Assembly (NCBI GenBank): GCA_010405405.1
Contig: MU004234.1
Location: forward strand, 957,275-1,021,274
Source: Microthyrium microscopicum
Taxonomy: Eukaryota; Ascomycota; Dothideomycetes; Microthyriales; Microthyriaceae
Direction of reading: 5' to 3'
DNA: 64,000 nucleotides
Below, in pieces: positions 1-64,000 of this stretch. The first letter of the stretch is position 1. Every line of letters starts with the position of its first letter. The notes beneath the pieces were generated by a model. It was not told the origin of the DNA. It ran no database searches and saw nothing but the letters and a program-made list of their open reading frames with translations. Both the position numbers and the translations under genes were made by a program.

Positions 1-1
1 A

Positions 2-1295
2 TTACTGGATATTGAAGCAAAAGCACCACTCTATACTCACTTTATAGAAACGATCCAAGGCATCTCGACCATTCGCGCCTTCAATTGGCAACCGCGCTTC
101 CAAGAAGAGAACCAGGCACTACTGTCGCAATCGCAGAGGCCAGTCTACATGCTCATGTGTATTCAACAACTACTAGCACTAGTTTTGGACTTGATTGTGG
201 GAGTAGTTGCGGTCGTCTTGATTGCAATAATCACTTCCCAAAAGGACAAATTTAGCCCGGCTTCTGTTGGAGTGGCGTTGAATGTGGTACTTACATTGAA
301 CATGCAGCTTACGCATCTCATCAAGATGTGGACGAATATGGAGGTCTCCATCGGTGCGGTTGCTCGCATTCAGACTTTTGTTGAGAAAACACCTACAGAG
401 AAACGGATTCGTGTTCAACCAGCTCCACAGGCGCAATGGCCTTCTCAAGGAGCTGTAGAGTTTCGCAATCTCACCGCCAGCTTCAAGTAAGATCAATGCT
501 GTCAAGCAATTCCATTTCTAGCTCATAGAAAAGTCGTGCTAACTAAACGTGTCAAAGGCCGGAAACTCCATCTACTCTAAAGAAACTGAGCCTTAAGATC
601 ACGCCTGGTGAGAAAATTGCCGTATGTGGTGCATCAGGCAGTGGAAAGACGTCCTTAGTTATGGCGCTGCTCCAGATGATGGATATCACAGAAGGCAATA
701 TCGTCGTAGATGGAATCGACCTTGCCACAATCGAGTGCAACGACATCCGGTCAAGTGTGAATGTAGTTTCCCAGGATCCGCTGTTTCTGCCAGGTACTTT
801 AAGATTCAACCTTGACCCTCTTGGACTTGCACAAGATCACGAGATACAGGTAGCGCTTGAAAAAGTTGGACTGTGGGCTAGATTTGATTCCAGTGAGAGT
901 CTTAACATGGACTTCTCTCCCTCGGAGTGGTCTGTTGGGCAGCGACAACTATTTGCTCTGGCTCGAGCTGTTCTAACAAAGAGTTCTATTTTGATTCTCG
1001 ACGAAGCAACGAGCAGGTATGTCAATTATCCTAGAGAATTTCTGTGTTGGCAAGGATTAACATGTCTGTTAGTGTTGACAGGGAAACTGAAGCCACCATG
1101 CAGCAAATTATCGAGAGTGAGTTTGCGGAGCAAACAGTCATTGCGGTGATCCATCGCTTTCGATTCATCAACAAGTTCGACCGGGTAGCGTTGCTCAGAC
1201 GGGGTGAACTTCTCGAATGTGACAGTCCTGAAATTTTGTTGGGCACAAATTCGGAATTCAAGAAATTGTACCTGGCTTTGCAGCGAAAGAATTGA
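2..1295 (+). CDS. ABCC-type multidrug ABC transporter, C-terminal part (truncated by window edge)
   Basis: This is the last 388 codons of a full-length ABC exporter of the ABCC (MRP/YCF1-like) class, which pumps conjugates or drugs across the plasma or vacuolar membrane. Exons are 2-486, 558-1016 and 1073-1295; the introns (71 and 56 bp) have GTAAGA/GTATGT donors. The opening residues match the end of the second transmembrane domain, with an ETIQGISTIRAF loop and then two hydrophobic helices. The second nucleotide-binding domain has a Walker A (GASGSGKTS) at about 628-654, a degenerate signature WSVGQRQ, a Walker B ILILDEATS just before intron 2, and the H-loop His in AVIHR. The non-canonical SVGQ signature is usual for the second NBD of ABCC proteins. 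The start lies before the window. The substrate cannot be deduced. Confidence 0.93.
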
Positions 1296-1507
1296 TAACA
1301 ACTAGATCATCTAACTCTATGATATTTAGAAACATGCTAGGCCGTTCTGGCACTGAGCTCGCTCACTGCCAATAAAGGCATTTCGTGAGAACATATAGAT
1401 TCCAGATAGGCAACATCGTCATCTTCGTAGATCAAGATCAATGAAAAATAAAATACCCGAGAGAAGTTTTCACAATGCTCCATACTCCAGTGCTATAATC
1501 ATCCCCT

Positions 1508-2167
1508 CTAAACATCAACCATAATCATTGTGGGAGCTGGATACACAGAAGTTGCCTCACTCATCGCCGAGTTGAAGTTCTCCCAATCCCCAGCTGTTCG
1601 TTCTTTGATTTCGTGATATCGTGCCTCGATTGCGGCGCGGAACCGGTCGAGCGCCCGGCGTTCTGTATCTAAACAGCGACCAACACTGTCAAAGAGCGGT
1701 CCAGTTGTCTTGAGTGTTTTGTGTTGAGTCGCGAGTACTGCGATGGCGCGGCGGTGTTCGTTCAAGAACTAGAACTATTTAATATTGTATGGCGCGGGAA
1801 ACGAAGACAAAACTTACACTGTACAGAACGAGTGCAAGCAGATTGGAATCAGCCAGATCAAACGCTTCATCGTCAAAGGTGAGATCTTGTACGCTGTTGA
1901 GAAGTAGGCTTGAGATACGTTCTAAGTTTTTGATAATTTGCTGGTTTCGTTATTAGACGCTATTGATAATGCCAGAATCGTAGGACTTACTGGTGCATTC
2001 TCCAAGTATGTGTCAGTTGAAAGTAGGCCGAAAGTCTCTCCATCTTCGACGACATATTTCAGATCTTCTTCCAATTCTGTTGTGCAGTTCACCATATCAT
2101 CAATGTTGGCTTTGAGTGGGATATATGCATCTTGCTGGCGAGCGGCTGGGTTGATGAAAAGAGGCAT
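1508..2167 (-). CDS. hypothetical protein, 186 aa, three exons
   Basis: I do not recognise this family. Exons, read on the minus strand, are 2167-1991, 1940-1818 and 1768-1508. The introns (50 and 49 bp) have GTAAGT/GTAAGTT donors, a TCTAATAAC branch-like site in the first, and phase 0 throughout. The product is acidic and probably helical in the middle (QIIKNLERISSLLL, then DDEAFDLADSNLLALVL), with a basic helical stretch near the C-terminus (DRFRAAIEARYHEIKERT). No signal peptide or membrane segment is visible. The start at 2167 (MPLFINPAARQQ) was preferred over an in-frame ATG at 2263 because the extra residues look like untranslated leader. It is convergent with the ABC transporter 212 bp away. 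Confidence 0.7.
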
Positions 2168-5100
2168 GTTGAAGATTTTGTTTCTTGTAGAACTGTTACA
2201 AGATTTAGTCAAAGTTGTGATATGAATACTAGAAAAGAGGAGTAATCGAATATTCGGCTTCAAAGCAAGTAGCGTGCTTGTTCCTTGTCATCTGACAAAG
2301 AGGTTTGCGGGGAAGTAAGACGATGGATGAGCAGCTGGGGGTCGACAAACATTTTAGTACTTTGCAGGAATGGTGGCTTGTTTCGTGAGCCTTGAAGGAA
2401 CTTGGGGATTTAAAATAACGCCAGTTAATTCACAACTTGGGCAGTTGGGGCTGATAGGAATGCTGGGGAGGATTTGGTGGCAGTCGTTTCCTTTTGATGC
2501 TTGATGCTGTTGGAACCACGTCTGAAAGCTGGGAGGTTAATCAAGAAATACGGGCAGGGTCATACGAGTTAATGAAATAAGACCAGGACCCTGGGCAAAA
2601 CAACTTTTAAGTATGCCATGCAAACCAAGGTATGGTTTGAGTGGTGGCATGCTTGATAGCCAGCTGTAAGCATAAATCGTGGTTGTTTGTCCACTCATTC
2701 GCGAGCAATCGTCATGATAGTCCTCTCTACTTCCCCTCCACTCCATTCCAGCTTGGATAGTGTACATGTCGGTATGTCGGCGTTTACAAACCTCCTTCAG
2801 GTCAAGGCACCATTAACCTCATTGGGAGTGGAGCGAAACGGATCAACACCATGCCACCGATCTGGTTCTGTCGATCCATCCCTCAATGCGGGAGCGGCTC
2901 TGGCGAGCACGCGGAAACAAAGCATGCTTAGCAACATCTTGCTGCAGTTCTACTACGGTTACCAATGAAGTTGTGAAAGATCGATAAAGGAATGGGTCTT
3001 TTGGATCCTCTTTCGTACTCTGAGCTGCATTTAGGAACAGATAACAGAATTGTATGAAGTTCAGCCTCGTACCAGATATGGCTGCAGGGAAGTTGGCAGT
3101 GCAAGAACGGCGTGAACGGGTCCTCGGAGTCCCACAAGAAAGCTGTCAAAGTCAAGCCTAGAAACTACCAAGCTGTGACCCATCTGCCACTCAATTGTGG
3201 ACTCCAAAGCTTGTTTACTTCCCATCTTCCTATCGCAGCTACAGTAGCACGAGTAGTCACAAGAACAACTCAACATTCCATAAGCTACGGATACTTTCAG
3301 TAGCGGCTATGCCAAGGGGAGCCGAAGCTGCATACTTGCATCAAAATCGCAGTATTTGGTTAGGAAATGATAGCTGCATAATTCAATCATGTTGGACCAG
3401 TAGTAGTAAAGGTCGGCTCTTGGCCCCGGATCTGCAGATTGACAGCTTTCCACTTGTGGCGGCTGAGGCTTCGAATTGAGTTATTTTAGGGCTGATCTCC
3501 ACGACTCTGGAGTCTGCCGTTTTGAATAGCACAATGGCGTCAATCATCAAGTTGACAGGTGGTACAGGCGTCAATTATGAATTTTGGAGTGATAAGGTAC
3601 CTACTCCTGCTTGCCATTTTGATAGAGACTGGGTTTGTGGTTACCGTACTAGCATGGTCAATGTCAGAACGCAATCTTAGCGAGAGGCCGGATGACAGGG
3701 GAAATGACGGGAAAATCGACCAAGAGGGAGCTTGGGAGGCCTTAAACTCTATGTTTCTGTGCCGCCGAGATAATAATCCTTCGGCAAGAAGGATTCTGAA
3801 TCAATCGCCCGCAAGAAATATCTAGGCTGGGATCATAATTTGCTTTAGTGCTTACGGTGCTTGAGGAGGTAATAAGAGGCGCTCATTGAACAAAGGCTGG
3901 CCCACCCAGTCGATGCAGATGTGTTTGAAAGTACAGTATGCGAAAATGGATTGGACCTTTCGTCTTGTATTATGACTGATTGTCCGCAAGAATGAAATGA
4001 TTTTGGGCCGGAAATGCTTCCATCACCCTGATGACTGCATCAAGTACCTCATTATGGCCTCTGGCAACGTCACTGCTAGTTGCTCATGTGCCCGCACTTT
4101 GGAGGCTTGCATTTGACAGTCCAACGGCTCTGAAGCGGCGTTTCTGCGTTGGAGGCGTTTGCTAGTTGCGGGGTTCGGAGAGTCGGCGAATCTGCCCAGC
4201 ACGCACGAGAGATATAAACTTTGATTCATGTCCAGAAGATCGGAAGAAACTTCGATATGCGCTCCATATTCTGGAACTTTTCAATGGAGCTTAAACCAGG
4301 CTCTACAATAAATCACCTTACATGTATTTTGAGGTTAGAATTAGGTATTCTATACCTCGTGTCAGCCCATATATATGGGCTTTTAAGCGAGATCTTGGTA
4401 AATTCTGCCAAATAGGACTTACCTAACTTCCTACCAAAATTGGAAAAAATCACTCCATCATTAAAATCAATTTGCATTGCCATATTGCTTGGCTACCAGG
4501 ACTCCTTTAATGCGTTCTTCCAGAATACCCTTCGTTTCAAACCCATATGCGATCATATTGGTAGGCCATGAATGTTGGTTAGCATGTCAAGCAGGGCTTG
4601 TATGCGAGAGACTATTCCAGAAGGGCTTGAAATTAGAACGAAGTTTTAGATCCCGGGTGATCTATGTCAGATCTCTCGGCGCGTTTATGCGATAGATCTA
4701 ACTAATGCAGCTTGTAGAAACAACTGTGCGGGAACGATCTGTTTTCGACCTAAATCCCAAGACTCGTCTACTTGTTGTGTATCCGAGGGCGACTTCGATG
4801 TTCAACAATCATTCTACCTCTGAGAAGAAATCAGATACTCACTTGGACGCCCGATTTTGCATGGGAGACTACGTGCTAACACGTCAAACTGGCTATTCAT
4901 TTTAATTTCAGAGACTTTAGCAGAATCAGCTACTAGCGAAGACAGTCCTCGCCGTCATACCGCCATAATGGAAGTGAACTTCATCTTTCTCATGTGGCTA
5001 AGAATTCGAAAATCGCCGGAGTGTTCTTCAAGGGGATTTGCGTAGAAAGACGGACTTCCGAAGAGAGAATTCGATCTCATTAGCGGTTTTTTCACCATTC

Positions 5101-5543
5101 GAGCCTCCTGACAATAAAGCTTCTAGAGAACTTCTATTCAGCAAGTTGAGGCTAAGCGATCACTAAGCCCTTCTTCCTCCATTTGCAGTAATTAGACCAA
5201 CCTTCAAATCAAGACCCCGTTCGTGTAGTAAGTTGCCACTGCTGAACTATTATTGGTCTGGGAAATTTTAAAGTATTCCTTTCAGCTCACCTCTTATATA
5301 GCATCGGACGTAGACTCTAACTCTGGCAACATAATGGTGCAAGTCGATCTTTCGGGTCAAGGTGAGTTGCATTTCGGGCAAATAGTGATCATTTGAGGTG
5401 CTATAGAAATATAGATTAAGTATTTCCACCTTATTTCCCTTGAATCTAGATTCCAGCCATACGCTACCATAAGTTGTCTTTTCAGTGACAGCAAATTGAT
5501 CCGGTGGTTGTCTAATTTGCTGGCTCATTCAACAAAAAGAGCC
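2168..5543. other. gene-poor interval upstream of the GH79 gene
   Basis: About 3.4 kb without a gene I can support. Several short reading frames exist. The best is 3577-3825 on the plus strand, whose first 25 residues form a hydrophobic anchor (IRYLLLLAILIETGFVVTVLAW), but it lacks introns, a recognisable family or a clear promoter. The rest shows ordinary base composition and no terminal repeats that I could find. Confidence 0.5.
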
Positions 5544-7193
5544 ATGAAATTCGGCTTGCCTCGACCAGAAGGTCTACTGCTCCTGGTGAACGCAGGCCAA
5601 GTCGCCACTGAAGTCATCAATATCACTATTCCAAAAGGCCTAGAAACAAGAATCTTGCCTCGCGATGTAGTCGGCTACTCCATTGAGCCTACATGGGTCG
5701 ACACCTTCATCAGAAATTCCAAAACTGCAACACTGCTAAGTGCAATAGCCAACATCACTGGTATTGCTCCTCCCATAAGGATAGGAGGAAATACGGCAGA
5801 TCAGACGTACCTCCAAGATATGTTACCATCTGGTCATGTTTCAGAAGCATTCTCGGATCCTGGGACGACTTCCAGGTTTAATGTTACTCGGGACTGGTTT
5901 AGAACTTGGGGAGACTACTTTCCGCCAGGTACCAATTTTATATACACGCTCAATTTTGCAGACAACACCTCTTCATGGAAAAACGCGGTCGAGCAAGCCG
6001 AAGCTGCGTATGCAGGCCTAGGCGACAAATTGAGCCAGTTCGAGCTTGGTAATGAAATCGATCATTTCATCAATAAAAGCTGGCGACCTCCCTACCCGTC
6101 CTGGGGAGTAGCAGTGTACATTGAGCAGTTTCGAAACTTGACAGGTCAGATCACAAGCTCGGCGTGGTACAAACAATTATCGCATCCTCCAACATTTCAG
6201 GCTGGCGTAATTGCTGATCCACCTCTTGTAGAAGACCAGCAAGACGAGATAGATGACTTCAGCATTGCGAATCTTACTGCCAACGGCACAGGTGGTCTAC
6301 TGGAACGTCCGGAGGATAGAGCACTCATTTCGAGTTTGGCCGTGCATCTATACCCACAATCTACTTGTGATGCACCACGGTGGAATCGCATGAGACTCGA
6401 CTTGTTAAGCAACCACAGTACCTTATGGCTCAACGTATCTCAGTTTATCCCGGAAATAGAAGCTGCAGATCATGCAGGCATACCTTTTATCATGGGAGAG
6501 ACGAACAGTGTCAGTTGTGGCGGCCGCAGTGGTATCAGCGATACATTTGGTGCTGCGCTATGGGTTGTAGATTATGTTTTGCTTGCCGCAAGTCTTGGAA
6601 TGCAGAAGATATTCTTTCACTTAGGCGCTCAAAGCGAGTATAGTGCCTTCACACCAGAACCGTATTTTTATAAGAACGAGAGTTTGACTGCAGGTATACG
6701 AGCTACGTGGTACTCCCATTACTTTCTGGCGAAAGCAGTAGCTTCATCCAAAAACGAAACTTTCAGGATTGCGGCTTTACCAAGCGCCAATTCGAGCACA
6801 CTTGCTGGATATGGTATTTATGCTGGAGTTACTCTGAAGAAATTGGTCTTCGTGGATATGGGAGTTTGGAATGGCACAAAGGGACTGAGTAATCCCTCCA
6901 CTATTAGCTCGACAGATGGGAATATGTTTAGCAATACGGCAAGATCCAGTAACACTCTGACTGTCTTTACTCCTTGGGCAGTCGGACAGAACGTTGCCGT
7001 AACCAGGCTTTCGGGACCAGGAACAAACAGTAAAAGCGAAATCTTAGTCTCCGGCGTGGCATTTGATATGGGAACTGGGATGAAAATTGGAGATGAGGCT
7101 TCGGAAGCCTTATATGTTGGAATAAGTGGACAACTGAATATAAGTATAGCAAGGGCAGAAGCAGTTCTACTCGAGGTCGAACAGCATTTGTAG
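5544..7193 (+). CDS. GH79 family beta-glucuronidase-like glycoside hydrolase
   Basis: An intronless gene for a 549-residue secreted retaining glycosidase of family GH79, which removes glucuronic acid or 4-O-methyl-glucuronic acid from polysaccharide side chains such as arabinogalactan. The ATG at 5544 was chosen because it precedes a hydrophobic leader (LLLLVNAGQVATEV); an in-frame ATG at 5496 would place 16 extra residues before it. Diagnostic stretches are RIGGNTADQTYL in the first part of the barrel, FELGNEIDHF with the acid/base Glu at about residue 171, and MGETNSVSCGG with the nucleophile Glu at about residue 319. A C-terminal beta-rich domain follows. There are many N-glycosylation sequons, as expected for an extracellular enzyme. 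The length is normal for the fungal family. The exact substrate is inference. Confidence 0.9.
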   Translation: MKFGLPRPEGLLLLVNAGQVATEVINITIPKGLETRILPRDVVGYSIEPTWVDTFIRNSKTATLLSAIANITGIAPPIRIGGNTADQTYLQDMLPSGHVSEAFSDPGTTSRFNVTRDWFRTWGDYFPPGTNFIYTLNFADNTSSWKNAVEQAEAAYAGLGDKLSQFELGNEIDHFINKSWRPPYPSWGVAVYIEQFRNLTGQITSSAWYKQLSHPPTFQAGVIADPPLVEDQQDEIDDFSIANLTANGTGGLLERPEDRALISSLAVHLYPQSTCDAPRWNRMRLDLLSNHSTLWLNVSQFIPEIEAADHAGIPFIMGETNSVSCGGRSGISDTFGAALWVVDYVLLAASLGMQKIFFHLGAQSEYSAFTPEPYFYKNESLTAGIRATWYSHYFLAKAVASSKNETFRIAALPSANSSTLAGYGIYAGVTLKKLVFVDMGVWNGTKGLSNPSTISSTDGNMFSNTARSSNTLTVFTPWAVGQNVAVTRLSGPGTNSKSEILVSGVAFDMGTGMKIGDEASEALYVGISGQLNISIARAEAVLLEVEQHL

Positions 7194-7196
7194 AGC

Positions 7197-7663
7197 ATTG
7201 TAGTCATGCGTCTAGATTCACACCAAAACAAGAGATACATTCTTCTTTGCGATAGGATGATGAGGAAGGCTATGACATATTCACAGAATGCGCGTGACTT
7301 TTCATGATCTCATCCAAGTTTACGGGCTTCTATACCTCTCTCTTCAGTGTAACCTCCTCTCTCATGGGGTTTCTTTTTCTGCTCTAATCTGAACACATGG
7401 TCCTTCAGCCAAGAGGAAAGATAGCTCATTGTGGATAGTAAACCTTACAAAGAAAGAAGTATGGCATTATGAAATTGCATTTCGAGGAGCATGTTCAAAA
7501 TACAGGATACCATTTATGGCCTTTAGATCTACGTCTATGTCAGAACGTCGTTACTTCAATCAAAGCATTGCCCACTAATAACTACAGTTCGCAAGCGCAC
7601 TCTACCCAGAGAAAGAACTGGAAGTTTTCCACGATCAGCCTATTACAGCCACACTCACGAGCA
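7197..7663. other. intergenic, no gene seen
   Basis: About 470 bp between the GH79 gene and the next small gene. Reading frames extend leftward from 7664 to 7469 without a stop, but the residues look like leader sequence. No repeats seen. Confidence 0.5.
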
Positions 7664-8224
7664 ATGAACCAAAAACCACCAGTCTGCTTTGTATCCGGGC
7701 ACAAGAATCTTCTTGATCACGACTTCGCCAAACGCTACGTTCCATATGTAGATGAAGCTACCAAGTCAGACCACCACTTTGTCGTGTCCAGTTCACCTGG
7801 CGCAGACAACAAGCCCATCAACTATCTTCTCGAAAAGTCGGACTTTGGTCCTCGTCGTATTACCATCTACCTACGAAGCTGTGATCCTCAATTTTTCAGC
7901 ACTCTGGCTCATCAAAGAGGTACAGATGTGAAAGTAGTTCCCGGATCTCGTACTGCCCGCGACGCCTGGATGACTACTGACTACGATTATTACCTAGGTA
8001 TGATATCTTGTGGGTAAGATCGTATAAGAAAACCGAAAGCATTGCTTGGAAACAAACGTGGTACACCTGGACGTGTCAGTGGTATTGAAAAGAACAGACT
8101 CCGTAGAGAATCTCGAGGAGAAGTTCTCTCTGAAAAGAACTATAGCAGAGTTATGGAAAATGGTAAGAATCAACAAGCACATTATAAAGAACAAATACTT
8201 TGTTGCTGCTTGGCCAAAGGATAG
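7664..8224 (+). CDS. hypothetical protein with an uncertain exon junction or frame break
   Basis: The first part (7664-7997, MNQKPPVCFVSGHKN...) reads as a compact domain containing SITIYL-like beta strands and a VVPGSRTARDAW segment. The second part (8042-8224) carries GTPGRVSGIEKNRLRRE. The two are in different frames. A 42-bp intron (7998-8039, GTATGA to AAAG) joins them in frame and gives 172 residues, but it lacks a good branch point. Alternatively, the bases from about 7997 to 8030 read in a third frame as YDILWVRSYKKTE, which looks as protein-like as its neighbours, so the gene could have suffered indels. I recall similar short fungal proteins that run from a TxDYD motif into a GxxxRVSGTEKN motif, but cannot verify this. 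Function unknown. Confidence 0.5.
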
Positions 8225-8753
8225 ATTCAAAATCGAATAAAATTCTGTTTGTCAAATAATGATTCCAAATTGTGATTGAAGAATTTGAATTGTAAAGCTT
8301 ACTACGTGTGAATTATATTCTGATCGGAAGCGATCTTGTGAAATACTACCAGATACAGCAGGCTAATGCCGTGAAATATAGACACTTTGGAGCAAAAGGG
8401 TCTCCATCTCGTTAGAACTGTTAAAGAAAACTGTCGTGAATCTTAGCTTCTCCTTATACTTCAGGTGTCGATGACATTGCTCAGGTGAAACACACATTAC
8501 AGTCAAACATCCATTCCATCTTCTCCCTTGAGTGTGTTACCGGTAGTCTGCAGGTTCTGGCTAAAAGTGCAAGTCATATATCCACAGACACTGGCTATGT
8601 CGTTTGAAGCCAGTGAATTTAACACTCCTCATGCTACGTATAAAACTTTGAAAGCTCTCTGAGATTCCCAGGCCATTATCTCCACCGTCAGAAATAATTT
8701 ATACCTTCATCAGATCGAGTTCCACAAAATCATTTATCCTACAACATATAGTT
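8225..8753. other. intergenic upstream of the Gln-rich gene
   Basis: About 530 bp with no reading frame of note. It holds a TATA-like box at 8639-8645 that fits the promoter of the downstream gene. Confidence 0.5.
8639..8645 (+). promoter_or_regulatory. TATA-like box
   Basis: TATAAAA lies 109 bp before the ATG at 8754, a normal distance for a fungal core promoter with a short leader. No other strong TATA is seen nearby. Confidence 0.4.
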
Positions 8754-10976
8754 ATGGATCCACGGCGTCAAGGCCGTCAAGGCTATGGAGCCGCCCAACC
8801 CAGAAACCACCCTCATGGAACTACTCAATCCAGGAATCCGGTACCGCCGCCTAGGAATCCAGCACGACCTCAAGTCGTTGCGAGGCAGACAAACCCAAAC
8901 GCATATGGCATGCGCTATGTAAAGGTACCAAAGAACATGAATCTTCAGGCCGCGTTTAGAGCATTCGCGCCATATCTTGCACCCGTATTCATCGAGCATG
9001 ACAGTATGTATTTTTTTGAGAGAATGAATTCCGATAGTAGCTAATGGATCTAGACGCCTACTTCTGGCTCCTACCCACTGAAGATCCTTTGCAGCCGCTC
9101 TTCGTCCGCCTTCCCACACCTAGAACCGTGGGTGGGTTCTTCTCCGCAAATGATGTTCGTGGCGTCTGGGATATCTTCTTTGGATTCAATCCCAACTTGG
9201 AGCCCATCTATCCCACCCAGGGAGACATGTATGAATTCGAATTCCTAGTGCACATGCCTCAGCCGGAAGAAGATGTAGCATATTGTCGACGTGTTATGCT
9301 GAATCCAGCGACTGGCCAGTACACAGTACAAGATTTCAAAGAGGATCGCGAGGGCCGAGAGATGCCGCTTCGTTTAGAGTTGAATGAGCCAGGCTACGGC
9401 AATATTGTACATTGGCGTCCAACAGTTGATGTGAATACTGGCAATGTTTCTATGAAGCCAACAGAGCTACTTCTTGAAGAGGCTGGCGAACATTATGAGT
9501 TTGGTGATCACTGGAACGTCAATCACGATCATCCAGCTTATGTCCAGCACGTTCATGAGCAGCAGCACCAGACCCAGCAGCAGCAAGCTCAACAGCAGCA
9601 ACAAGCTCAACAGCAGCAACAAGCTCAACAGCAGCAACAAGCTCAACAGCAGCAACAAGCTCAACAGCANNNNNNNNNNNNNNNNNNNNNNNNNNNNNNN
9701 NNNNNNNNNCAGCAACAAGCTCAACAGCAGCAACAAGCTCAACAGCAGCAACAAGCTCAACAGCAGCAACAAGCTCAACAGCAGCAGCAAGCTCAACAGC
9801 AGCAGCAAGCTCATCAGCAGCGAGCCCAGTACCACCATCGTGGCAACAGCGACTTAGCCTCTACAAATGAGTCACGCTCCCAACGCCCAACTAGCGTTCA
9901 CACTCAGGCCTCACGAAATGTTGCCGACCGACAATCAGCCCAGGCCCTAGGTGGTCCTTCATCTGACCAGCCGTCAGGAAGAGATTATCCCCGTCCGGCG
10001 CCTATTAGCTTATTCGACTATCTCGATAACCTAGAAAGGGAACGCAAGATCAATTTCGGCATCGAGCAGGCGGACACCGCTGGAAGCGCCAAAGATAAGC
10101 CAGTTCGATCCCGTGCGCCTGAACTTCACTCAGGCACCAAACCAAGTGCTGCCGAGCCAGAAGCTGTCAGTCCATCTGCCCATTTAAAGGCAACCGAAAA
10201 GCCAAAGAACACTCCAGGCGCCACAAACCGGCCTTCGCAATCGCAGGCACCCGCGGCACAAACGAGGAAAACCATCTGGGCGATTGACCCATTTGATGAG
10301 TACGTTATTGTCGGCCACCGCAACGAGCAAACCGCTGCTACCAACGAGCCTGGAAGCGCAGTCAACGATTCCGCTTCTATCACCGAAACTCCAGCAAAGC
10401 TTTCCAAGGGCAAAGAACGCGCTGTCGATACAAGTTCTCCAACAGAGTTGCCGCCTCGCAGTCATGAAGCTAAGCAGACTCCAGTCGCTAACATGTTCGA
10501 CTCGATCAAGCAGTCCCAAGACGCACTGCTAGTAGCCCACAAGAGTCTCATAGACGCTATAGCTATCCACCAAGCGACGTTGGAAGCGCATGACAACGAC
10601 CCACCTGCAGACGAGGAACATCCCGAGGTTACGCAGACGCTTGCCATGGTCTGGGAAGCACGTAGAAACGAGTATGAGGCTTGGCTTGAAACGGGCGAGC
10701 AGTTGACGAAGATGGGAAAGGGTGATGTTGGACATGGTCAGTCATCTGATCGGATGGAGAGGAGTCAGACCATAGAGTAAGTGATATTGGTTGTATGGAT
10801 GGTTACATGGAATGCTAATAAATTTACTTAGATTTACGGACGATGGTGGTTCCGATTGTGACTGCTCTGAATGTGAGGGTGCAGCTTCGGAGTCTGAGGA
10901 TGGTGCTGGAGATGAGATTCCGGATATGGAGAAAAATCAACCAAGAGTGGAGGACGCCGATCCAACTGACGTCTAG
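8754..10976 (+). CDS. glutamine-rich repeat protein, three exons, interrupted by an assembly gap
   Basis: Exons are 8754-9003, 9054-10776 and 10832-10976. The introns (50 and 55 bp) have GTATGT and GTAAGT donors and CTAATG/CTAATA branch sites. As assembled the product is about 705 residues, with 40 unknown bases. The Arg/Pro/Gln-rich N-terminus is followed by a conserved-looking globular part (MRYVKVPKNMNLQAAFRAFA to about residue 260) that I cannot place in a family. Next comes an imperfect QQQQAQ hexapeptide array at 9574-9820, then a long Ser/Pro/Lys-rich disordered region with KGKERA. The third exon adds a Cys/acidic tail (DCDCSECEG). Poly-Gln and disorder suggest a nuclear or RNP-type scaffold, but that is inference. 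The array length is uncertain because of the gap. Confidence 0.8.
9574..9820 (+). repeat. 18-bp tandem repeat encoding QQQQAQ
   Basis: The unit is CAGCAGCAACAAGCTCAA. Five GCTCAA-ended units precede and six follow an N stretch, with a final variant ending GCTCAT. The last units use CAG where earlier ones use CAA. The near-identity of the central units suggests recent expansion or contraction. Confidence 0.9.
9670..9709. other. assembly gap (40 N) inside the repeat array
   Basis: Forty Ns interrupt the 18-bp array. The flanks would need 16, 34 or 52 bases to stay in repeat register, so 40 does not fit the period, although it does keep the Gln reading frame (40 and 16 are equal modulo 3). The true copy number is unknown. 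Confidence 0.9.
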
Positions 10977-11167
10977 CCTTTGTCTGAGGTATTCGCTCAG
11001 TCTGCCAGCGTTTGCGCTGACGGCACTGGTAATGGCGAAATGGATTGACGAGAACGTCACCAACGATATGTATGGAGTTGTATAGTGGAACGATTCGAAT
11101 AGCTCTTTGCAGTTAGGTACTGTGCTATCAACGCCTTTCTAGAAGCTCAGGGGGGCGGCATAGACAC

Positions 11168-12982
11168 TTAAATGCTGCCAGGCTTTGCCATGGTATCTTT
11201 GGTGTCCTTGGGCGATTCCGCAGATGTTCGAGTATTGGTGATTCTTTGCATACATATTTCGTAGCCTAGTATTGACATTGAGTGATGGAGGCTTGGCCCA
11301 GGGAGTCCCCAAGTAATCCAAGCGCGAAGGTACTTGTAGATAATCCTACGAGCGGCTGGGATTGGATGAAACTGTCCTTGAACAAGCTCGTCGTCATAGC
11401 CCCGATACTTTCTTGCAAGTTTATCAACAGTATCTTTCAAACATTCTTGCAGGTCTTCTGCGGTGAAGGCACGCCCGTCACTCTCGGCTATTGCCCATTT
11501 GCCCATTGCTTCTGTCATCAGCGTGCGAATGCTTTCTTCGGTTGGCTCAAAAGTGGCTTGCTCTCGTAGAAACCTTTCAGAGGGTTCTGAAGCTTTGATT
11601 GTAATGATCTGTGGAGGGTTGTTGGTGAGCAGGTAGCGCCTACCATCGATCCATTTGTCTGTAGAAGCTGGGACATCGTTGGCCTGTTGGATAATCTCGG
11701 CGATCCTTTGATCCAATTTCCGGGCATCATCCATTCCAAGTGACGCCAGGTCTGCCCGGGAAACTTGCTTCCGGACAGCATTTGCGATAAGTGATATAGC
11801 TTCTTGGGCTTCACTGCCGCCTTGCTGCAGCTGTAGTTTGATATGTTTCATCTGCAGGTTTTCCAATCTCTCCAAGTCGACTATAGGCATCGATTTTTTG
11901 AGCTTGAAATCAAACTATCATGCAATTAGCAAGCGTCAACATATATGACACGGACATACCTCTTGGACCATATCCTCCAAAGTAAAGATTTCACCCGCTT
12001 CTCGACCTTGGATATGCTTCCAGCCCAAAAGGGCTAAATAGTTCATCAACGCGCCGGGAAGGACCTCATCCTTCAGATTACCGAGATTGAAGACCTGAGC
12101 ACGCTTGCTTAGCTTACTCATATCCTTATCACGCAGCAAGCCAACATGCGCAAATTCGGGTGGATCCCAGCCAAATGCTCGGTATAACGAGAGATGTTTC
12201 GGCGTCGACATGATCCATTCAGCGCCACGAATAACATGCGTGATCTCCATAAAATGGTCATCCACGACATTCGCCATATGGTAGGTGGGGAATCCATCAG
12301 CTTTGATCAAAACTCCATTGTTAGCAGAGTTACGTTCCCGCCCGAGTCTGTGTTTCTTCTCTGGCGCAATTTTCCCGAAAACCAAGTCCTTAAAGCCTTG
12401 TGGCGGTGATTTGTCTATCAGCCTGATGATGTGAGATTCGCCTGCTCTTTCTTCTGCTTCATCGTTTGAGATATTGGTACAAGTGCCATCATATTCTACT
12501 GGTAGGCCCTGCTTGATTTGGAGCGCTGCTTTCTCGCGCAAAAGCTGTGGTGAGCAGAAGCATCGATATGCATGCCCTGTGCGCACCAATTCCTCTGCAT
12601 GTTCGCGGTAGATGTTTCTTACGCCCTTGACCCTCTCCGATTGTTTATAAGGTCCATGAGGCCCACCGACTAGTGGGCCTTCATCCCATTGTAACCCGGC
12701 CCATTGGAGATCGTTGATTATCCGCTGCTCCGCTCCAGGTACTGTTCGTTTGGTGTCGGTGTCTTCGATGCGCAATATAAACTGACCACCGGTTTTCTTC
12801 GCCCAGAGATAATTGAGAAGCGCTGTTCGAAGCGACCCCAAATGAGTAAAGCCAGTGGGAGATGGCGCGAATCGCGTTCGAGCTGGTTTCAAGGTACTGG
12901 ATGACAAGAAGCGAACGGCGGTCGTGAGAGGAGAGAGCCCGTGGCGCGCTGGTATTATACGCGTACTATGAAATAGCATCAC
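11168..12982 (-). CDS. MSE1: mitochondrial glutamyl-tRNA synthetase
   Basis: A class I aminoacyl-tRNA synthetase that charges tRNA-Glu in mitochondria. Minus-strand exons 12982-11960 and 11914-11168 flank a 45-bp phase-0 intron with a GTATGT donor, giving 589 residues. The N-terminus (RIIPARHG...AVRFLSSSTLKPART) is a typical basic, Ser-rich mitochondrial presequence. The HIGH-type motif is SPTGFTHLGS (residues 41-50), followed by RIEDTD, and the KMSKS-type motif is DMSKLSKR (287-294). The second exon encodes the helical anticodon-binding region ending near SILGYEICMQRI. Length and order agree with fungal mitochondrial GluRS, and the eukaryotic cytosolic-type N-terminal extension is absent. 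No sign of damage. Confidence 0.95.
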
Positions 12983-13375
12983 ATCTGATGCATTGAAAGA
13001 AGCGAACGGAGAAAACGGTTAATCCTGAGCAGCTGGAGGTTCTATAGGTGTGGCATTCGCGATGGATGACTCTCGTGTATAAATTTCTGGGGTCGGAAAT
13101 AACAAAAGTCAATGACCCGGGAATAACCGAGCTCCTACTTTTCTCCAACATGAGGTCTGTGGTCAATTCCTACTCGACGCGCTCAAACACGCACATCATC
13201 AATTCTATCTTGGAAGTTATAATGAGAATCTATTAGACAGTACGCCATCACAACAATCGATGAACGAACTACTCCCTTAGCCCAAGATATGATCTTGATC
13301 TTGGAGACTGACATATAAGGTACCGCATTGCGCTGCTTCACGCGCCTGCGCCAGCTAACATCATGAGAACATCTC
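12983..13375. other. intergenic, upstream of GluRS
   Basis: About 390 bp between the GluRS start and the stop codon of the broken monooxygenase. No gene or repeat seen. Confidence 0.5.
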
Positions 13376-13533
13376 TCAAAGCTTCGATGCTTTGGCTGTC
13401 TTTTTCAGTACTTCCAGCGCATCTCTTCTTACTTCTTCCGTGATCTGTCGAGCAGACATCGATTGCGTCACTAATCCAACACCAGTCCCTGCGTAGGTCG
13501 TCAACCGCCCGTTTTCTCCCCATCCGCTATCTC
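13376..13533 (-). pseudogene. nitronate monooxygenase, C-terminal fragment (cut off by transposon)
   Basis: Read on the minus strand from the edge of the transposon, this stretch encodes WGENGRLTTYAGTGVGLV, the conserved C-terminal block of fungal nitronate monooxygenases (formerly 2-nitropropane dioxygenases). It runs to a stop at 13376-13378 after about 50 further residues. It is the missing end of the gene whose N-terminal 305 residues lie at 16694-17609. The two parts continue each other exactly at the 9-bp target duplication of the inserted element, so the split is recent enough for both sides to stay free of further stops. Confidence 0.88.
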
Positions 13534-13542
13534 TAGCTTTTA
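13534..13542 (+). repeat. target site duplication, left copy
   Basis: TAGCTTTTA, matching the right copy CAGCTTTTA at 16685-16693 except for T/C at the first base. A 9-bp duplication is the size typical of Mutator-like elements. Confidence 0.85.
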
Positions 13543-13620
13543 GGCAATTGTTAAGTGGCCTCAGCTAATTCTGAGGTAGCCCTAGAAGGATCTTAGGTAG
13601 CCTCAGCCGCCATTATCTAA
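13543..13620 (+). repeat. MULE terminal inverted repeat, left
   Basis: A 78-bp repeat starting GGCAATTGTTAAGTGGCC. It matches the reverse complement of 16607-16684 except at 8 positions, all of them transitions. It contains three spaced copies of a GTGGCCTTAG-like motif, possibly transposase-binding sites. Confidence 0.92.
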
Positions 13621-16606
13621 ATAATTATCTACCAATCCTATATTAATCTAACCTTAAGTAGCCTTAGTCTAACCTAATATAGTAATATCTTAAAAAATAA
13701 AAATAGATTACTACTAAGCCTTACTTCTAACTTTATATCTAACTTTATATCCTTAATTATTACTACTATTACTATAACTACTACTTCTTTATAATATAAT
13801 TACTTAACTATAAACTAACCAAAATAGACTAATTTAACGTTTCTTATATCCTTAACCTTTTCTCTACTAACGTTATTTATCCTACCTAGTAAAAAGGCCT
13901 TAACGCTATTTATGTTTATAGTAAAATCTATAAATATTATATTAAATAAAAGCGTAGTTCTCCCTCTAAATTAAATCCTAATAATGTATATATTTAGTAT
14001 ACTAAAACTAGTAAACCCTTTTACTATAGAGATACCTTCTATAATATTAAAAGCGTAAAAGATTATTATCCTTATAACTATTAAATTATATAAAGCAAGA
14101 ATAAAGCTCTTCTAAGATAAATTATTAATTATTAAGGTACCTATTATAACTATCCTATAGTATAAATAGATACTACTTATGCTACTATTTAATTATAGGC
14201 TTAAGAAGCTTTAAGAATCTACGACGAAGTTACTACTTTATCTTTAAATAAGAGGACGTTACTAAGTAAGATAATAATAACCCTTTAATGTAAATATCCT
14301 AACCTTATAATTACTATTTAGGATATCTATAATATAAGAAGCCTTAATAAGATAATTTAACTTACTAGATATACCTTAATTAATATTATAGTAGCTAAAT
14401 TATATACGCACCCTAAATTTATATATAAAATCTAAGTATGCTAAAATAAGCTTATAAGCCTATTATTAGTATCTAAATAGTCTATTAAGCTTTATTAAAC
14501 TTATCCTAATATTTTACTCTTTAATTTAATATACTAAACTAATAAATATAAGATGCTAATATTCTATATTAATATAGTAATAGCAATAAATAAATACTTT
14601 AGCGTAGCGTTTATATATATAATAAGTAAAGATAAAGTATAATATTAATAGGTGCTAAAAGCGTTTAATAAGAAGATTTAACTAGGAATTTCTCTCCTAA
14701 ATATTGTCCTTATAGACTACTACTTAGTGCTAAAGAATGCCCTTATAATGTTAATTCCTAATTCTTAATTAATATGTTAATATTACTATAAAGAAGCTAT
14801 TTATCTTTATATTAAGACATGTTAGAATTATCTTTAGTATCTTAAGGATCCTATAGGAAGGGCTATTACTACGCAGACTTAAGAATTAGCCTATAAGCTA
14901 TAGTTAAAGGTAGCTAAAATTCCCCTACTATTAGAGTTAATTTACTAATAAATTTATAGGTTCTTTACGCTTTAATAAAGCTTAAACTAAACGCTATATA
15001 AGAATATCTTAATACTATATTAAAAGTAGATAATAAAGGTCTCTACTTTATATTATATCTTAAGAAGACCTAGATGCTATAAAAATATTAACTTTATAAC
15101 GTCTATATCTCTAGAGTCTACTATTTAGGTATAAAAATAATTTCTCTACTAGAAGGATTATATAATGCTATTAAAGAATAGATTTAAAAGAATAGTAATC
15201 TTCTCTCTATCTTAAATACTCTAAAGGACGCTATTAAGGTTTAATATAAATAACTAAAAGATACTATAGGCTATGAAGCTAAATACGCGCTATATAATCT
15301 ACTACTATAGTATCTTCTTATTATATTAAGAATATTCTACTACTTTATTAGTAACTACGCTCTAGATTTAATAAAGAAGCAATATCTTAAGTATAAAAAT
15401 AAGGAATCTAGATAAGTTAAATATATAGAGTACTCTTTAACTTTTACTACTACTATAGGGTTATTATATAGTTATACTATTAAGCTAAAGCTTACTAAAG
15501 ACTCCTATTAGGTTCTTAATAAGGCTAATATTAATCCTTACTAGTTTTATAATTAATTTAAGTCTAGTAGAGAGTTAAATTATCCTTTATAATATCTTAT
15601 TAGTTAAGATCTATTGCCTAAAGTTACGTTAGGAATTTAGCCTTTAGATATTATTTATAGTAGTAAACGTCCTTAAGCATCTTAGTCTAATGCTTAGCCT
15701 AATTAACGCCTATAGGCTTTAATAAGTTAAATACTATTTTATACTAAGCTTTAGCCTATTCTATTGCTAGTGATAGTTAATATAGTAGCTATAGTAGCTA
15801 TAGCGTCTTAAGAATTTATTAATATTAAAGATTTAGATACTAAACTTATATAGACTTATACTATAGAACGCTAGCTACTACTAGAAGCTATAGAAGTAAT
15901 AGATCTTATAGTAGAATTAGGCCCTTCTTTATGACTTTAGCTAAATTTAAGCTTATAATCTTCTCTAGCTAAATACTAACGCTAAAATACTACTCTTTTT
16001 ATTTAATCTTTACCTAAATAAGTATTAAGTAAACGTACTATAGCTTTATTAAAGAAGGTACTTTAGATTAAAGTAGATTATTAGGCTATATAGATTAAAG
16101 AGCTAGAACGCTATTAGGCTAAGCAAGAGCGCTATTAAGCTAATCTTAAAGAACATCTTACTAAAGCTAAAGCTATAGCTATAAAGGCCTAAATTATTAC
16201 TTTAATAGCTATTACTATTATTAAGATAATAACGTATAAAGAAGTTACTACTACTACTACTATTTGCGTGCTAATTTAATTAACTAGAGGCTTAAATAAG
16301 AGAAGAAAGAGGCCTATTTAGTAGTATCTAGATAAATATTCTTAAAGATAGTTTAATACTAAGAATCTATATAAAGATTGTATATAAATTAGCTATAGAA
16401 TATATATATTATCTTTAATAATAGCTAGTAAGTCTAAATCTCTCTAAGGGCCTAATTTAGGTATAAAATTAGTATTTTTAAAGTTAATAATCTATATGCG
16501 CCCTTTAGGCGTTAATATAATATAATAACTTAATTTTAAGTAATATTTAACTACTACTAAGGCTACCTTAGATCTATAGTTAATTTCCTATTTAGGTTTA
16601 GATCCA

Positions 16607-16684
16607 TTAGATAACGGCGGCTAAGGCCACCTAAGATCCTTCTAAGGCCACCTTAGAATTAGCTAAGGCCACTTAACAATCGCC
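16607..16684 (-). repeat. MULE terminal inverted repeat, right
   Basis: The reverse complement starts GGCGATTGTTAAGTGGCC and runs 78 bp before diverging from the left repeat. It keeps G/C at some sites where the left copy has A/T and the reverse at others, so the two ends were mutated independently. Confidence 0.92.
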
Positions 16685-16693
16685 CAGCTTTTA
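16685..16693 (+). repeat. target site duplication, right copy
   Basis: CAGCTTTTA. This copy probably keeps the original base (C on plus, G on minus), because a minus-strand GGA codon fits the monooxygenase family better than the AGA seen at the left copy. Confidence 0.85.
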
Positions 16694-17609
16694 CTGCTTC
16701 GGCATACTTCGACTTGTTTTCTGTCCAGTCTATTCCCGCCATAGCATCATGATAACTCTGGTTGATCACACCTCTTCCACCATACTCTTTCGGCCAATCC
16801 GTCGTCCCTCGCAATTGGTCGTAGATACTACTTCTCACAGTACACTTTCCTCCATTATGCCTCTTGATGATCTCGTCCTTGTAGCCCTTTGAGAGGTTTG
16901 CCTCGTGGCTTGCAAGATATCTCGTACCCATACAGACGCCATCCGCACCGAGAGCCAAAGCAGCCGCGACTCCTCGCCCTTCGACGATACCACCAGTGGC
17001 AATCAGTATTGGATACTCCGCTGCCTTCAGCTCGCCGCTTTCTACTAGTGTTCCCAGCCCTGACGATACTTCCGGCAGCAATGAGATGATACTCGCAGAT
17101 TGATTCAGTCCATGGCCACCAGCATCACAGCCTTGCACGATGAGAACGTCTGGTTTGCATGATTTGACGACATCCATGGCGTCGTCAACACAGCCAACTT
17201 GTATCCAGATTTTCGTCGCGCCATTAGTGAGGCTCCGAGTTCGCTGTGTCCATTCTACAAGATTATCGTTGTGCCGAGGAGCAAAGAGCCAGATTGCTGC
17301 TGGTTTGTATTTCTTGATAGATGAGAGAGCAGCCTTGAGATCAGCGCCCCAGTTGAGAAATCCTACACCAACTGGAAGAGTTCCGTGATTTGCGACAAGT
17401 GGTGGTTCAATTTTGCTCAGAAGCCTGCGCGAATCCTCAAGAATTTGGTCGAGGTCGCTTTGATCACTGCCCGAGCCTATAAATCCAAGTCCTCCGGCCA
17501 ATGAAACCTCAGTTGCCAGCTCCGACAGAGCTATTTGCCTCATCGGGGCACTGACAATGAGAGGGGCTTTCGCCCAAGGATATTGAGCGATTATCCGGCG
17601 AGTTCCCAT
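16694..17609 (-). pseudogene. nitronate monooxygenase, N-terminal 305 residues (disrupted by MULE)
   Basis: An FMN-dependent TIM-barrel enzyme of the nitronate monooxygenase family, which oxidises alkyl nitronates such as propionate-3-nitronate. From the ATG at 17609 the frame shows the N-terminal barrel (LIVSAPMRQIALSELATEV, GGLGFIGSG), the FMN-site block VQGCDAGGHG, and the phosphate-binding ATGGIVEGRGVAAALALGADG. It then runs into the transposon and stops inside its inverted repeat near 16659, having lost the GRLTTYAGTGVGLV C-terminal block found at 13376-13533. No other damage is visible in this part. The truncated product would lack the helix and strand that close the barrel, so it is probably inactive. 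Confidence 0.9.
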
Positions 17610-18077
17610 GGTAAGGTCAATATTGTCAATATCAAGAGAACTCTGACTGTTGATATCGAGTTACAGAAAGTTATGTCGGTAACAGTCATGTCGCAGCGAC
17701 TCTGCATTTAGACTGCTAAGCTGAGGAGATGCAGAGCACAACTTACTTCCCTACAGCCGTTGAGCGGCATGACAGATGATTCACCACCACTAGCAGCGAT
17801 ACTTGTCGGTACGTTACCGTAGTGGGTACAATGCTAGTTGAGATCCACTTAATTTGACTGTATGCTTTAGTCTGTAAAGCTAAATGCATAACCTACTTTC
17901 ATTACCCTAGTTACTTTACGATTTCAACATTTTCAGGACCTCGATATTTAAATCATAGACGTGTATGACATTGCAGCTCAATGTCGCAGTATAAAACCCT
18001 AAAATGCACCACTTCTTGAATTGAGCGGGAGGTATAGAATATGTCACCCAGGTCGACAATTTGAACCAGAACAAACT
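17610..18077. other. divergent promoter region
   Basis: About 470 bp between the broken monooxygenase and the next plus-strand gene. No reading frame or repeat of note. Confidence 0.5.
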
Positions 18078-18291
18078 ATGGATGATATCTCTCGTACGTA
18101 TATGCTATAAGAGGCTGAATGACTTCTTCTCCAGCATTTTACGATGAGGGATCATTCAATGTTGCTAGATTAAAGATAATTTTGATGGTTGGGCTTTGCA
18201 CATTGATAGGTTCGTGTCGCTTTCTCAAACATGATTAATCTAAATTTTGATTGCTATAGGAATATCATCCATCAGGAACAGAACAAAATAG
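18078..18291 (+). CDS. candidate 40-residue single-pass membrane microprotein
   Basis: Three short exons (18078-18093, 18135-18209, 18260-18291) join in frame across introns of 41 and 50 bp with GTACGT and GTTCGT donors and CCAG/ATAG acceptors. The peptide starts MDDISPFYDEGSFNVARL, has one hydrophobic helix (KIILMVGLCTLIGISSI) and ends in a basic tail NRTK. The total is 123 nt, exactly 41 codons. The layout (acidic/aromatic N-terminus, single helix, basic end) resembles small organelle-membrane subunits, but I cannot name a family. It is too short to appear in normal gene calls. The alternative is that this is leader sequence of the CDC50 gene 209 bp downstream. Confidence 0.45.
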
Positions 18292-18320
18292 CAAGGGATT
18301 ATAATTCACTCTTGTAGAAA

Positions 18321-18467
18321 ATGGCTACGTCTAGTTCGACGTCTTCATACGATTCTTTCGGAAGGCGCGAGCAAGAAGCATGTTTTCGGCGTGACAGTAG
18401 GCGCGCCGTAACTTCCATCACTTCACGGGACTATCGCGGGCTGGTCAAGAAATTGCCAGACTTCTAA
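18321..18467 (+). other. possible upstream ORF before CDC50
   Basis: A 48-codon frame (ATG 18321, stop 18465-18467) rich in Ser and Arg, ending 32 bp before the CDC50 start. It could act as a translated leader ORF if transcription begins far enough upstream, or be chance. Confidence 0.25.
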
Positions 18468-18499
18468 ATAGTCTCCAAACCTTTGCTGTATGGGGCGAG

Positions 18500-20284
18500 A
18501 TGAAGGTGTTCTCCAAGTCGGGAGGGTCTACTCCCCACGAGCCGCCTCAGCAAGCCGATTCCGTTCACAGTAATGAAACTCCATCCAACTCATCACAAGG
18601 GAAGAAGGAAGTGAAAACCAGAAGGCCACCCAGTTCGTTGACCCTGACTATCTCGCGTAAAGCAGGAGAGCTAAGTGTATAAACAGATTCGGCTTTCCGT
18701 CAGCAGAGATTAAAAGCATGGATGTATGGGAGTTTTGATCTTGACCCAAAGGTTCTGTTCACTGACTTTTGACCAAGGCCCATTCTTACCATACGGACAG
18801 TGGTGCCGTTGTATTTTGCTGCTGGTCTTGTTCTTAGTCCTATTGGAGGATGGTTTCTCTATAATAGTGCAAAAGTAAGTCCTGTTTGCCCAATCGAAGA
18901 GGCGCAGGTTGACTAATGGACTTCAAGGTCAAAGAAATTGCGCTCGATTATTCAAATTGCGCCAATGAAGCAGATGAAACATATGCCGACATGCCATCTA
19001 AGCTCGTTGAACATCATTTCAGATCTAAAGAAAAAGTCCAGTCGCCGCAGTGGAAAGTAGAGCACAACACCACAGTGCAATATATGGACAGTCTGGTAAC
19101 AGTGCCTGACACAACCAAATGCTACCTCCAATTCACGATCCCCGAAGACATGCATCCACCCGTTCTTCTGTACTATCGACTAGAAAACTTTTACCAAAAC
19201 CACCGATTCTATCTCGCCTCCTTCAGCGCCAATCAGCTTGCAGGAAAGGCCATCACAGCTACCCAAGCCACCAACAGCGACTGCTCCAGACTTGCAGTAA
19301 ACGAACATGGAAAAGTGATCTACCCCTGCGGCTTGATAGCGAACTCCATGTTCAACGACACCATCCTCTCACCTCGCGTACAGTTTCCGGCAGCTGGGAA
19401 TCTCAGCCATGTATCGATAGTCTATCCCATGTCAAGACGAAATATTGCATGGGAACATGACAAGAAGCTCTACAGTAGAACAAATTACCAGCCTGGTGAA
19501 GCAGTGCCGCCTCCGCACTGGGCTCGGAGATGGAATTACACAGTCAGGATGCCTGACCTTACGAACGATGAATCATTCCATGTGTGGATGCGAACTGCAG
19601 GACTGCCCAAGTTCAGCAAACTGGCCATGCGCAATGACCAGGAGACATTGAAGAAAGGCGTGTATGAGCTTGAAATCTGGGATGGTAATTCGGTTCACCA
19701 AGACCCAGAGTTCAACAGACTAACTGTGCCGCAGAGTTCAACACCACGCTTTACGGTGGCAAAAAATCTATTCTTATTTCAACAAGAACTGCTACTGGTG
19801 GAAGAAATCCATTCATGGGCATTGCTTATGTTATCGTCGGCGTTATTTGCATCTTGCTGGGGGGTACTTTCACCATTTTGAATGCCCTCAAGACTAGGTA
19901 CGTAGTGTCTCCAGGGACAAAACAAGTGAGCCTTTTGGATGGAGTTCCCGTCTTCTACGATGGCTGCCGTAACACTTATAACAGAGTGACTGCTTCAATT
20001 ACTATCGTAGTCGATCATCTCACGTAAGTTCTACGACATTGATGGGCATTAAAGCAGTCACTCTTCAAGAAATGTTATAGTAGCCATGGTAGGATGAGAA
20101 TAGTCATCGAAACGGCTGACTTATTTTTTCCCTGCAAGCTATCCTAGGTGCTGTCTTTCTTCTGCATTTATTGACTTTTCTTAGGAAACTCGGCGATGAC
20201 AGCCAGTTATCTTGGAATAAAGCAAGATCGAAAAAAGTCTTGAACCCGCCTCCTGCAGATTCTCGAGTGCTAGACAGTTTCTAA
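18500..20284 (+). CDS. LEM3/CDC50: CDC50/LEM3 family P4-ATPase (flippase) beta subunit
   Basis: The partner subunit that lets P4-ATPases leave the ER and flip phospholipids across Golgi or plasma membranes. Six exons (18500-18632, 18687-18723, 18778-18874, 18928-19684, 19735-19897, 20185-20284) give 428 residues with every phase consistent. Family marks in order: RRPPNSAFRQQRLKAWMP before helix 1 (VVPLYFAAGLVLSPIGGWF), LDYSNC, VLLYYRLENFYQNHRFY, GLIANSMFNDTI, WMRTAGLPKFSKLAMRND, KSILISTRTATGGRNPF before helix 2 (GIAYVIVGVICILLGGTF), and the tail RKLGDDSQLSWN. Cys pairs and Asn-glycosylation sites lie in the lumenal part as expected. The first donor (GTTCGT) is unusual and the fifth intron, 287 bp, is long for this genome. 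The sequence is more diverged than I expect for a typical orthologue, so it may be a second paralogue. Confidence 0.93.
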
Positions 20285-20890
20285 CTTCAAAGTTGCGGAA
20301 TTCGTAGAGCCTGTCATTGGTTTCTGGTGTCGATATTGGTGTTTGTATTCCTAGGTTTCCTAATGTCAGAATCCGCACTTGTTATTCCCTACATTTATTC
20401 ATTATATCTCTAACAGCCTCTCCGGTTCATAACTCACTCACTTTATCGATATTATGACCTGAATAAGGTAGTCGTATTCTGTCAAGACAATACAAAGTTG
20501 ATTTCTGAGTAGTAGTCTTCCGTGTTCATGAAGGAAAATGCATTCGCAAGTACACTGTACGGCCTGATAATCCCTGATTGATAGCCAATCAAAAGAACTG
20601 GCTAGAGTGGGCGCACGCTAGTGTCTAGCGTCCCGCGGCCCGCATCCCTAACCCACTCCTTTGCGCGCCAGGGTATCCACTTACGTCAGCGGCTGTCAGC
20701 TCCCATTGAGGCCATTCACTGAGAGACGAGCAGTAGATGCGATGAATAAACCAGGGAATACGTTGGTATCGTTTTGTTTCGATTACGATATAGCTAATTT
20801 GATGCGAGTGCAGCGTGTTCGTCCACTCTTCAAGGCTAAATCAGAATGCAGCCAAAGCTCAAAAGAGCGACCATGCATGCCACGAAGCAA
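20285..20890. other. intergenic between convergent genes
   Basis: About 600 bp. A GC-rich patch around 20605-20680 (TAGCGTCCCGCGGCCCGCATCC region) stands out, but no gene or RNA is recognisable. Confidence 0.45.
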
Positions 20891-21262
20891 CTACTTGCCC
20901 GAATTATATCGAGATCCACCTTGTCCATCGTTGTAGTAGTTCGAGCCGTTGGAGTTTGAGTAGTAATAGCTGCCGTTACTGGGACTGATCAGGTACATAT
21001 ACATTGAATTTAGTTCGCAAGACATACGTGTTGGAATAGTGGTAGGAGTTGGAGTTAGAGGCATTGGAGCCGTAATCGCGAGAACAGTAATGGTTTCCCT
21101 AAGCACGTTAATTATGATTTAGAGATGATTGACGTTCATGGCTCAACTTACCTGACTATTGGTGCCAGAAGAGGTGGTGGTGTAGCTCTGGCCATTACCA
21201 GATGAGTCGGAGCCGGAGCTAGCGTTGGAAGACGAATTGCCGGAAGAAGAGTTGCCAGCCAT
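20891..21262 (-). CDS. small Ser/Asn/Tyr/Gly-rich conserved fungal protein, 89 aa
   Basis: Minus-strand exons 21262-21152, 21098-21028 and 20978-20891 (introns of 53 and 49 bp, GTAAGT/GTATGT donors) give exactly 90 codons. The product starts MAGNSSSGNSSSN, passes through GTNSQGNHYCSRDYGSNA and ends in short Tyr-rich repeats (NGSYYYSNSNGSNYYND). I recall small uncharacterised proteins of this make-up in many ascomycetes, with the same TNSQGNHYCSRDYG core and intron-rich structure, but I know no function. The splice site at 20979 was chosen because it gives SNTNGSYYY, which matches the internal repeat. There is no signal peptide or membrane helix. Low complexity suggests a disordered, perhaps condensate-forming protein, which is inference. 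Confidence 0.85.
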
Positions 21263-21723
21263 GTTGACGAAGTGTTGTGTCTTGAATGATCTTTGGAATT
21301 ATTTTTGTTTGGGTTGAGAGAGCGAAAGATTAGGAGAGATTGAGCTGGTAGGTGGAAGTTAAATACACATGTGCACCTGCTGCGGGGTGCAGATTCGCTA
21401 ATGTGTTGGAGTTTCCACTTTTCGACACCATTTAGGAATGGTACAGTATTGGATGAGAATTGACTTGGAGGGCACCAATGGAATCAAGCACTTTTATCGA
21501 CATTCTTCCCAAGTGTCCTGATATCAAGATGTTCAGGTCCTTCCGACGCCGGATCAACGATCGAATCAAAGTGTTTGAAATGATACAGAACTGCTTGGAG
21601 AAATTCCAGATGAAAATAGCAAGAAGCTTTCATTCATTTCTTGTTTAGATATGCTCGAGCTCCTGAGCCGCGTTGTGGGGACAGAAATAATTGGCCATGA
21701 CCTGGACTCGGGAGACTCTTCTT
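21263..21723. other. intergenic
   Basis: About 460 bp covering the promoter of the small Ser-rich gene and the 3' side of the acetyltransferase. Nothing else seen. Confidence 0.45.
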
Positions 21724-22282
21724 TCATGATTCTCTCTCTTTGAGCAACGCCTTGACTGGATGTCCAGCTCTTGTTTCCAGTTCTTTAGCCCCAAGCAACT
21801 TCATATACCACTTTTGAGCCTGTTCGCTACTTGTTACAAGCATAAGACCTCGCAGTGATGGTAAAGAGTTTGAATATTCGTTGACGCATTCCATCAGGAA
21901 ACTTCCAAGACCTTTGCCTTGATATTCATCCAAAACATATACATCCGTAAGGTAACAAAACGTAACGTAATCGGTGATGAGTCTGGCCAATCCAATCTGT
22001 AGCATCTGATCTTGACCATCTAGTAAACCATCAACATCCCAGTAGTCTTTTGGCGCATCGCAAGATTTCTGAGCGTAATTACTTACCAGGAGCTTCGAGG
22101 ATCTTGTAGAGTCCAAAGCACAAAGAGTTTTGTAGCATCGTGCGTAGTTGATTTCCGGAGAGTGATTCTGCCCACCATATTACATCTGAGCCCAAAGCCT
22201 TGTTGATTGCGTCTGGTTCTAGATTGGAATGGTTCGTCGAGACAAGAAAACTGTCCTTTCGCCAATTTAATGGTGCTTCCAT
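21724..22282 (-). CDS. GNAT family N-acetyltransferase
   Basis: Minus-strand exons 22282-22087 and 22019-21724 flank a 67-bp intron (GTAAGT donor, TACTAG acceptor) and encode 163 residues. The product begins with the first GNAT strand and helix (FLVSTNHSNLEPDAINKAL) and has ARLITDYVTFCYLTDVYVL leading into the acetyl-CoA pyrophosphate loop DEYQGKGLGSFLM (the Q-x-x-G-x-G/A signature). It ends with the WYMKLLGAKE helix. Many fungal relatives of this compact type are annotated only as GNAT; the acetyl acceptor is unknown. An in-frame ATG at 22300 would add six residues. Confidence 0.88.
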
Positions 22283-23639
22283 CTCTTCGCTGTATGGCAT
22301 GAGCTTTTTCAAAATCAAGAGTGGCACAATTCAATTCTATGCTGTGTTTTCTTAAGAGAATTCGGACCTTCAAAACCTCGTGGGTCAAATAAGAGTTGTT
22401 GATGAGTCACCCGCCATCAGGCTAGAAGTTCCTTTCTAGCTTTAGCGGATACTGCTCCTTATTGAGTCCCTGCCAACATTGTTCTACTCATTTGTGAATA
22501 TGTCATAATATTTATGTGGAGGAAATGACGACTCATGTCGATTGAAACAATGAAGGCTGGGATTTGTAGCTGAAAGTTCGTCCATCAATATGTACATTGG
22601 CAATATGCCTACCAGAGACTGAGACTCTAATAACAAAAATGAGTAATGTAATTTGTTCTCTTGACTCTTCTAAAGAATGAGGAAAACAAAAATATATAAA
22701 CAATGAACACTTTATCTTGGTGTTAAAGTTAGTAGGTTTTTCGTACTATAAATCAACTTCTACTATGATAATCATGCCATGGCCTATGGCAGAGAATACA
22801 TGAAATGCTTTCAGCGTAGCCTATATTCAGTGGTAAGAACTATAATTATTAGTGCCGTATGCTAATATAGATGATATAAGTTGTCCACTACTATAATATT
22901 CTTGGAGATGACAGTCACACTACTATTGAATACTATGCGGCTAATGCCAATAGCACCTGGTAGTAGGCCGACTTACCAGGAAAGAACCTAAGACAACTTA
23001 ACATACTGGTACACCCAGATCTAAGATGTGGTTGCGAAAAGACAAACACTGAATACAAATATATTTCTTGGTACTTGTAGCAGAAATTGACCAACCATAT
23101 TAAGAATAGCCTCTAGTTTTGCAAGGCAGAGCTCCGGCTTAGGACCCAAACTTCAAATTCTTACGTTAAACGGGCTCGATGCCTGTGAAAACAATACATG
23201 GGGGGGGGAGTGTGGTTCGCGCAACTACATTCTACATCTGGGGGTAATGTGATTAGCCTCGTACTAGTTATAGAGAGCGCTAGTAGCATAATCTTTGCTG
23301 CTTAAGCCTACATCTTGCACTTGGGGAAGTATTACTTTTCTGTAATTGACTAGTGTTGTGAAGAATTTAAGGCAACTCCATCAAAGGCTTAGAATAGTTA
23401 CAAACGGATGAACGAAATGGATGGTAATCTACACCAGTGAGTCCTTTAGTAGTAATACAAAAAGCTTCATTTTGTGGATTAGAGTACCGACATTTCGAAA
23501 TGCCATACATGTGTCAATTGAACCATGGACTTAAAAGACACATAATTCTCGTCAGCAGCTAGAGTCAGTCTGACCTTTGCTTCATGATTATTCGTTACCT
23601 AGCATCGAAAGCATCGACTATTATTTTCACAGTCAAATA
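22283..23639. other. intergenic, AT-rich, no gene seen
   Basis: About 1.36 kb of mostly AT-rich sequence with a 9-G run at 23200-23208. No terminal repeats, tRNA-like folds or long reading frames were found. Confidence 0.45.
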
Positions 23640-24238
23640 ATGAGAGTTCTGTCCGCCATTGCAAGCCTTCTTGCCGCCACGCCAACCTTTGGCATTGCGC
23701 TAAACAAATCTGCCTCAACGAACGACACATCAGCAAGCAGTTATATGACATTTCTCCGCACGCCGCCAGGTCCAAAAGATCCGGAGCCAGCTTGGATCGC
23801 ACACACGCGTGGTGCTCCACATGCCCCAGACTATAGTGAAAATTGCAATGCCAAGTTTGTCGCAACTTGCCTCCATTCCGTGTACGGTGAAATACTCGCT
23901 TTTCCAAGATCTCTTCTAATATGGGTGCACTTAGCAACTTCGTTCTTTTATTTAGACACCACATAACTGGAGTTGAACGTTACTGTCCCACTAACAACAA
24001 TGACAATTGCTGGGACTGGAAAAAGGAATTGGGCCACGATGGCTCGAAACTCAAGGCTATCCTATCGCCCGGAAGGTGCTGGCCTTCAAACTTCACCTTT
24101 GAGGTTGGCTACAACCACGAGCGAAATAATGACAAGGCTCCATACGGATTCTTTTGGGGTGCGAGTATACAAACGCCTCTCTGGTGTGACGATAGATATC
24201 TAAGAAAGAGAATGGACTGGCACGGCATACCTGAGTGA
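23640..24238 (+). CDS. small secreted cysteine-containing protein
   Basis: The start at 23640 begins a clean signal peptide (MRVLSAIASLLAATPTFGIA). Exons 23640-23886 and 23973-24238, joined across an 86-bp intron (GTGAAA donor), give 170 residues. The mature part has six Cys (NCNAKF, ATCLH, RYCPT, DNCWDW, GRCWP, LWCDD), many aromatic residues and no domain I recognise. Size, secretion signal and Cys content match fungal candidate effectors or small extracellular proteins. The donor is not ideal, so the junction (HSVY to VERYC) is the least certain part. An in-frame ATG at 23577 would mask the signal peptide and is less likely. Confidence 0.7.
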
Positions 24239-24657
24239 GTCGAGACTCAACTGAAAACCATTCCCGTTTCAGCTAATTTTGCACCCTTAGTCGGCGTAGG
24301 GAGGGAGACAGAGTCGTTGGCTTAGAAAAGAATCGGCATCTTCTGAAGTCAACAGGATTGCAGCAAATTAATGGGTGGGTGTAGATTATTAATGGTGAAC
24401 GGATGCAGAAACATTGAAGAATAAGTGGCTACATTGAGCTTGAAAATGCAATCTAGCAGGCATCCAGATGCTGATGGCAAAACCGGGGTTTGTATCAAGA
24501 AGGGCCTGGCTATCAAGTCAATGAACTTCGGCATACTGCTTGGTGATGAGACGAACTCGGCAATGTAAGGGAGTCATTCCTACATAATCTTGCGATCTTC
24601 GACACTTCCTTATATGTTTTCTCGATTAACAATGCCATGGCTCGCTTCACTGGACCA
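24239..24657. other. intergenic between convergent genes
   Basis: About 420 bp with no supported gene or repeat. Confidence 0.45.
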
Positions 24658-25532
24658 TCACCACTCTCTGTCAATGTGCTCATGGGATGCAAATCGAGAT
24701 TGCTCGGTTCGAACAGCGTGATCAATCTAGGCATGATTAGGACAAAGCGCCTGAAGATGGGTGATGTCTTACCTCTGTCACAACGCCCTTGATACTGATT
24801 TCCAAAGGCACAGGAGGGGCTTCAAGTCCTGCGGCTCGAGCACCTGTAGCACCCATATCTGTTTGTGTCCATCTGTTAATGTTAGCGCAATTTGTTGGCA
24901 CGTATTCAGTCTTACTCACCCCGGACAAATTGGCATTGCAATCAGATTGGTATGTTCAATGTTGATGATCTTGGTAAGATAGTTAAGGGCAGCTTTCGAA
25001 GCTCCATAAGCAGCAGATGGCAAGCCATATTTAGGTGCTTCAACAAGGCTTCCCAAGGTAGACGAGATGACGATGAACTTTGGCTCCTTCGCTTTATTAA
25101 GCAACGGCCAGGCTGCTTGAAATAAAAGCATTGGCCCAATAGTATTGACATTGAAGTGCTGTTGTAGATCTTCAGCAGTCCTTGAAACGACTGGACCAAA
25201 TTCGCAATGGCCGGCATTGGCAATGACTACGTCAATATGATCGATAGAGTTTTCTTGGACGTCTTTGATTGCATGACTTGGATCGCTGGTCGAAAGACTA
25301 TCGACTTTCACGAGAATTACTCTGCTGTTCTCTCCAGTGGGCAATGTCAACAAGCTCTTCGATGTGTCTTTGCTAGGATCGCGGACGGCGCCGATAACAA
25401 TGGTATTGTCACGAGAGACATACTCAGTCACGAGCGCTCGGCCAATGCCTATAGCCATTAGCATGGATTCAAGCAAAAGTCAGGTATATTACCTCTGTTC
25501 GCTCCGCTGATTAAGTAGACTTTAGGAACCAT
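24658..25532 (-). CDS. short-chain dehydrogenase/reductase, four exons
   Basis: A Rossmann-fold NAD(P)-dependent oxidoreductase of 245 residues. Minus-strand exons are 25532-25493, 25448-24920, 24872-24773 and 24726-24658, with introns of 44-47 bp. The cofactor loop is LISGANRGIGRAL, split by intron 1 between R and the following G. Next come DVVIANAGH (the NAG motif), the catalytic Ser in VISSTLGS, the YGASK active-site Tyr/Lys pair, and CPGWTQTDMG after it. The sequence is close to the sniffer/ketoreductase-like SDRs common in fungal secondary metabolism and detoxification. The last small exon (IDHAVRTEQSRFASHEH) is the most tentative. A second, unrelated SDR lies divergently 1.17 kb away. 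Confidence 0.9.
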
Positions 25533-26701
25533 TGCTGCTCGTAAGAGTAGGTAGTTTCCTCAGCCAAACCCGTGCAGAACGGGATAAAACAAGTTTCAGT
25601 CTGAGATTGGTACAGTTGTTGAGCTCGATAAGTTGAAGGCATAACTTCGAAAAGAACTCTTTACGTTTTATACAATTGTGATATGGCTTAGCGTTTGATA
25701 CTTACCCGCTCCTCCATCGGTCTACACGCCTGGAACACTAAATCGGAGAAGAATGCATCCCTTTCGACCCGGTCGGTGTTATTTGGTATACCGCACCCAG
25801 CATGTGGTACAGTTAATCTTGCCAGGACGCGGATAGTCCATGGTACGTCTTACGAAGAATGTTCTTCTGGCAGCCGGGCGGCATAGAAGCGCTCCTAAGA
25901 GAGTTCTAAGGCTCGCATGACACCAAGTCGGAGACTACACTGCATCCGAGGGAAGAAAGGGTTCCTATGAATTTCTCCGCAGAAGGATCTTTGCAAATCG
26001 AGCAGCAACAAGGGGCTTTGGGCCTTGAGTCGCGAGTGCTCCACCTTAGTGCAAAAGACCTCTTGAGCTCGAATACGTTGCTGGAAATACGCTCTGAATA
26101 TCTCAGCGATGGCAATGCCATTGCTCGATACCGTGATGAGGAGGAGAAGATATGTCGCTACTCGCGACGGGAGGTCGGAAAACAAAACGACTCCGTTCCG
26201 CGCACGGACGTACAAATCAAGCGATATGTCAGCCGCCTCCGTAGCCGCCTGGCGATCTGGAGGTGGCGAATTTATCAATCGTGGCGTGCGCGGACAACTT
26301 CCATTCTTCGGATATTAATTTGCTGTGAGGTCGATTGCAAATACCCCGGAATTTACATGAATAGTTGATTGAGATCCAGCTAGCTGACATAGCATTCGTA
26401 AAGCCAGGTTTCATACGTTTCGAATCACTATCGCTTGCGCCACCTCCTGCGATATCTCCTCCACAATTATGAGAAGTTCGATTTTGGCAAAGCCCCGTTC
26501 CGAAGGCAGGTTGCCAATTTCATCATTTCTAAGCATGAAACACGAATTGACAATTTATGTGCTGAAAATGGATGGGAAAGCAGGTATATAAAAATGAGGA
26601 ACATTGTTGTTTTCACATAGCATCAACAGTAAACCATCATATCTCAATTTGAAAACACATACTACATATATAATCATTTCAATCTCAAAACCTTACGAAT
26701 C
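25533..26701. other. interval between divergent SDR genes
   Basis: About 1.17 kb. The part from 25720 to 26300 is unusually open on both strands (127 codons at 26278-25895 minus, 133 codons at 25967-26368 plus), but neither product resembles a known family and no splice structure supports one. It could hold a decayed gene. The right end contains the promoter of the plus-strand SDR. Confidence 0.4.
26585..26592 (+). promoter_or_regulatory. TATA-like box
   Basis: TATATAAA lies about 115 bp before the ATG at 26702, in the expected place for the core promoter of the plus-strand SDR. Confidence 0.4.
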
Positions 26702-27514
26702 ATGTCTCTATCATCCCCAATCGCCCTCATCTTTGGGGCCGGCAAGAACACTGGAGCTGCCGTCGCTAATGCTTTCTTTGCCAAGGGATACAAAATAGCC
26801 ACAGTATCAAGGACTACTTCTACCGACTCAGCAGACAATGACAAAAGACTACACATTCAAAGCGACATGGCGGATCCAAAGAGCGTTTCTACAGTTTTCC
26901 AAACTGTTCGAAAGCACTTCGGAGAGCCCAGTGTTGTGGTATACAATGGTCTGTCCGAGCTTAGATTTTCAATGAATCTGCGTGATTTCAATGCTGACGG
27001 AAAACAGCTGCTGCGAATGCACACATGAATAAATCAGATCCATTACAAATACCACTAGATGTGGCAGCAAAAGAAATCAACATCAACGTACTCAGTGCCC
27101 TTGCGGCTGCCAAGGAAGCAGTTGTATCTTTTGAGTCATTGAAGAGCGGATCCAAATCATTCATCTATACTGGCAACATACTGAACCAGAAAGTGATACT
27201 ACCACTACTAAGTAATGGAATGGGAAAGAGTGCTGCCGCTCATTTGATGCATGCATCATCGGATGCGTACAAAGATCGTGGATATAGGTACAAGTTGCCA
27301 CCGAATATACTTTCCACAAATTCTAATCAAAAACAGATTCTACTATGCGGATGAGCGTACAGAAGCAGGCGAGCCTGTATATTCAGCCATCGACGGGAAG
27401 GCCCATGGCGCTTTTTATGTTGAGCTCTCTGAGAAAGGTGCTGGATCATGGTTGGCAACTTTTGTTAAAGGAAAAGGCTATGTGGACTTTTCTGCTCAGC
27501 GTTCAAGCATTTGA
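26702..27514 (+). CDS. short-chain dehydrogenase-like protein, three exons
   Basis: A 234-residue SDR-type Rossmann protein. Exons are 26702-26948, 27008-27287 and 27337-27514, with 59- and 49-bp introns (GTCTGT and GTACAA donors) that keep the frame. It starts with beta1 and the glycine loop (ALIFGAGKNTGAAVANAFFAKG), followed by ATVSRTTS and the VVVYNAAAN stretch that replaces the usual NAG motif. The YTGN...MGKSAAAHLM region lacks the standard YxxxK: the Tyr seems to be missing where Ser/Tyr-x3-Lys is expected. This atypical active site is also found in other fungal SDRs similar to YciK/NAD(P)-binding proteins, so it may not be a classical dehydrogenase. The partner and substrate are unknown. 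Confidence 0.85.
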
Positions 27515-27673
27515 GCGTACGTGGCATGACTTTGAACAACAAAATCTTGTTCCTCGGTCTAGTTTAGCAAAATATGAACCCGTCCAATCTCTGAAACAAT
27601 TATTCATCATTGTTAGGTTCCAATTGAATGTTTTATTCTTGACTAGCAGGTATATAGGCTAATTCATAGTGAA

Positions 27674-29942
27674 TTATATAGCCCAGTCATTGCCTATTGC
27701 TATCTCATTCTCAAAACCGGTGTCAAAAATCGTATCCAACGTCCAATTTTGGGTACTGGTATTGACGGGTTGATCAGATGGCTCTGTGTAAAGTTCATTC
27801 TGTGAATGCCCAAGTCAGTCTCTAGTTCGCAGCAAGCTTCTGTTGTGGAGCATGTGACTTACCAATGCTGTCAAGTCAGCCTCTGAGAGGGTCATCTGGT
27901 CGGAATATGCGGTGGTAGAAGGAAAGAATAAAGGCTGTTGTGAGGCTCTTGGTAGCCATGATGTGCTCCTCAATTGTTGGGTAGTTGGTGGTTGAGCTTG
28001 AATCAAAGCCGCTTGAGCTTTTTCTGCCAGCTCATTGCAAATATCTCGCATGCCTTCAAGATCTTCCGTACTTTGCTTCTCGGAGAGAGAGTTGAGTAGT
28101 CGAATTTGGGGTTTGACAAGATCCATATCTGTCAGAGCCAGCCGGTGGGTTGGCTGATGCAAAATCCTTGCAAGTAGGATCACCATTGCCGATACACAGT
28201 AGGAGAGCAACGTCCTACAACAATGTCAGTACAACGACGTTTTCTGAATGAGATGAAACTTACCAAGTGCACATCAGATCTCCCTGAGGGGCGATTGACA
28301 TCAATCGCATCGAAGCACGAGCACCAGCGACGCATCTGACGGCTGCGTAACACAGTTGATGATCGTATTCGCTGGTTCTGGTATTTGGTTCCCGCAAAAC
28401 CACTTTCATCCAGCTCTGGTTCTGGAATGGTACTCGGTTTACTGTTGCCATGCAATGGAAGTATTGAAGATGTAATGAAACAATGTGAGAACTGATGAGC
28501 GGAGACATGATTGTTAGTCCATCAACTCGAGCTCCTACCAAGAATCGATCTTTCCAGTCCTCCAGTAGGGAATTCAAGTTCTGGAGAGCCGGCATTCTTT
28601 CTTCTTCGGTCATTTTGAGAGCACGTACAGAGTAAAGCTCGGAGTACGCCTTGCTCTGAATGACGGCAAGATGAACGCGAAGGCGGAAATAGTTCACTGG
28701 AGAAGCTCCTCCAGCTCCATGAATCAAGCCTAAACCATCTCGTGGTTCTAGTTCAGGAAGATCCACATCCATGTCGTTGTCGTTGATGACTGGCGGTTGC
28801 TCATATCTCAGGCTGAAATCTTTGTCTAGGCAATAAGCTATCCAAAATGCTCTTTGGCGTTGATCAACTTGCTCAGCTGGCAGACCCTGATTGAACTGCC
28901 TTTTGTGAATTCCAAGCAGGTATGCTAGACGGATAGCTGAAGCAATTAAGACCGACGCTGGACGAGGATTTGACGATCCTCGTAGGAACATGCACATCAA
29001 AAGGAGAGCTTGTATAGTCTTCAGATTGGAGTTCTTCATGATCAAGTTCGGGAGAACATCAAAGGCATTTTGTGCGTACAAACAGGCCTTGTGATTAGAA
29101 TTGCTCCGGTTGGGATTTGATCTGATTGACAAAGCTAGTACCATATTCAAGATTGTCCACCAGTCTAGGTCTTCAGGTCGATCTTGGCTATAGTCTCGCT
29201 CAAAAGCTTCCAGAAGAATTACTGGTTGAAGTAGTGGGATCATGTTATTGCATCCCTCGAGATATTCCGTTACAAGTGGAAGAGCCACGTCTTTAGGTGG
29301 TAGACGTGTATACACATGATTGTGAGGAAATGGATCAGGGCCGCCCATAAGCGGATGAGAGACTTTGTTTACTTGATCATAATCAAAAGCTTCGAATGTT
29401 GGTATGCTAGCGGTTGACCTAAGTAGGGGATCCAAAATATCTGTGTTTAAAGTAGTGGAACTGGAAGCCGGTGTCAGACGACTCCGTCGATCTCCTCTAA
29501 CAGATGTATCTGAATGACTGGATTGAGGAGTTGATTTTGATGTTCTAACACTGGAGGAATGAAGTTCGGTGAGCATATTCTCCATTCTTCCCAGACGAGA
29601 CTCAAGCTCATCAATTCTTTTGCCACTATTCGTCGTCAGATACGGTAGACATCATGAATCACAACGCAAAGTTCCTCGAACCTTCTTCTGGGTGTTTTCC
29701 TGGGTTTGTCCACTCGTGTAAAAACGCATGGTACTTGATAATTGACGCAATTCAGACAAGGATTTGTGGCGGCATCACAACGGATTTTCTTCTTTCTGCA
29801 TGAATCGCAAGCCTTTCATAAAGTCAGTTGTATGTTACAGACATCAAAGATGTTATCTTACTCTAGAAGTTTTCTTTCTTTTTGGTGCATTCGTTTCGCC
29901 CTCGCTCGAATCTTCGGTATCACTTATGCGGACTTCCGACAT
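27674..29942 (-). CDS. Zn2Cys6 fungal-type transcription factor
   Basis: A 683-residue regulator from five minus-strand exons: 29942-29862, 29812-29682, 29625-28264, 28214-27863 and 27799-27674. The Zn2Cys6 cluster is Cys29, 32, 39, 46, 49 and 56, preceded by basic KRKKTSR and followed by PRKTPRR and a short coiled coil (KRIDELESRLGRMENML). The middle matches the fungal-specific transcription factor domain (LPLVTEYLEGCNNMIPLL, ASAIRLAYLLGIHK, RAFWIAYCLDKDFSLRYEQPP). The C-terminus carries WTLDTIFDTGF, an aromatic/acidic pattern typical of activation domains. The donor of intron 2 (GTTCGA) is weak but is the only one that keeps the frame. Its neighbours are two SDR genes, so it may control a small local pathway, which is inference. 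Confidence 0.94.
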
Positions 29943-30119
29943 ATTGAAGCTGGTTAGAAGGTCCCTAGGTATTTGAAGTTTGAAGTTGGAAATAGAGTAT
30001 GTTCGTGTAGCAGAAAACAAAAGAAGCGGTTGTATCTTGCGACTAATGGTAGAACAAGCCACTTAAGAGCTTATTATGCAGGTTCCAGTTATTGTATGCT
30101 TACAGCGGGGTAGGAGATA

Positions 30120-30151
30120 CCGTAAGAATCCGGTGAATTGAGCACGATGAA
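30120..30151 (+). repeat. MITE inverted repeat, left
   Basis: 32 bp, 31 of 32 identical to the reverse complement of 30421-30452. Confidence 0.92.
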
Positions 30152-30420
30152 AATGGGCGTTTTTTGGCGTCCCTATGGCGTTTTTCTATACTTCATATTA
30201 TCTTTGATTTTCTTCCCCATTTCCCTAAAAAATTGCTTTAAGTTCGTGGAATAAGATACTTATAATAAGTTCATTAACCTAGCCAAAAATCTAGCTCAAA
30301 ATTGGTTATAATCTTGCTATTTTCAATTGTTCAAAGATTGACTAGGAAAATTGGGCTTAGAAACCCTGTAATTTTCGACGCCCCTTATAACGGCACTCTC
30401 CTTCACGGCACTTCATTGGC

Positions 30421-30452
30421 TTCATCGTGCTCAATTCACCGGATTCCTACGG
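30421..30452 (-). repeat. MITE inverted repeat, right
   Basis: The partner of 30120-30151; the only difference is at the sixth base from the end. Confidence 0.92.
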
Positions 30453-30974
30453 TAATGAACTGAGTATTTCTAATGACATAGCGATTGGCGTTGAAAGAAC
30501 GACAGTGCTCGGCTTATTATGGTCGTTGATTTGTAATACACCTTGCACAGTCCCATCAACCCCTAGGAAGCCATACATCGTCTATTTGCGACTGAAATGT
30601 TGACTCAGCCTTGTATTTTTATTCTATCTTCAACTCAGCATTTCTTATAAAGCTTTGGGTAGGTTTGTGTTCCCGCATCAACCTGAATCGCACCGATTCG
30701 TGTGGACTGGACCTAAAGGTAGGCTGGTAGCAAATTAAGCTACATCTGACATAATATACGTATGAGCAAGTCCCGGTATCTGCTGTCATCTTCTCATTAT
30801 AACAATTGATTAGAAACGTTCGAACCATCTGAAGGTGGATATCAGCTTAAACATACAAAAAGTACAGTAGGTGGAAGCGACTGTCTTCCTCTTTTCTCAG
30901 GTTTCTTCTATTGAACATGATATATTGTTTTACAACTAGAGTGGATCTTCAACCTTTGATCAAACTGCCTAATT

Positions 30975-32141
30975 TCACACCAGTATCCCTCCGTCTTCTG
31001 TCAGCTGCAAGTCTTCTACATGCAACGAATTGCCAAAGTCACCAACGACTTGACATATAATACTAGTGGAGTGCTTTCCAATCGTCAAAACTATCGTAAC
31101 ACGAGGCGTGCGACGCTCAAAAGTCGTAGTGGTGAACTCCCAAGACATTTGAACATTGTCAAACAATCCCGAGCGGCGCATCTTGTCAGCCAAAAAGTTC
31201 ATCTTCTGCCGGTGAAGGTTGAAGTTATCTGGCAGATGCCTGGCCTCCACGAGCTCAGCTGGAGCAATACCTCGTTCGAACGTAGCCCGCCTTGCTGCCG
31301 GATTATTGGCGAATATGTCATCCCAGTATTTGATCACCTCCTCCGGCTGAAACCAGTTCGCATAATCGCTATTCGGCATATCAGCTTCATACTCTCCTGA
31401 GTTTTGAACTATGCACGTCAAACTTTTCAGCGGCGGTGATCTAGCTTGATATACGCTCAGGTTTCGTAAAGCTGGTGTTGTGCTTAACGCTTGGGCGTGT
31501 AAGCCACTCAACATCTGCTCGATGCTCCATGGTAGCCGAGTTTGGAGAGTAAGCAAGCTCGGAAACGTACGCAAGAGCATATTCGGATCTCTACCTCGTC
31601 TGCTTATCCAGTTATCCTCAATGTGACGGATAATACTAATATGATAGGGATCTACGCGCCGTCCACGAAGGTTAAAGAAGCCGAAATATCGATTGACTGT
31701 CTCTCCGAATGAAAACCTATTCTTTGTGTAAAAGATATATTTACTCTCTTCGGCCAGTTGGCGGTTTGCGTGGAAAATTCCCGGCCATTCGAAGGCGCCA
31801 ACATCGGCTAGATTACGTCCATATCCAAGCACTGGTAGACCTACTTCAATTATTACATATCTGCCATCTGAATCATGCTGGGGTGAACAGAGGGTTAGCC
31901 AGGCAACGGAATCGGGCCATTGAACAACAAGGTATTCGTAGATACGATTTCGAATTTCTGATGGTAATTCGAAGAATCTCTCGAAACGGTCACGTCTCCT
32001 GCCTTGTTCACGTCTTGAGTCTCTGTCCTCTGATCGGGTACGTATAGCGCCGGTGTCTCGTCGTCGCGGCGAGCGTGAACGAGAGCGTGCCGGTGATCTA
32101 GAAGGACCAGTACGACGACGGGGTGCGTCAGGCGGGTCCAT
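30975..32141 (-). CDS. 2EXR/F-box-like domain protein with SR-rich N-terminus
   Basis: A single-exon gene for a 388-residue protein, if begun at MDPPDAPRRR (32141); an ATG three codons upstream is possible. The first 55 residues are Arg/Ser-rich (SRSPARSRSRSPRRR), like nuclear or RNA-associated proteins. The conserved block is FFELPSEIRNRIYEYLVV (about residues 58-75), the entry motif of the fungal 2EXR/F-box-like family, followed by IFHANRQLAEESKYIFYTKNRFSF, also typical. The rest is helical and poorly conserved. These families are large and lineage-specific in Pezizomycotina, mostly of unknown role. No signal peptide. Confidence 0.85.
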   Translation of the reverse strand: MDPPDAPRRRTGPSRSPARSRSRSPRRRDTGAIRTRSEDRDSRREQGRRRDRFERFFELPSEIRNRIYEYLVVQWPDSVAWLTLCSPQHDSDGRYVIIEVGLPVLGYGRNLADVGAFEWPGIFHANRQLAEESKYIFYTKNRFSFGETVNRYFGFFNLRGRRVDPYHISIIRHIEDNWISRRGRDPNMLLRTFPSLLTLQTRLPWSIEQMLSGLHAQALSTTPALRNLSVYQARSPPLKSLTCIVQNSGEYEADMPNSDYANWFQPEEVIKYWDDIFANNPAARRATFERGIAPAELVEARHLPDNFNLHRQKMNFLADKMRRSGLFDNVQMSWEFTTTTFERRTPRVTIVLTIGKHSTSIICQVVGDFGNSLHVEDLQLTEDGGILV

Positions 32142-33286
32142 GATGTACAATTAGTGATAGATCCCGGACACTGCTTACTTTGACCGAAATAGATATGCTT
32201 GAAATATCAAATCTTTCTTTCTAGAAAAGTGCTCAGTCTTTAGTAATGAACTGACTAAGGGAGTTGGCCTAAATTGTATTGTCCAAAAAGCTAACAAGGA
32301 GCAATCACTGTCCTTAATCACCGTAGGTTGAGAAGAAAACTTTCGAAAGAAATCCCCAAATACTTCTTGGTCGACTTGTTCACACCTATTTCCTTGTTCA
32401 CGTATCCGGCGATTCCATCTTTTGATTCTTTGTTCTGGTCATATCAGATCTCGAAGAACCGCAGATAGCACGGCCAGTATCACTGCTCAAAAACTCTTTG
32501 TGCGATACATACTATTTCAAAAGAAAAGGGTAGCATAGAACCATAACAGTGAGAGAGGCCTTTAGTTAGACAAGCAAGTATCTCGATACTGGTTGCATTG
32601 TAATCACTGAAGTCCCATTTTGGATGCGAATGCTTAATGGTCATCCCGCTTCAGATGGAATTCGGAGTCTGCAAGTTCTTTGTATATTTAGCAGTGTACC
32701 TATAAGTTCAGCATTTCAAAAAGTGTCTAAGCGATAATAGCAGATAGTTAAATCCTACTAGCATCTGATGTTCGTATAAGTACCAACTGGACTCCATTGA
32801 CCTAAATCCTTCGGGAAGGAACGTCCTTTTCCCTCTGAGCTACTAACATGTATGACTTTGACTTCCAGAATCTTCAGCAATCTAAAGATTTCGCGAGCCT
32901 ACTACCAATACACTGGATCCACCCTTGTCCAATTGGGATGAAGAAGCCTAAAGGGCTCAGTTGCTCTATCCGACCCCGCAACGATCCACAGCAATGAAAT
33001 AACTCTACAACTTTTCGTTCATCAATTGAGTACTCTTTGATGTGAGAGTTTGTTCAAGATCTCTAGACTGGACCTCAAGGAGAAGATCGGGGTTAGAAAA
33101 GGCCACTGTACGTCATCGCTAGCTATCGTGAGTGACAAGTGTCCTGGTGAGTGCGAATCAGCCTGTTCGCCACCTCCCCCATTGATACGCGAGTCCTGAC
33201 ATTCATTCAATAGTTCAATCATCTTTGACGAGACAATCTCTGGAGAATCGCAGCAGTCAGCTCCACGATTGAAAGCCACGTGAAGA
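32142..33286. other. intergenic between divergent genes
   Basis: About 1.15 kb. A minus-strand frame at 33022-33279 has no support. No repeats or RNA genes seen. Confidence 0.45.
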
Positions 33287-33803
33287 ATGGGTCGAACACT
33301 TCAAGATCTGCCACCAGAGCTAAAGTTAGAGCTCATCGACCATTTGGACCTGGATTCAAAGATATGCCTCCGCCTCTGCTCATCATTCTTCTTCCACATG
33401 ATACCCCCAGCAACAAATGAGGACCTGATCGCACAAATACCCGACGCAACCTTGGGAGGACTGAACTATCTGCACTGTGTACGATGCAAGCGGTTCAGAT
33501 CATGGAAGCGATTCAATGTCTTGATCAAACTTCGGCATGCGAAAACGACGAGCAGACGACTGAGACTGGATGCTGATGACAATGATGGTCTTGCCATCTC
33601 TAGATTCTTGCTTGTGAAGAGAACAAGACGAATTGCAAAGTGCAAGGATTGCGTACAGGTCATGTAAGTATTGATGGAGTGCCCGTCAGGGGGTTTGAGA
33701 GCTTGTTTCGGGTGGCAGGATGTTGAGCATCTATGCGTCGTTTTCTTGCAATTGTACTCTACATGTATCTCAACGGCAATCGATTTCTGAGGGTTACATA
33801 TAG
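33287..33803 (+). CDS. small F-box-like protein, 153 aa
   Basis: Exons 33287-33663 and 33719-33803 flank a 55-bp intron (GTAAGT donor), giving 154 codons. The N-terminus (LQDLPPELKLELIDHLDLDSKICLRLCSSFF) is a good match to the F-box helix pattern seen in fungal F-box-only proteins. A Cys pair (HCVRCKRF) and a second (KCKDC) further on may bind metal. The short second exon is less certain. Such proteins could be SCF adaptors, but no ligand-binding repeats follow the F-box, so the target is unknown. Confidence 0.7.
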
Positions 33804-34516
33804 CAGATAATAAGCCATACACGACATTCTCGAGCAACAGGAAGTATCAACCTGTCAAAGTACTGTTCATATCATGATCAACAAAATTTGTCGAAACAAT
33901 TGAGATCGGAAATTAGTATTGAATCAAGCCAACTCATCTGAGGCTTGCTGGTAGACTATGATTTGTATCGTGACTTTTGCTGCCATCTGCGATCAGGTTG
34001 CTGGAGTATGGTGTAGAGAATCAGAGGAGCGTAAAGATTCATATATCGCATGTATTGATGATTGCGCTGATGAGATGGACAAAATATTATTGCATACATA
34101 TTTGAGACGCGAGAGAGAGAGAGTGGAGTGAGGAAACAAAAGGCCCTAAAAGTTGGAGGCCTTGGCCAACCACCAACCACTTTCCCCTGAATACAGTGAA
34201 TAGCCAATTATCTCCAATCCATTTGCTTGGAACAAAAAACGCTTGCCTCTCATCTCTTTGCTGTCATCTTGATCTGTGCTTCTATCCGAAGAGGTGTCAG
34301 GGGCTTATCCGTAACCCACAATCCTTCCACCCGCTGCCCCAAGCATTGACTCTGCAGCATCACAACCGCCATCGTACCATCAAGATATCCCTCACCATCT
34401 GTCTCCACCTGCGGAAGCACATATTTATTCAATAGATTCTCACCCTTCTTTCCCTCGATCCTCTTAATCACTTTCCTCTCGTCCCACCCAAAAATCGTTC
34501 CCTCAACCTCCGAACC
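33804..34516. other. intergenic
   Basis: About 710 bp with a short GA microsatellite at 34111-34123. The stretch 34200-34500 is CT-rich, consistent with a promoter and leader of the membrane-protein gene at 34517. Confidence 0.45.
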
Positions 34517-34894
34517 ATGAATCCGCCGGCTCGCCGCCTACAAGTCCGCAAATCCGACGACCTCTCCGCCGAACCAGCAGACAATGATCCAGTCGGGCGG
34601 TTACTCGCAGCCGGAGCAGCTGTTATATGTTGTTATCTTCTCTACAGGTTGGCAAAGGGCTTCTGGAGGAATTATAACCGTCCTGGTCGATCGCGATCAA
34701 GTCGAAGAAAGTTTTACGGGCGAAAAGATGTACGATATTCGGTTCTAGAAGGGAATGAGGAATCATTTGAAGATGAGGATGAGGGATATCATGATTCGGA
34801 AGATGGCAGCTTGCCTCCATTGCCAAAAGTCAATCTCAATCGACCGCTACCCGACAAGCCACTACCACCTCTTCCCCAACGAGAAGGAACCTGA
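34517..34894 (+). CDS. small single-pass membrane protein, 125 aa
   Basis: A single-exon gene preceded by a pyrimidine-rich leader. The product has a polar N-terminus (about 25 residues), one membrane helix (LLAAGAAVICCYLLYRLA, residues about 29-46), a basic stop-transfer patch (RPGRSRSSRRK), and an acidic then Pro-rich tail (ESFEDEDEG, PLPDKPLPPLP). The tail resembles an SH3- or WW-ligand. The family is unknown to me. The topology, likely N-in or N-out with a cytosolic tail, is inference. Confidence 0.65.
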   Translation: MNPPARRLQVRKSDDLSAEPADNDPVGRLLAAGAAVICCYLLYRLAKGFWRNYNRPGRSRSSRRKFYGRKDVRYSVLEGNEESFEDEDEGYHDSEDGSLPPLPKVNLNRPLPDKPLPPLPQREGT

Positions 34895-35630
34895 AACCTT
34901 CAGCAGAAAAGAGCTTCGAGTTAAACACACTAAAAATCATGGAACCGACGAAGAACAGACCGTTCAGAGGCAACACAAGGTCTATCTAGGCATGGTGTCG
35001 GAAGCGGGCCCAGCCACCACCAGGTCTTAGAAACAAGCACCAGCAATGTTTTCGGCCATCTGGCTTCATATCCATGGCTTGCTGGCGAACCATCAGCATG
35101 TCAAACATTTGACAAAGCTCCGCAAGGACAAGGGGCAATATCTCTCACCGACCAAAATCTAGTTGTAAATTCACATACGATATATGGATCTCCAACATTT
35201 ATTGTCAGGATCTCTTGCAACACAAACGCTGCGAATCACGGACAACACTAAACCTACATATTCATCATCGGATACTGAAATGGCCAGGAAAATGTAAATA
35301 CATTGTGGAGGTTAGAAGAGGGTCCCGTAAAGAGCCGTTGGGAGGATATAGTTGACGCACTTATCCGGCCAACTGTTCTCCATTTCACTGAAAATCGTTT
35401 GTCACCGTTCTTTCAGCTTATCTGCACTGTCCCGAGACATGTTGATGATATCAACCAATGGAAGTAGAAGGAGGAGGAACTCTAGGCCCAAGCCCAAGAG
35501 ATCCAAACAGAGTCTTGTTCGTTCAGCCGCAAGAGCTGTTTTTTGTCTGCACATAACGCACAGCTTAAATACAAACTGGTGCACAATGTCCTCTCAATTC
35601 TGTCCCCATATCTCTTGTTCTTCTCATCGA
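34895..35630. other. intergenic / possible leader
   Basis: About 740 bp. The reading frame of the next gene is open back to 35352, with alternative ATGs at 35436 and 35586, so part of this may be translated. Confidence 0.4.
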
Positions 35631-37440
35631 ATGTCATTTGCCAATCAGCTCGAATCGCATATCGACAACTTCAATCAACCAAACTGGTACCTTTGTGAAG
35701 ATTTGTCTAACGTGGACCTGAGTGCGTTCTTTGCATTTGAAAATATGAATGCTCTTGGAGTGCATGAAGACATCAAGTTTGAAAGTGGTGACCATGAGGA
35801 GGATACCTTCTTCGCTACAGGCGGTGGGTTCGATCAAAGCTTGTTCGACCCGCTGAATTCCACGGATGACATGTCTAGTGGCTTTGGTGATAATTCTCTT
35901 GGTCTTTTTGGACACCACCATGATTCCATATTCGATGGGAGTTTGAAAAGTTCTACCGTGGAAGCGCCAACTACTCTCATTGAACCATCTTCACCGAAAG
36001 GAGAGAGCTCCGGCGACAGATCACCAACGAGTCTTGCTCCCAGTACTGAGCTCTTCGGCGATTCCAAAGACCCCCTTTCAGCTTCATCGGCCACTTCATC
36101 GTCAACATCCCGTTCAACGGAGACATCAAGGAACGAGGCCACAACAGCTCCCAACGCCTCTCCACCACTCACTTCAGGCATGATCGCAAACGACCATTCC
36201 TTCCCCTCAGCATACAGCCAATCTTCAAATTCTCGTCTTCACCAATACAGCAACTCCCAGCCCAACTTCCACCAACCTCTACTCGCCTCCGACCACATGG
36301 ACATCGACCAGCACACCTTCACCGATCCCTTCAACCTCCAGTCCTCCAGCAGCAGCGACTTTGATTTCTCAAGCATGCTCGTAACCTCTCCTCAAGCAAC
36401 CCCCGAAGACCGCGACGACGACCGCAGCATGATGCCTCCCCCACCAGCACCACTTTCATCAACCTCACTCCCACACACGCCGATACCTTCAACACCACTT
36501 CAAATAGTCACTCCCCAACCCACTCGTCCCCCATCCAATGTCCTCCGTACAACATCCCCTTTCATCCCACGCCGCCGGTCCGTTTCCATGCCTCCAGAAG
36601 CATCCTCTTCCTTCACCCGCCGTCTCAACGGCACCGGCGACTTACGCCCGCTCGGCCAACCCCGCAACCGGCCAAGCCAGAATTCCGCACCGGCGAGCAT
36701 GCGTGCCCATCCGTACGAAAGTGCAAGACGCCAGCGATTTCAAACGCCTCCAACGCAGTCACGCACAGTACCGCGTCGGGCGCCAACGAGCCCGCAAGAT
36801 GGAAGCAGGCCGTTTGCTGATGGAAGTGGTGCGGGCTACACAGACGCATATAGCGTGCGACGAAGTGGTGTAAAGGGCAGGGGAGTTCCATCGAATGGTC
36901 TGCCGGGTGTGATGGCACCGAAGAGTAATGTGGCGAGACATGTGCATAAGTTGATGGAGAAGATTCTGCATTCAGCACATGATTTGGAAGTGCTAAGGCG
37001 GGAGGCGGTTGTGTTGGAAGTAGAGCCTGAGTTGCGAGCGTATGTCAACGCCTCTTCTCCCAATCTCTTGCACTTTGTGTTTGTCTGACGAGTGAACTCT
37101 AGGCAACGGGGACCGATTCGTATGGCAAATTTCACGGTTTCAAGTATTGATCAGCCATTACAGCTGATTGAACCGGTGGCGGCGTGCAACATCCAGTTAC
37201 CGCAGAATGGGCTCATGATTAATAAGTTGACTCGTAAGTACATTGTGTTGAGAGTTTTCGTGGAGAAGAGGATTGGTTAACAATGGCGTAGGAAATGGAG
37301 TGGATGAGCTGTTGAGGGTGTATGATCTGCCCGTGCCAAAAGAATTGTTTCTGCATGAGAAGAAGATCATTTATATGAACTTTATTGGTCTGAGTCCGGC
37401 GATGATGCATTTGATATTGGACAATTTCTATCAGATGTAG
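35631..37440 (+). CDS. Ser/Pro-rich hypothetical protein, 562 aa
   Basis: Exons are 35631-37039, 37103-37233 and 37292-37440, with introns of 63 and 58 bp (GTATGT, GTAAGT donors). An in-frame ATG at 35586 is an alternative start. Most of the first exon is low complexity: Ser/Thr-rich (SASSATSSSTSRSTETSR), then Pro-rich with PRRRSVSMPPE, a likely phosphorylation site. Toward the end a helical, charged region appears (VARHVHKLMEKILHSAHDLEVLRREAVVLEVE). It is continued by the two conserved small exons (IDQPLQLIEPVAACNIQLP; GVDELLRVYDLPVPKELFLHEKKIIYMNFIGLSPAMMHL). The C-terminal domain looks globular and under selection, but I cannot name it. A nuclear or signalling role is inference. Confidence 0.75.
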
Positions 37441-37612
37441 TTGGCTTACTAGATTTTGACTGAAAGAAAGAACTGGGGGACGGGATTTTTAGACCGAGAA
37501 TGATGATTGTGACGACTGGAAGATGACTGGAGAGAGAACTGTAGAGTTCTGTAGATGGTTAGATATCAAAACGGTCATGTCTTGTAGAGTTCTTAATCTG
37601 AGGAATATACAT

Positions 37613-37636
37613 ATGATGATAATGATGATGATGATG
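37613..37636 (+). repeat. ATG/GAT trinucleotide microsatellite
   Basis: Imperfect ATG repeats in the short spacer between convergent genes. Confidence 0.7.
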
Positions 37637-37681
37637 GCAATAGCTTCATTACGTTCATTACATAGATTATAGCCGAAGATT

Positions 37682-39220
37682 TCATGCTACCATCATTGTA
37701 TCATCACCATCATCTGCAGGTAATGGTTCTCCAGCAAGCTCTCCTCGCCCTCGGCCAGCGAGTAGTTCTCTTCGGATCTCCGGGCTAATGTCTTTGTGAC
37801 CACGAACCAGCAGAAGATCTAGTAGTGCTTCTCGTTGTTCCTCCGCAATCTCATCTCTATATCTCTGTGCAAAGACTAGTAGACATTGATGCCATATAAC
37901 TGGTAACCGGTCGCTGGTTTCTGTATCTCGGCCATGGCCTAGCTGTTGCGCAGACTGCGGTCGAAAGCGAAGGAAATGGAAGACCAAAGAGTCGATTGTC
38001 TGATATGGTAGCGCATATCGCTTGTCAAGCAACGCCTTGATCACCAAGTTGGCTGGACCGGCGGCGTCCACATCGTGACCCATTTGGTCTGCGGCAATCT
38101 CACAGCATTTGGAGAGCGCAACAGCACTGTGAAGTACTGGAACGCTCGTTTTGGTGATTACGCTTGCCACGATTGTCGCTTCGCGGAGAGTACATGTGCC
38201 GCTTTCGAGGAGCGGAAACAGTATGCCTTTGAAAAACGCTGCTGGTTTGTAGAAGGCTTTTTGAAGAGCCTTGTAGAAGTGAATGTTAAGGTGTTTGTTG
38301 TCGTAAATATCTTCCCGGATCCGTTCAAGGACTACTGCTTGTAGAAACTGTTCGGCCGTGACAGAAGTAGCAGAGATGAATATTCGTGTTGCTGCGTAGA
38401 CTGCGTGTGGTGTCCATGTATCCGGCCGAGTAAGGTGAACTACTTCGGCCTGCATTGCAGGAGGAAGAGTGGGTATGATTTTGAAGGCTTTTGGCAAGGG
38501 ACCAGACCGATATCGAGAGAGAATGTGACCAATTTTTGTATATGCATCGACGACCTTCTCCGGTAAAACAACCGGACCTTGTTCATCGAGCGGATGATCC
38601 TCAAAAACCGCGCCTCCAGCGGCTGCCTCATGTTCTGCGATCTTTGCAAGTATTATGTCTGCTAAGTTTTTTGTTTGCCCTTGTGGCTCTAGATCACCAG
38701 GCCGTAGCATGGGATCATCCGGTTCTGATTGTTCCGGGCGCAGGATAGGGTCATCGAAGGTTGAAGGGTTGAAGCGATTGAATATGTCTAAATCCTGAGG
38801 GTCCGTATCCTGTGGATGTTAGTAACAATTTTAAACATAACACTCTGACCGTACCATTTCTATCACCTCCTCCTCTTCATCCATCCAATTGTCCTCGTCC
38901 TCATACTGGCCAGGAGCTTCATCGTGCTCCGAGTCGTCGTCGAAGGCAGGGCGCGGATCGAATGAGAATGCGCTGTTGGTGGATGGTGCGGTTTTTGGCC
39001 TTCGTTCTTCTTCAGCCTCTGCTGCAAGGTCTTGTCCAAGACTTAGAATCTTTCTCGAGGCTTTAGTGTCTACAACATTATTTCCGTCGGTTTCATCGTC
39101 GTGACGTTGCTTTCGTTTCTTTGGGCTCTTGTGTTTTAATGTGCTGGAAACAGAGTATTCTTCAGAGAGTGGGTTGTGTCGTTGCGTGTCCACAGCGCTG
39201 GTGCGCGGCGCTTTCGGCAT
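37682..39220 (-). CDS. ENP1: bystin / ENP1, 40S ribosome biogenesis factor
   Basis: An essential nucleolar protein that helps form and export pre-40S particles, working with Ltv1 and Rrp12. Minus-strand exons 39220-38855 and 38809-37682 (45-bp phase-0 intron, GTACGG donor) encode 497 residues. The N-terminal third is basic then acidic (KHKSPKKRKQRHDD, YEDEDNWMDEEEE), as in other ENP1 proteins. The bystin domain follows: VDAYTKIGHILSRYRSGPLPKAFKIIP, then WTPHAVYAATRIFISA, AAFFKGILFPLLESGTCTLREA and HQCLLVFAQRYRDEI. Length and content are normal. It is transcribed divergently from the BRE2-like gene. Confidence 0.96.
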
Positions 39221-39485
39221 GGTGTCTGATCTACAAGGCGGTCGAAGTTTTGTGTTGCGCTGAAGGGTTCAAGAGTGTCAAAATAAAAAAAAGTTTGGTG
39301 GAGTAAAGATGGAGGGGCTATCGACATGGAAGTGTGGGGCTTGAGATCAGCCAATCAAACACGCCTATCAACCTCACCTTCAATCGAGTGTTTATTCTTG
39401 AACCACAGCGCATTGAACCAACCCTCCAACACCTCTCCACTTCAGCAATCTCACATTCTCATCCTCCTTCTAGCTTGATGATCTG
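39221..39485. promoter_or_regulatory. bidirectional promoter, ENP1 / BRE2-like
   Basis: Only 265 bp separate the two start codons, so the genes must share regulatory sequence. It holds an A-tract near 39280 and a CT-rich run at about 39420-39470. Confidence 0.6.
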
Positions 39486-41113
39486 ATGGCCGACTCACAT
39501 CCTTCGCCAGGAGGGACTCCTACTGCTATACGGCGGCTTGATGAAGACCATGCGCCGCCTGTTCCGTCACCATTGAATCCAGATCAGTCAAGATCGAGAG
39601 CTATACCAAAACCCGTTGCGCGTGAACAGCGCGAGAAAAAAGATTCTCTTAAGAAACGAGAATCGGTCGCAGGAGCTAGAGGAGCAACACCCGATGTTAA
39701 GCAAAACTTCAAGGCTCCGCCAGCCTCTGGTCCCAAGCGCGTTGTTCTTCCTGCTCCAGAACCACAAGCATATCTCGCACCAAGAGATTCTATATTTGCC
39801 CCACACGAACCTGAGCCTATATATACTCCTGATGGATCTGCTCAACTGAAGAGGCCGGTAGATATGTAAGCGTTTATAAGTTAGTCCTCGCAACTTCTGC
39901 TAATTGCATTAGAAATTACAACAACAAAAATACACGTACTGCATACTGCGTCGCTGATCCGCTATTCCCTCATATGCAACTATATCGTCAAACGGAGGTT
40001 ACACCTTTTACTCCTCACATGAGTGTACACGATTCCGATCGAAATATACACTTCGACTCCTCCTGTCGCACGATAACCAACGTCAAAGGATGGCGAATGG
40101 CACGCGCCAATGTTTTTGCAAGAGAAGGCAGTCTTTACTACGAGGTTAAAGTGGTACGTGGTATACCGGAAAGCTCTCAAATCGGATTTCAAGAAACAGA
40201 GGTACAGCCTCACGTTCGTATGGGATGGACGCGCCGAGAAGCGCCACTTGATGCGCCAGTGGGATTTGATGGCTACAGCTATGGAGTTACCGACACGAGA
40301 TTCGATACCATGCATCGTTCTCGTGTAGGCAAATTCCTAGCTCCTAAGACTAAGAATAAGGCAAAGCCAAAGACACCACAAACCGCGAATCCAGATGCAC
40401 CAATGGAGCCTATCCGGACTGGAGATGTGATAGGCATGATGATCACATTACCTCCTCTCAATCTCCATCGCAAAGTTGTCGCAGGCACATATAATCCTGC
40501 GGTTGACCTTTACTCCTCTACGCCAGATCCAGATGCGCCGCCTCCAGATATAATTCGCGACCGAGCTCCTATCATCTCAAGACACACCTACTACCTTGAG
40601 CACTCCGAATACCAACCCACCAAGATCATAAAAGCATACGGCGATCGAGCGCCTGTCAACGCTCACCGCCCATACTTCAACCACGAAGAAATACCACTTC
40701 GTTCGCTGCCACATAGCAATATCAAAGTGTACAAGAATGGTGAGCTCGTCGGCACAGCCTTTGAGAACCTACTTGCCTTCCTTCCGCCTGCCTCTATGCC
40801 AACCGGCGAGCATGGAGTAAGGCAGGGCTTTGACGATGGCAGCTTGGGCTACTACCCAGCAATCTCGGTGTTCAGTGGTGGTATTGCAGAGGCCAACTTC
40901 GGTCCAGACTTCTGGTACCCGCCGCCTGATCTGCAAACGCAGTCACAGGATGTCGAGATGGGAAATATTGAGCCACAGTTTCCATCATCCTCAGACGATG
41001 CACCCAAGCCTCGTGCCATCAGTGAGCGTTATGCTGAACAAATTGCTGAAGATGTTGTTTGGGACATCATCGACGAGGCTGGATTCTTTGCCCAGGACGG
41101 TGGATATCGCTGA
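39486..41113 (+). CDS. BRE2: SPRY-domain COMPASS subunit (BRE2/ASH2-like)
   Basis: A subunit of the Set1/COMPASS histone H3K4 methyltransferase. Exons 39486-39865 and 39913-41113 (47-bp intron, GTAAGC donor, CTAATT branch) give 526 residues. A disordered Pro/Lys-rich N-terminus precedes the SPRY domain, which begins near HFDSSCRTITNVKGWRMARA and includes GSLYYEVKVVRG, VRMGWTRREAPLDAPVGFDG and SYGVTD. A long insert (PKTKNKAKPKT) splits the SPRY fold, as in fungal Bre2, and then GDVIGMMITLPP, IKVYKNGELVGTAFENLLAFLPP and GYYPAISVFSGG complete it. The C-terminal helix (ERYAEQIAEDVVWDIIDEA) fits the DPY30-binding region of ASH2-type proteins. Confidence 0.95.
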
Positions 41114-44100
41114 GCTTTGGTCCCTACTTCCATCTCCTAGACTATTTGCTTATGGCGTGAAGCTTCAGCTTATACGAATTCTGGTCTTGCTCCTGTGGTG
41201 CCACAGCACTGTCAAACCATCATCTCGCCAAAAGAATCAAACAGCTGTGCCAGCTAGGCAGAACCATACTTACAGCATGTCATTAGAATAGGCAAGATTA
41301 GACGAAAGCGGTGAGCTGTCCACTTTCCCAGGCCCCGACTAAAGAACCATGGATGTATAACCATATTGCAACAGAGATCTCCCGAAATTAAGACAGCTGC
41401 CCTGCGGCCTGCCCAGAAAGCGATCTGCCGCTAAACCAGGCACCACCTAAACGGCAAATACTTAATGAAGATCTCGCTCGACTCATCACTTACCATCTAC
41501 TCCAGGAGGTTGTATTAATAGCCATGAATATTCCAGCCTGACTGACTGATCATGTATCCTAGACTGCGGTACGCATCCATGAGGTCAGCTCCCATGTTGT
41601 AGCTCTCGGCAAGCAAAATATCAAAGATTATTATTACATTATGCTGTGTGTTTGTAGAACCAGTGATCCAGTCCCTAGGTCTTCAGGTCTTCACCGCCTG
41701 CTTTTGGCATCCTCGTTGCACATCCCCCTGATAGGTTTTCTTCTGTCCAGCTCTCGTGGAGTTGGTGTCACTGCATTCTTCTCGCCATCGCTTACTCGAT
41801 CTCTTCATAACCTTCCCATCAATCATCTCACTGTCTAGAATCCTTGATAAACTACACGAAGGGCCACATACCCCTCTTCCCTCTCAAAGGCCGAGAATCT
41901 ACACGCCCACGCCCCCTAGCCGCAGATCACCGGGGATCCGGTCCGACACCCTTCCCATTCTCCTCTTTCGCTCTCCTCTCGTGACAACCCTCCAAGCAGT
42001 CCCGTGAACGTTGCACGAGAACGCGGGTATTTAGCGAGTCTCGTTGCTTAAACGGGTAGGCGTATGTTGAGTGTCGCACACACTACATGTTGGGTGGATC
42101 GATATGCTGTGCGACCAGCGGAAATCACAGGAGGTGTGGATCGTTCACCTCTGCGCTGCGCTGTGATGTGATGTGTTCCTGGGAATAGGTGTTGTTTTGT
42201 TTTGGAAGATATTTGGAAGACTTGACTTGCGCGGTCTTTGGGTAAGGGGGGTCAGGGGAGGATGTTGTCGTTCTGGGGTGACATGATACGCGCTCATTAT
42301 ACTAAGTATGATGTCTACCATCTGTTACGCTTTGCATCAAGGTACTTCATTTGCTAGGTGATCGATGCGTATGGTACTAGAATCCCTATCATATACGGTG
42401 GGATTTCGGAGAGCCTTTTTGTTAAGAAGTGCGATGGGAGTCATCATACTTGATGGGAGTGCGCCATTAATCTTTTCATCTTTTCGGGGAGTGAGATTGA
42501 TAGGTCTTTGTCAATTTATATCAACTTATCAAGACATTTGGGATCTGCCGTGGAAATACAACGCGACATATTGTTGCCAAAAAAAAATTGACAGAAGATA
42601 CGAAAGACAATGCCTACCGTCACCATCGCCTCAATTCTGACGATTTTGTCCTTTTAGTTCTGGCAACAGTTGCAACAGCCTCGAGGCCTCACGACGTACA
42701 CGATCCTGCAGCTCATTTAGCGCAACCGTCCGCAGCTGTCCGCATCGTAAGGTCTGTACCCCGTTCTGAGCGTTACACAAAATGTATCCGACAATCACCT
42801 TGAGCATACATTACCACATATCCTGACGATAATTCCTGCAACGCTGATAATTCACTCTGTGAGGCGAGAATGCGCATAAAAGTTCGATTGGCATTCTCTC
42901 CCGAGCGGCAAAATGCAGGAGGCCATGCCCGCGCGTCTTCTGGAAGGTCAGGTCGAGACAGTCCCGTATGCCGGGCAGCCTAGCAGCCGATGCAATGATG
43001 CAGTGCGGTGATAAGAATAGAATGGATACCGGTATGCGGCGCTGCTACAAAGTCGCCCAGGTTTGATCGGTGGAAGGAGTGTCTTGACTGTGTGTTGGGT
43101 CTATGGCGATTGGAACTTCGATGTTCCGCAATATCTACATTTATTCTCAGCCTTGTGTTCCCTAGGCTTAAGAGTTTTGTGGCAATCGATTCAGCCTAGT
43201 AGACGCCAAATTTCATCTTATCGTTCGCGGAAATTGGCTTGGTGTGGGTTAAATGAAAGCAACCCATAGCTTTTGGTGCATAGGCTGGCCAGACCATGTC
43301 GGTAATCTGTACGACTCACAGACTTTGTTAATTTTGTCTTTTGTCGATGTTTAGGTTGGTAGGCGGTAAATTAATGGTGATTTGAGCAGTTCATGCAGTT
43401 CTTTGAAGTCATGAAATTTGGAAGAGTGTGTGAGCGGTATGCAGGTACCATACCGTACCATAACGATGCGTTAGCTTACTGCATTCGGCAAGGGACAATG
43501 CGGACTAGGCCGAGAAGATGCGCCACTAATTTTGGTTGGTTGCGAGCTGATTCGGTATCGTTGCCTGTGTTGTCAATTTGGTGCAGATGAAGCTAATATC
43601 CCCCGTCTCAGTCATTTTGTGACCTACCAAAAATTTGAGATGTGTAACGTAATAGTTCTAGCTGGGATAGAAAGGAAGACAACGAAAACGGGTGGTTTAG
43701 AGTCTCGATTTGGTCTTGCTGGGTTAGTTTATTCGGATGGTTCCTGTTTGATCTCCATAATCTAAACCAGCTTTGATGCGGGCAAAAAAGACTCGAGAAC
43801 CAAGGGAAACCCTCGCTCCAAGCTTCGAGGATTTGTTGTCTGGGACGCACGTGTTGGGGCTTGAGTGCCACAAGGCCGTTTCGAAAGCATCGATCAAGAT
43901 GGTTTCACAATCTCATCTGCTCTTACTGGCTGGGGAAGAAGGGTTTCAACTGATCTTTTGTTTGCTGCGCTTCCAAACCTATTCTTCAATATTCCCGCTC
44001 ACAGCCAGTCGCTTTCAAGGTTCAGCATCCGATGTTTCCGAATTGAATGTTGGACCAAACTTTGAGAGCCTTGACAGGTGTGGAACACTAGAACTGAACA

Positions 44101-45834
44101 TGATTTGAAGGATGGCAATTTTTATGATGTCTGTGAGGAACAACGCATTGATGTGTGGGTGCACTTTGCTTGAGCCTTTGGCTAATTTCAACAAAGAAAT
44201 GTTGACTGTTGCCTGTCAAAGCTGCTGACCGTGTGTACAACGATAATCTCCGGGAGATTGTTGATTTGTTGAATGCTAGTTATACTTTGGCTGGGAAGCC
44301 TGTTGGCAGCTGCAATAGTAATTATGGCATTAAGCAAAAAAGCGTTTAAACTTTGATAAATGATGGTCGATTGGACGAGCAACTGCAATTAGACATGAAG
44401 TAATGGTTCAAGCAATCTATCTCAATAAACCCGTAAAACAAAGTAGTTTGCCAACTTTAAGAAGGCCAGTAAATTTAGTGGTTTGTTATTTCCAAGAAGA
44501 TTGATTGCGTTTGATGAGATTCGCAATATCCCATTGGTACTTGGCGGTTGATGAGGAAACAGGGCTGCTGGTTGTTTTTGAAGCTTAGCAAAAGGTTGGT
44601 TTAGCTTTGGGGATATTGATTAACAGCTTGTGATTGGGGCGCATTTGATGGTTTCTCTGCGAACACTGCTGTCGGATACTTTTGTCGGATGGACAGGGCA
44701 GGGCGATCATGAGAAGATCAGTGGGAGAAGTTACAGAGTTATGCTATTTGATAATTGATAGACGGGATGGGTTTTGGCTGGGACCTGTTACGGACCGAAA
44801 GATGCAGTCAAGTCACAGATTTGGGACAAGGCTGAAGACGAACGGAAACGTCAAACAAGCAGTGCGGAGGACTGGGGGATAAACAGTCGTCAGCTGGCGT
44901 GTTCATGATGAGGCAGTGTAATGTTAATAATGTCATCAGATGGATCATGGCGATGAGGAGAGAGTGCCACTTCTCTGTTGCTGTAGCATCGATTGTCAAA
45001 TTGAGATGATCTTGTAATCGCTGTAATTTAACAAAGAGTCAGTGGGCGTCTGGATCATGAACTAATCCGCTTTTAGCTAGAGACATACAGTAGCTGACGG
45101 CTGACGCAGCGACAAATTCAGAGGAGGAAGGAGCAACGAACCATGTGAGTTCCTAATGTGGTAATCGGATCCTGCATACTTTTTGCGCTAGCAAGCAAGT
45201 GCCCGCACTGGCGTCCAATGAGGTCGCTCAACAGGGCTCATTTTCCAGTCTTCGCTCCTGCCTTCCGGGATTCTGGCTTGAGTCTTGTGGCCTAGCAAAA
45301 GACTGGACTGGCAGATTGCTTGCACACCAAAACCAAACATTCTCTTGCTCGCTTCATTCTCCTCCCTACACCACCATAACCCTCTATCGACACTCTTCAA
45401 AATCGCCCACCACCCGCTATCCTCAATTCTCCTCCATTTCTCCTTTGCCGCCGCTCTCTAGCCGGCCTCTCACCTACGCTCTCTAACTGAGTCACTTTGA
45501 CTCGTCCGATCATTCTTCGTTATCCTCGTTTTGAAGCCTACAGCAGCCGGTCCCTGCTTTTCCCCTTATCCTATTACCGCTGCTTGATGTACGTTGGACT
45601 TCGTCGCTCGAGGCCGTGATCCTCTGCTAATTTGCTCAAACAGTGATGCGTGTATTCTCTCACGATTTAATCAACTTAGTCTCTCTTTTAGTCCTTTCAC
45701 CCGCGCGCACCTCTAGCCGCTCGCAAACCTCCTCACAACCTCATTCTTGACCACTTTCTCCTTTTGGGTCAACATTGCCTCACTGCGATTTGCATATTAC
45801 CAGTCCATGTTCTAAATTACACTTTGGCTTGACA
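41114..45834. other. 4.7-kb gene-free interval
   Basis: No convincing coding gene in either orientation; the many short frames lack splice structure or recognisable residues. Parts are CT-rich (41660-41990, 45340-45770), the second fitting a long leader of the gene that begins at 45835. From about 42100 to 44950 the plus strand is T/G-rich. No tRNA-like fold or transposon end was found. Large upstream regions like this are common at highly regulated fungal genes. Confidence 0.5.
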
Positions 45835-48567
45835 ATGGCAGCCTTTGCATCACAGCCTGCTATGGCAATGGATATGGGCTCTGAGATTTACTCCCAGGAA
45901 TCCGTTGGACCTGTCGAACTATTTCCCAATCCAACCTTCGTTTTTCCTGCTCGGCCAGACGTCCCTACATCACAACCTGCCTTTACCATGTCCTCAATCG
46001 CACGACGACCGCGCTCAGATCAAAATCTTGCTAGTTCAGCAAGTGCCTCCATCCCTCGAACTCGTGCCTCTGTCAGTGCTCTCCCGAGCTTTTCCTTTAA
46101 TCCTGCTGGTACCACTCGGGACTCTACACCGCCACATTCCCCATCATCACTCAATGCTCCATCTACACCGTCTCGCTCTGCAAGACATCGACGAGGAGGC
46201 AGTGAATTTATTGGTGGACAGTCTGGAAATGTGAATTTGGTTAGCACAAGCCCGGCAAAGGCGGAATTTGGCTCAGTACAACCCCCCTTGCATCTTGGCC
46301 CTCCAGCTGGACGTCGACATGCTCACCGCCGGTCTGGTGCCATTTCGTGTCACGATCTCAATTCCATCCTCCAACCGAAAGATAGCAACGCTCAGATGAG
46401 GGCAGGAAGTGCTCCAACCTCACCTATGGATCTCGATGCCAAGTCTTTCTTCCCCGGACTACGACGTGGTTCTCAACAATCTTTACGTGATACTACAATC
46501 GCAGAATCACCAAAGGAGGCCGATGTGGACGATGACTCTTCTCGACGACCACCCTCTCGTGCAAGAGTTGGCTTTGCCGATCGTGTCGAGTACATTCGAC
46601 CGCTGTCTACAATCTCGTCGGAAACGGAAAGCTCCATGTCAACGATTAGAGGACATTCTGTTACTAACAGCTTCTCGTCTGTGGCTTCAGTTGGTGCAAC
46701 CAGTCCATCCCCTGCTCGCATGGCGCGTCCATCTCTCAATACAACATTTGAGGATGAGCCACCACGGCCACAAACCTCTCAAGCACTGTTTGGTAGTCCT
46801 TTGGAATCTCGACCATTTCTGTCCGTTGGTTCGCAATCTGCCGAGCGTCCAAAGTCTGAAGCTGGCCTGTCTTCTTCGACCTCCAACTCTCCGATTGATG
46901 CTCAACCGAAACGAAAGAGCTTTGGCTGGTGGGAATCAAAACAGAAGCGTTCAATATCGCCGCACTCTTTTAAGCCTTCGCCCAACTCGTCACAACAACA
47001 TCTCTCTGTGAACGTTCCCAGTTCTCCACATTCCTCGGACAAAGCAATCGAGAGTGATCAAGAGACTGTCAAGGATGTGCTTTGCACAACCAAAAAACCA
47101 CGTAAAGTTCGCTCTTGGGCACATTCTCTGTTACCTCGAAAACATAAGACTAAGAAGACTCGATCGACCACGCCTCCACCTCAATCTCAACCCTCTGACA
47201 GTGATACTGAAGACACAGAATCCAATGCCTCTCAGTCTGAGGCTGAACAGCCAACACTGGATGCTAACTTTGAAGTAAATTTTGACGAAGACAACACAGT
47301 GACCATTATCGACGAAGCTGCTCAGCAACCTGCATCCCTGCGCGTTAATACCGTTGCATCACGCCCTATTCGAGGATTCCCTGAACCTGACGTACTGAGC
47401 CCTGTTATCGATCTGGATGCGGCATTGGGACCTTTTAATACTCCATTTGGTCAACCTGCTTGGAACGGACCTCGCCAAACCCGTGCCCGACGATCGATGC
47501 ATAGCTCGAACGCTAGTTTGTCCATTGCTGCCTTTAGTGCTGGCCAGCCACATCGCCGAACAGAAAGCGCACCTGAGCTTCTTCCATTTGATGCTCGCAA
47601 TTCAAAGTTCGGTCAACCTGCAATGCCAGATGTGTTTGAAGAGGAAGATGAAGAACTCGAGGCACAAGATGATATGGCATCCTCACCAATCGAAGACTCC
47701 GAGACCGTCGAACACCAGGAAGACTCAATCGCCTCAACGGGTGTCCATGTTGTCGATATCGATGAAGCTGTAGTCGCCGCTGGTCCTTGGCCGGTTGTAT
47801 CAGGATTTGGATCTGCACGGAGAAAGAAGTCTGAAGGCTTGTCAATTGACACAGGATCCAGGCCAAGCTCGATGGTTTTCGATGGCCAGTTACAAATTTC
47901 GTCTAACCGCCAATCCCTTGTCGTGGTGGATGATATCGAAGTGGTTGAGGATTATGAAGAAGTCCGTGGAAGTAAGTCTTCCGATGACACTATCACACCT
48001 CCCCATACAGGCGACAAGATTTCTGTTCCTACAGCACCGCTACGGTTTGCTATGCCCTTACCACCGGAGCATATCATGACACCCGATTCCATCAGCGATG
48101 CATCATTACGTAGTCCATTCTTTAGTCCTAGTACGTCTTCGCTGGACACGTCTCGACTTGATACTGGCGCATCTTCGGCTACCGACGCTCCTTCGTTCTG
48201 CTTTGGAGAGCCTGGCCCCGAAGTTCGTGTCTCCGTGGATGATGTACCAAGTCTGACAAGCAGTCGCTCTACGATGACTAGTCCCGCCAATCAGCAGATG
48301 CCACCTCCATCCTCAGCAGGACGAACCCCATCCGTCTACTCAGTCCGTAGCACGGGCACTGCAGACTATGCCACTCATAAGAGAGGAAGCATAGCTAGTC
48401 TTTCCCGACTTGTGGCTTCTGGGTTTGGCGAGCGAAGCAAGCTCTCAATCGAGAGTCGACCTCAATCACAACAATTGATGACGGAGCCAAAGAAGGAAAA
48501 GTCGCGACACCGCATCAGCAAGCGCTGGCAATTCTGGAAGAGCAAAGAGAATATCAGCACTGCTTAA
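45835..48567 (+). CDS. large Ser/Pro-rich protein, 'cell wall proline rich' annotation class
   Basis: One uninterrupted 910-residue frame from MAAFASQPAMAMD; an ATG 20 codons upstream (45775) is in frame but looks like leader. The protein is disordered and rich in Ser, Pro and acidic patches, with many SP/TP and R-x-x-S sites. Conserved islands are GRRHAHRRSGAISCHDL (about residues 165-180), a basic stretch CTTKKPRKVRSWAHSLLPRKHKTKK, AAGPWPVVSGFGSARRKKSEGL, and the C-terminal SRHRISKRWQFWKSK. Similar proteins in other ascomycetes are labelled cell wall proline-rich protein, but there is no signal peptide or GPI signal, so that name is doubtful. A phosphorylated cytosolic regulator that binds 14-3-3 proteins is more likely, by inference. 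Confidence 0.85.
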   Translation: MAAFASQPAMAMDMGSEIYSQESVGPVELFPNPTFVFPARPDVPTSQPAFTMSSIARRPRSDQNLASSASASIPRTRASVSALPSFSFNPAGTTRDSTPPHSPSSLNAPSTPSRSARHRRGGSEFIGGQSGNVNLVSTSPAKAEFGSVQPPLHLGPPAGRRHAHRRSGAISCHDLNSILQPKDSNAQMRAGSAPTSPMDLDAKSFFPGLRRGSQQSLRDTTIAESPKEADVDDDSSRRPPSRARVGFADRVEYIRPLSTISSETESSMSTIRGHSVTNSFSSVASVGATSPSPARMARPSLNTTFEDEPPRPQTSQALFGSPLESRPFLSVGSQSAERPKSEAGLSSSTSNSPIDAQPKRKSFGWWESKQKRSISPHSFKPSPNSSQQHLSVNVPSSPHSSDKAIESDQETVKDVLCTTKKPRKVRSWAHSLLPRKHKTKKTRSTTPPPQSQPSDSDTEDTESNASQSEAEQPTLDANFEVNFDEDNTVTIIDEAAQQPASLRVNTVASRPIRGFPEPDVLSPVIDLDAALGPFNTPFGQPAWNGPRQTRARRSMHSSNASLSIAAFSAGQPHRRTESAPELLPFDARNSKFGQPAMPDVFEEEDEELEAQDDMASSPIEDSETVEHQEDSIASTGVHVVDIDEAVVAAGPWPVVSGFGSARRKKSEGLSIDTGSRPSSMVFDGQLQISSNRQSLVVVDDIEVVEDYEEVRGSKSSDDTITPPHTGDKISVPTAPLRFAMPLPPEHIMTPDSISDASLRSPFFSPSTSSLDTSRLDTGASSATDAPSFCFGEPGPEVRVSVDDVPSLTSSRSTMTSPANQQMPPPSSAGRTPSVYSVRSTGTADYATHKRGSIASLSRLVASGFGERSKLSIESRPQSQQLMTEPKKEKSRHRISKRWQFWKSKENISTA

Positions 48568-50011
48568 TCACACTACACTCAATGTATATCACGACCCCAT
48601 TTTTCTACAACTTTTACTACACGACATTGATTACGAAATTCACTCTGAGATCGAAAACAGTTTCAACCGTCTATGATATTATACACGGACCATCTTTTTC
48701 CAATCCTCTACGCTTCTCTAATGTCTGATTCGAACACAAATTTCTTCCTCACATTCTCTTACGCCTCTTACATGGAGTCTCAGCAACAGCTGAGAAAACA
48801 CTTCATTACTCTCTCTACCAACGAATGAAACTCCCACAGCCTGATAGGAATGGTTATGCGGAATGGGATAAACAGACACTATTTGTCTGGATGTGAATGG
48901 CTACGGCGCTCACGATCAATGTATGTGAACGAGGTCACCTGGTGTTGGGGCACTATGTGCAATATTACTGTCATGAATGACTGGGCTTTTTTCTTACTTC
49001 TCTTCTACTATTATGCAAAGCGACAACATCGCATTGGTATTTACAAATATCATCCAACGGTTGTTTCTTTTCTATCTCTGATTCATGTGTTTTATCCTTG
49101 TTGCTAGGCATCGTTAGTATATAACCGGACTCTATTTTTGAGTAGACAGAGCTGGATGGGCATCGGAACGCCGCTCCTTGGCTTATGAGATGGGATTTGG
49201 CGATATTTGTTGTTGGGCTGATATGAGCGCTGTGTCTTAGGCTCTTAGCGGCTATGATTATGAATTATAAATATATTTTTCTCCTCACAACCATTCTTTC
49301 TTGATCGTGATTTATGAAATGATTGGATGGTCTTCTGGCAATGCGCAAAAAAATGTTAGTCTCATTGAAAAAAGATGAATACTGCTCTAAGTACTCTAGT
49401 TCTCAAATTGTCTCGTGTTACCTTGCCGCCATGTTTCAGTAGATGTTCTGTTACTAACTTTTGATATCACATACATTTTATCCGTTCAAGAGCAGGACAA
49501 CTCAGTAATTTATCAATGGAATATCACTACAAACGATGCGGCTATTGTGTAGAGAATAAGCTCGTTCAGACTCCAGAGGTAATTGCTGTTGTGATGGACT
49601 TGTTTATCTACAGTAACAACAAGAAATACACAGCGAATTACAAGTCGAGATATTTTAGTTCACAGAAAAGAACGAGAGATGAAGAGAGAAAGATGGTGGC
49701 TGGTAAGGTAGTCAGTCAAGTTTATCAAATGTTTAATGCAGTGGATCCATCCCCTAACGGCATGCCGCATTGGTGCAGCGCTGTGCTGTGCTTGGGCTCG
49801 AAACTCCATACTTTTGATGCAACAACGACAAACCACCACTAAAATCCTCCTCGAACCAAGGCAACAGGCCGCTCTTATACTTTGCCAAGCGCCTCTTGCC
49901 CAAACCATACACCATCTACTGTTCTGAATAACCTTTACCATCCTTCCTCTTCTCCCATCAAGCGCCCTCCCATTAGCCCTGCCAAATACTCCAGCAATTG
50001 CTCCATGATCC
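48568..50011. other. intergenic
   Basis: About 1.44 kb, AT-rich in its 5' half. Frames such as 49516-49842 have no supporting features. Confidence 0.45.
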
Positions 50012-52005
50012 ATGTCATCCTTCCAATCCTCCGCAAATTCTGCCTTCCCGAGGATTGGCAATAATATTCCACCCGAGATCCGTTTGGTGTCAGCTGCACC
50101 TTCTTTTCCCTTGCAAGGCCATATACCCATCAATCTACTCTTGTTGATCATACAACAGGTAAGTTCTAGTCCCTTACGGACACTGGGGTGCTACACTAAC
50201 CACAAATCTCCGATTCACTAGCTTGACGACATTGAGACTCTCGCGAATGTCACTCGAACTTCCCGATTACTCTATTACCTCACGATTCCGCGCCTATATG
50301 AGGTCGTCACCTTGAAAGCCTACTCCGCCATTCGATATATCAATGACCGTCCCGAAGGTTTCGGAGGGGGAAGTCCCTTTGCTATGGGCCTTGATGGTCT
50401 CATCAGCAGTCCGAACAACGTAGCGCAATATGTCAAAACCCTTCGTATGTGCGGCGACTGGCGCGAAGTTGATACAGGTGACTTTGAGCGTGGTCGCGTG
50501 CCCGATAATACCATGATCTTGAACGTCACAATCAAGGCAGCCATATCGAGGGCAGATAGGCTGGAAAGCTTCATGTGGGTGTACATCTGTCTGACTTTTG
50601 GAGATGGCAAGCTGACTTGACTAGCTGGGAGATGAATACCAAGCCCATGAAAACGATATATCAAGGACTAGCAACGCGAAAGCACCTGACCCACCTCAAA
50701 ATACATTTTCCATCGTCAAGAATACCTCGACCGACCGTCACAATACCTGGGCTTCCTAGACTGAAATCGCTCCATGTTGTCAATATAGACCCACTCTGTT
50801 ATAATGACGATATTTCTCTTTTACTGCTGGAAGCTCAGAAGCTAGAAACACTCACGTTGCATTGGTCGCCAAGAATGCGCAATGAACGGGAACCATCTGT
50901 GGATCTGCAGAGCTACTTTGGTCGTATTGTTGCGGAAAAGAAACCACTCAGTCCGAAGCATATATCCTTTTTCAATATGTTTGCAAAGAATGACGGTACC
51001 TTGACGAAGAGTGTACTGTTTACGGAAGCTCGGAGTTTATGCTTCATGAATTCGATGAACCATAATGATCCGACGACTGTTTTCTGGGATCATACATGGA
51101 ATCCACGCGGCCAAAGGATTGATTTTCTGTCAAACGTAGTCAAGATTCGAAGCGACTCGATAGACACGAGTATGGTCAACGTCTTAAAAGCTCTCCAAGA
51201 TCTGCAAGAAGTATATCTCGTCAACAACCGAGACTTCTCTTGTAACTCGTCGAATTCCTTAACCACCCAGAAACTACTGGAGCCTGGAGTCAGCCCGTCC
51301 AGTGTAAGCTCCGGAACCCCAACACCATATCGTACAAACGGCAACGAAGGCGCATCAGTCACGATCGCCGACCTTGGGCAAGATATTTCCACTGGAGCAG
51401 GTGCCGCACATAACGAAACTCTTAACCCTCCAACAATAGACGCTCCTCAACCGTCTCCAGTATCCTCCGAATTCATAAACTCCCCACTTGGCAGTTCGCG
51501 CACTGGCTCAGCTCAAAAACACATCTCCCTCGCCTCAGATTACATCGCAGCCATAACCTCCCACCACGGCCAATCACTCCGCATTTTACTTCTTCGCGAT
51601 ACATGGACCCTCGGCCGCGATGTAGTTCTCCACATTGCCAAATCATGCCCGAATCTAGAACAGCTCGCATACGCTCCAGAGTCACCTGGTAGTGAACTCA
51701 CCCGGACGATCATCAAAGCATGTCCGAAGCTCTATGCGGTTCGTCTGTTATATACTCCCGACCACCCCTTTTGGTTGACTATGCGGCACGAGCCTCAAAC
51801 ACATGTGGAAATGATGGGCTTGGAACTTTGGAGAGATGAATATCTCGGAATGAAGTATTTGGGCGTGGGTGGATTCATTGCCAAATTGGGTGGGAGAATA
51901 AGAGCGACTGAAGGGCCGAAGTGGAGGAGATCGGTTAAGTTGGTTACTTGGGAGGAGGCGAGACATGTTGAGATATTCGGGTTGGATAATATTGAGATAT
52001 CATGA
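50012..52005 (+). CDS. F-box/LRR-like protein, three exons, 626 aa
   Basis: Exons are 50012-50158, 50222-50574 and 50625-52005, with 63- and 50-bp introns (GTAAGT and GTGGGT donors). The first exon ends in an F-box-like helix (IPINLLLLIIQQ), continued in exon 2 by LDDIETLANVTRTSRLLYYLTIPRLYEVVTL, the usual F-box second half. Exon 3 has leucine-rich stretches (RKHLTHLKIHFPSS, LPRLKSLHVVNID, AQKLETLTLHW, LRILLLRDTW, CPNLEQLAYAPES) as in fungal F-box/LRR proteins. A Ser/Thr-rich linker (about residues 410-490) interrupts them. It is probably a substrate receptor of SCF ubiquitin ligases, but the target is unknown. The start at 50012 gives an N-terminal disordered tail; other ATGs nearby cannot be excluded. 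Confidence 0.82.
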
Positions 52006-53202
52006 ATGTACGGATAGTGGTGGAGAAGTGCAGGCTTTTGGCTGCTTTGTATGGTAGCCTTGTTGGCAATGATACGAATGTCTTCTCAGAAGCTTTCTTG
52101 TACCTTCATGACACCTCTTTCATATCACCACTTTGATATTTAAATCGTACCAGCTTGGCTTGTTTTGTTCTAGATCATATCGTCACGAGGATTTCCTTTT
52201 CATCAACATTCCGTAAGAACCTTGGAAGCACTGAAGTGTAAATCAAGGCCCTCATGAATTAATCCATAACCGATGAGAGACTTGTTTTCCATACTAACAA
52301 ACATTTGTGTCACCAATCAGGTATCCCAAGCCTGAAGTACCATATTTGTCGTTACTCTGCAGTAATACCTCCGCCCTAAATCCTCCCGAGGCCAGAACTC
52401 TCTCGTTTCAAGCCAAAGACCCTGACTCTGTTCCATCCAAGATCGACACCAGGTTTACCCGTTGAATCCGCCATCCGCCAGCGCGTGAGCCTCAAGACCT
52501 TCCTGTTACTGTCAACGCTGGCCAGGAGTTCCAACCCTACGGTCGCTTGGCTCCCTGCACAAGTTATTTTCGACCCATTCTCGCCTTCTCACGCGCCCAA
52601 CTTGCCAGTTCGCAGTGCCACAACAACTGCCTTTCAAAGCCAGCCTTTGCAAACACTGTCTGTGCAGTACAGTCAGTACCTTCATTCAAGTCCCACTTTC
52701 CTAGTCTGGCTTCGTCAAGCAAACCTTGGAACCTCGTGGTGTCTTTTGATACCTCCTGCTAGCTATTCCCGCTGGATGGGATTTTCGCCCGCTGAAGCGG
52801 TTCACTATGCAGGAAGGAGAGGCCGTTTGCCATGAAGACCACGAGATCGCAGCACATGGATCCAGCAAAGGTGAGAAATCTCCGCTTCCGGTATCGTCCC
52901 TGCCAGTACATGGGCACCAGCTGCCCACAGGGCTGCGGGCTAGTGATGGTCTTTGGCGAAGGATCATCGGCTCGTCTATCTACGATGCCTGGTTTGCTAC
53001 TGCTTCTTTAGCGCATAATGCGGGAAAGAAGGATCTGGACAAGGCGATCAAACTATGTTGGCATGGTAGTTGTTGCGGGTGCAAGTTGTGCTATTTAGAC
53101 TATGGGAATGCCCGCGCGCGAGAGCAGTATGGGTTCGTCTTGTTTAGTAAAGATCGTCTGCTTTTAATTTGTGGATGTTTGTTTATTTATGTTGCGAGCG
53201 AA
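52006..53202. other. intergenic with unresolved open frames
   Basis: About 1.2 kb. A plus frame from 52807 runs into the GH127 gene start at 53203 but changes character there, and the residues before it (HGSCCGCKLCYLDYGN) show no known fold. Possibly the remains of another gene. Confidence 0.4.
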
Positions 53203-55502
53203 ATGTTTGGTTTGAGACAGTTATTGATTGCTGCGATTTGTGGTGAGTGGACTTGGTGGAAGCATACATCGCGGCTTTATTGATGTATCATGGTGGCTAA
53301 CTTCATTTCTTGCAGGGCTGAGTTCTCAAACAGCAGTGGCACAAAGTGCGAAAAATGACCGTACGATTTCTCTCGAGTTTGCTGTTCGGTATATCTGACC
53401 AAGTACAGTTGCGCCTTTCACATTTGCTCCACTTCCTCTGGGAGCGATAACACCAAAGGGATGGCTGCAATCGCAACTACGTTTGATGGCCGATGGACTT
53501 GCAGGCCATGAATATGAGTTCTATCGTTATGTCTCCAAATCATCGTGGCTGGGAGGCTCTTCGGAATACTCAGACTTACACGAAGGATTTCCATACTGGC
53601 TGAACGGAATCGTACCATTAGCATACAGCATTGGAGATGACAAACTTAAAGCTCAAATCAAAGAAAGCGTGGAATATGTGTTGAGCCATCAAGCCGACGA
53701 TGGTTGGCTAGGACCAGAGACTGTTTCCAGTGGTCTTCGAAATCTTTGGGCTCGATACCCATTGCTACTAGGACTTACTCAGCTATTGGAAGCAGACCAA
53801 AGCTACGAATCTACTGTGTTGCCAGCCATACGGAAGTTTACTGATCTTACTCAAAACATGCTGCAAGACAATGGAGCCGGGCTGTTACCGAGGCCAGGTG
53901 ATCATCTCTCGGATCAGGACCATGGCTGGGGAAGAATAAGAATTGCGGATTTGATTCTTACTATGCAGTGGCTATATGAGAATGATGAAGAAGCAAAACA
54001 AGACCAGCTACTTGAAATTATGGGCATGCTGCGAAAAGGAGGTCTGGATTGGGCGACTTGGTACACCGACAAGCAGTATATCAAGGGAGACTTGAATGAT
54101 GCCGACCAAGCATATGTGGAAGCATGGTTCCCGTTTGAGCATGGAGTCAATGTTGCTCAAGGTTAGTTCTTCAAGCTTCTACTGTGTCATAGCTAATAAG
54201 GAAAACAGGCCTCAAGACCGGCGCGGTCATCAATCGATTTGAGCATAATCAGACAATGATTGATATGGCAAGAAGGGCAGTCGATTGGACATTCAAGTAT
54301 CATGGATCGACGTCGGGCACTATTCTTGCGGACGAAAGACTCCAAGGTCTATCACCATACTACGGGTAGGTCTCCAGATGGTTTTGTAATTTATTGCGCA
54401 AGCTGACCAATTGGATAGATCTGAATTGTGTACAACCGTAGAGACCATGTACTCCTTGACTTATCTTTACCAAGCTCTGGGTGATAGAGACTTTGCAGAC
54501 CGAGCAGAATTGGCAGCATTCAATGCCTTACCAGCCGCGGTACTGGGCGATTGGTGGTCTCATCAATATGTAACTCAACCTAACCAGCCATACTCAGTCA
54601 CACTGAATAAAAGCAAAGGCCTGCCTTTCTGGAACGTCAACGAAAAGGGCCAAACATTCGGATTGGAGCCAGATTATCCTTGCTGCACAGTCAACCATCC
54701 ACAAGGCTATCCAAAGTTTTTGGCAAACTCTTGGGTAAAGGTTGGAAGTGATGGCGTTGGCCATGCGCTTTTGTCACCAAGCTCGCTGACATGGAAGTTG
54801 GACAATGGTGCACAAGTTACCGTTGACGCGAACACCAACTACCCCTTCTCCGACAACCTTGATTACGAAATTGTGGCTTCGAAAGACTTCACGCTTCATG
54901 TTCGCATTCCATCATGGTCCAAGACAGCTTCTTGGTCCTATTCTGGCCCTGGCGACAAAAATGAAGGCACTGCACAGAATGCTGAACCAGATGCGCGAAC
55001 AGGTCTTATATCCATCCCGGTCAGCGCGGGCAAGTCCACAGCCAGATTGGTTCTTACCAGATCCATCGAGACGATATCTCGAATGAACGACGCGGTGGCA
55101 ATCATGCATGGTCCTCTCCTATACACACTGGATGTCGGATATCATGCCACCAGCTCGCCACCCAAATGGTATAATTCTTCAGCCGATGTTTCCGGCCCAC
55201 TTCCAACCGAGTCCAAGGACTGGGAAATCAGAAACACGACATCGTGGAATATGGCTATTGATACGAGCACCATCCAGGTGAAATCGCAAGATAACTCTGG
55301 CAATCTTCCAGACGAGGTTTGGAGTCGAGGCGCAGTCCCAATTCACCTGGAAGCAGAAGGTCGAGAAGTTGATTGGCCATTGTGGAGAGGTGTTCCAGGC
55401 CAAGTGCCACTCAAGAAGAATTACTTGAGTGACAGGAGACCGATTACGCTTGTGCCGGTGGGAGTTGCAAAGATTGGCATGGTTGAGTTGCCAACGTTAT
55501 GA
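53203..55502 (+). CDS. secreted GH127-type (DUF1680) glycosidase
   Basis: A 692-residue protein from five exons: 53203-53242, 53316-53360, 53409-54161, 54209-54365 and 54419-55502. The start gives a signal peptide (MFGLRQLLIAAICGLSSQTAVA). The opening of the (alpha/alpha)6 barrel is PLPLGAITPKGWLQSQLRLMADGLAGH; DGWLGPE and AYVEAWFPFEHGVN follow. The active-site metal/nucleophile set is visible: Glu334 and Cys336 in SELCTTVETMYS, and the pair Cys420-Cys421 in DYPCCTVNHPQG. They correspond to the Zn-binding Glu and three Cys, including the Cys nucleophile, of bacterial beta-L-arabinofuranosidase HypBA1. The sugar specificity in fungi is not settled; beta-L-arabinofuranoside cleavage is inference. 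Confidence 0.92.
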
Positions 55503-55642
55503 TACCCCTTGTTGCATGGATGATGATAAATGAATTTGCATGATATGGCGTCCGAATACTGCATTGCGACATATGATTATGGAAACCATTGGTAGCATTG
55601 GTCCAAGGAATGAACTTGGAAATTGATCATCTTTGTTCTTTA

Positions 55643-56030
55643 TCAAACTGGGGTAGTTTCTAGTCCTTGTACGCGGTCGAGTGACTCCTTTGTGTCCTGG
55701 GCAACAACATCAAGGTCCAGATCTTCCATGCAATGAACGACAAGTCGCAGGCTTTCCATGAACCCATTTACAGCAACCCGGAGCATGCGATTGGTTGTGG
55801 CAGCATAGTTGACAACCATGGTGGTTCCCTCCAACGCGAAGGTCCGACTTACGAGCGCGGAGAGCTCCTTGTCGACTTGTAATGCTCGAATGGCGGTGTT
55901 GGCTAGATGCGCGGAGGGATAAGGAATTCGCAGGATCCTTTTCAAGTCAGCGAAACTTGTAATAATGAAATGTGATCCAGGGAATGAGCATGACATACAG
56001 GCTACAGGGAAAAGGTTGCTTTGGAGCCAT
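55643..56030 (-). CDS. PCC1: KEOPS/EKC complex subunit Pcc1
   Basis: The dimerisation subunit of the KEOPS complex (with Kae1, Bud32, Cgi121, Gon7), which makes the universal N6-threonylcarbamoyl-adenosine of ANN-decoding tRNAs and affects transcription and telomeres. Minus-strand exons 56030-55999 and 55937-55643, around a 61-bp intron (GTATGT donor), encode 108 residues: MAPKQPFPCSL, then ILRIPYPSAHLANTAIRAL, VVNYAATTNRMLRVAVNGFM and the closing helix. This fits the usual 80-110 residue length. The small first exon (32 bp) would be missed by simple reading-frame calls, which extend the second exon leftward into non-coding sequence. Confidence 0.93.
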
Positions 56031-56744
56031 CGTGATCTAATGATATGTGGACTATGTGGAGGCTTACAATGTTGCGATGTTAATGTCAGAGTGGAGGATC
56101 TCAAGCCAAGTTGAGTCAACAGAAATGTGGTGTGGGGATGTACAGGTCCGCGTGTGGGGCAATTAAGAGGGTAGTGGTACTGCAGTTTGTGGAGACAGTA
56201 TCTCGATGTGGGGCTTGTGGAGCAGGGGGCTGCGAGGGGAGCTGACCCCCACATTAGATCTTCACGCTCAGCCAATCAGCGACTAGCTCTTATTCTCAGC
56301 CTTGTCCGTCTTGTGCCTGATAGATCACGAATTCACGATTACAACTTTAATTATTTGCGCAGGCCAAATACCAAAAAAATGCAGTAAATGGAGTCAAAGA
56401 ATGGTTAACTACCCTCTACTATAACAAATGATAGGCTCGAAGCCGAAATGCCGCTGCTATACAACTTTTCCCTGCTTCGACTCCATAGAGCGATGACTGC
56501 TCCTAATGTTCTTGCTCTCCCTCTTCAATTTGCCAATAATGCTAACTAAATTGAACTGTGCTAATTGATATACCACAATCCATATCCCTCCGATGACAAG
56601 ACCGCCCACGATGAATCGTGCTGAGCGAACTAGTTTGACTGGTGGAAGACATTGACTGAAAGCTTCACCTAGTTTCCTATATCTTGGATGGCCTGGAGTG
56701 CTGTCCAGACAAATGGCTTTGCACGGCAATTTTCGTCCCCAAGT
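56031..56744. other. intergenic, includes lost 5' part of the MFS remnant
   Basis: About 710 bp between PCC1 and the MFS remnant. A minus frame at 56457-56729 contains a hydrophobic run (IVGGLVIGGIWIVVYQLAQF) but no family, and may be chance. Confidence 0.4.
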
Positions 56745-57990
56745 CTTCAGATACGACTATGAGCCATTTCATTTTCCGTGATATCGTTCCACTTCGTCAA
56801 CGACCAAAGTATTTTTCAATGGTTTTGGGCTCCTCGGGTCTCGGTAAGGCTTCAAAAGTAGAGTCTGGCAGCTCTTCTTACTAACGTGTTATTCACGGGA
56901 TCAGTCATTGGCCCCGTAGTTGGCGGTGCTTTGTGCGAGCATTTAAAGTGGAAATGGATTGTCTACATTAAATTTCCATTCTGCTCACGTGGCTTCTTTT
57001 TGATACTCAACTTGGTTAAGCTAAAAGCCATGACAGAACTCTCGTGGATCGACAAGCTAAAGAGAACTGACCGGATTGGAAGTATCCTCTTTATTGGTAG
57101 TACCTATGACTTCCATTGTATTAGGGATCTCGTCGGGAGGCATTCAGCATCCTTGGACAAGCTTCTAAACTCTAGGTCCTATTTACTTCGGTCTTACTGA
57201 ACCCGGCCTGTTCCTATCATGGCAGATGAAAAGAGCATCAAACTTCTTGCTTCCATCATCATTGTTCTACTGTCTTTCTGCATATACTGCATTTTACTGT
57301 GCAATAATCAATCGCTTACTGGTAGGTTTCCAAATTCATCAGACTACATCAATTATTGCTGGACTAACCTCTTCAATTTAGCTCTTTACTGGACTCTATT
57401 ACGCACCCTTCGATTACATGTCAGTGAAAACACACTTTCCCACGAGAGGTGAAGTAGGTATGCTTCCAACTTTAGTTTTTATATTACTAGGTACGGTCGT
57501 AGTTCCGCTTCTTACCGCTCGTTCGGTAGATTTCGTGGGGCAGTTTGGACTGGATGGACAATAACAACAGCTGGATCAGGCTTGCTTATTCTATCGTACA
57601 CAGAGACTAGACCAATAGTTGGTGAGATTTGTTAGGCAGCATTTGGTATTGGAAGTGGAATGGTCTTGTCAAGTATAAATTTCGCCATTCACGCCATCTC
57701 TAGAATCGAAAATTGCGCCATATGGTAGCACAAGTTAACGAAGATAGATATCTGGAACCATTTTCCAGAATGCGATGACCTCAAATTTAGAATCACTGGA
57801 TTTTCCTACCCGTGTACTCCAAGTGCACATGAAACGGAGGGATATGTTGCGAAACTCATCCTACCTAATTCTAATGATTCATTGCGTGTTGGAATGACCC
57901 AAGCGTATGAGCATGGTTTTCGAAGTATTTAGATTTTTATGACCGCATACTCTGCCACGACTCTAGTGGTAAGCATGACCATCAAGATAT
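56745..57990 (+). pseudogene. decayed MFS (DHA2-type) multidrug transporter
   Basis: Remnants of a 14-TM major facilitator follow one another in the right order but in different frames. They are DIVPLRQRPKYFSMVLG, GSVIGPVVGGALCEHLKWKW (motif C of drug antiporters), ELSWIDKLKRTDRIGSILFIGS, MADEKSIKLLASI, then a stretch near 57530-57560 resembling the RFxGQFGLDG region, and YEHGFRSI near 57905-57925. At least three frame changes and several stops separate them, and the first four or five helices are missing. The damage is not biased to C-to-T, so it looks like ordinary decay rather than RIP. The transporter was probably lost long ago. An intact NCS1 permease follows. Confidence 0.78.
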
Positions 57991-58721
57991 TTAGTCTAGA
58001 CAAAGTACTGCTGGCGACATGTACAGCTCGAAACAGGCAAAATAAGATGGCTCGTATCTCAAGGTACATGCTAACTAACTGGATATAAAAAACCTTCTTG
58101 ATGAGGAATCAAGATTGATGAGAATGAGTATAGCTGATTAGATATCCAAGTGGGAACGTGTATAGTTCGTATACCGTAAGAGGTCGAAAAGCAAGGGAAT
58201 GCAATGTAACGTTATTATCAGGACAAGGAAGCGCCGGATGCTATTTTATACTCTCAGACTCGGAGAACGCCGCAAAAGATACAAGAAAAGTAGGATCTGG
58301 AAGACTGACTTGCCATTAATGGACTACCGCACAAACAATTTACATTGTAACATTGCTTTTAAGGATGTAAACGAATCTATTCGTTGCCCGGTAAATCCTT
58401 TGTACTATTATCTTCCATAATGCTTCAATTCGAATGGGTGGACACTAATGCAAATGATCTGCAGGCGAACTCCATCGCCATCTAGCCCCGGTCAGGTACG
58501 TCCAATTATAACACAGTTTTGAGTCTGGCTCAACATGTAAGCCGTTCACCTTACCTAAATCTGCTTGGTCGCAAACTAAGAATGCAACGCAAGCTTTATA
58601 GCTTATCTTGTCGATCATTCCCTTTTGGGATGATAATTGCGCTTCAGTTGGGATGATATAGAGCACAAGACATCCGACCCGGAAACGGGGTCGGTCACTA
58701 CATTGATCGCCCTAGTTCATC
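57991..58721. other. intergenic
   Basis: About 730 bp with no supported gene. The 3' part serves as promoter for the NCS1 permease. Confidence 0.45.
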
Positions 58722-60584
58722 ATGTCGGATATTGAGAAACGGGATGTTGAGGCATATGCTGCCCAGGATTCTGAAGTCGGGACAGCTGAGGAAGTCTTAC
58801 CAGCTCGGAATCTCCAGAGTTCCCACAGGGCTTTGAGGGTTCTGCATCAAAGTGAACAATGGCTGGACAGAAAGATGGGAGTCGAAACCCAGGGGATCGA
58901 TCGAGTTCTGGAGGAAAATAAAGAGCCTCCATCTATTTGGAATGTAAGTATCGTCAATATTTAGCCAAAGAATACTGCTAAAGCGAATAGGTTTTCTTGC
59001 TCTGGTGGTCACTGAATGTTCACGTAGGCGTTGTGCCCCTTGGTGTCCTTGGTCCTGAATTTGGACTCTCACTTAGTCAATCCATTGCTGCCAGTGTTGT
59101 CGGAACTATTCTTGGAGCACTCTGTACAGCGTTCGACGGAACACTCGCTCCAAAACTCGGTTTACGACAAATCGCATGTTCACGATATTCATTCGGCTTT
59201 TGGGGCGCCAAACTCTGTAGTGTGCTGAACGTCATTGTCGGTGGTGGCTTTGCCGTTGTGAACTATGTAAGCTCCGCAGCTTTGTTTTCCAATTGTTCAA
59301 TTGCTAAATACCATAGGTCGTTGTCGGCCAGATACTGAGTGCGGTATCCGACTACAAGATGTCAATAACGGTAGGAATCGTCATAATCGCTGTTCTATCC
59401 TACATCATATCTCTATTTGGGTTCAAGCTCATCCACACATTTGAGAAATACTCGTGGATTGGAACTTTGATCCTATTATTGGTACTCGTTGGACAAGTGG
59501 CTCCCCACGTGGATCCCAGTATTCCTGGGGAGGTTGGAAGCTCTGGTCTTGGATTTGCAGGAGCATTTCTGACGATTTTGGCCATCAACTTCTGTAAGTT
59601 TTCTTACTTGAAATGTTATCCGCACACATAAGAAAAGATTTGGACTGCTAACGAGTTACAGCAAACGCTAGCGGCTGGTGTTCGATAGCAGGCGATTACT
59701 ACTGTCATTACCCGGCCAACACATCTTTTTGGAAGATCTTCTCCCTGACCTGGCTCGGTATTGTGATACCTACGAGCTTCTCAATCATTGTGGGAGCTTG
59801 CCTCGGCAATGCCGCCTTGTAAGTATACCTCAAACCCAATCCTTTGTGGATCTCATCACACTTGCCAAAGCCTACTACAAGAAACCATCATGTAGCGAGA
59901 CCTGAGTGGATGACATAGCCTGACCCCTAAATGTTACGTCTGATAAGACTTTATACTGACCACTTTAGATCTGCTGCTTACCCACCATATGCCGCTGCGT
60001 ATACAGATCATGGGCTAGGCGGTCTCATTGCTACCGTTTATCATCCAACTGGGTGGTCAAAATTCGCTCTTGTCATCTTGACCTTTTCGGTTCTCGGAAA
60101 CAACGTCGCAATCAATTATTCCAGCGGACTGTCGATTCAGCTACTGGGCCACTTCTTCCATGCTGTGCCTCGATTTATCTGGTCCCTGATATTCGTCATC
60201 GTCGTTGCCGTTCTTGCCATCGCTGGCCAGGAACATCTGTCTACAATTGTGTCCAACTTCGTGTCTCTCTTAGGATATTGGACAGTGTCATTCACCATCA
60301 TTCTTCTAATTGAAGATCGTCTCTTCCGAAGGCGGACTGGCTACAATCTTAGCGCTTGGAACCAGAGAAGTAAGCTGCCCTGGGGAGCTGCAGCTGTCTT
60401 CTCTTTGCTTGCTGGATATCTTGCCGGTGGAGTAACTGGTATGGCTCAAACTTGGTATATTGGCCCCATTGCAGCAAAGTTTGGAGGCTATGGCGGAGAT
60501 GTTGGGATTTACCTCTCTGGAGTGATTACGCTGATTGTGTATCCCATTGCTCGGCATTTCGAGATCAAGTTAACTGGAAGATAA
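58722..60584 (+). CDS. NCS1 nucleobase:cation symporter (purine-cytosine permease type)
   Basis: A 12-helix plasma-membrane symporter that imports purines or cytosine with protons, related to yeast Fcy2 and Aspergillus FcyB. Five exons (58722-58943, 58991-59266, 59317-59593, 59662-59818, 59969-60584) give 515 residues in continuous frame. Family marks are LLWWSLNVHVGVVPLGVLGPEFGLS at helix 1, APKLGLRQIACSRYSFGFWG, IVGGGFAVVNYVVVGQIL, FEKYSWIGTLILLLVLVGQ, and SGWCSIAGDYYCHYPANTS, which carries the conserved DYY. GLGGLIATVYHPTGWSKFALVIL and YSSGLSIQLLG follow. The fourth intron, 150 bp, is longer than the rest and could hide a mini-exon; the residues flanking it (NAAL, SAAYPPYAAAY) are the least certain. 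Confidence 0.94.
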
Positions 60585-60991
60585 GGTGTAGTATGAGCCG
60601 CACCGCAGTAATGTATAAATCCATCAGGCTTTGAGTAAATCGCTAGACCCCGAAACATCAACATTTGCTGAATTGACACTCTGAGCCTATTCCAGTTGTG
60701 GTACTTAATTCGAAGCATATGAGATTCGACATTTCGTGATACGTTGAACCTATTCGCCTAACTTTGACTTCTAACATTACAATATAGAAATAACACCTGT
60801 CCAGATGGCTTGGACAACGATTTCAAGGAAAGAAGTCTTGTTCTTTTGAGCATATGCGAATAAATAAATGCGAGTAAATTAAAGATTAACAAGAATGTTT
60901 CTACATCACGGCACTCAATTCGAGCCCGAAAAGGGGGCAATAATTCGAATTGCATAAACGTGTCCATTGTCCTCTAATAAGACCTCTTTCC
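60585..60991. other. intergenic between convergent genes
   Basis: About 410 bp, no gene. Confidence 0.5.
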
Positions 60992-62482
60992 TTAAGCTGA
61001 TAGACCGGTGATAGGTCGTAGCGGACTCGTCGCTGGCTTGGTGGCTTTTGTATACAGCCATCTCGAAAATTGTATGGTAGGATCGTCGATGAGAACCGTA
61101 ACGACTTTTGCAAACCACAAGGTGAGTGGCAAAAGGATAAGTTGAGCAGCAAGGAAATTGAATTCTAGTCCGAGTGGTCCGAAATTGGGAAGTCTTGCGA
61201 CGTTTGCCCAAGAGGAAATGTTGATTGCATGAGCTGCTCTGGTCCAGCCGACTGCTGCATATACTCGGTCGCCAATGCACCATAAAACCGGTCCATGCAC
61301 GAGATAAAAGGCATAAGAGACACGTCCCAGATATTGATTGAAGGGAAGTTCGAAAAATCCTCGGAGCCAAGAGATACGTCCAGAGGCTACCACCATGAAA
61401 ATGCCAGCCCAGAACAGATAGAACGACTTGACCATGAAAACTGCTTGTGGTTTCAGGAATGAGAGGTAATACCATCCTGGAGAATCTCTCAAGACTTGAA
61501 GATCGGGGCTGAATGCAGGTACGCCGCCGAGATAAAGGCCAACAACAAACATGCCAATGAGTATAGAGTCCTTGTGAGGCTGAAATAGGTTGAAAAAGTC
61601 CGGGAGATTGTCGCTTTGAGCTAACAGGTCAAGATCGCAAAGGAGCATGCCAGCAACAAATAGCGAACAATACCATCCATCTACGATGTAGAGGAAATAG
61701 TATACGAGGCCAAGTTGGCACCACAGGCGAGTGTTCCTAGTGCACCGAGAAAAGGCCAGAAGTGAAGTGAAGACCACGATGGAGCCTTTGAATTCTAGTG
61801 GAATGGTCCAGACGTGAAAGTTGTAGGTAAACCAGGGTTCTCCACCCAATCGAAAGATGAAGCTGAATCCTTTCAATTCGTTATACCAGAGTGTAAACTC
61901 GTCCAGGTACCTGGGCTCGGCTTTATTGATTGTTAAGCCCCGGATGAGATAGTTTAGAGTCATCCAAACAAACGTTGTGGCAATGACAGGAAGGTAGAGT
62001 CGAAGCCAGCGTCTAAAAAAGGCAGAAGCGAGATTATCTCCCAACTTGACAAGCTCGCCATCGTGTATAAGTCGCAATGGCTTGTGAGACAAAACGTAGC
62101 CTGATATGACAAAGAAGACTGCCACAGCAAAGTGACCGCCAGAGAAAAAGGTTCTGATTCCAGGGAGAGTTGCGAAGTAAAATTGACGGTCATATCCAAA
62201 GCCGTTTTCGAAAATTTTATCCGATTTCAGAGAGTCGTGAGCCCATACCTGGTTATGTAGTATATACACTAGTAAGGCTGCAAATCCTCTCAAGCCGTCG
62301 AGATATGCTGTTGGTCGAAGGGTGCCACTTCGTCTCCATGACTTTGTTGAGAGTAATGACCGAAAGTGTCGAACTGGATTGTAAGCCCATTGCGCTGCCC
62401 GACCGTATATCGTAGATTTCCAGTTTGGACCCAGTTCGAACCAGGAAACCTTCTCAAGTAAAGCTTCTTGATCAAAGGTCAT
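60992..62482 (-). CDS. acyltransferase-3 family integral membrane protein
   Basis: An intronless frame giving 496 residues from MTFDQEALLEK (62482); an in-frame ATG at 62509 would add nine. The acyltransferase-3 pattern is clear: PTAYLDGLRGFAALLVYILHN at helix 1, GGHFAVAVFFVISGYVLSHKPL at helix 2 with the characteristic FFVISGYV, FFRRWLRLYLPVIATTF, HVWTIPLEFKGSIVV (the W-T-I-x-x-E motif), and FNQYLGRVSYAFYLVHGPVLW near the end. Ten or so membrane helices are predicted by eye. Such enzymes transfer acyl groups to sugars or metabolites at the membrane; the acceptor is unknown. No accessory genes suggest a specific product. Confidence 0.93.
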   Translation of the reverse strand: MTFDQEALLEKVSWFELGPNWKSTIYGRAAQWAYNPVRHFRSLLSTKSWRRSGTLRPTAYLDGLRGFAALLVYILHNQVWAHDSLKSDKIFENGFGYDRQFYFATLPGIRTFFSGGHFAVAVFFVISGYVLSHKPLRLIHDGELVKLGDNLASAFFRRWLRLYLPVIATTFVWMTLNYLIRGLTINKAEPRYLDEFTLWYNELKGFSFIFRLGGEPWFTYNFHVWTIPLEFKGSIVVFTSLLAFSRCTRNTRLWCQLGLVYYFLYIVDGWYCSLFVAGMLLCDLDLLAQSDNLPDFFNLFQPHKDSILIGMFVVGLYLGGVPAFSPDLQVLRDSPGWYYLSFLKPQAVFMVKSFYLFWAGIFMVVASGRISWLRGFFELPFNQYLGRVSYAFYLVHGPVLWCIGDRVYAAVGWTRAAHAINISSWANVARLPNFGPLGLEFNFLAAQLILLPLTLWFAKVVTVLIDDPTIQFSRWLYTKATKPATSPLRPITGLSA

Positions 62483-64000
62483 TTTGAAAACGAGAGGCCT
62501 TTTGATCATGCCAACACAAGACCGTCAAAACAGAACCGGGAGAGGCGAACTTGTAGTTAAGATTCGATATCTTCGGTTGAAAAGAACCGCTGGAGAAATT
62601 ACCGACGCACATGTTAACCAGGTGGCGATGACGGCTGAGGAACAATCGCTGGAATGGTAAAGATATGAGAGTATTGTGAAAAGGGATAGACAGCATGGTA
62701 ACCAAACAGGCAGGACAGGCTACCTTGAATCGTGTACACCGCGAAATGATGCCCGCAGCTACGATAGCAGCACGTGTATCGTACCAGTGGATTGCCACAA
62801 CTATACAAGGTTTAACTGAGCTGAGCAAGGCTGAGATAGCAAATGAAGTGCTTGAAGAGCCGCAAAGTCTAACAGGTCCACATCATCACTCGTCCCCACA
62901 AAGTTTATCAGCAATTGAATTCTGATAGCCTCTGACAGGCAAGTGAAAAGAGGGGTTCATTACGGGGGAGCTACATGCATTAGGTTTGAATATGCATGGT
63001 GATTGCCAGGTAGAAACATGGCAATGAGATATCCAGTATTCAGGGGTAAGCGCTGGATCTACATTTAGTATGCCAACATTAGAAGCACGCGGCTGCCAGA
63101 AGTCTCAAATCGGATACATTCATGGGTCATAATGGTACTTTTGAGTACCCTTGGTGAGGTTAAGTTGAACAAGGGAGGTACTTGAACTTCAGTACAAACA
63201 GGGTAGATGATAAAGATAGTACCCGCCTTCTATTAGTATAACTTGACTACATGTCATCATAAATCGTCCACGTTTCTCCTTACCCTCCTTATACCCTTGA
63301 TCCATGGTTGGGAAGGCTGGGACCTGCAGGGCTACTTGTGGTGAGGTATAGGTACCTAGTTGGTAGGTACAACAAAGAAGGCTGCTGGAAAGACGCAAAT
63401 GCTCATTTACTTCTCAAACAAAACGATTCGCAATACGATATAGCTCAGGAGCAGTTTCAACCTGCAGAAGTACTTCATTCAAAGCCGTGAGCCCACATTG
63501 TTGTTCAGTGATCTCATTTGATGTTGGAAATTGGACACGATGTACCAGAGTCAACATCCCCGTCCTCGGATTCTAGCCCTGTCGTTATGATGTGAACTGA
63601 CTCTTTGATCCATACATTCATCCAGACAATCCGGGCATACCAGGCTCAGTTGAGAAATTCTAACTCTTCTGGGGAACTCATACCTGCCATTTCCTCCCCG
63701 ATAAACCGTTTCGCTTGTGATAACCTTTCAGAGATCTACCCCGAGCTATTCTCTTTCAACCTTCAGTATCTCTGCTATCTTCTAGTATCTAGCTTGCATG
63801 TGGTATTCTCGTCAAGCTTGAATATTCAACATCCCCACTGCATAACTGGTACTTTGAATATGCGCAGTCGTTTTCCTTTCATCAAAGTTCCTTCTTGAGC
63901 CTTCATTCTACGGTCATGATTGATACCAAAGGGCTACCTGCCTCATCTCCCTTTGAGGGCCTCATGACCAAACAAATTAGAAGAATATTACCAACTTGTA
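62483..64000. other. right-hand edge without a supported gene
   Basis: About 1.5 kb. Frames at 62695-62925 and 63605-63898 lack recognisable features. No repeats or RNA genes seen. Confidence 0.45.

What the first reader, a model, noticed from the sequence alone, without database searches (positions are those of the whole stretch)
13376..17609. Nitronate monooxygenase split by a Mutator-like transposon
The N-terminal 305 residues (16694-17609) and the conserved GRLTTYAGTGVGLV end (13376-13533) are separated by a 3142-bp element with 78-bp inverted repeats and a 9-bp target duplication. Both halves are otherwise open and in the same frame up to the duplication, so this looks like a recent gene knock-out, not an ancient pseudogene. 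Loss of this enzyme would be a strain- or species-level phenotype in nitronate or propionate-3-nitronate handling.
Basis: partly seen in the sequence, partly recalled or inferred. Interest (0 to 1): 0.75.

Follow-up and report, generated by a model that had tools for sequence, protein, structure and literature searches.

The report
Fungal flavoenzyme gene split by transposon
In what appears to be the fungus Microthyrium microscopicum, one gene of the nitronate monooxygenase family has been broken by a jumping gene that was then mutated to death by the fungal genome's own defence; a clean but ordinary example of gene loss.

Summary
The window is fungal, very probably Microthyrium microscopicum. 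A PF03060 (nitronate monooxygenase family) gene on the minus strand is cut into a 5' part (17609-16685) and a 3' part (13542-13376) by a 3142-bp element (13543-16684) with 78-bp inverted ends (8 mismatches) and a 9-bp target duplication (8 of 9 identical). Searched apart, the halves adjoin in 221 of 239 homologues. The element is a Mutator-like (MULE) transposon: its transposase domain appears when stops are read through, and three of four sister copies have exact 9-bp duplications.

All 17 MULE-domain matches listed for the genome carry stops. The host gene has no other lesion, so the loss looks young; strain- or species-wide cannot be told here. An intact paralogue (45% identity) and four weaker relatives remain and the substrate is unknown, so the predicted phenotype is unsupported. 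Ordinary; interest low.

The parts
16685..17609 (-). 5' part of the NMO-family (PF03060) gene: 308 codons plus the first base of the next, up to and including the right copy of the target duplication
   Evidence: Open reading frame; PF03060 E=1.8e-27
16659..17609 (-). Truncated reading frame as it stands: 316 aa, its last 8 residues read wholly or partly from the element's inverted end
13376..13542 (-). 3' part of the same gene with its own stop; holds 9 of the 83 columns that are at least 95% conserved in 119 homologues
13543..16684 (+). MULE DNA transposon (Hop-like in architecture), 3142 bp, RIP-degraded; remains of the transposase lie on the + strand
   Evidence: Repeats; four sister copies; PF21056 above and PF10551 below cut-off in the read-through frame, PF10551 above cut-off in sister L012; RIP indices
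13543..13620 (+). Left terminal inverted repeat, 78 bp
16607..16684 (-). Right terminal inverted repeat, 78 bp; it holds 21-bp direct repeats at 16620-16676
13534..13542 (.). Left copy of the 9-bp target-site duplication (TAGCTTTTA); differs from the right copy by T against C before A
16685..16693 (.). Right copy of the 9-bp target-site duplication (CAGCTTTTA)

Best explanation
A cut-and-paste DNA transposon of the Mutator-like (MULE) superfamily inserted near the 3' end of an intact PF03060 flavoenzyme gene of what is very probably Microthyrium microscopicum, duplicating 9 bp of target (shown). The gene now yields at most a 316-residue protein lacking about 50 residues, including a conserved W...R...YAG...GL segment, and is probably a null allele (inferred). 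The transposon belongs to a small family that spread within a short time. RIP, the fungal defence that turns C to T in repeated DNA before meiosis, then destroyed its transposase (pattern shown, process inferred). RIP hardly went beyond the element's edges, so the host gene halves were left clean apart from one candidate C-to-T change in the duplication. The loss is young on the scale of the gene family, and is buffered to an unknown degree by an intact paralogue.
For: Ends, duplication and frames. Sister copies L009, L010 and L012 with exact 9-bp duplications. MULE domain PF10551 in the read-through frame of L012 (E 1.8e-8, above cut-off); in the window copy PF21056 is above and PF10551 below cut-off. 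RIP: GC 0.25, TA/AT 1.64, (CA+TG)/(AC+GT) 0.20 inside, against 0.52 and 1.51 (TA/AT; CA+TG ratio) in the 5' gene part. Transitions to transversions 287:4, 331:5 and 419:9 against L009, L010 and L012. Stops in all six frames of all five copies and in 17 of the 17 MULE-domain matches listed (only the best candidates are scored, and the window copy is not among them). Halves contiguous in 221 of 239 homologues. Conserved-site changes no more than in the three closest relatives. No significant rate difference in nine tests against outgroups P0005, P0008 and P0012. The paralogue falls on the other side of a fully supported branch in a tree of 33 rows chosen from 240 proteins.
Against: The window copy's PF10551 score (23.9) is below the curated cut-off (27.6). 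A protein search with the read-through transposase of L012 found nothing at E 0.001. The duplication is 8 of 9, not perfect. Only 8 of 119 homologues deviate at as many conserved columns as the window gene (median 1). Its branch is the longest of its four-member clade, 0.44 against 0.10-0.31. Relative-rate tests with close relatives as outgroup give p=9.4e-8 (P0004, which is too close to P0002 to be a fair outgroup) and 0.042 and 0.069 (P0003), while the C7 paralogue shows no such excess against P0122 in six tests; some relaxation cannot be excluded. The 250-bp bin 16751-17000 next to the element leans slightly towards RIP (0.80; 1.03). The contig lengths recorded with the protein hits (2777148 and 2415436) differ slightly from C5 and C7 here (2774703 and 2413706), unexplained.
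Confidence: 0.93

Rival explanations
1. The element was already RIP-dead when it jumped into the gene. Its ends had escaped RIP, and a transposase made elsewhere moved it.
For: The inverted ends are less mutated than the rest: CpA-type sites changed 1 of 20 against 202 of 260 in L009, 9 of 20 against 220 of 260 in L008, 4 of 20 against 125 of 260 in L010. Four other MULEs keep inverted arms with only 2-6 mismatches (L013, L048, L049, L050).
Against: In L012 the contrast is not significant (2 of 20 against 44 of 260, p=0.55), and the sparing is a gradient that goes on beyond the inverted repeat (L009: 1 of 5 changed at 78-100 bp, 5 of 8 at 100-140 bp), as expected if RIP simply weakens towards repeat edges. 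In L048 and L049 CA/TG dinucleotides are scarce at the ends too. No MULE-domain match without stops was listed (17 of 17 broken). The window copy's two ends differ at 8 sites, all transitions, against 1, 2 and 2 in the sisters, so mutation probably went on after insertion.
Confidence: 0.08
2. The gene was already decaying or under relaxed constraint before the insertion, so the transposon is a passenger, not the cause of the loss.
For: Long branch in the tree; unique changes 27 against 17 relative to P0002 with outgroup P0005 (p=0.13); p=0.042 and 0.069 with P0003 as outgroup and 9.4e-8 with P0004; 3 conserved-column changes against a median of 1.
Against: No stops or frameshifts in either half. 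Only 3 of 74 conserved columns changed, no more than in its intact closest relatives (3, 4, 5). Relative to P0003 there is no lean with outgroups P0008 and P0012 (26 to 27, 27 to 30).
Confidence: 0.12
3. The truncated 316-residue protein still works, so nothing is lost.
For: The part with the conserved GGHG motif is complete in the 5' part.
Against: The lost part holds 9 columns conserved in at least 95% of 119 homologues, six of them at 100% after rounding.
Confidence: 0.05
4. The element behaves as a 3.1-kb intron and the mature mRNA is whole.
For: None found beyond the matching frame on both sides.
Against: The length would be extreme for a fungal intron (recalled). Splice sites were not modelled.
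Confidence: 0.01

Closest known systems
Hop and Hop-like fungal MULEs, including VdMULE1-3 of Verticillium dahliae (PMC3441728, passages seen)
   Same: Length 3.4-3.6 kb there, 3.1 kb here; inverted ends of 53-86 bp there (table and text differ), 78 bp here; sub-terminal direct repeats (three 15- or 17-bp repeats in VdMULE1 and 2, 21-bp here); transposase with PF10551.
   Different: Duplication 8 bp in the one VdMULE that has one, 9 bp here. The terminal consensus given there is GGNAA; only the window's left end fits (GGCAA), while its right end and the ends of L009, L010 and L012 read GGCGA. Here all five copies are RIP-damaged; the abstract there reports RIP only in some Gypsy elements. No transposase tree was made here.
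RIP-inactivated transposons of Pezizomycotina (PMC12543289 and PMC4858203, passages seen)
   Same: C-to-T changes with CpA preference, confined to the repeat, with only few changes outside.
   Different: Nothing of substance. The weaker mutation of the outer about 100 bp is seen here in copies of one family in one genome.
PF03060 nitronate monooxygenase family of Dothideomycetes (Tothia 59%, Venturia nashicola 59%, Verruconis 58% identity)
   Same: Same domain and conserved columns over the 5' part and, separately, the 3' part.
   Different: Interrupted here; the substrate of these fungal members is not known from any call.

Membership tests
MULE (Mutator-like) DNA transposon | Target-site duplication of 8-11 bp (PMC6446971, passage) | tested here: met
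   9 bp, 8 of 9 identical in the window; exact 9 bp in L009, L010, L012; none seen at L011
MULE (Mutator-like) DNA transposon | Long terminal inverted repeats | tested here: met
   78 bp, 8 mismatches, all transitions
MULE (Mutator-like) DNA transposon | MULE transposase domain PF10551 | tested here: met
   Above cut-off in sister L012 (35.1 bits); below it in the window copy (23.9 against 27.6), where PF21056 passes (28.3 against 27.2); stops read through; six frames of L012 and the three + frames of the window copy were scanned
MULE (Mutator-like) DNA transposon | Open transposase reading frame (an active element) | tested here: not met
   122-144 stops in every frame of the window copy; all five copies broken. 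The catalytic triad was not located. This fails activity, not superfamily membership.
Hop sub-group of MULEs | Transposase clusters with Hop | not tested
   No tree made; the protein search with the read-through transposase of L012 found nothing
Hop sub-group of MULEs | Terminal GGNAA and sub-terminal direct repeats (PMC3441728) | tested here: inconclusive
   Left end GGCAA, right end and three sister copies GGCGA; 21-bp direct repeats at 16620-16676
RIP | Transitions, CpA preference, confined to repeats | tested here: met
   287 Ts to 4 Tv; of 631 varying C/T-type columns CpA is the commonest context with 243, but CpT follows with 207 and CpG with 136; of 167 columns changed in L008, L009 and L010 but not L012, 154 are CpA or CpA/G; flanks normal
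Nitronate monooxygenase (PF03060) | Family domain above curated cut-off | tested here: met
   97.1 bits against 28
Nitronate monooxygenase (PF03060) | Oxidation of nitronates or propionate-3-nitronate | not testable with these tools
   Of the 18 matching solved sequences, by my reading of the names, 6 are enoyl-ACP reductases (4 of the best 5), 11 nitronate or nitroalkane enzymes and 1 is PA1024

The most novel reading that the evidence does not exclude
MULE ends escape RIP as a rule, so that RIP-killed copies stay movable by any transposase that comes in by mating, and the window insertion was made by such an already dead copy.
Probability: 0.07. Interest if true: 0.45.

Novelty: new member of a known kind. 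Interest (0 to 1): 0.2.

Why it matters
It corrects the reading of one gene in this genome, where the 316-aa frame is a transposon-truncated fragment, and documents a small MULE family with 9-bp duplications in what is very probably a member of the Microthyriales. The aligned copies give a usable record of how RIP falls off within about 100 bp of a repeat's edge and hardly enters the flanking gene. Nothing here would much surprise a specialist.

Tried and rejected
Transposase relatives: the protein search with the read-through transposase of L012 gave no match at E 0.001, so the element's subgroup rests on architecture and Pfam only.

Sharp protection of the inverted ends from RIP was considered because CA/TG dinucleotides persist at the ends of L008, L013 and L050; they do not in L048 and L049. 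With the four aligned copies the sparing turned out to be gradual from the edge, and not significant in L012, so it was not made the main claim. Five DDE_1 (Tc1/pogo-type) matches were looked at as a comparison but do not settle it. LTR elements could not serve: only four integrase matches, three without stops.

Telling RIP before from RIP after insertion by shared site patterns was not decisive: CpA sites are close to saturation, so shared changes need no shared ancestry.

Genuine acceleration of the window gene: rejected as unproven. It is significant only with close relatives as outgroup (P0004 p=9.4e-8; P0003 p=0.042 in one of two tests, 0.069 in the other), not with P0005, P0008 or P0012 (nine tests, p 0.1-0.89).

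Papers: searches gave listings; passages were seen of PMC6446971, PMC3441728, PMC9552603, PMC12543289 and PMC4858203; none was read whole. Recalled, from no call: that Microthyrium microscopicum lives on dead leaves, that fungal introns are short, and the class of the named Dothideomycetes other than Microthyrium.

Full report
What the window is. The window lies at C5:957275-1021274 of a 36.9-Mb, 20-contig genome. The intact NMO paralogue of that genome, on C7, is 100% identical over its whole length to a protein named by NCBI as from Microthyrium microscopicum, a dothideomycete of the order Microthyriales. The window is therefore taken to be from that fungus. The contig lengths recorded with the protein hits (2415436 for the paralogue, 2777148 for the window's own protein) differ slightly from C7 and C5 here (2413706, 2774703); I cannot say why.

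The split gene. On the minus strand a reading frame starts at 17609 and runs through 308 host codons to the right target duplication, then a few residues into the element, ending at 16659 as a 316-aa frame. It matches PF03060 at E=1.8e-27. The sequence from 13542 down to the stop at 13376 continues the same protein in the matching frame. The two parts were compared apart with 239 homologues (all listed hits but the window's own): in 221 they adjoin with exactly the one residue expected between them; the other 18 show gaps of -4, 0, 2, 3 or 4. The lost part holds 9 of the 83 columns that are at least 95% conserved in 119 homologues.

The element. It spans 13543-16684 (3142 bp) with 78-bp arms that differ at 8 sites, all transitions. 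The flanking 9-bp copies are TAGCTTTTA and CAGCTTTTA. The difference is T against C before A, the context in which RIP acts, so it may be a RIP change just outside the repeat (inference). Four further near-complete copies exist in the genome, at 86-91% identity. Three of them (L009, L010, L012) have exact 9-bp duplications; at L011 none was seen. By eye from the flanks printed, three other MULEs (L048, L049, L050) also have exact 9-bp duplications, and L013 has one if its ends are moved out by two bases. With stops read as residues, frame +3 of L012 matches the MULE transposase domain PF10551 (E 1.8e-8, above cut-off). The same frame of the window copy reaches PF21056 above and PF10551 below cut-off. 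A protein search with the L012 frame found no relative at E 0.001. Architecture and length resemble the Hop-like VdMULEs (PMC3441728, passages); the general MULE criteria are taken from PMC6446971 (passages).

RIP. Inside the element GC is 0.25, TA/AT 1.64 and (CA+TG)/(AC+GT) 0.20; the gene parts on either side are normal (0.52 and 1.51; 0.63 and 1.12), although the 250-bp bin 16751-17000 leans a little towards RIP (0.80 and 1.03). The window copy differs from L009 by 287 transitions and 4 transversions, from L010 by 331 and 5, from L012 by 419 and 9, and from the more diverged L011 by 308 and 68. No copy has an open transposase frame, and all 17 MULE-domain matches listed for the genome contain stops (only the best candidates are scored). 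The genome has six cytosine methyltransferase-domain matches without stops, on C3, C4 and C6; whether one is the RIP enzyme RID was not tested. RIP weakens towards the element's edge. Of CpA-type sites where at least one of four copies keeps C, L009 shows 1 of 20 changed in the arms against 202 of 260 elsewhere, L008 9 of 20 against 220 of 260, L010 4 of 20 against 125 of 260, and L012, the least mutated copy, 2 of 20 against 44 of 260, which is not significant. The change is gradual over about 100 bp. This agrees with the statement in PMC4858203 that RIP follows the extent of homology with few changes outside (passage).

How old. Neither half has a stop or frameshift. At 74 positions conserved in at least 95% of 119 homologues the 5' part deviates 3 times, against 3, 4 and 5 (of 74-75) in its closest relatives P0002, P0003 and P0004; the median of all 119 is 1, and 8 of 119 deviate at least as often. 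Relative-rate tests against the distant outgroups P0005, P0008 and P0012 are not significant in nine of nine; those against P0002 and P0004 lean towards a faster window gene (24-29 to 16-23 unique changes), those against P0003 do not all (35 to 28, 26 to 27, 27 to 30). With P0003 or P0004 as outgroup p is 0.042, 0.069 and 9.4e-8. The C7 paralogue, as a control, shows no excess against P0122 in six tests. The window gene's branch is the longest in its clade of four. The few transversions between the window copy and its nearest sisters point to a recent burst. This supports a young loss, not a dated one.

What is lost. In a tree of 33 rows chosen from the 240 proteins, the gene groups with Dothideomycete proteins such as those of Tothia, Venturia and Verruconis, and the C7 paralogue lies across a fully supported branch with its own Tothia and Venturia members. 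The C7 paralogue is intact with 363 aa. Further weaker matches without stops lie on C2, C4, C9 (two pieces, counted as one locus) and C15. The 18 matching solved sequences are, by their names, 6 enoyl-ACP reductases (4 of the best 5), 11 nitronate or nitroalkane enzymes and PA1024; PA1024 is called an NADH:quinone oxidoreductase in PMC10033279 (abstract in the listing). A phenotype in nitronate metabolism is therefore a guess.

Verdict. An ordinary transposon knock-out with a clean anatomy, correctly spotted. The added facts are the probable species, the RIP death of the element and its family, and the intact paralogue.

Noticed in passing
L009:4645-5382 (-): A reading frame for mitochondrial ribosomal protein mL59 (PF18126, E 1.4e-35, model positions 2-130 of 130 at residues 50-207 of 246) runs up to a sister copy of the element without a stop of its own before it, so that insertion lies beyond the domain.
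   Followed up: partly
window:9575-9821: An 18-bp tandem repeat coding for a glutamine/alanine-rich stretch is interrupted by a 40-base run of N (9670-9709), presumably an assembly gap.
   Followed up: no
L008, L009, L010, L012; L013, L048, L049, L050: Copies keep inverted ends with few mismatches (1-8 per pair) although their interiors are RIP-damaged, L048 only mildly; in the four aligned copies of the window family the sparing is a gradient from the edge.
   Followed up: partly
G000:C2:1276068 and C2:943694: The four LTR-type integrase matches include open frames of 1443 and 1267 aa without stops (the second below the family cut-off) in a genome where multicopy elements are RIP-damaged; they may be single copies.
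   Followed up: no
genome-wide (G000): 98 reverse-transcriptase matches, 92 of them with stops by my count, many of repeated pattern, suggesting a large RIP-damaged retroelement family.
   Followed up: no
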